A stretch of DNA of 64,000 bases from Arenicola marina (lineage: Eukaryota > Annelida > Polychaeta > Arenicolidae): positions 33,741,759 through 33,805,758 of the forward strand of contig OZ025249.1 of assembly GCA_964019135.1 (NCBI GenBank), written 5' to 3'. The notes below the pieces were generated by a model. The model was not told the DNA's origin and did no database searches. It was given only the letters and a program-made list of their open reading frames with translations. Every line of letters starts with the position of its first letter. Position 1 is the first letter of the stretch. Below, one piece after another: positions 1-64,000 of this stretch. The translations under genes were made by a program, and so were the position numbers.

Positions 1-639
1 AATGAACTACATATTTACATAAAGTAACCTATTCTCTGTTGATTTGTTACCAATTTGGGAAATGACGTTGCTTGATGCTTGTGCGTTGATAACTTTTCCC
101 TCTGCTGTGTGATTTCTGAGATTTTTTGGCTCTCGCGGACGCCATGTTTTTATTGGGGTTCACGCGCACCGGACGAAATAATCTTTGGGCGCGCGCACAT
201 TTTTGGTTGGGAAATGTAAAGTACGGATTTTACATCACATCAAACAGCATGTCATGATAGTTTAACGGTCGTTTGTTTCAAATGGTCTGACTTTACCAGA
301 TCATTGACATCGTTGCATTAAAATCTTTGAAAGCATAACTTAAGTGGATGTTCTTTCAGCGTTCCATTGATGTTTAATTTGCATTCAAGACCATCTCACC
401 GAGCAAATGACAGCGGGAGGGGTGTGAATCTCGGAATATTTTAAACAGTCAGTGACCCGGCGGGGGGGGGGGGGGGGGAGGGGATGCCTTGTATACAAAG
501 TTGGTGGGAGGGTTCCGTTGGGTGCCTTGATGCCTGAGAGAGTGGATATTTGTGATTAAAAAGATATCCCTATAGAGATATCCCGATGTTTAAAAACTTG
601 TGACCGGGGTGGGAGTGGGGGGCTCTGCAAATGTGCGTT

Positions 640-800
640 CATAGACGGGTTGCCGCGAAAAATTAAAACGCCCCGGCCGAGCGAATTTCGATGGTAAAAC
701 CTCGACCGAGCGGATGGGGGGGGGGCTTTACCGCGGACCCCCCCCCCCCCCTCCCCCCAACCGAGTAATGAATCAAGTACCCTCCCCCCTTCCAGAGCCT
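640..800. repeat. Dispersed repeat, copy A (partner at 47455-47605)
   Basis: This stretch and 47455-47605 share, in the same order and orientation, a run GGGTTGCCG, then AAAAAT, then CGACCGAGCGGAT (GGACCGAGCGGAT in the other copy), then TTTACCGCGG followed by a C run, then an AAGTACCC end. The two copies have diverged and both end in long C homopolymers. The element type is unknown. Confidence 0.55.
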
Positions 801-1874
801 AGCGGCGGCCCCGGCCCAGGCCCGTCACGGTGACAGTGGAGCATGCACGGGCCAACGGTAACGGCCAACGGCAAGTTGTTTGTGCAATTCTTGGTTCAAC
901 GCGGGGAGTACGTAATTTCAGCTTCCGCCGTACGCCGAAGTTACGCTTGTCAGTCTTGCCTCCCCCCCCCCCTCCCCCCCTGTCCCCACCTGCCGAGCTT
1001 GATACCAACAAAGTAGGGGATCTAGTACAAACAGGCGGGGGGCACCACATTCATTGTTGCTTAGGGACGTTTCAGAAAAGCGGGCGGGTGAGGACTCCCG
1101 CCCTTGTGTCAGCCCCTGCTCTCCCTAATTTGTGGGTATTCACGGCATCAGGTGTATTCCCCTCCCTCGGAAACGGATGGGGAATTAACGGTTAAGACGA
1201 GCATCTACCTTTGGAAAATGCCGGAAAAGTAGCAATTGATCCCGCTCCGACAGTCAGCTACCTTTATTCCCGCGGGAGGGGGGGGGGTATTTTTCATCAA
1301 AAATCCACCTTCAGAAATGAAATATTCCTAAAAAAAAGTAAATTCACAAAACCCACATTTCATATGTAAACCAACATTAGAAGAGAATGTCTGGAAATGT
1401 TGGTTACATTTGGGCGGGTACCCCATCAACCCCTTTCATACTATTCATCACGCCGGGGGACCCCGCTGCACGAGGCCAGCGAGGAATCTCTTTCAGTTAC
1501 GGCGAGCACACAATTTGTACGTTAGTGCGCACCGCTTCTTGGCAGGAAGTGCAACTGCAAACATGGCGGAGCTTGATTTGTTTTCGGTTGTTACTGGTGC
1601 AAAGTTGTTGTTTCTCGCGCTCCAGAACGTCTGACAACAATTCTACCGCGCAAAATTAGACGCTAATACCTTTTCCTGGAAGTTATATTGGTAAGAGAGC
1701 GCTGTACAATGTGTAGATTCAAGTAAGCGACGCAAAACGTCCAGGGTGTTGTCGTCGCTTCGCTCTAATGAGCGGGGTGCGCTTGGAAGCAAGACCAGGA
1801 CTACACCTCGGTTTGACCTCGAATGTTGCCAATTATCCGACGCTCTCGCCCATTTTCAGGTAAATTTGTGTTGC

Positions 1875-2645
1875 GATTAAGCGGAATTTGCGATTAAGCG
1901 AAGTTGCGATTAACCGAAGTTGTTCACTTGGGGATGTATCAGTGTATAGGAAATGGCGTTTGGATTTGAAATTTGTTTTAAGGCCAAGGGCGGCAGACAA
2001 CCCGAAAAAAAAAAAATCTATAGATTTCTTTCAATTTTTTTTTTCGTATTGCATATCAGGCGGGCTATCGAAAAATGCAATAAAACAGATACGTCACCGT
2101 GCTTACTTTTCTGTATTTAAGCATTTATTATCCAAGAAAATAACATTGACCATATGAGAAAATTAGCCAAAATTCAGGTTATTTCACCAATTTTGTGCCT
2201 CAGAAAAAAACTGTTCGATAGAAATACCTCAAAAACTTTCTGAATGTTGTCCATTTGTTAGTAAACATAATGATTGAATAATATGTGGGGGTCACCGTAC
2301 TAATTATGTCACTATGATTTCCCAAAACTGCCCCCCCCCGTACCAATATGACTGAAAATGGGATCTTCCTCACAAGGTACATATATAGATAATACTTTTT
2401 GCCCAAGTTTCACTAGATAGATTTCTCTCAAACTCTCTGATTAGTAAATCTCCCTTTTTTTCGCATTAGGCGCCTGCCTGCATGCTCCTCCATTTTCCTT
2501 GATTATCGCTCACAAGTTAGTTCCAGTTCTACTCGCTAGACGCTCATCAGTAGTACATAAAACACTCGCTTGGCGCCTGCCGCACTTGGCCTTAAGCGGA
2601 AGTTGCGATTAACCGAAGTGCGATTAAGTGGCGCGCACTGTATTT
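1875..2645. repeat. Possible DNA-transposon relic with GCGATTAA motifs
   Basis: The motif TTGCGATTAACCGAAG with variants occurs several times at the left edge (1875-1925) and again at the right edge (2592-2625), in the same orientation. The interior is A/T-rich and non-coding. Repeated motifs at both edges suggest the ends of a non-autonomous transposon. I could not find convincing terminal inverted repeats or a target-site duplication, so the class is unassigned. Confidence 0.35.
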
Positions 2646-2883
2646 CACATCATAACGTTCTCGTTAATATCATTTGACACAATCCGTATAGATCAGCTAA
2701 TCTGAAGCAAAAGAACTTCAGAAACAAAGAACTGAAAATGTCTAAAATACGCCTAAAGCGCAAAAAAGAAATAACGGTGAAAAAATGGACCAAGAAGCCT
2801 GGTGGTATTTTAAAAACATTTTTTTTATTTCCTTGTCCGGCATAGATACATGGACTTACGTTACTGTACGAGTCATTGCGGCG

Positions 2884-3017
2884 ATCCTGCAGTTTCTGAC
2901 CTGATTATCGCCCACACAAGAAAGTTTATATCCCTATCATAGATCTATAAGCAGATAAGCTTGACTCTAGCATATAAGCTTGAGCGATAATAGGGATCAG
3001 GTCAGAAACTGCAGGAT
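2884..3017. mobile_element. Short inverted-repeat element (MITE-like)
   Basis: The left arm begins ATCCTGCAGTTTCTGACCTG and the right arm is its reverse complement, ending CTGCAGGAT at 3017; the arms also share ATTATCGC / GCGATAAT. The interior contains an AAGCTTGA / TATAAGCTTG palindromic core. With total length about 134 bp and no coding capacity it fits a MITE. I could not fix a target-site duplication with confidence. Confidence 0.6.
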
Positions 3018-3401
3018 GGCCATCATTGCCGTCATAACCTCAGCATCACACAGCAACATACATATAGATCTATATACACAATATTAATACTACAAAAGAT
3101 TATCAAGTTGGTAGTGAATATCGCCATACGAACCCGCTTGTGTGCCAGGTATACTTTTACAAGCGCAGACGTACGGCCCATATCTTCATTAGTTTCTAAC
3201 ACACTTTCCCCATATTTCCTACCTTCAATTGTTTAGATCTAGTTCCCTTGGCCGGACTTTTAGCTTTTTCACGAATGCCAATCGACAATATTTTATAGAG
3301 CCTCCCTTAATGAAAATACGCGATATTTTCGGTTACCAGTGTTGAATGGTTAAATGTAAATAAATACACGTGGTCATTCTCCGGAAACTGACGATCGGAT
3401 T

Positions 3402-3545
3402 TGACGTCACATTCGGCTCGCGTGACGTAGGCCTCGGCATGGCTATCCCAGCTGTCAGTGCGCACACTTTACAATGTCTGGATGTCCGCCATTCTGGTGG
3501 CTGAGCACGGTCACTCGACTGGCAAATTCAGCTATATAAATAGGC
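3402..3545 (+). promoter_or_regulatory. Candidate MED26 promoter
   Basis: A perfect palindromic cAMP-response element TGACGTCA lies at 3402-3409 with a half-site TGACG at 3423-3427. A YY1-like CCGCCATT is at 3486-3493. A TATA-like TATATAAATA at about 3532-3541 sits only about 20-28 bases before the MED26 start codon at 3560. If that TATA were used, transcription would begin almost at the ATG, so it is probably fortuitous or gives an extremely short leader. All of this is motif matching. Confidence 0.45.
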
Positions 3546-3559
3546 TTTCAACAGCCTAA

Positions 3560-6500
3560 ATGCAGTACAGTCCTGCCGAGTTAAAGGACAAGTTACTCGA
3601 GGCCCTAGATAAGGATAATAATGTAAGCTGGGCATCGATTACATGTATTTATCTACTAATTTCAGCCTTTTGCATCTCTCGGTTCGAAATCAAGACAACT
3701 TCGCGTTGGATGCCTGTGGAAAACTGTTGACTAACGGAGAATATCACATGCGATATTCGCAAGTTTCGTCGCGAAATAGGTCTTCAAACGTGGCCTGTTG
3801 ATAGTTTTTGATACTGGCTACCTTGTGGGTGCATCTTATTCGTTGTTTGTGTCCAGAATAAGGTGGGATGGTGTGCGGCCGGAGCAACATAAATGGTCTC
3901 TTCGTGGAAATGGTCGCCAACCAACTGCGGCGTGGTTCACGCAAACAAGGCCAGGGGTCACTGCGATCGCCCTGCCTGAGCGGCTGGGGCGAAGAAGCAG
4001 ACAGCTGTCTGCTTACGCTACAAAATGTTCAAATCTAAGCGACGTTAGTCACGGAGACACTGCTAGATGAGGGAAATATATAATATTAACTGTAGTGTTT
4101 TCCAACTGACTGATGCTGGGCAAGATAATAATTATCAGGCTCATGTATAATGTATTTATTGCATGTTATGTAATAGAAAGCATGGTACTAATGCAGAACT
4201 TGGCAGTTGCACTGTGGCTGCTGTCACAGTCGCAATTTTGAACAACACCAGATACCAAATTTAGTTTTTCTATCCAAATGTTACTGTAGAGTATCAATAA
4301 GTATTATCAATCAGTAATAAAATATTAATAGGTAAAGCTTCTGTATATTTTTGTATTGATTAAACCAATGAAATTTAAAATATTAAACCTAGATAAGCTT
4401 GTATCTTATTAATTGGTAAGGCATAATCTTTAATTCCTTACTTTAATTACATACATTTAGTATGTAAATGAAATATTTTTAGATTTGTTAGTATCGATTA
4501 AATTATCATTAGTGAACAGAATTGATAATTATTAAAAAATATATAAAATAACTTAATATAATTGTAAATAAGTATAGAAAGTTGAAGTTTGTTTGCTATA
4601 AGGAATGCACCTAGTACGTTATATTTATTATTTATCTTCATGCTATAGATCTATATATATTATATGCAGTAAACCATATCTCGAACATGTCAATTCTCTA
4701 AGAATATATTTGTAGTATATAATATCTAAATAGTTATGTATTTTTTTAATAGTTTTATTAAAGAATATATAGCAGTACTCTTTACATAAATTCAATATAA
4801 TTTATCACTTAATTAAAAAAAAAAGTGAACTGAATAGATTGTGTGACTTTCAAAGATGTTATTTATAACTTCTATTATACCACTTCAGTGATTCTAATAG
4901 GTATGCCAGCTGTCAAGTCCCAGTGTCCCAGAGTTCCTTAAAATGATGAGACATCTGAACGATAATGGGACATTAATTGAACTGAAATGTTGCGTAGTGT
5001 GCTCATTATATTTACGATGTGTTGGCATATCCCCACACAGCTAAATGAAATACGTCATTTGAAATTTGTGTGCGACAAATAATGCAGCTTATGTTTCAGT
5101 GGACAAGTGTAATCACAAATTTGTAGTTTAGCTTTAGATAAATAGTTCCCAATGGTATGATATAGTCCTTAGATACCCCAGAGCCATAGACATTTGAGGC
5201 CTTACTTATCATCATCCCAACTGTCATGCATAATATAAAATCTTCAATGAGCATTTATTCATTGTTCTATTTGCATCTTCATTTATTCATCCCGTCAACC
5301 AATCTTTTAAGTTTGACATGAAGGCTTTCAGCATCGATTCAAATTCTTGAGAAGATCTAGCATCTCAAAAGAGGGGTTTGGTTCGTCTAGTGCAAGAGGG
5401 AATAGCCCACCATGACAGACTCTGGTTTCTGAGAAACTGGATTTGAAATGCCAATCTAGGCATCCAGTAAGCATAAAACCTAGACAAAATGACAGGTTAT
5501 TGATGCTGTGACCGAGGTAAGCTGTGTCGATCACAAAACAATTCTTACTACTTAATTCAAAACAAAAGCTGCAAATGCAGACAAACAGATGCCAACCATG
5601 AACCAATCCTCACCCTACATCGTTCAACCTGAGTGTTTGCACACCACTGAGCTAATCAGTGTCCATGTATAGTAGACCCTGCTTTATATGGCTTCCAGGT
5701 GCAGAAAACCAAAACTATATTTAAGGTAGGAAACAGTATAATAAAGAGATGCCCCAGAACAGCAGAAGATAATTGTATGTCCAGCTGTCTGCCTTTAATA
5801 GCTGTCTATTGTCTCTCAGTTAGGCCGTTAGTTACATTATCCAACCTTGTCAGCTGGTCCCATGGAAGGTCCTATTAACCTGATACAATATCATAGATAC
5901 AGTAGATCTACACATAGTACATTCAGATTTTTAAGGTTATGTGTTATGTAAGACATGTTACTGATGCTATTCAAATTTTAGATCTCTTCTAAATGGTGGC
6001 TTTCCTTGTGGTCTCAAATCTGGCTGTTACTTATGTTTTTTTTCTTTTTTTGGGTATCTTTTGTTTGAGTCATTTAGAGAAGCTTAAACTTATTTACCAA
6101 TGCCAAATATGTAAGTTTTGCTGTCCCATGTTTGGTCCTGTACACAAATATAGCACCCACAAAGGATGTGACAGGGTATATATTTTTGCACCAAAATGTA
6201 GCCTGTATTTATATTGCCTCTTCTGGTTATGGAACCATTAACAGAACTAATTCTGGCATGTTTGCAGTGCAGACAACAAACACACAAAGATCCACATGGG
6301 TAAAATCCCACCTGTGTAGGATAATGGTGCCGTATATTCTCTATTCTGGACATTTTATCTGTTCTGTTTTCAAGTACTGTAACCCTCTCCATTTCTATCC
6401 AATCACTACCGGTAATGCCCAATAGTTGTTCTTTCAAATCTGGTTTGCCCTGCGGTCTCTCTGACATCTTGCCCTGCTATCTTTCCTGTGGCAGTTTGCC

Positions 6501-9500
6501 TTGCTGTCTTTCCTGTGGCAGTTTGCCCTGTTGTCTCTCCTCTGGCAGTTTGTCATGCTGTCTCTCCTCTGGCAGTTTGCCTTGCTGTCTCTCCTCTGGC
6601 ACTTTACCTGCTGTCTCTCCTCTGGCAGTTTGCCCTGCTGCCTTTCCTCTGACAGTTTTCCCTGCTGTCTCTCCTCTGACCGTTTGCCCTGCTGTCTCTG
6701 GTAGTTGTTCATGCTGTCTCTCCTCTGGCAGTTTGCCCTGCTGTCTCTCCTGACAGTTTGCCCTGCTATCTCTCCTCTGACAGTTTGCCCTGCTATCTCT
6801 CCTCTGACAGTTTGCCTTGCTGTCTTTCCTGTGGCAGTTTGCCTTGCTGTCACTCCTCTGGCAGTTTGCCCTGCTGTCTCTCGTCTGATAGTTTGCCCTG
6901 CTGTCTCTCTGGCAGTTTGCCCTGCTATCTTCCCTGTGGCAGTTTGCCCTGCTGTCTCTCCTCTGGCAGTTTGCCCTGCTGTCTTTTCTGTGGCAGTTTG
7001 CCCTGCTGTCTTTCCTGTGGCAGTTTGCCCTGCTGTCTCTCCTCTAGCAGTTTGCCCTGCTGTCTCTCCTCTGGCAGTTTGGCTTGCTGTCTCTCCTCTG
7101 GCAGTTTGCCTTGCTGTCTCTCCTCTGGCAGTTTGTCATGCTGTCTCTCTGGCAGTTTGCCTTGCTGTCTCTCCTCTAGCAGTTTGCTCTGCTGTCTGGC
7201 AGTTTGCCCTGCTGTCTATTCTCTGACAGTTTGCCTTGCTTTCTCTGGCAGTTTACCCTGCTATCTCTCCTCTGGCAGTTTATCATACTGTCTCTACTCT
7301 TTTCATGCCATGCTATTGCATTGTCAAGGTATATCCAGTGTAACTTGTGACAAATATGCAATTATAGTGTTTCCATGGTAGGTTACTATTTTTTATCAGT
7401 AATTGTTCATGAGATCCTTATCACATTGCACAAGGTCAATTTGTTTGTTCCGCACTGTTGTGTAGTTTAATATAATGTATGGCAGATATAATGTTCCCAA
7501 CTACCAATTAAATTTGTATCAGAATAAAAACAGGAGTAACAACCACAGGCCCATTCTATATCAGTGCCAAAAAAACCCCAGCACTTACCAAACTGAACCA
7601 GCAACCACAAACCATAAGTAAATATTAATATAATCTTCACACTGTGTTTCCCTCTTACATCTGTCACGTTCTCTTCCCATGGGAATCTTCCTGGCTCAGA
7701 TGATATCAGCTGCATATAAACAGACTATGGTCATGCATCCTGGCACCTCCTTCTAGGGCATGTTTCATGCTATCACATCACATTGTCACCTGTTTTTTGG
7801 CCCTGTTTAATGTACATGTATACACATATGGCTTAAAACACTCAACAGTTTATTGTCACTTTGTATTAAAGCTGTTCTGGACTGCAGCGAATAACTGGAA
7901 ACTGCAGACTGAAATCGCGAGCATTTTTGCTGGCTGTGTAAAATATTCTTTTTAGTATATGTTATTTCCTTTGTTTCAGGTGGTTGACATGTGCAAAGTG
8001 TTGGAGGTTCTCTCCATACTGGAGAAGTATCCCATCACAAAGGAGGCTTTGGAAGTAGGATATTTGTTGTTACATGCAGTTCTCTAAAAATTGGTGTAAC
8101 TTGTATTTATTTAGTGCATAAATGTCACCCTTTCCATCAATTTTGTATGCATAGAATGAGGAATTGTATCACGTTCAAAATCTTTCAAAATCTATCCTTG
8201 GTATGTATAGTGTATAGGTCAAATTATTGTAATGACCACAAAGTTACTTTCGATAACTGTGAGCATATTCGTTTCCCTTCTACAACATTTCCAGTTTTAT
8301 AAGATTACTGTTTATTAGTAAATATTATAATATTATTAAAGTGGATGTTGTTTTCATACATACACATTTTGTAAGCTTGGACGCTTTGGGTGTAATGTAC
8401 ATGCATGTTCTTATATGCCAAATATCTGTTTAATGAAATCTATTGTAATGATTCTCTTCAGCAAACACGGATTGGAAAGCTTGTCAATGAGTTACGAAGA
8501 AAGACCTCAAACAAAGATCTGGCCAGGAGGGCCAAAAACCTTGTCAGAAAATGGCAGCAATATGTTTCTAGTGGAGGGGTTACCGCCCCGGCTTCGACGC
8601 CACAACGAGGGATCAACGGGGGCCGAATAACCCCTGTTTTCGGGGGTGTTGCTGGCGGCGGCGGCGGCAGCACCCTCCCCTCTCACGTTACCAGTAGCTG
8701 CAGGCCTGCCAGCCCTGCCAGCCGGCCCTCCACCCCGGCCAACAACAAATCAAATGTGTTTCCCCCCACCAGCCTTCCCACGCTGTCCTATATCTCGGCG
8801 ACCAGTCGACCGGGCACGCCGTCGTCGGGGTTACAGTCGCGGCTGTCCCCGCGCCTGGCCCAGGCCGTGCGCACCGCCCTGCCCGGCAGCAAGCCGGCCA
8901 GCCCCGCCGCCTTCGTCGCCGACTCCAAGGCCAGACTTAGCCCCGACTTGGGGCCCAAGAACAACATCAGCCGCCCCGGGACGCCGACCGAGTCGCTGTC
9001 CAAGGTCAACGTGGCTAACAAGCGCAAGAGGAGGGGGGACGAGGACCCCTCGCCCACTTCCGATGTCGCCGTGCCTGCCAAACGTCCAGTCAATAATGAT
9101 CCCCTATCCCATCGCCAGCACGGCTCTTTAGCGGATGTCGCTCTCTCGAATAGCGACGGCCTCTGCAACGGCCTCGTGTCTGGCGGTTTACACCATACCC
9201 TGAGCGCTGACAACTTGTCTGTTTATGCTGAAGAGAGGGCATTAGCGCACCACAACAGCGTCAATGCTGTTGGCACCTCTTGTAATACTTCTGTGATGAA
9301 GGGAGACCAGGGCGCGACGACGCCGCAGTCTGGTCTCGCCTTGAGACGGAACGCGTCCTGTCTCACGGTCCAGACTGATTCCAGTGCAGATGTGATACGC
9401 GCCGAGACGCCGGGGTCCGGCTTGGACACGCCGCGATCAGACCGCACCCCGTCGGTCGCCCGGAGTCCCAAAGTCAAGACGACGGCCCAGTTGATCCAGA

Positions 9501-10243
9501 GGCTCCACACCAACTACGGCCTGACGCTCCGGAGCAGCGAGACGGTGACGAAGATCGCGCTGAATCAGATCGAGAAGGAGCCGGACTACCTTCCCGAGTC
9601 TGTGGTGCCGGCGGGAGCCAAGCCCCGGCCACGCCGCAAGCCCGGCACCGTGCCCCCGAGCTCCTCCGACAAGGCTCTCAGCGAAACCAAAAACGAAATG
9701 GTGCGGAAATTCCTCCAATCCTCCATCCCCGCCTCGCCGTCGCCGTCGGAGGTTGATCTCCTGAACTTGATCAAGATGGATCAAAAACATGCGGAATCTC
9801 CGGAGGCCGACTCCGGCGCGGCGTCGGTGTCGGAAAACAACGGCGTTCGGTTGCTGTGCAGCGCCCAGTCGCGGTCGGCGTCGCCGGCGGACGCGTTACT
9901 ACGTCTCCGTGGCAACAAGCACTCGGGCGGCCGCGGCCACTCGGGACAGACCAACGGTCACTCGGCCCCGGCCGTGCGGGACGTAGACCCCTGGTCGCTG
10001 CTGCCACCTCTCGACCTGGACAGTATTAACTGGGACGAGGACGAGGCGACCGAGGCGCCGCCGCCCGAGCCACCGGAAGTGACGGACGAGGTCCTGGACC
10101 GGCTGGAGACGGACCAATGGGAAGGGGTCAACGGACGGACAGACGCGGACGGGGCGTGGCGCAGTTGGACGAATACTTATTCGATGCCCTCCTTCGACGC
10201 CGAGCCTTTACACATATTACCCTATGTTAACATAGACGACTGA
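3560..10243 (+). CDS. MED26: Mediator complex subunit 26 (three exons)
   Basis: Coding exons are 3560-3622, 7980-8054 and 8462-10243, all joined in phase 0 at canonical sites (AAT|GTAAGC, TTTCAG|GTG, GAA|GTAGGA, CTTCAG|CAA). They give 639 residues; human MED26 is about 600. Residues 1-85 form the TFIIS N-terminal (LW) domain, with VVDMCKVLEVLSILEKYPIT from exon 2 and RIGKLVNELRRKT from exon 3. In known MED26 proteins this domain recruits elongation factors to RNA polymerase II. The middle is a long disordered Ser/Pro/Ala-rich linker. The C-terminus carries LPPLDLDSINW and ends HILPYVNIDD, matching the conserved Mediator-binding tail. Exon 3 is strikingly GC-rich compared with exons 1-2 and the introns. 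Exon 1 is only 21 codons. The start is the first ATG after the candidate promoter, and the family's short N-terminus fits it. The gene converges on STIL. Confidence 0.95.
3623..6440 (+). other. MED26 intron 1, first part
   Basis: A/T-rich intronic DNA between MED26 exons 1 and 2. Open frames at 3798-4070, 5328-5606 (minus) and 5993-6241 show no domain and no conserved motif. I see no RNA gene or defined transposon. Confidence 0.55.
6465..7300 (+). repeat. 27-bp minisatellite in MED26 intron 1
   Basis: About 30 tandem copies of a 27-bp unit, typically CTGTCTCTCCTCTGGCAG followed by TTTGCCCTG, with some units shortened by 3-12 bases. Read on the MED26 sense strand, each unit is a pyrimidine tract ending in CAG, so it resembles a 3' splice site. 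Because 27 is divisible by three and the unit has no stop, long Leu/Ser/Cys-rich open frames run through it on both strands. These frames are a consequence of the repeat and not genes. The array lies about 700 bases upstream of the real exon-2 acceptor at 7979. Confidence 0.9.
7301..7979 (+). other. MED26 intron 1, last part
   Basis: Ordinary intronic sequence between the minisatellite and the exon-2 acceptor TTTGTTTCAG ending at 7979. Nothing else is recognisable. Confidence 0.6.
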
Positions 10244-10690
10244 CCGACTCTCGCGTAGGAAACCGGAGACGTCACGCGTTGTGTATTTATTAACTTGGGT
10301 AAGCAGGTCATGGAGGGTGGGGGTGAGGGCTAGGGAGGGGAGACTGGGGGCGGCGGGGGGGGGGGCGGAGATGCCAAAGCGTTGTGGTCTGGGACGATAA
10401 GCTTTGTTGCCTGCTGGCCCCACACGTTAGCACTGCACGTGACGAATGAATGAATGGTCTCTAAATCTCCTGAATGATGTTAACAGAGTGCGCAGTCGGT
10501 TGTTCGCCTGGGCTTTTTTTTTCTCTCTGTCTCTGCAAGAAGAAAGGCTAATTTGCCCAGTTGTCCAAGTCTTAACTGTTGTGTTCATTGATCGTTAATT
10601 ACCCTGGACTGGCACTATATAGAAATGTGAGTCCTGTTGGTTAATACGTATGTACTTCGGTGAGTCTGATGATGGTTTGAGTGTCAACCG
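10244..10690 (+). other. Probable MED26 3' untranslated region
   Basis: Non-coding sequence following the MED26 stop, including a G-rich run at 10350-10370. No AATAAA was seen in this piece, so the mRNA end is not fixed and may lie within or beyond the following minisatellite. Confidence 0.45.
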
Positions 10691-12215
10691 TTCTGTGACC
10701 CGTTTCCCTGCAGTAACAGTGAGGTGTAGCAGTTCCCGTCTCCATGCTGTGACAGTGAGGTGTAGCAGCTTCCCGTCTCAATGCTGTGACGGTGAGGTGT
10801 AGCAGCTTCCGATCTCCATACTGTGACGGGAGGTGTAGCAGCTTCCCGTCTCCATGCAATAACTGAGGTGTAGCAGCTTCCCGTTTTCATGCAGTAACTG
10901 AGGTGTAGAAGCTTCCCGTCTCCATGCAGTAACTGAGGTGTAGCAGCTTCCGGTCTCCATATTGTGAGGTGTAGCATCTTCACGGCTCCTTACTGTGACA
11001 GTGAGGCGTAGCAGCTTCCCGTCTCACGCCGTGACGGTGAGGTGTAGCAGTTTCCCGTCTCCATACTGTGACGGTGAGGTGTAGCAGCTTCCGGTCTCCA
11101 ATAAGTGAGAGGTGTAGCATTTTCACGGCTCCATACTGTGACAGTGAGGTGTAGCAGCTTCCCGTCTCCATACTGTGACGGTGAGGTGTAGCAGCTTCCG
11201 GTCTCCATATTGTGAGAGGTGTAGCATCTTTACGTCTCCATGTAGTGACGGTGAGGTGTATCATTTTCACGTCTTCATACTGTGACCGGTGTAGCAGCTT
11301 CCCGTCTCCATACTGTGACGGTGAGGTGTAGCAGCTTCCGGTCTCCATATTGTGAGAGGTGTAGCATCTTTACGTCTCCATGTAGTGACGGTGAGGTGTA
11401 TCATTTTCACGTCTTCATACTGTGACCGGTGTAGCTGCTTACCGTCTCCATACTGTGACGGTGAGGTGTAGCAGCTTCCCGTCTCCATACTGTGACAGTG
11501 AGGTTTAGCAGCTTCTCGCCTCCATACTGTGACGGTGAGGTGTAGCAGCTTCCCGTCTCCATACTGTGGCAGTGAGGTGTAGCAGCTTTCCGTCTCCATA
11601 CTGTGACGGTGAGGTGTAGCAGCTTTCCGTCTCCATACTGTGACAGTGAGGTGTAGCAGCTTCCTGTCTCCATACTGTGACAGTGAGGTGTAGCAGCTAC
11701 CCGTCTCCATACTGTGACAGTGAGGTGTAGCAGCTTCCCGTCTCCATATTGTGAGAGGTGTAGCATCTTCACGTCTCCATGCAGTGACGGTGAGGTGTAT
11801 CATTTTCACGTCTCCATACTGTGACAGTGAGGTGTAGCAGCTTCCCGTCACCATGCAGTAACAGTGAGGTGTAGCAGCTTCCCGTCTCCATACTCTGACG
11901 GTGTAGTGTAGCAGCTTCCCGTCTCCATACTATGACAGTGAGGTGTAGCAGCTTCCCGTCTCCATACTGTGACGGTGAGGTGTAGCAGCTTCCCGTCTCC
12001 ATACTATGACTGAGGTGTAGCAGCTTTCCGTCTCCATACTGTGACAGTGAGGTGTAGCAGCTTCCCGTCTCCATACTATGACAGTGACGGGTAGCAGCTT
12101 CCCGTCTCCATACTGTGACAGTGAGGTGTAGCAGTTTCCCGTCTCCATACTGTGACGGTGAAGTGTAGCAGCTTCCCGTCTCCATACTGTGACAGCGATT
12201 TGTAGCAGTTTCCCA
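10691..12215. repeat. 37-bp minisatellite downstream of MED26
   Basis: About 40 tandem copies of a 37-bp unit whose typical form reads GTGAGGTGTAGCAGCTTCCC then GTCTCCATACTGTGACG. Many copies are shortened to about 27-33 bp or carry substitutions (ATCTTCAC or ATTTTCAC for GCTTCCC). Higher-order blocks recur, for example 11200-11280 and 11340-11420 are nearly identical. Minus-strand open frames of up to 195 codons are produced purely by the repeat. It lies between the convergent MED26 and STIL genes and may be part of the MED26 3' UTR. Confidence 0.9.
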
Positions 12216-15200
12216 TTCCCCTTTAATTACCGGTATAGCGGCTTTGACAGTTTTTTGATTGGTGTGGTAAGCGATGTATAAATGAATCACATGCAGCCTA
12301 CATAGAGTGCTATTTTCATTTTACCTTGTTTTGGGTTGGATGAAGAGATGATGCAAGTACCACGGTCGTACAGACTAGGTGTGCCACTCTCCCTACTTCA
12401 CTTCATATCGTTACTAACCGGTCTTGTTAATGACACGAGTGTGAGAGTTTTTTGTTTTTTGAATAATTGAGGTATGTTTTTTATTTCAACATCCTGGTCT
12501 TCCCTGCACAATGTTCCCTTTTGCCGCAATGTCGAGGAAAATAGTGAAGAGGTATAACTTTTGGTGTTGGAATGAACTAATCGTTTTGTGCTACGTGACT
12601 TCTCTGAGAAGAAGAGTATATATTAGATAAACAAGACAAGTCACATGCGGCCTTGACAATTGTGTAATCAAAAGTGGTTAAGACAGGTTAATATTCTTGG
12701 TAGAAGCAGCGTTTTCTAATCTCTGTCGTTTTATCAAATTTCTCAAGCTATCTCTTGTCTATGGCGCTCGGATTAGTGGGTTATTCTGTTGGGTATGTTG
12801 CCCTTGTGTCCTAAGCTAAGATTATTTCCAGCGGCTACATTTTGTCATTTTCTACTTTCTCGCACAAAAAAGATATTTTCGCATTGATTGAGTGAGAAGT
12901 CGAAATAACATTCTGCAACATATTATATGAAAGCGGTTATAGGGTAAGAGTTTAAAAGCATGAAGATAAAAACGTAAGAGGGTGCTACCACCGAGGCAGC
13001 TCCAAGGATTTTCTTTCTCGAAATGCCGACTTGAAATATTGTTTTATTTAGAAAAATGTCATTACTATAAAATCGACAACGCAACTGTGCACAATCAACG
13101 GATTAATATTTAATAACTTCACCGTCTATATCTAATTGAGAGCCTGATATGCAAATACGGCAGGGATGGGTGGGTATGTACGAGGCGTTATCGTAAGTTA
13201 GAAACCTGGCACTAGATTAGGGGGTGTGCAACTTCGAAGTCCAACTTTTCTGCTAATTTGTGTGCAGTAATATTCAATTAGTAATTCCAAATTAAGTACT
13301 TTGGATTATTGACTGGCGTTGAGCAGCAAACAAAGGAAGTAAATATCACTTCAGGTGTTACTTTTTTAACTAATTGATTTAATTGGTAAAGACATCGAAA
13401 AATCTGTCTGTAACTTAATTCCTTGTTATCGACCAAAACGATTTAATTTTAACTTGTATGTGTACACTTTGTTCTATGCTATATCTCGGTGGTTGGTTGG
13501 CTTATCCTGTAGAGACTAAGAGTAGAAGTTTGGGGTTGGATTTGATAGTTTTGTCCAACACAAATGACATTGCCATATGACGGAAGATTCTCATCAGCAA
13601 ATGCTTCTGTCCCGTACTGTGATATTATGCTGCTTACCTTGTCGACACTGCTTCAGGAGGAACTGGTACGGTTTGGGGCTGCGTCCCACCACATTCCATA
13701 TTTGGGCTTTGACAGTTTCCGGTTCCTGTGACGACACAATGAGACGCCATCTTCGTCTCGTTCATTGATCACGTGACAGCATTGTTAGGCCGATCTTCGT
13801 TCAGACCCCACCCCGAGAACGTACTGAGTGTGTGACCGTTCATTCAGGACCAGAGCAATTCTTTGTTAGTCCAAGGTCTTTGACTGGTCATTGAGCAGAA
13901 ATGTGGCGTTCAGCAATTCTTTGCTGGTCCAAGGTTTGTGACTTGTCATTGAACAGAGATGTGAAGTTCTAAGAGTGTCGGCCTCAAAATTTATGGAATG
14001 CTGTAAGATTGTTAAGAACCTATTGATTGATAATTGGAGAAAATTTATATGCGGATGTTTTTCACGTTAGTTAAATGTGGTAAATCGGGGTGTGTTTGAA
14101 AGGTTTCTTAATTGCGGTGAATGGTATTGGGACCTGGAGTGAAATGAAATAAGATATTGTAACGTTGCGAAAGCAAGAATGAATGGTTTTCTTGTTAATG
14201 GTACGTTACTGTTGTTTTGTTTCTAAGCTACGTTACGAGACCTATTTTTAGCTTAAGAGGAGTAATCACGTGTAATAAATCCAGTCGGCAGCTCTGCTGC
14301 TGTGTATGCGGAGTAGACTATGGTGTGCCAACAGGGGCCGGCGGTCATCCCTCGCCTGCTGGGGGCGAGTGCAGGTCCGTCTTAACGTGGACGGGATTTG
14401 GTGCGAAGATGGAAGAGTGTTACAAGAAGGCTTCGTGTGTTTTGACCTTTGGCCAGAGGTTTGGTGGGCCACATCGCAACACGTTGTTTGTGTACAGATA
14501 CATTCAGTTTATAATACAAACTATGGCTGTGATAAATAAAGCAGCATATAAAAAGTTTCTAAAAAAAAGAATGCAGTGTGGTTTTCTTATTTTTCCACCA
14601 CTTTATAGAGAGGATCAATTGTAGGTTTTGGGTCTCGAAATCGAAATCCAAGCATAATGTTAACGCAATACGAGGGCTATCGTGAAATAACGCTTCAGGG
14701 CCGTAGACCCTTCGCTGAAACAAGCGTGATCGAGAAGCTATTCACGAACATGTAAAAATTTCATATTAAGTAGGATTTATTTATAACATCATTCCTTATT
14801 ACTGAAACAAGATTCTATTCCTGCATTTAATGATCGTTTTGAAATCTATTGTTGTAAGTACAAAATACAATCTTCTAACGTATCACAAGATTCATTGTTG
14901 AGGACTAAAGAGGCTTAGCTAACCAGAACCCTTTCTTTGCGAATATCAAACAAAGCTCGTAACACATCCGTCCTTATAGTGGTATGAACCTATATAATCT
15001 GCAGACAAATAAGACCATTCTGATATACAATAGTCCCAGGAATATCTAGCTGAAAGTTTCAAGAAATCAAATTTTAAATGTACGTTTTTAAAAGCTTATT
15101 ATGCACTGGTAACATATTTAGCTTAAATTAAGTCTGATACCACTTACTATATACATAAATATTTACAAGCTAGAAACGATATATATATATAAATAACTAC

Positions 15201-15262
15201 TTTCTTACTTACATTGATCAATGTTCATTGCCATTATTACGCTTGTATTTAAACTAAACAAC
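12216..15262. other. Intergenic DNA between convergent MED26 and STIL
   Basis: Mostly A/T-rich sequence without a supported gene. A frame at 14217-14624 (+) has no recognised domain; it is followed inside by AATAAA at 14535-14540, a possible poly(A) signal on the plus strand. The part next to STIL should contain its 3' UTR. Confidence 0.5.
14776..14781 (-). terminator. Candidate STIL polyadenylation signal
   Basis: On the minus strand this is AATAAA, about 480 bases beyond the STIL stop codon. It is the nearest exact signal I noticed; cleavage position is not determined. Confidence 0.35.
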
Positions 15263-18200
15263 CTATAACAGTTTCGGTAACTCCTTAAGTCTTTCAATGT
15301 CTAAAATCTTCGCGGGGGGTTTTCCCTCTCTTTTCAACTTCGGTGCACCCTCCACCCCAGCTCCCAGGTAAGCCCCAAATTTATTAGAGTCTTGACCATG
15401 TGGTGGGTTTGCGCCAGGGGTCCCCGGGTATTGGTGGGACTGACCCCCGTCGCGGGGGCTTTGGGGGTTTCCTGCCCCCCGGGGGGTCTGCTGTGGTGCG
15501 GCGAGGGCCGTCGTCTTACGGCGCAGGCTTGGGTGAGCTGGGGAGGAAGATGCCCCGGGCGTCCTATTGGACGTGACGTCAGATGAGGCGCCGCAGTGGC
15601 TACCGGAAGCCGAGCCGCGACGCCCGGTGGCGCGGAACGACTCGCCGTCCGAGTGGTACAGCGGCGCGGCAGTGGCGTCACGGCCGCTTCCGGAGTACTG
15701 GCAGCTATAGCAGGACACGTTCCCATCCGCACACCTCAACAGGCTGGTATCCGACATGGCGTTCTCGTTCGTAGCGTGGCCGCCGCCACGGCCACTTGCC
15801 GATGCCGTAGTCTCGTTAAGCGACGCCCCATCGCGCGTACCCACGAAGCTACTTTCACTCAGTTTCCGCAAGAAGTCCTGGATATTCAACACGGCCGGGT
15901 TTTCCGCGTACACCTCTCCCTCGGACGGGCTGTCCGTGCCCGTGTCCTCCGGCGATTGACCCTCTCCCAGCAAACCGTAACGCTCCAGGTACTTGCGGGA
16001 AGCGAACGACATGTGGTTGGCAGACATGCCGTATGTGCTGACGTCGGACTTGGCGCCCGCTGACGCAGCGACGCGGTCGAGGCCCCCGCCCCGTGGCGCC
16101 GCCTTGCGAGGGGAGGTGCGCAGTCGGGCCAGCTCCGACAGTTGCTCGTCGGAGAGGTACTTCATGGCCAATGAGTCGGCGGCCGTGCTCTGGTCAGTGT
16201 CGCTGCCGTCCAGGAACATCGACACGTAGTTAATCTTGGGTAACATAATCGAGTGGAGATAGGTACTCTGGTCACAGCTGTAAAAGATTTGAGATCATCA
16301 GTATTCATTTAGTTATCTTTTAAACAAGTGTAGAAAGTCACAAGTGCATATTGAAATCATAAAACAGTTCATGCTAAGTCTATGCCTAAAAGCGCGTAAC
16401 TGCTGAATATTCATGGATGTAACATGTGGCCTCATAATTACGCATCATTTGTGTCGTACTCAATTCGAAAATTCTTTGAGAGACCACTAAAATAAACATA
16501 TATTGATTTCAAGCACTTCGAAAAATGAAAAATGACGCCAGACAGTACACAAATTGAGTAATCGTTACGGGACTGAAAAAAACAGTTGCAATAATATTGT
16601 CAGCCAGTAAATCGTTTATGTCGGTAGCATCTGCCTCTGTATATGTATTTATAATAATGCAATCTACCTGCATAGAGCTAAGAGTCGAGTGTGAAATTAG
16701 TGATTAATGATGGCAATATGACAGAACAGAGATGGCGGTTATACCTGCTGGACTTTTCCGATTCCCGGCCACTCTGCTCCAGATTGACGCCCATGTCCAG
16801 GAGCTGTTTCCGAGTAAGGGCGGCCACGTCGATCGTCTGATCCCGAACGCTGTAAGACTCCTCTCTGTTGTCGGTACTGTAGTCCGGACCCGTTCCCTGC
16901 ACTCCGTGACATCTGGATCCCTGCAGTGGGGTGTCCGGGGCTCGCCGGTCCGTAGCAGTGGTGTCACGTGACTCTGTCGCCGTGGTGTCACGTGCCGTAG
17001 TATCGTTGACAGAAGTTCCACTTCTATTGTGCAACAGCTTCTGGACATTGCCCTGAAAAAGATTAGGCTTTCTTGAGAACTCTTCCATAAATATTCGATA
17101 ATTTTATATCTACTCTCTTTGTGTACATGATTTACATACGACCTTTGTCGCAGATACCATTTTGATGGAAGTCAAAACCGACACAAATCGAGTGGTATAT
17201 CAGATTAAAACTATGGGTGGAAATGAACAAGCACAAGAAAGCCAAACTGTGCCAAGCCACCTCCCGGGATTGTGGAATGGTGTTGAATGAAACATGCGCC
17301 AGGTTCAGGAGCGGGACCCAAGCACCTGTTGAGCTCAACCTGCTTTTGTTTTGTTTTTTTAAATTTCACACAGAAGATCGACGTGAACAGTAATACAGAA
17401 TCACAAAGAAAATACAATACGCATTAACAATTTCTAATAATACACACAATCTGTACATTTACATAGCCTTGCAATCGATAATGTATCCCATTTACTGTAT
17501 ATGCACTGCTTGGCTTTGTCACTTATAAGGGTATTACCTATACCTAGAGTTTCCAGTGTATAATGTTTAAGAATTATTTTACAAAATATTGCGATATACA
17601 TATATCTTCCTCAAAATCTACAATCGTAAATATATTTCTTTGCCAAAAGAGCTCAGCCTGCTTAGTAACGGAGCTACTGTGGTTCCTCTCGAAAGACATA
17701 TGGTAAACTTACTATGAGATTCTCATAGAACTGTTTGTTGTACGGCAGACTGATGGCTGGGTGACTCTCTCCCAGCCCAGCATCTAACTCGTCTTCGCCA
17801 TCAGGCTCAGGAGTATCTTGCTGTAATCAGAAGCATATCAGATAATCGGACTAATCAGATACAACAACCAGTAAACCCATGACATGAAAGAATTAAACAT
17901 ATAGCCTGGTAAACCACAATTATGACGACGAAGAAGACACATGTAATACAAAAGAGTGGTTTCAGACCAAGACGGCTTTTTTCATCAAGAGGTCACTAAT
18001 TATGAGAGACACACTCACAAGTGTTACCCAACACCTTGAGGACACCTTGAGGTGTTTGTGTCTTGTAGACCGCCACTGAGCGCCTCTGGGTAGAAAATTG
18101 GATACGCCATGGAAGAATCAAAGCCTAGCTGGCCATGGCCCCATGAGGATATTTCAGAGACTTGATCCTTTTCTTTTTCTTATTCACTGCTATTACTATT

Positions 18201-21200
18201 GGATGCTTACCCGCTCGTACATGCTGACACTCTCTCCCAGCACTGGGCTTCTGTCACTGTCGGGGTACCAGTCACTGTTTCCCATTTCAGTTCTGCGGAA
18301 ACACGAACATAAGCACATAAGAAAGTGTCACGCTTTGTACACTTATAGTCGACAAGGCAGACATTACTTCTCGGGGGAGATGGAGGTGTATGCCAGCATG
18401 TCGACAAGGCAGACATTACTAAACTTACTTCTCGGGGGAGATGGAGGTGTAGGCCAGCATGTCGACAAGGCTGACATTACTAAACTTACTTCTCGGGGGA
18501 GATGGAGGTGTAGGCCGGCATGTCGACAAGGCAGACATTACTAAACTTACTTCTCGGGGGAGATGGAGGTGTAGGCCAGCATGTCGACAAGGCTGACATT
18601 ACTAAACTTACTTCTCGGGGGAGATGGAGGTGTAGGCCGGCATGTCGACAAGGCTGACATTACTAAACTTACTTCTCGGGGGAGATGGAGGTGTAGGCCG
18701 GCATGTCGACAAGGCTGACATTACTAAACTTACTTCTCGGGGGAGATGGAGGTGTATGCCAGCATGTCGACAAGGCTGACATTACTAAACTTACTTCTCG
18801 GGGGAGATGGAGGTGTAGGCCGGCATGTCGACAAGGCTGACATTACTAAACTTACTTCCCGGGGGAGATGGAGGTGTGGGCCGGCATGTCGACAAGGCTG
18901 ACATTACTAAACTTACTTCTCGGGGGAGATGGAGGTGTAGGCCGGCATGTCGACAAGGCTGACATTACTAAACTTACTTCTCGGGGGAGATGGAGGTGTA
19001 TGCCGGCATGTCGACAAGGCTGACATTACTAAACTTACTTCTCGGGGGAGATGGAGGTGTAGGCCGGCATGTCGACAAGGCTGACATTACTAAACTTACT
19101 TCTCGGGGGAGATGGGAGGTGTGGGCCGGCATGTCGACAAGGCTGACATTACTAAACTTACTTCTCGGGGGAGATGGCGGTGTAGGCCGGCATGTCGACA
19201 AGGCTGACATTACTAAACTTACTTCTCGGGGGAGATGGAGGTGTAGGCCGGCATGTCGACAAGGCTGACATTACTAAACTTACTTCTCGGGGGAGATGGA
19301 GGTGTGGGCCGGCATGTCAACAAGGCTGACATTAATAAATTTACTTCTCGGGGGAGATGGCGGTGTAGGCCGGCATGTCGACAAGGCTGACATTAATAAA
19401 CTTACTTCTCGAGGGAGATGGAGGTGTAGGCCGGCATGTCGACAAGGCTGACATTACTAAACTTACTTCTCGGGGGAGATGGCGGTGTAGGCCGGCATGT
19501 CGACAAGGCTGACATTACTAAACTTACTTCTCGGGGGAGATGGAGGTGTGGGCCGGCATGTCGACAAGGCTGACATTACTAAACTTACTTCTCGGGGGAG
19601 ATGGAGGTGTGGGCCGGCATGTCGACAAGGCTGACATTACTAAACTTACTTCTCGAGGGAGATGGAGGTGTAGGCCGGCATGTCGACAAGGCTGACATTA
19701 CTAAACTTACTTCTCGGGGGAGATGGAGGTGTGGGCCGGCATGTCGACAAGGCTGACATTACTAAACTTACTTCTCGGGGGAGATGGAGGTGTGGGCCGG
19801 CATGTCGACAAGGCTGACATTACTAAACTTACTTCTCGAGGGAGATGGCGGTGTAGGCCGGCATGTCGACAAGGCTGACATTACTAAACTTACTTCTCGG
19901 GGGAGATGGAGGTGTAGGCCGGCATGTCGACAAGGCTGACATTACTAAACTTACTTCTCGGGGGAGATGGCGGTGTAGGCCGGCATGTCGACAAGGCTGA
20001 CATTACTAAACTTACTTCTCGGGGGAGATGGAGGTGTAGGCCGGCATGTCGACAAGGCTGACATTACTAAACTTACTTTTCGGGGGAGATGGCGGTGTAG
20101 GCCGGCATGTCGACAAGGCTGACATTACTAAACTTACTTCTCGGGGGAGATGGAGGTGTAGGCCGGCATGTCGACAAGGCTGACATTACTAAACTTACTT
20201 CTCGGGGGAGATGGCGGTGTAGGCCGGCATGTCGACAAGGCTGACATTACTAAACTTACTTCTCGGGGGAGATGGAGGTGTGGGCCGGCATGTCGACAAG
20301 GCTGACATTACTAAACTTACTTTTCGGGGGAGATGGAGGTGTAGGCCGGCATGTCGACAAGGCTGACATTACTAAACTTACTTCTCGGGGGAGATGGAGG
20401 TGTAGGCCGGCATGTCGACAAGGCTGACATTACTAAACTTACTTCTCGGGGGAGATGGAGGTGTAGGCCGGCATGTCGACAAGGCTGACATTACTAAACT
20501 TACTTCTCGGGGGAGATGGCGGTGTAGGCCGGCATGTCGACAAGGCTGACATTACTAAACTTACTTCTCGGGGGAGATAGAGGTGTAGGCCGGCATGTCG
20601 ACAAGGCCGTTATTAATAAACTTACTTCTCGGGGGAGATGGAGGTGTGGGCCGGCATGTCGACAAGGCTGACATTACTAAACTTAATTCTCGGGGGAGAT
20701 GGCGGTGTAGGCCGGCATGTCGACAAGGCTGATATTACTAAACTTACTTCTCGGGGGAGATGGAGGTGTAGGCCGGCATGTCGACAAGGCTGACATTACT
20801 AAACTTACTTCTCGGGGGAGATGGAGGTGTAGGCCGGCATGTCGACAAGGCTGACATTACTCAACTTACTTCTCGGGGGAGATGGAGGTGTAGGCCGGCA
20901 TGTCGACAAGCATATCAGACATGATGCTCTCCTCGGTTCTGTTCTGAATTCCGGTCAGCTGCCACTCCTCCATGCTGAGCGTGTCATTACTGCCGGGGGC
21001 TCCGACCTGCAACCCGTCGAGGTCCCCTGGCTCCGGACCCTCGGGCAGTGGCTCGTGGGGCTGGGGCCGGCGGGGTGCGGCCGCGGCCGCGCCCATCGCG
21101 TGGAGCCGGCTGTCGGGAGGTGGGGTCGACTGGCGGCGGCGGGCCCCCGGATCAGGGTACCCATGCGGTAATATGACTCCACGGGAGATATCCTGGGTGC

Positions 21201-24200
21201 CGCTGCAGCGTGGGTCCAGCTGTGTGTCGTTATGTGTCAGGTTATCCGTGCTGTTGTCATGGCAACCGTTGCTATGCTGTTCTTGATCGAGCCAGCGAAG
21301 ACTAGTGTTGACGGCGATAGAGCAGCGACCGGGCACTGAGGCCGAGCGCTTCATCTGTGGCCGACTAGCGGAGGAGGAGAAGGAGGAGGAGGAGGAAGAC
21401 AAACTTGAATCGGCAGCGGATTTGACACGTGTCAGCGTCGCTTTGTCATGGTCCCGCTCACTAGCGGGCGGCACTGGGTTGCTCTGCGGCTGCGTTGCGT
21501 TATTGTCAGCTGCGCCGCCGCCATTTTGTCTCATCGTTAGCTCCTGCAGCTGTTCCCGGAGCAGTCGCAGCTGCTCGTCCTGCACCTTCAACAACTCGTA
21601 CACGTCACTAGGAATCTGTGACGTCACGCTGGCCCCGGATGCCGTTTGATCCAGATGGCCTCCAGAGTCTCCGGAGTCGTTGCTCTGCATGCCGCTGTCG
21701 GTGGATCCAGAATTGTGACCCGGAGAAGAATTGGCGCTGTCCTGATCAGCTTTCTTGGGCGGCTGCGAAGTCAGGTGGCAGAGGCCTGGGCCTTGGGCCT
21801 GGATCGGAGAGGGGAATGGGGGCTGGATCCCACCTACTGTCGTGGCGGTGGGTGGAGGCTGGGACTGCTGAGGCTGCGGCTGCTGCTCTGGCACGGATCG
21901 TGCTGGCAATCGTAGGTCCGCTCCAAGGGTCTGTCCGCTGTGGTGACTGGAGAGAGCTAGGCCGCCACTGGACTGCTCGGCCACCGAGTACTGACCTTGA
22001 CCTTGGTAAGCTCCGTGACCTTGACCCTGGTAAACTCCCTGAGGTCCTTGAGGTGGCGCCACTGACTGCGTCACGGTAGCACGGTGACATCCGGCAGCTG
22101 ACGGGTGGGGCGCGCCAGGCGGTTGTCCCATGTACTGAGCGGCGCTGAATCTCTGGATCATCGCAGCCCGAGGGTGGCGCTGTGCCGGATCACCGTAAGA
22201 GTTGGCCGTGGCGGGCGTCGGCCCCCCTGAAGACGAGTATTGCTGAGTCACCACGGCGGTCGCGGGCGACATATTGGGGTGTGACCCCGGCCCTGGGCGC
22301 TGCGGGTGGTACCCTTGAGGATACCAAGGCGGGTTTGCGTATACTCTCGGCGGCGGTCCGCGCAGCTGCGATGGATCACTGGCTGCTGAGGACGGGTTGC
22401 CATACGGTTGCTGCCACTGCGGTTGCTGCTGTCGTGGATGCTGCTGCAGATATTGCTGTTGCTGATGCGGTTGCTGCAGTTGCTGCTGCATTAGCGGCTG
22501 CTGATGCGATTGCTGCTGCAGTTGCTGTGGTTGCTGCTGCAGTAGCGGCTGCTGCTGATGCGGTTGCTGCTGAAGTTGCTGTGGCGGAGCTGAAGGGTGA
22601 TACTGATGCGTCTGGTGCTGTGCATTCAAGTGGGTTGCCGCAGGTCTGTGGTTGGCCGGCAATCCCGGGCGCACACCGCGAGCAATCATCGGGCGGTGCG
22701 GCGGCTGTTGGCGCGGGCCTTGGGCTTGAGGTTGGTAGGACTGCTGGAACCTTTGCATTCCAAGTAGGCCCGGGTCAGCCATGCTCCGAGGGAACGGGGC
22801 TGGGGAATGTCCCTGAGCACCGACCCAAGACGTGGACGGGATGGAATCCGTAGTCTCGCCACTGACGGAGCCTCGACTGAGCGTTCTGCCGGGGTCATCA
22901 AACAGAAGGCTGACCTCCGGCACGGACGGCGTCACCATGGGAGCCTGGAACGTTCATACAACCATTGCAGGCCTCGTGGAATGCAACAAATATGGAAACA
23001 TCGCGATGATCTTGATACTTTTACATATACATGTAGGTTAGTGCAGTACCAGTCAAATACAGTCATAGGAGGAACGTTATGCCCCTATTCGTACTTACTC
23101 CACAAGGTTTAAAGCCCCGGAGTCTGAACAAGAAAGGTCAAATCGACAGCCGGGAACGTTAACTGTAAACTGAACGTGCCGTACAAAATAAGTCCATGGT
23201 AGCGCCGCGTACCTGGGCTCTGCATGGGGCAGGTGTTGACCGAGGGGTAATATCTTCCATGCTTCCTGATTGATGAGATTCTAACTGCAGGTCACTGGAG
23301 TTCTGTATGTCACAGGAGTCGGTTTTCAAGGCTCTGGAAGACAGACATAATAAATTTAATTGCAAATAAAATTTCGTACAGTTTTTCTTTAAACAATCCT
23401 GTAAAAACAAGTTTTCGCCTATTTGGTTCTGCAAATCAATCCGCACTTGGGGTTACCTAAAAATGGTAGCATATTTACTACTCACAATTTGCTAAGGATC
23501 ACCTCTATGCAGAGATATCTGAGTGTGTAACAGGTGACCGTAATTCTACTAGTGTATAACAGGTGACTCTGTAATTCTACTATAATACAAAGACGTTTGC
23601 CTTTACCATGCATTGTGGCACACGAGTAACAGATTGGACACAGATTGGGGAAGGTTTATCTGTATTATAGCGGAATCACACAATCACCTGTTATACACTC
23701 AGATATCTCTGCATAGAGGTGATCCTTAGCAAATTGTGAGTAGTAGATAAATACACTATATCTATGGTAATGGCAAAAAAAGGGTCATGTTCAGAAAATA
23801 TATCATTCTTTACATGGAGGAAGGCATAATGCATTATCATAATGCATTATCAATGTCTAATCATTTGTGACGATATCTAGCGCTAATACCAAATAGTACC
23901 CATAATTCAAACATCACATGCGATGGCGTCTCACAGTGGATCAATCGGAACTACGATTAGCGAAGTGGTTTATTGAAGAACTGCCGATATGGGCGTTGCA
24001 CTGTATATACTGACCCGAGAGACCTCTCCAAAGCAGCGTCAAACAGCACCCTCTTGTCCCCGCTCTCCACAGCCACCGTCTCCAGTTCCAGGGGGCTCTG
24101 GGCGCGGCCCAGATAGTCCTGACAAAGGGACACGAGACTGGCATGGACAGGGAGCAAACCTCATCACAATAAACCAGAAAACATAAAACACAGCAATGAT

Positions 24201-27200
24201 GCCATGCACTACAACAATTGGGTGATTAAGGAAATAAACGTTCCATTCCCATCAATTCATCTGGTTTTCCTGTCCCAAAGTGCTCTGGCAATCGCAAACA
24301 CATCAACAATTCAATCAGCTTGTGTCGTCCAGCATCCAAGCTGTCTCTATCCCCAAATTGCACGTTCACTTCACTACGTTCAACGCATTTTAAACAAAGA
24401 AAATTAAACGATGCTACCCTTTGTTCCATGTCCCTATATGGCGATATATGAAGTGCCTTACCATGAGCACTCTGATCTAAACCACGAACGCGAAAGATAT
24501 TGCCAATTCTCAAACGTGAACGTCAAATTGACAAATAAAAATCAGAGTATTTCAAGGACAGACTATGATGCTTAATTGCATGACTGTCTAACCTTCGGTA
24601 GCTGTATGACTTCGTGGCAGGACTTGAGCGAGAAGGCGACGGAGGCCTTGCCGTCGCTGGTAACACACTCGTAAAACTCGGGCTTGGAGTGGAGCGGGGA
24701 GTACAGGACGACAAGGAAGGCTTCCGGCGGGCAACAGATCCTCGAAAGACACCAGAACACACACAGTAACAGTCAATCAATGCTAATGAAATAACTTTTA
24801 TTTATGAGGGCGCTCCACGATCAGGTGTCAAATCCACGTGTAACGGTGCAGCTAATACAGGTCTTGGTTAATTACAACTATCATGGACATATGTGTAAAA
24901 TGACATAAACTTAAATTGAAGTGTCACGTGGTAACATTATCCATTATAAGGTACTTACTTTTCTTTCAGACTTGCATTAAATAGGTATCTAAGACAACTG
25001 GCCCATATGAACGGATCGTGAATGTTGGCCAGTCCGCTGACCCAGCTGGAAGTGAGATTATTTTATCTTGATTTCAAACTACAAACGTGATATCTTCATA
25101 AACAATGGACCGACTACGAAACAGTTACATTAGATATTTTGCAACTATAATATTATTGTATATACAGCACAGTATGTAATCGCACCATATTCTGGAACTT
25201 GTAACAGTCAGTGATCTTTACAGGCGAGATTGTTCAGCATTTAGCTCTAACACACACTTGAGATGTATTTAAATAAGTAGAACGCAAGTGAAATACGTTA
25301 AAGCCACAGTTGTACAATCGGCCGACAAACGTGACATGCTAATAAACACCGAAGACTACGCGGTACAACACACTATATCATATATGCTATGTATATTAGT
25401 GAATATCGTATGAAACAAAAGACACTTACATTCCAACCAGCGGTAATGAGTATACTTTTGGATCTGATTCCAGTGTCAGAAGTAGTTTTCTTGTGTGATC
25501 CATAGTTAGATACCTAGAGGGAATGAACAATAGTTTCAAGGTTCGCACTCAGGGAGACAATGTTCCGAGCTAAGCTGCAGCGGGCGGGTAAAGTAACATC
25601 ATATCTCTCACCCACAATAACCATACAATTATGGAATGTGCTTTGGCAAGCGTGAGACTCCTTAAAACCCTTCAATAATTAAGGTAATGATACGTGATAG
25701 CTATCGGGGTCATACCCGGTTTTCGCTTCCCCCTGGACTTCGCTCATGCTGAGTGGACCCGAGAGATTTTTCGAGAGCGCTGTTGGTACAACTGGAATGG
25801 CGTTCACTGGCGTCATCTTGAGTGCAGTTGCCATGGAGACCAGATCGAAATCCAGGTGAAAGATGAAGCTCTGTTGGTTTCCATGGTAACTGCAGTTTGC
25901 TCGCAAGCACATGAAGTGGCTGAGATCCACGCGAGATTTACACGTGCATCGCTCGTAAAGCACCTGCAGCAAAAGGTCGTCATTTATTATATTTAATGGT
26001 ATTTATTATATTTAATGGTATGTTCTTCCTTGTCTGTTGGTAAACACATTCACAGATTAATCATAATGTTTCTGTACATATTTGTACATATACTCACCTG
26101 GACGGCTGATTCATAATCCTCGACTGAGCTACATGGCTTTGCACTGTTTTTCTTCACCTACAAATAGAACAAAATAAGGATGTACTACAAAACTTTGCAT
26201 CTTTGTACAAGTATTAAATGATGTTTTATAAAACGTTTCGCAATAATGACAATTGATTCTTACCGTTTAAAAACCTCATAAACCTCACATTCACTTGGCC
26301 TATTGTTAAGTATATCGAAAGATAAGCTCTGTGACTTTCAATAGGGAAGTATTATGATACACAGATTGTTGTTACCCTCACAGAAGTAAGATATTTTGCA
26401 TAGTCTATCATGAATTCTAGGCAAACCAAAGGTAAAACATTTTTTCTTAGACAAACCTCATAATCCTCATGTTATAATTATGAATATAATTCAACTCTAT
26501 TATAATGTATAAATTGGTCTTTAAGCCACCCTTTTGCACACACGGATCACACACAAACCAGGGCAAGCACCCTTGCAAAGAGTTAGATTAGAGGATGACA
26601 CCTGGCGTTTGAACTTGTATCAGGCTGCCTCGCGACCATGGCGATAAACTGGGCACTCACCACGCACGGAATATAAACCTCTCCGGGTGATAAGCTGGAC
26701 AGTGACTGGTCATGATCATTGTGAGGAGTCTTAAATCGGTCAACTGATATGGTGACGCCTGTTCCATCTGCAAGAAATAAATCAATGGTTATTTCCCTGG
26801 ACAATGTTTTTATTGGTAGATAATAATACTTATATCTAATGCTAAGTCGAACTGAATGTATATTTATATCCTTACAAATTTCTTTAGACCTACCTGGCTC
26901 AACTGACAAAGAACCGATGAATATACATCTGTAGGTGTCTTCACTGGTTTCCTGAGAAAATCGGTGAGCAAGGCGCAAGGTTTTCTCCTCCACAACTATG
27001 ACAGGTTCCCTGAAAAGGTAAATCCAAAACCTTATGAAAAATGTATGTGAAGGCAGGAGTGATAAATCTTAACAAATAAAAGTACACATCAATACAAAAA
27101 CGTGACACCTTCAGACCTCTGATTGGTTAATGCCCATTTGGCCTAACTTTAATAGTTATTTAAAATACAGACAAGATCAAATGTAAATAAGAAATTATTT

Positions 27201-27943
27201 TCACCTATACTGAGAGAGATGTACAGCCACAGGCTGGCCAGTTGGTCTGCGATCCCAGAGAACAGCTCTTGTTGCAGGGAACTGCAGGGGTACAAAACCT
27301 GCTGGCCTTGGAGCTCTCATTGTTGATCTAGTAATTGTAAAGGGCGTGAATCAAAGCAATGTCAGTATTATAATATATGTGAGCAGTTGTAAGCAATAGT
27401 CAGGGCCGAATATACACAAGGTACATATTGCCTTTTCCAAGATAGTATTGCACAACCTTGTGGTCACATTTTAATGAGTTTATAGGATTGCTCGAAAACG
27501 TTTGAGAGTGACACCAATGGTATCCTACTCGTAATTAATACCTTCATTATGCATGCACAGAATAACAAAAAACATCAGGAATCATATTTAACTCTGGGCT
27601 CGCGCTAGGATATTTTTTTCATTAGCCAATTTGGCTAATTCTGTGGAAAAACCATAGCCAAATATATTTGTTGAAAAAAACATGAATAAAAATGTGTTTG
27701 TAGTTGAAATTTTATATTCGCCATTTTGGCGAGTGTCCAGGAAGTTGTTATCGCCAAATCCCGAATTTTCTCGCCAAATGGCTATTGGCGAATGCTAACG
27801 CGAGCCCAGTAACTGTTCAAATTTTACAAGAATGTTGTCCTACCTAATACTTACATTTCATTCTGTGCAGCATGAATACTTCTTGCACCAACAGCTACAT
27901 AACCAGGGTGAGAATTATGAAGAGATCTAGACTGTTTCCTCAT
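15263..27943 (-). CDS. STIL: STIL centriolar assembly protein (16 coding exons)
   Basis: Exons, 5' to 3' on the minus strand: 27943-27855, 27327-27205, 27009-26894, 26767-26661, 26157-26098, 25963-25716, 25513-25430, 25045-24959, 24740-24593, 24118-24015, 23333-23213, 22944-20870, 18292-18211, 17820-17713, 17052-16745, 16277-15263. All junctions keep phase; the sum is 4875 bases (1624 residues plus stop; human about 1287). Most donors are GTAAGT-like; that of exon 9 (GTTAGA) is weak. The N-terminal conserved block includes VTISVDRF and [15 protein letters not shown]. Exon 11 ends with PRSTPAP, the PRxxPxP motif that binds CPAP/SAS-4 in known STIL proteins, followed by [14 protein letters not shown] short coiled coil (about residues 875-903, [16 protein letters not shown]) matches the PLK4-binding helix. 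The last exon carries the STAN motif ([29 protein letters not shown]) and ends [17 protein letters not shown] recruits SAS-6 and is a PLK4 substrate in centriole duplication. Confidence 0.95.
17215..17335. repeat. Dispersed SINE-like repeat fragment
   Basis: Shares GCCAAG, ACCTCCCG and AATGAAACATGC in the same order with 48360-48425. Both copies appear to be fragments of one interspersed family. It lies in STIL intron 14. Confidence 0.4.
18340..20910 (-). repeat. 61-bp minisatellite spanning the STIL exon 12 donor
   Basis: About 42 head-to-tail copies of a 61-bp unit with few substitutions. On the STIL sense strand each unit contains GTCGACATGCCGGCCTACAC, then CTCCATCTCCCCCGAGAA, then the donor GTAAGT and TTAGTAATGTCAGCC. 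The exon-proximal copy encodes the real end of exon 12 ([12 protein letters not shown] plus AA) and the real donor at 20864-20869. The array fills almost all of intron 12 (18293-20869), leaving about 50 bases before exon 13. Sites vary at a few positions (GGAGGTGTAGG / GGCGGTGTAGG / GGAGGTGTGGG), partly in alternating order, which suggests multi-unit duplications. Confidence 0.95.
22410..22615 (-). other. Polyglutamine-rich tract inside STIL exon 12
   Basis: About residues 551-608 of STIL are dominated by Gln with Pro, His and Leu (for example [17 protein letters not shown]). The codons are CAG/CAA-mixed, so this is a cryptic repeat and not a pure CAG run. It accounts for part of the extra length over vertebrate STIL. 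It probably forms a disordered, aggregation-prone linker before the coiled coil. Confidence 0.85.
23481..23740. mobile_element. MITE with CTCACAATTTGCTAAG termini, long copy
   Basis: Terminal inverted repeats of about 58 bases: the left begins CTCACAATTTGCTAAGGATC and continues through CTCTATGCAGAGATATCTGA, and the right is its reverse complement ending at 23740. Both sides are flanked by TA, as for Tc1/mariner-type insertions. There is no coding capacity. It lies in STIL intron 10. A shorter relative is at 49365-49452. Confidence 0.8.
27594..27809. mobile_element. MITE with CTGGGCTCGCG termini, copy 1
   Basis: Begins CTGGGCTCGCGCTAG and ends CTAACGCGAGCCCAG, and is flanked by the direct repeat TAACT on both sides (27589-27593 and 27810-27814), a 5-bp target-site duplication. 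The inside contains ATTAGCCAATTTGGCTAAT and TTTGGCGA motifs and no coding sequence. It is non-autonomous and sits just upstream of STIL coding exon 1. Copy 2 is at 32942-33162 in the opposite orientation. Confidence 0.85.
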
Positions 27944-27968
27944 AACAGTTGATAAATCATGATGTCAT
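27944..27968 (-). promoter_or_regulatory. STIL 5' leader with two upstream mini-ORFs
   Basis: An acceptor TTGCAG ends at 27969 on the minus strand, so the exon with the STIL start probably begins at 27968 and an untranslated exon lies further upstream. The 25-base leader starts ATGACATCATGA (a three-codon ORF) and overlaps a second ORF of six codons whose TGA overlaps the STIL ATG in the string ATGA. This arrangement would favour termination-reinitiation or leaky scanning. I choose the third ATG because it opens the long frame. Confidence 0.55.
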
Positions 27969-28079
27969 CTGCAACAAGATAAGACTTCACAATTTTAAAC
28001 AGCTACTGCAAGCTCTTTTAGACAAGTTTAGGCCAGGCACGGTATCCCTTTATGTGTCAGCAACTTTATAAATTCTGTT

Positions 28080-28700
28080 AAAACACCTTGCTGTAATATC
28101 AGGACATTTATATAGCCAACATGATTCCCCAGAACCTAGCCCAATTAGATTGCTTGTTCTGAATTTTCTATTGTTCCATGTCCAAAAAAGCCACATCATA
28201 GGGACACCTATGTTCAAACACTGTGAGAGGTCCACATTGCAATTTGCTAGAGATTTCGCTACAAAAAACAATCATCTCTTATTCATATCTATTAAAGTTC
28301 CAGAGATGTAAATTGCTCAACTACTTCCCATGACTCTCCCAGCAGATGTTGCTTATTCATAGCAGAACTAGGTTCCCAGCAAAGGAGTAGAAGTATTAGT
28401 TGTGTCAAAGTACATTCCATTAGGGTAACATGAGCTCTGGAACTTAAATAAATACCATTTAGAGGTAAGTGTTTGGTATGAAAACCTCCAGCAAACTGTA
28501 AAGTTGATCTCTCACTGTTTTTGAGATTCAATATGGCATCAAACAACACTACCCAAAGACCTAGCCCCATTTGATGGTTTGTATATTGTTCTATGTCCAT
28601 AACAGCTACATTGTAGGGTGTAATACTTGTTTGATCTCAAATATAGTGAGAGGCCCACTTTACAAGTGGCTAGAGGTTTTGACATTTGGTGCCTCAGCTG
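28080..28700. repeat. Diverged duplicated block upstream of STIL
   Basis: 28120-28260 and 28550-28680 share, in the same order, ACCTAGCCC, ATTGTTC(C/T)ATGTCC, a GAGAGG(T/C)CCAC segment and GCTAGAG. The copies are diverged and separated by about 300 bases. I see no coding function. Confidence 0.45.
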
Positions 28701-30065
28701 CCAGTTCCTGTCAACTTGATGTAACGTCAAGGATTACTCTCCCACCAGATATTGTAAATTCCAAGAAATACCCAAGATTTGTCAATTACCTGGTTCTGTA
28801 TCTTTGCATCAGATACATGTAGCAAACAAACGATACAGATGGTTTAAGTCCATTTTGACCGCTAGACGATTTGGCCACAAGTAGGGTTAAGGGGTGAAGA
28901 TTGTGTTGGGTATGGTGTGGGGGGTTTGTTGTCAATGTTTGAGGGGGTAGAGGCATGCCCAGGTGAAAACAGATTGAGACAGCTGGTTGTTATCATTAAT
29001 CAGCTGAACATGGCGGCTGGGGTGAGTAATAAGAGAAAAGGCCAGGGAGAGACATAACCGACTGCCCGGGACAATTGAATTACATGGTCGGACAGGTCAG
29101 AACACTGTTTGTGTGCCTTTAAGGGCAGGTGAAGATTTAAACTGCAATCTCTTGCTATTTTTAGATGTTCGGCAGTGACACTGAGCCAACAAATATTCAG
29201 GGGGGGCAGGTCAATCTCAACACCACACGTCCACCAGCTAGGACAGGTGACAGCTAAAGTTAATGTCTATCCCTGAGGGCATCACTGTGCTGCTGGGTCT
29301 GATACATGGACTCAGTGACAACAGTGGAAATATAGGGTTGGGCATCAGATGTCAAAGTGGGCCTACACCACACTTGCATACGGATCACACTCTGCTGGGA
29401 AGAGCCAAGAGGTGCTAGGAGTGATCTGCTGACAAGCTGACAAGAGCCTACAGCTAAGCCATTAATTGTTGGAGATAGAACAATAATGTAGGTAGTGATC
29501 TGTATATATATATTGTAATCAGGTAATAGTAAATAGGCTTGTGACATGGCAAAACATCAGAACATAACTTCAACCAGGTGCCATGCCCAGGCCATGGCAT
29601 GGATTATAAACAAAACTGGAAGACCCAGAACAAACTGTGGTAAACTGAGATCTGATCAAAGGAGTATCTAATTTACCGACGACCGTATGTTTCAGAAAGC
29701 TGAGGCAGGAACAAATCCATCGGTATACTCATTAAACATGATCCGTCGAAACGACGGCTGCCATACCCATATACCTGGGTGTCTGTGTTAGTATATCACT
29801 GACACTGTACTGACGACGACATGCAGTAAACAAGTTTTGACAAGTAGGATCCAGCCAACATCGAAACCCTCGCACCACAACAGTTGCATATAAAACCTGG
29901 GGAGACTGGAATGATGCATACTCCTTTGGTACTAACTTACCACACCCAAAAAGTCGTTAAAGCGTTTTGATCTAATTAGGTCAAGTAATTACAACTTTAT
30001 TAGAAATTTGTAGATTGTCAACATTGTTTTAAAATCAAACAACTCGCGCTCATTCTCGTTGACGA
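28701..30065. other. Non-coding region upstream of STIL
   Basis: Nothing recognisable; a few short frames on both strands without domains. It is probably intronic if STIL has a first untranslated exon near 30.1 kb. Confidence 0.4.
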
Positions 30066-30112
30066 CTACGCATGCGTACTTACTTTTGTCCGCACTTCCT
30101 GTGTGCTATGAA
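30066..30112 (-). promoter_or_regulatory. Candidate STIL untranslated exon 1 and core promoter
   Basis: On the minus strand, CACAGGAAGTGCGG (an ETS-type site) is followed by ACAAAA and the strong donor GTAAGT (30083-30078), then the palindrome TACGCATGCGTA (30077-30066), which resembles an NRF1 site. ETS and NRF1 sites are typical of TATA-less housekeeping promoters, and the donor could splice to the acceptor at 27969. This is inference from motifs only. Confidence 0.35.
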
Positions 30113-32941
30113 AAATATTTCACCCAAACAGTAGTATGTAAAATGTAGTTTTGACAATTTGCGCAAGGGCGTTTGAAAAAAAGAAGATACATCATGGCAA
30201 AGGTTTGCCTTCGATATATATATGCAATGCAGTGGTTAATTGGGGGACGTTCAACAAAGAGAAATGGGGGCGGGTGAGGGTGCGAGCATGGACAAAAATT
30301 TGGCGGATCTATAGACCTTCGGGAGGTGTGTGAGGGTCCTTGGTCTGTAAATTGGAGATGGTGCATGTGCCCTGGCCACTTTAAAAAGGGGGTCATTTGG
30401 GAGCTGAGGTTTTCACAAAAAGCCTGTCCTTTAGAACGTAACAGACTTCTTTGGCATATGAAAAGGGGTCTGGTAGGGGGGATCCAGTTTAGATTTTTCA
30501 AATTCTCCGGGTCGATAGAATGTCGATTTTTTACGTTTCGTGTCGTTTTTTGACTACTGACTTTTGACGATTTTTCTGCGTCGTTTTTTTTTTCAAAAAT
30601 CTGTGTCCATGTCGTTTTTAGAACCTCAGTATCGGAATTTGAGGGTCAATGTCGAATACGCCCGTGTCACGTGTCGCCATTTACCCTTTCCAGACCCCTA
30701 TATGACACAGAAAATTCAAACGAATGCACGGAGGGTGATACACGGAATTGCATAAAATTTGATTACGATGCTTTCCCAAAAAGGGGCAATTTTGGAACTG
30801 ATTATATGGGGGTATTTTGCAGCGGGTGTATGCATCTGACAATGGAGGCATTTTCAGAGCGGGTACATCTGAAAACCGTGGCACATATTGCAATGACATA
30901 AAGCTCTTCTCAGAAATCAAGATTCGAATATACCATAGGTATCTTCGAACTCTGTATGTCCGCTCGAGATCGTGGCAGTATATAGCCTAAACCAATGAGC
31001 TGGCGCTTTCATCATTCTTTTGGGTTCTTTCTCGGGAAAACAGATTTCAGATATTCTACTTAGCAAGCTCATATCATAGTTCATATCGGTCCTTATGGGG
31101 AAAGATCGTCATACCTGCGGTATCAACTAGAATATATAGTCAAGAGCTGCCATTTTGAAGGAAAAAAATCGGTGTCAAATGGACACATCGAGAGAAATTG
31201 CAGATTTCTGCTCGAGGGAGTATGCAGTATATATTCTTTTGTCAAGGTTTTTTTGAAGTGTTCAACTTTAATTTATAGTTACTTGTCAATCCTTGTCAAT
31301 CTGTGAAAAAAACAGGTATCTTTTCCGCCGCATCGTATATCTGTAATGATGATCAATGGAGTCCCCCCCACCACTCCCAGCGGGTCCACTTCCAGGCCCA
31401 AGTCTATGGCATCGCCTAAGGCCTACGCTTCCAGTCGAGGCTGCTCGAAGCGATACGTACGGCAGCAGATCACGAACATATGTTCCGGTTGCCTTAGTAA
31501 ATTCCCAGACTTACTCATCCTCATCATCCCTATTTCTAATTTCAGATAATCGTGCGCCCATTGCATCCCTATCGATACAAAAGGACCTTCTACCCTCCAA
31601 TAGACTCCATGCTCCAAAAACACGTTTAATTACGGCTTTAATTACCGTATTGCGTAACAAAACTGGTTCGTCTTGTGACGTCACGAATCAATGGAAAAAA
31701 TTGCCCCCATCTATCTTTTGCAATTTTTAGGTAGGTCTTTAATAAAGTGGCTAATATTGTTAATATTGGTGCAAATAAATTTAGTGCATGTAGAATTTCG
31801 TTAATGTAGTGCAAATGGATAAAATATTTGCAAAGTAACATAGGACCTAGGAGATGGACTTTAAGCTGACTTGCGTAGCGTAATTTTCCATAATGAATAC
31901 ATACAACTGACATACACCGCCCCAGATTAAAAATAAACCTGTTTTTTTCTTGTGACGTTTAGCCCTGTGACGCTTGGAACTGCAACAACGAACTAAACAT
32001 GACTCCATTTTCATCTAGGTCTATACTTACTTATTACATTAACGCCGGTAACGTGCAAATGGATAAACGAAAATAGAAATGGGGCGAAATTTGTCATAAT
32101 GTACGGTAAAAAGTGTCACGCCGCAAAGGTAAAGGTCGTTGCACGTTTCTCGTTGGACTGGTGGAAGCGCGCGTCATTTTAGCTCAGGTAGGGTAACATT
32201 TCTAGCTCTGATTTTATAAACGGAAGACTCGATCAAGTTTACCCTTTGGCAGTCTTATTTTGTTCTTTTCAAAACGGCCTTTATTATTGAATGAACTGTG
32301 TATCGTTAGAACGAACTGACTTCGGAAAACAAAATAAACAGATAAAGTGTCCGCCTGTCCAGTCGGGGTTTCCAGCACGGGCGGCTGACCGCTCCCAAAC
32401 TCCGATGAAACCCCAAATGGCCAATCCGCCCGATGCCTCTCTTACCACGCCCGTAAACGCCACTAGCCCGTAGGTTTAAGAGGTAGAACTACTTATCAAG
32501 CACCTGTAATATTGTAATATAATATTAATCTATCAAGTATGCCTAGCCAGACTCCCCCCTCCCCTCCCCTTTCCCCCCTGGCCACCATCCAATAGGCAGG
32601 GTTGGGTGCTCGAGATTGGATCGCATTCCATTTGTATCCCATTTAAAACTATGCTGAACTTGTTTAGCAAGTTAGATTTAATGAGTATGCTCTGTAACAG
32701 CCCTAAGAGTGTCAGGAGTGAAGATGAAGAAATCTCTGATATGTCATGATTTGAATAATGAGGATATCTGAATGCCTATGCTAGGTACAAACTATTACCC
32801 TTTATAGATCTTCATAGATACTTTACCTCCTTTCTGGAGAGGATAACCTTCACTTACAATCAGCAATATTATGCGCTTAAAGCTCCACAGCTACTTTCCA
32901 GTGAAATCCAATAAAATTTCTGCTCACTGTAATTTCTACTG
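30113..32941. other. Intergenic region between STIL and CMPK1
   Basis: No supported gene. Frames at 30106-30501 (minus), 31356-31730 (plus) and others lack domains. A donor-like AGCTCAG|GTAGGG at 32181-32193, within locally CpG-bearing sequence (32110-32175), could end an untranslated first exon of CMPK1, but this is weak. Confidence 0.4.
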
Positions 32942-33162
32942 CTGGGCTCGCGTTAGCATTCGCCAATAGCCATTTGGCGAGAAAATTCGGGATTTGGCGA
33001 TAAGAACTTCCTGGACACTCGTCAAAATGGTGAATATAAAATTTCAACTACAAACACATAACCAATTTATAACCAATATAAAATTTGGCTAATTTTGGCT
33101 AATGTTTTTCCACGGAATTAGCCAAATTGGCTAATGAAAAAAATATCCTAACGCGAGCCCAG
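32942..33162. mobile_element. MITE with CTGGGCTCGCG termini, copy 2
   Basis: Begins CTGGGCTCGCGTTAG and ends CTAACGCGAGCCCAG, flanked on both sides by TACTG (32937-32941 and 33163-33167), a 5-bp target-site duplication. Its sequence is the reverse complement of the copy at 27594-27809 along most of its length (shared TTCGCCAATAGCCATTTGGC and ACTTCCTGGACACTCG). No coding capacity. Confidence 0.85.
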
Positions 33163-33167
33163 TACTG

Positions 33168-33999
33168 TATAAGTCACACCTTTTTTTCTCGCAGCTGAGG
33201 GGTGTGACTTATATTCCAGTGAGATTTATCTGTGTACAAAATCTAAGATTGTCTCTCAGATTTGCCTCCCCCTCCCCCTCCCCCCCTCTATCTCTACCTA
33301 CTTGACCAGCTGGGAGATTGGGTCATTCTTCCAGCATCTGTACCTATCATAATCCCATTAGGCGGATGAAGCCAATTATTCCCCTCCCTACAAATGCAAC
33401 ACAGCTTCACTGACCATGCGACTTGTCAACCACCTATATAAATAATACCTTGTCCATCGGTTGTTAAACCAGTGCCCGCTGAAACTGTGCTCCAATTAAC
33501 CATCAAACATATATACATCCATCAATTCTTACAGCCTTTGACAACAAACATTAATACAGGCAACTTGCTACCCTTAGACATCGTCATTGGTGTGAACACT
33601 GAGTTGAACCTATTATATGGGCAATAGTTAACAGTGGTGGTCACACAGGGTATTATATATAGAGATGCTGTAAACATGGTAAATGCATTTGCAGCAGCGT
33701 CATGCACTGTGCTTCAATGCACAGATGAATCTCGCACTGAAGGTGCAACTTATATACAGCTCAACTCTAAATATTTCTCAAAATTGGTGGGTGCGACTTA
33801 TACACATGTGCAATAAGGATCAGCTTATACCCTGGAAATTAAACTATATTCCTAATACATGCTGTGTCTTCTATAATGCAGTTTATAATCATACATAATA
33901 TGATGGTTTTCATGCTTTGCAGGTACAATTTCTCTGAAGGTGGTAGACATTTATGCATACTGGATGCAGACTTAGCATCTACAACAGTGTCCAATTTAG
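33168..33999. other. Upstream region of CMPK1
   Basis: No gene recognised. A TTTGCAG at 33915-33921 could be the acceptor of an exon that carries the CMPK1 leader and start codon at 34000. A C-rich CCTCCCC run is at 33265-33290. Confidence 0.4.
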
Positions 34000-36327
<2,328 letters not shown>

Positions 36328-38723
36328 GCTTGACCCATTTGCTTTAGAGGCAAGGCAGAGTACTTAGTTTATTGTCGTATCAAGCATCATGTCATCCATC
36401 ATTTCACCATGTGATAGTGAGCCATATGTACCGGTAGACAGGTAGGGTAGGTACGGATGTGAGTATCATAAACTGCAAATTTGTTACCTGATGGGTTGTT
36501 CAACTCGTTCCAAACCGTTAAGGCTGATGATGAATATTGGACTAAGTTTTGTGTCCATGTGATATATAAACCGATAATGGACTAGATGTGTTAAGGAAGT
36601 GGTTTTAGTCGCTTTTAGTTATTATGGTATATTTATATGTCTGATGAAACTCTCACCAGATTGTTCTAATATATGTTCCGATTGATGCTGAAATACTGTA
36701 TGGGTAATACATGTACGCCCAAAATAGATAAGTTTTCATAAAGACTACCGGTGCCTCGTTACTATGGAGATAAGGCCTAAATGCCGAAATATTCTTCAGT
36801 CACCATTTACCAGCTCTAGCGTATGTTGATCATTTTCCTACCTCCTGCAGTGGTAAATGTGTTTGTTATTTGGTTGGCCAATGTCTGATACAAAGCAGGT
36901 GAGGGAATTCGGGTCGTCCTGGAATGGGGCATTTTATCGAGTCTCTAATTGAATCGTCATTCATGGATTCACATAGCTAGTAAAAACGAGTCTGTTCTGA
37001 ACTGAATCGTTCACATATCTGTGCGGAATGTAAAGTTGATTTGAACTCATTCATTGATACACCTCAGCATCCATGTAGACTCTTACAAGTTTACCTGTAT
37101 TTGCCTTACATGCGGTGTATATTTATTGTCTGAAGAGCCCACATCTGTACCGCAGGTGATCTCATGTAAGCAGTGCCCATTCGGAGGAATACTGTAAATG
37201 TTCCCATTACTGCATAATTGATCACGTTTAAGCCATTCTCAACACAATTTATCGCTGCATCCCCGAGATCTCGTTCTCCGTGTCCGCGAGACATGTCCGC
37301 CTCAAACTCGGTGACTGTTCATTTGCCGGTTCGCCATGCGAAATGCTCCATGGTAACTCAAACCAGAAGACATGCGAAATAGCATCTTTCTCCTACAGGG
37401 TCTGTGGTCACAAAAGTATCATTACTCACTATGCACAAGTCTTTCTGCGCCAACCCATGTCAAGATTACGACTTCATTCTACGAAATCTGTACGCTGTAC
37501 ATATATACAATCAGATTTCAAAGTAGCTGTCGTATATCATCTCAATCTCAGTGCCCTGGTGTGTCACTACGGACTGTTGTGTGTATCGTCCATGTGTCGT
37601 GTGTACTGTAATCCATTTTTATGTAGCTCCACAGTGGTATTTTAAACTGTTAGCACGGGAGCTATCATTTCCGAGAACGCCTTACCCATTGTCAGGGACA
37701 GAAATATCTCACCTACGCGTTTTCATGTTTTCATAGAACTTTCTGTATACGTTGAGATTTTGTTGTGGTCTTCTTGACCGAGCTTTATATAGAAAATAAC
37801 TCGCAGTTGGTTTTGCTTCCTAGTTATTTCTCTTATTATTGGGATTGTCAAAGGATTATGCGCTGAAAGGTTTTCACTGCAAAAAACGCCACAGAAGACG
37901 AGTAAAGGATGCCTGCTCAACGTATGCCACCAAAGAGGTCCCATCATACTCTGCACGTGTTCTGCTTTATGGAACTTTACATTGAGCCGCACTTTCCACA
38001 CACAGCAAGCCTTTTTGACAATCAACTTAATAAGCAGATATACCCTGCATGTTATCGTGAACAAATGAAAGTAGTTTCCAGATTTATGGGCCTTTGGATG
38101 CGATGTTTACTTTGTCATGCGGATAGAAATACGATCGCAGCGTGGACAATGGACCAATCTGAGCCATCGATGTGTCTTAAACAGCCCTTCATAGTGAGCA
38201 AGTCAGCCTATAGGCTAGCTAGGGATTGTATGGGGACAACAATGTACCGTTACTCTGGAGATTTTCCGGTATCGCACAGTTTTAAGATTATTATAACTAT
38301 TCCTCTTTCATTTCATCGTAAAGCGATCGGTGTTTCGTCTACGGGGTATGTTTAAAAAAACTTGTCTGTATCGACGGTACTGAGCTGTAGATGAACAGGT
38401 TGTGGGTACGAACAATGGCAACTGCCACTGGGGTAAATTTCATCCAACTTTATTTTATTGTCCCGGGGTGTTTTGTTTGGCCTAATCAAGCCTTCGTGTG
38501 CACAGAAGCGGCTTGAACCATAGAACGCTTGCTGGCAAGGCGTCCGATTTTGCGCAGGTTCTGAAAAATCGTGTTTGGTATAAGATATTAATTTGTGTCC
38601 ATGCCAAGTAAATGCAAAAATGTGAGCTGCCTCGTCAAGTAGAGCACTGCTGTGGTGCACTAGCCGCTATTGTGGTCTATGTCCGCTGTGGTATAGCAAA
38701 CTATACCCATCTTCACCGAGAGG
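36328..38723. other. Non-coding region downstream of CMPK1
   Basis: Includes the CMPK1 3' UTR, whose end I could not fix because no AATAAA was noticed close by. Frames at 37280-37645 and 37909-38355 have no recognisable domains. Nothing else is supported. Confidence 0.5.
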
Positions 38724-38949
38724 CCGGCCCGGTAGCTCAGTGGGTTAGAGCGCTCGCCTTGAATGCTTTGGTCACCTGAGCCTAACGGCACGTGGATCGG
38801 TGGTTTGCGCCCCTCTGTGGCCATGTCTGTGTGGTCGCAGTATAAAGATCCCATGTCCTTCGCAAAGAGTAGGGGGTTACCCCCGGGAACATGGCTCCAC
38901 TCTCCCTTCCTTTTCCATTGACGCCATATGACCAAAAGTGGTTAAAGCG
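38724..38949 (+). mobile_element. tRNA-derived SINE, full-length-like copy
   Basis: The head is tRNA-like: GGCCCGGTAGCTCAGTGGG includes a perfect RNA polymerase III box A (TAGCTCAGTGGG, 38732-38743), and GGTTTGCGCCCC near 38800 resembles box B. The body continues with TAAAGATCCCATGTCCTTCG, GGGGGTTACCCCCGGG and ends ACCAAAAGTGGTTAAAGCG. Reverse-orientation copies at 42145-42358 and 60051-60153 show that this is an interspersed family. Confidence 0.85.
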
Positions 38950-40455
38950 AGTAGACAACTAACGATCACTCCCCATCTTATTAATCGTTAGATGTAATAC
39001 ATTTCTCTGGTTTGGTACCGTTGGAATATGGTTTATTTTACATGTATACCGAGAACATTAGACTTGAGTAGAGCGAACCAGCTGCAAGTATGAAGTCAGC
39101 GGTATAGTGTAATAAACCAATGGTAAACTGGGTGTTCGCTAGAATTTTACTAAAATTATTTAAGCTTTATTGCTTTGGTTTAAACGATAAAGATGCTTTT
39201 AAGTTGCCATTTACGTTTGATCACGTATATAATTCTTCATGAATGATTATAATTTCAGTATTAGTTTACCTTAGTTGATTGCATGTCTCCATAGACAATC
39301 CAGTGGTATGGACGCAAAATTAAACATTTGTCGAGACCATTGTGGGACCGCTTGAAATGCGCCTGTATCGATCGGTATCCTGTAAATAAATGATGGTGTC
39401 CAAAATAATTCCATTGTCTCTGTATTACTTTTACTGTTCATTTGACGATCCAACGCTAGTTTCCCAGAGGTTAATTGTTTAATAAATAATTGACGATTTG
39501 GGGACTTCACATCACACACGGCCTGGGGTCTTCAAACCAGAAACGACTGGTCACAGTTGTGCCCTATATCCCGACAAAATGAGAGTGAACGCACCCGTCT
39601 GCATAATCTGTTCATGGATGGGGCGATGTCTTAGGACAATAGACCGTTCCACGGGAAATTCTGGCAATCGCGTGTTTCGGGTGAACTCTAGCCCGCTCTG
39701 CGCTGCATAGCATGCAAAAGACGAGTACCGACTTAAAGGAAACCGCCAGAATGGCCTCTAACGCTGCTTTACCGATTCATATAACACCCAAGTGTCTTAT
39801 CTTCCAAATCACAGAATTTTCTGTCTTGTCTGTAGCAAGAGGCGATACTCCAGAAACCGAAATAACGCCTACTCTGTTAGCACAACAAGAGCGCGTGATC
39901 GTCATAAATATAAATAGCTGCGATTCTAACTCCAATCATAAGGAGACAATAGTTGCAGGAGATTTTTCAGTATGTTTGGATGCTTTTTTCCCATGAAACA
40001 CTAAGATGATGGTCTACTGCGCGGCTTGGAACTGCCGCAATTCAACTGTAAATGGCGGTCCTGATCTCTCGTTTCACGCGTTTCCCCTGAAGGGTACCTT
40101 CACTATGAGGAGTTCCCTCCACGAGATAACTTCCAGTTCTAACGTAAGGCGGCGCCACATGAAGAACAGTTTAACAACAGATTGTTAAACTGTTTATAAT
40201 CTGGTTTATAAGCTGTGATTCCATTATATAATATAATACTTACAGGAAAGCTTATAGAGACATCTTGTGTTTGTTCTGTGAATAATAATGCCATAGCACC
40301 AAACTACCCCTGAAACGTTGAAATCGGGCGCCTGAACCAACTCCATAGGCATGTATGGTAAACGCATGCGATAATTTATTTTCTAACCCGAAACAGGCAT
40401 TGTATATTTTTGAGGATAGAGGTCGCCTGGGGTTTAGTGGCATGTCGCGCAGGTT
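38950..40455. other. Gene-poor region
   Basis: No recognised gene, RNA or defined repeat. Short frames at 39498-39710, 39712-39996 and 40006-40188 lack domains; MMVYCAAWNCRNSTVNGGPDLSFHAFP at 40006 onward resembles the start of a THAP zinc finger (C..C then FH.FP) and may be a tiny transposon-derived fragment. Confidence 0.45.
40006..40140 (+). pseudogene. THAP-like zinc finger fragment
   Basis: The frame begins MVYCAAWNCRNST and continues LSFHAFPLKGTFTM. THAP domains begin with a C-x2-4-C pair close to the start methionine and have an F-H-x-F-P motif about 15 residues later, both present here. The rest of the domain (second Cys/His pair, AVPTIF box) is not visible, so this is a truncated remnant of a P-element-type transposase or host THAP gene. 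Confidence 0.5.
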
Positions 40456-40461
40456 TTAATG

Positions 40462-40770
40462 TAGTCCGGTCGCTTAGGTCAAAATTTTTAGGCGATATCA
40501 TGACACGAGTGACTAAAGCACCAAACTTCGTACACTTACTAACTAGCACCTGGGGAATCTCTCCGGGTGGGGGTGCTCGGGCTGAGACGTCTTTATCACG
40601 GTAATTTTAAGGTCATTTCTGGGTCAAAGAGTCGTTGAGGTCAAAATTAAGGCGATATCGTGACACGACTGACTAAAGCACCACATTTCGTACGTACATT
40701 TACTATTTAGCACCTGGGGAATCTTTCTGGATGGCGGTGCCCGGGGCTGTATCAAGGTCATATCAAAGCC
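40462..40770. repeat. Diverged tandem duplication of about 165 bp
   Basis: Two adjacent units each contain GGTCAAAATT, GGCGATATC(A/G)TGACACGA, TGACTAAAGCACCA and AGCACCTGGGGAATCT. A third, inverted and diverged copy lies at about 44200-44345 (GGTGCTTTAGTCACT, TGTCACGATTTTTTCC). The family is unidentified. Confidence 0.6.
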
Positions 40771-40929
40771 AAAGGGTCGCATCATGCAAAAATGAAGTTC
40801 GGCCTTTACCTTTGGAAAATGCTCAGTCGCATCCTACAAGGAAGCGGCTGGACTACAGGAATGGCCGAATCCTTCATAAAGGGACGCCAATCAAACTTTG
40901 GAAGGCTTCGGCGACATATGTGTTCAAAA

Positions 40930-43560
40930 CATCACAATTAAAGGCACAGATACTGCGGGCGAGGAATATCAAATGCTACTGCCAATGGGAAATTAAAGCT
41001 AGATGCTATCGGAGAGCCCCACGTATTTTTATAGAAACTTTGATCCTTATCTTTGTCCGTACATAGGGTGACATTATAACTTCACCCTGTACGTTGATGT
41101 CCTGGAGAAGCTGACACATTGGTTCTTTGCCATAGACCAGCAGAGCCATGCCCGATGGGTTCCCGTTTATGTTAGAGATATGACATTCCTGTGAAATGAG
41201 AGAAACAGTGGCGCCATTCTGGGTTTTTCCCATAACACAAAGGAGGTTCTGAGCCATCCCTACATTAGGCACATGAGTAAAACAACGCCAAGTAAAGATT
41301 GCCGGAGGCGCTGTTGGGCTAACAGAGCACATTGCGGCGCTTAAGAGGTGGATGGTCTCCGGTCCAGAGCAAGTCAGGCTATACCACGGAGAATGACGTT
41401 AATATGAGGAATCGTGTAATGAAAGCGTCAACGGGCTTTGCTCAAATGGATTTTGTCAAAGAACAACCCCTGTGCAGAAGAATCAGAGGAGCTCATAGCA
41501 CTTGACACACACAGCGGTGTTAACAAGGAAGTGGACTGCACGCTTCGTGCCATGGAGGACCTCGGGCAGAAAAACTACGAAGCGTACGTAACACGTACGC
41601 CGGTACGTTCTTGGCGAGAAGACCGTTTCCGTACACTAAGCAATAGTATCCCTAATATTCAAACATCACCCGGTGAAACGGAAAAAATATTTCGAGGCTT
41701 CAGATGTAAAATATAAATAGCGACTAGTACCAGCCAACTATTCATCACCAGTCAAGTTCGTGGAGTGGACTTCATGCACGAATCATATTTTGCCCCCGGT
41801 CTTTCAGTCAACACGGAGAACTGAGGAATCCAAGTCGTAAATTGCTGTTGCTGAATTTCTTGGAACCCTGTCAGCCGGATAGTAAGGGAGAGGAATATCA
41901 AAGCTCTAAAACATTAAAGGTGATATCGCGAATATCGAGGAATTCACAGACTGATATATGACGGATCGCCGTAAATAGGGAAACGTTCTTCGCGTTGAAC
42001 CAGTAATTGTACGGATAACGATCTCCCCAAATTGCCAACAGCTAATCACGAATCTCTGAGAAGTCCTGAATGCCAATCGCGGAAGTCGGAAAAGACATTC
42101 CCTCCCTCCTGAAAGGGATGAAACGTTTGGTTGGTTATTCAGGACGCTTTAACCACTTTTGGTCATATTGCGTGGAGCCATGTCCCCGGGGGTATAACCC
42201 CCTACACTTTACGACGAAAGACCTGGCATCTTTATCCTGCGACCACACAGACATAACCACAACAGGGAACCACCGACCGAACCACCGACCCAGGCTCTCA
42301 GATGGCCAGAACACTCAATGCGAACGCTCTAGCCCACTGAGCTCTCGCGCCGGGCCCTGACGTTTGGTGACTACAGCGCTGAAATATTTCCAAGCTGCAG
42401 ACGCCTGTACGAGTCTTGGATGTGGTGTGGAAAAAAAGGGGAGAATTGCCTTAAGGAGCGCTACACGTTCGGTATGAGGGAAAGGGATACGGAGGAAAGT
42501 TTCTCCACAAACAAGATTGATTTACGTTTGACCAACTTTCTTACAAGAGTTGCAATTTACGGGGAACTGTTTACTTTGCTGACGTTTCGATGTTGCTGCC
42601 GAATATCCGGCTCGCAAGGAAGTGAATATGACCTCTGGAAGCTCCGTGATCTCCCAAGGCAATAACACGTTTAAAGCGTCGTCCGATTATGAGGAGGCCG
42701 ATACAAGAATGTGCATTCATATCCAGGATGCCTTGCAAATAGGTGCACGGTGTATCATGGTCGACACAGACGTGTGTTGGGGCCCAAAACGTCCGACTGC
42801 CCAAAACATCCTACATAACTAAGAACAAACTAACAGTTACATTTGACGTTGCAATCCTACACAATCTCGTTAGCCACAAGACACTACCGATATGAAGTCG
42901 CGATACGCTCGTTTTGTAGCTCTTACCGTTAGCGATATACGCATAACATTAAAGTTTCATGAGAAGCTGGGAGGGGGGGGGGCAGACGTGTGAGCTTCAG
43001 TATGGGAACGGTGCATAACAAGGCACGGAAAAGGCGTTAGCAGTACTTTACAGCCTTGGTCTCTTTGCTCGTTATGGAACTTGTCACACCCTCCGAAACC
43101 AGATCTACCCATTAAAACAATACGAGATTAGAAGGGTGGAACAAAAATGAAACAAATCTGGGGACATATTTATTCTTTGATGACCGTGTTGTGCTTGGAC
43201 AAAAATCGGCGTCTAACTGTGCATTATGTTATAGGTGTGAAAGTCATGATCCTGGCCCGTTTTGGGCAGTCGGACGTTTTGGGTTCTCACAGACGTGGTG
43301 GTGATCGTAAATTCGGTGTATTCTTTGAACTGACCAGAACACATCTGGACGTTGTGCTGTGGCTGGCATTTGGCATTGGCATTACTTTATCACATCAACT
43401 CCATTTGTTGTCCGCTCGGCCAGGACAAGTCCAGTACGTTCTCTGCCATTTTACTACGCCTTTACCGGGTCCGATTCAACAACCCAATTCAATGGCAAAA
43501 CAAAGACATCTGCTTGGCAAGCATGGGAATCATTTTAGTTACTGAAGTTGCTGAAGGTTT
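40930..43560 (+). pseudogene. Decayed transposon-associated gene (EEADTR / FTGCDTT family)
   Basis: Fragments in different plus-strand frames follow the order of an uncharacterised protein family that is abundant in invertebrate and fish genomes: LYVDVLEKLTHWFFAID and ARWVPVYVRDM (about 41080-41190), SEELIALDTHSG (about 41480), LFITSQVRGVDFMHE (about 41737), SSDYEEADTRMCIHIQDAL (about 42680), VLWLAFGIG (about 43355) and FYYAFTGSDSTTQFNGK (about 43449). They are separated by stop codons and frameshifts, and a SINE is inserted at 42145-42358, so the gene is dead. Family members are commonly repeated and probably travel with DNA transposons, but the enzyme activity is not known to me. Confidence 0.7.
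42145..42358 (-). mobile_element. tRNA-derived SINE, reverse copy
   Basis: Reverse complement of the SINE at 38724-38949: starts CGCTTTAACCACTTTTGGTC and ends GAGCTCTCGCGCCGGGCC. The tRNA-like part is diverged. It interrupts the decayed gene, so it inserted after or during that gene's decay. Confidence 0.8.
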
Positions 43561-44587
43561 CACATTTCCAGCGCTTCATTCTTTAAACCACTGTCCATCG
43601 AATCACTGTTTTTCAAGTTATTAGAGCATTTTAATTACCTGCATCCTCCACGCCAGCTCTACATTTTGTGAATACATAAACGTTCTACGGAAAAGGCTCT
43701 TTCCAAAGTAGAGCGCCGATGATGCATCCCAGGCACCGACACATAGGCCCCGTTAGTTCGGTTAGCCACACCAAGGATGGCAAATGGGAACTAATCTGGA
43801 CGACGTTACCTGAGGCAACGAAAAGTTACAACCTCTCAAGTGCAACTATTATCAACTTACATAAAATAGCTCGACTTAACAGGTCATTCAGCGTATCCCA
43901 CGTCCGACGGTCCTGCAGGTAGTGCCTTATGGCGCAACGCGATTATACCCTGATCGGACTCCGTTGGATTCCGATGCAGCGACCATAAGGATGCTCTCTC
44001 TGCTGTGCCCATAATATTGATCTTAATCTGACTTTTAAGAGAGGCATAGTAAATCCAGCTTCATAATGGTTCTATGAATGCTCAGCCAGTTGGCATAAGT
44101 TAATTACAGCATAAAATTAGTATCAATCCGATGGTCATCTGAGATATCCATATATGAAAATGGTGGTACCTATTGGCAGTTGCACTAACTGATCTTTGCC
44201 CTCGACCGGACCTTGATAACGACCTCTCAGATCGGGCATCCCCCTCCAGAAAGATTCTACAGGTGAAACTTAGTAAGTGTACCTTAATTGGTGCTTTAGT
44301 CACTTTGTCACGATTTTTTCCCTAAGCGACCGGACTAATTTTGCAAGTAGTTGTTACGGACATCTTAGACTGACACTAGGTCATATTTGCTCTTATATCT
44401 ATACTTTTATTTCCGTTCCCATGGAGTCTTTTAATGCGCTCTAGCTCGTCTAGTGAACTCTACCAGACCAGCCATGGAGAACTCGGAGACTGCTTTGTAT
44501 ACTTCTACGAACTTTGGGAATTTGCTTCCCCACTCCCTGGAAACAAATGAATTCCATCGAACACATCGATGGATGCCACATACAGGG
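43561..44587. other. Repeat-derived non-coding DNA
   Basis: No gene recognised. It includes the inverted third copy (about 44200-44345) of the duplicated unit at 40462-40770. Confidence 0.5.
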
Positions 44588-45329
44588 TGCGCACTTGGCG
44601 CAAGTGCCCCCAGGCAAGCCTGCTTCTCTAGGGGCACAATGGTAACAATGTTAAAATCCTTCGACGTTAGTAGGGAATCGACTGTAGCTTTTATTATAAT
44701 GCGGGCGCGTACAATAATAGTGCTTACGTATTCTATATACCTTGTTCTATCTTCTGACATCAAGAAAGTGTGTCAACACTAGATTGTTCCAGTCATATTT
44801 TCGCGAACAAATGTTGGAGCATGCGACTTTTCCCTACTAACCGCCATGTATATGCAGCGCCACCTGGCGAATCCCGCCACCATTTGAACCATATGTAGCC
44901 TGGGTCCCAAACTTTGTAACAGTCAATGACCTGTGAAAGAGGGCGCTGCTGTTGTCCTTAAGTTCAGTGAGCGACTGACAAGGCCCTCTAGCGGAGAGTC
45001 ATATGCTAACGGAGAGGAGGAACCAACTCGCATTCACAGGTACCGACATCCGCCAAAAACAAATATGGCGGATGGCTGGTCGGGAACAGTTGTGGGCTCC
45101 AACATTTCTTCGCGAAAATATAGTCGAAACAACCTAGTGTCGACACACTTTTTTGATATCAGATGATAGAACAAGGTATATAGAATACGTAAGCACTATT
45201 ATTGTACGTGCCCGCATTATAATAAAAGCTACAGTCGATTCACTACTAACGTCGAAGGATTTTAACATTGTTACCGTTGTGCCCCTAGAGAAGCGGGCTT
45301 GCCTGGGGGCACTTGCGCCAAGGTGCGCA
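44588..45329. mobile_element. Fold-back element with about 240-bp inverted arms
   Basis: The left arm (44588-44822) begins TGCGCACTTGGCGCAAGTGC and the right arm (45097-45329) is its reverse complement, ending GCGCCAAGGTGCGCA. The arms share long near-identical segments, including the GGTATATAGAATACGTAAGC region, and enclose about 275 bases containing GCGCCACCTGGCGAATC. Matching open frames on opposite strands are simply the two arms. It has the structure of a large MITE or fold-back transposon. Confidence 0.8.
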
Positions 45330-45981
45330 CAGGCTTGAAAAGTGCTTGAATTTTGACTGATGCCTGGAAAAGGTCATAACAGAAATGGGCCTCGAGGCAG
45401 ATGCAATGTACTTTGCTTTTTGCTTGAAAATAGGGCAGTTACAATGAAAAGTGCTAGATTTCAAACTGGACCGGGCACGGGCAAAGACTTGAGAAAAAAA
45501 CGTACAAAAGCTGGCTGAATTGAAGTAGCAATTAATAAAAGTAAAGTGGTTAACTCCAATAAATGCTGTTGGTAGGTAATAAATAAACGTGGACACTGCC
45601 TTTTTATTGTCATTCCTTATTTCCGCATATCAAAGATTGTATGCATAAAATTTAGTGCCAAGTTTTGCAATTTGTATGCTTAAAATAGACCAGAGAAGGT
45701 AACAATTGTCCTTGAAAAGTCCTTGAATTTTTCTATTTTTTGCCTTAAAAAGGCTTGAATTGGATGGAACCTTGCATGTATGAACCCTGTACATAAAATC
45801 AAAATCAACCGATCAAGCAGCGTTATTTACAACACCTCGAACAAAAACACAGTTAAACAAAGTCTTTTTTTTCGTTTTATTGAAGACAAAAAGTTGCCGG
45901 GTGTTGTGGCACCTTGTGTTGCATAGCAGAACCCTTTAGGCCAATAATGATAGCCTTGGGGGTTAATTAGACCTATAGATC
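45330..45981 (-). other. Downstream flank of the vWA/collagen gene
   Basis: Non-coding; contains several TGAAAAGTGCTTGAATTT-like motifs (45335-45355, 45710-45735). The 3' UTR of the neighbouring minus-strand gene must begin here, but no clear poly(A) signal was chosen. Confidence 0.45.
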
Positions 45982-63399
<17,418 letters not shown>

Positions 63400-64000
63400 C
63401 TACGGGAGACCAGAAGCCAGGAAACACCCTAAAGCCACAGGCCATTGCTTGGCGGAATCTGAATAGGCGTTTGAACCCACCTTTGTGCACACATGGCACG
63501 AGTCGGTCCGGTCCGGAGTTGGATAGATTCATGAAGGGGTTTTTCGAGTCACCTTTTTGTACACATGGGATAATCAGGACCAATTAAGTAGCCTCCATAA
63601 AGGACGTGATTTAATGGATTCACTTTATTCACCCCAATGAGCAATGTATGGTTCAAACAACCTGTGACAAATTCCTTTGAGGCCCATGGGAGGCTCACCC
63701 GTGGGCCGGACCATGTAATCATATTATGCTTACAATGATATTAATCCTGGGACATCGGTTAAATAAGTTAACCACATACAAATCCTAACGGATTTAATGG
63801 CGACTAGGAATACATTTGTCCATTACGATAACGGTTGCAATGCGACAGAATCTATAATGGCCTACAATGACCGATGCACTCGATGACAATATGTATGATA
63901 GGTGAATAAATATAGCTGTTTGCAATGACCCGCCCCCATCCGCCCCCCCCCACCCTTTTCACACACACACACACACACACATCCCCCATAGTCATCCACT
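63400..64000. other. Right edge: intron of the vWA/collagen gene
   Basis: No further exon of the vWA gene is recognisable. Fragments of the dispersed TTTGTGCACACA repeat occur at 63478-63500 and 63550-63570, and C-rich and (AC)n runs end the window (63940-63980). Confidence 0.5.

Follow-up and report, generated by a model that had tools for sequence, protein, structure and literature searches.

The STIL gene and its surroundings

The minus strand of the window, which is the whole stretch of 64,000 nucleotides analyzed here, carries a STIL gene, and nearly all of one intron of this gene is occupied by a minisatellite whose unit repeats the end of the preceding exon together with the 5′ splice site. 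The assignment to STIL, already made in a preliminary description of this DNA, agrees with matches to the STIL_N family (PF15253) in two upstream exons, at 26583–27068 (6.1e-11) and 25679–26002 (3.8e-21), both of which are above the Pfam cut-off. The 3′ part of the exon preceding the minisatellite, numbered exon 12 in the preliminary description, is located at 20870..22953 on the minus strand, the upstream limit being that of the open frame rather than a mapped acceptor, and its last 40 nt are the exonic part of the first unit. No Pfam or PDB match was found for the frame at 20866–22953 (minus strand), which, when followed from 22953 to 20866, reads through the exon end into GAG AAG TAA.

The exon–intron boundary was placed from the reading frame and the splice signals. 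The first donor, GTAAGT at 20864..20869 (minus strand, with its G at 20869), is presumed from the unit listing and the joined frame to be the authentic 5′ splice site. The acceptor AG ends at 18293, and the frame joined to the exon starting from 18292 is open. This next STIL exon covers 18211..18292 (minus strand), its end being read from the sequence, and is followed by a donor GTAAGC. The exon after that, at 16678..17052 (minus strand), begins with GNVQKLLHN after TTTTTCAG by reading of the sequence; its 3′ limit is an open-frame limit, and it has no Pfam match. Further downstream, an open frame at 15263..16294 (minus strand) contains a stretch, picked out by eye, that resembles the STAN motif; this frame matches neither a Pfam profile nor a PDB entry.

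STIL is flanked by MED26 at 8396–10243 (plus strand) and by an exon of the adenylate-kinase family at 34852–35133 (plus strand). The latter is possibly CMPK1, which is a neighbor of STIL in vertebrates, and the MED26/STIL/adenylate-kinase-family neighborhood is a possible case of conservation. On the minus strand of 47014–63583, exons for EGF, collagen-like (GATG-rich) and VWA domains are found in series and probably belong to the extracellular matrix, in a single gene or several. Neither Rfam nor a tRNA scan had a match in the window.

A minisatellite made of an exon end and a 5′ splice site

By splitting of the minus strand into units, the 61-bp minisatellite at 18348..20909 is composed of 42 units and an 8-bp partial copy; TRF places it at 18364–20910 with a period of 61, 41.7 copies and 96% matches. 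Each unit consists of the final 40 nt of the STIL exon and the initial 21 nt of its intron (GTAAGTTTAGTAATGTCAGCC), so that a full unit reads TTGTCGACATGCCGGCCTACACCTCCATCTCCCCCGAGAA followed by GTAAGTTTAGTAATGTCAGCC. The units are arranged head-to-tail from 20909 downward, and the partial copy stops at 18348. Unit length is 61 nt in 40 of the 42 units, the exceptions being unit 30 (62 nt) and unit 42 (52 nt). This last unit, at 18356..18407 (minus strand), is 9 bp shorter than the others, and an intron starting from its donor would be 75 nt in length. The array accounts for 2522 nt of the 2577-nt intron, and the 55 nt left before the next exon (18293..18347, minus strand) are read as a pyrimidine-rich stretch and the CAG acceptor. 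Thus, two claims of the preliminary description, that the unit spans the exon end and the 5′ splice site and that the array fills practically the entire intron, hold in the unit splitting, the joined frame and the lengths, and the boundary-spanning array in STIL is confirmed as real in the sequence.

The 40 full units share a mean pairwise identity of 96.9%, with 42 substitutions altogether at 16 variable sites out of 61. Arrays of this kind often have an uncertain copy number, and the 264-kb region including the window contains 200 N letters; an assembly artefact, by which the copy number was inflated or the array misplaced, is nevertheless highly unlikely, since the 42 substitutions occur in mixed order across the full units, the array sits in a 61.5-Mb contig, and a second place with the unit was not found among the best candidates scored. 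In that search, the exon end plus unit 1 was used as a query against the whole assembly (867 Mb, 762 contigs), and all of the 42 matches fell within the STIL array or its exon flank on the 61.5-Mb contig; because only the best candidates were scored and very common words were skipped, the uniqueness of the array is not thereby proven.

The ends and the internal order of the array bear on its origin. A short repeat, (C)TTGTCGAC, is present at both ends, and the same nine letters, CTTGTCGAC, open and close the array, which would fit a first duplication by slippage between two short repeats. Units next to each other resemble one another no more than units in shuffled order do (summed distance 75 vs 74.1). 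Simple one-unit slippage does not explain this, so that the array probably grew in other ways as well, and events of exchange or conversion that involved several units at a time are suggested.

Donor sites, reading frames and competing explanations

In the preliminary description, the splicing machinery was said to meet about 42 near-identical donors. This is slightly generous: GT is kept in 41 of the 42 units, and the full GTAAGT hexamer is found in 39. The deviating donors are TTAAGT in unit 4, which has lost the GT, GTAAAT in unit 26 and GTAATG in unit 42. Within the 40 full units, 2 of 240 donor cells are changed as compared with 40 of 2200 elsewhere in the unit, and the donor letters are not clearly, or significantly, more conserved than the remainder. 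In the pseudo-exonic copies, codon reading gave four synonymous and five non-synonymous changes at nine variable sites, and these copies look unconstrained. Variation spares neither the donor nor the codons convincingly. Unit 42, which lies closest to the acceptor, has been deprived of its strong donor by the 9-bp shortening; this concerns a single copy, and the loss could be due to chance or to selection against a proximal donor.

RNA structure masking the decoy donors was considered and found no support, as donor 1 has a lower predicted accessibility than the average of the other copies, not a higher one (0.036 vs a mean of 0.098 for units 2–41 in one setting, and 0.005 vs 0.048 in the other). 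In three stretches of one or two units, the predicted fold is only mildly stronger than in shuffled sequences (z from −1.65 to −2.15).

Splicing directly from donor 2, 10 or 41, the three that were tried, gives GAG AAG TAA, that is, PEK followed by a stop codon immediately beyond the normal end of the exon and ahead of the presumed STAN exon. For these donors, the earlier claim that any later donor truncates the protein in frame is correct. The related claim that splicing has to start from the first donor is a deduction from the reading frame, not from transcripts; first-donor use is a prediction from the open frame.

If later donors did compete, a share of transcripts proportional to the copy number could be diverted, either into decay or into a protein cut short ahead of the STAN region. 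The early stop after donors 2, 10 and 41 and the retention of GTAAGT in 39 of 42 units are in favor of such dosage tuning, but the donor letters are not significantly more conserved than the remaining unit. Furthermore, comparable repeats in amphioxus, the “mirages,” which are minisatellite-like tandem duplications of exon–intron boundaries, many of them with splice signals (PMC3087553), appear, from Adh3 data and globin RT-PCR, to leave splicing undisturbed (PMC3087553, PMC3902484). Dosage tuning is thus unlikely. An action in trans, in which the array would serve as a nuclear U1 sink or splicing sponge, had also been put forward. Each transcript would indeed offer 39 strong donors, but STIL is one gene and nothing was found pointing to a sink; U1 snRNP is very abundant, and about 40 sites per transcript make so small a demand on it that this idea is hardly credible at all. 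Neither of these functional suggestions finds support in the present analysis.

Another scheme, absent from the preliminary description, is that units are sometimes spliced in as cassettes. The distance from the internal AG of the unit (in TGTCAG) to the donor is 42 nt, which keeps the phase and would add 14 residues per unit. Joins with one and two cassettes, for which the sequence of unit 10 was taken, keep the frame open, and CAG at the internal acceptor is kept in 38 of the 42 units. Such in-frame cassettes would yield variable STIL isoforms and, the unit being frame-compatible, might be a way in which exons or introns arise anew; birth of exons and introns from mirages has been proposed for the amphioxus globins (PMC3087553). 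On the other hand, the match in phase is expected one time in three by chance, non-synonymous changes are frequent among the unit variants, and, by reading of the sequence, the internal acceptor has no adjacent pyrimidine tract and other AGs lie just upstream of it. Because this acceptor context is poor by eye, we regard the cassettes as very unlikely. The broader proposition that copy number sets the fraction of STIL with the C-terminal part missing or altered, through either donor competition or the 42-nt cassettes, is improbable too; if true, a fast-mutating minisatellite would tune a centriole-duplication gene.

A probably neutral boundary-spanning array and its host

The surroundings are rich in minisatellites. 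Taking arrays with a period of at least 10 and at least 4 copies, 36 arrays cover 70,140 of 264,000 bases (~27%) in the region including the window, and the largest reach up to about 22 kb (74 bp × 304). GTRAGT is found in the unit of 3 of the 36 arrays, including the STIL array, where letter shuffles predict 1.7 (P = 0.23), and in 2 of 35 when the STIL array, which prompted the study, is left out. The arrays thus show no sign of a general attraction to donors. In such minisatellite-rich surroundings with no significant enrichment of donor hexamers in the units, the array is best read as a neutral one that happened to form on a splice site.

We therefore favor, with a probability of about 0.8, a mirage-type minisatellite, that is, a short duplication of the boundary that grew to 42 copies, with the first donor used and the copies neutral. 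A short tandem duplication would have happened to span the exon end and the 5′ splice site of the STIL intron, and slippage, unequal exchange or conversion would have raised the copy number to 42. The spliceosome would then pick the first donor, the one adjoining the upstream exon and the earliest to be transcribed, and the whole array would be removed; the copies may have been retained because they are located inside an intron. The mode of origin, the use of the first donor and neutrality are all parts that we infer. Intron-proximal donors are generally expected to compete well, so that use of the first donor would not be automatic, and the low predicted accessibility of donor 1 also weighs against this reading. 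The array is a natural test of spliceosome choice among some 40 near-identical donors, and exclusive use of the first donor would make it a clean natural case of exon-linked choice over intron-proximal copies. Donor choice has been described as dependent on SR-protein binding and site strength (PMC5585400).

A feature of this kind is already known from amphioxus. Mirage cases have been described in globins, Adh, troponin C and PGBD5 (PMC3902484), and length instability of mirages was reported together with a model of intron gain (PMC3087553). Like the mirages of Adh3, troponin C, the globins BflGb6 and BflGb9, and PGBD5, the STIL units span an exon–intron boundary, carry splice signals and are contiguous with the authentic exon end, unit 1 being that exon end. 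The host differs, being an annelid and not a cephalochordate, and so does the copy number, which is 6 and 3 in BflGb6 and 2–7 in PGBD5 according to the published descriptions, as compared with 42 in STIL. Data on the amphioxus mirages suggest normal splicing, which on the neutral reading would also be predicted for the STIL array. The annelid host and the 42 copies are the new parts. No annelid mirage was found in a search of open-licence literature, which does not prove absence; the STIL array suggests that boundary-spanning mirages reach beyond lancelets, the lineage in which they were named.

Related repeats have been reported in other animals. In human, internal tandem repeats at exon–intron boundaries are found within segmental duplications, in recently duplicated genes, with units of 30 bp on average in 4 copies, and 27 intron modifications were described (PMC2812944). 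These repeats resemble the STIL array in having minisatellite-length units at exon–intron boundaries, and they can alter splicing; unlike the STIL array (61 bp × 42), they are short and few in copies. Metallothionein genes of earthworms, which are also annelids, have large tandem arrays in the first intron with monomers of ~180 bp on average, and in one clone duplicated fourth exons are missing from the final transcript (PMC12783039); this is a near case, although a splice site inside the units does not feature in the description consulted.

In the region around STIL, a second boundary-spanning minisatellite is possible, though not proven, at 60154–60947, where the donor presumed for a VWA exon marks the start of a 29-bp × 27 array. 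If the donor is rightly placed, the match to the unit starts 3 nt inside the exon end and continues through the intron, with a score of 37 that was reached in 0 of 1000 shuffles; the spanning of the boundary is uncertain because intron sequence belonging to the array in any case contributes most of this score. Two other arrays were rejected as further mirages. The perfect 17-bp × 5.8 array at 63128–63226 starts some 8 bases inside an intron, so that the donor lies outside it, and the array at 66824–67216 starts ~75 bp past the donor at 67292 and has no significant homology to it (P = 0.28). The donor before the former array, at 63233, belongs to another VWA exon. In a TRF survey of 10 tektin loci, arrays were found in three; a survey of exon ends through Pfam kinase and VWA families yielded no loci.

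The host is identified as an annelid from its mitochondrial gene order and from the annelid erythrocruorin-linker domain. Amphioxus as the source was rejected on these markers and because its genome is smaller than the 867-Mb assembly. In the 15,942-bp mitochondrial contig, the long reading frames share a strand and follow the order ATP6-ND5-ND4L-ND4-ND1-ND3-ND2-COX1-COX2-COX3-ND6-CYTB, given without ATP8 and the rRNA genes. COX1 was named by Pfam, and nine of the ten other frames tested with Pfam matched a family; ND2 matched a general antiporter-type family only and was named by position, COX3 was named by eye, and so was ND6, which had no Pfam match at the 1e-5 limit. The same order is tabulated for two siboglinid annelids (PMC10815697), and the annelid mitochondrial genes studied so far are on one strand (PMC4505326). 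The linker domain has four matches in the assembly, and four PDB matches are hemoglobin linkers; the 14 controls of this search were all prokaryotes and are uninformative on other animals. Several short contigs of the assembly (C443, C465, C504 and others) have strong, high-scoring protein-kinase matches in spite of being broken by TAG/TAA, and these could be contamination from an organism that uses TAA/TAG as sense codons, for example a ciliate.
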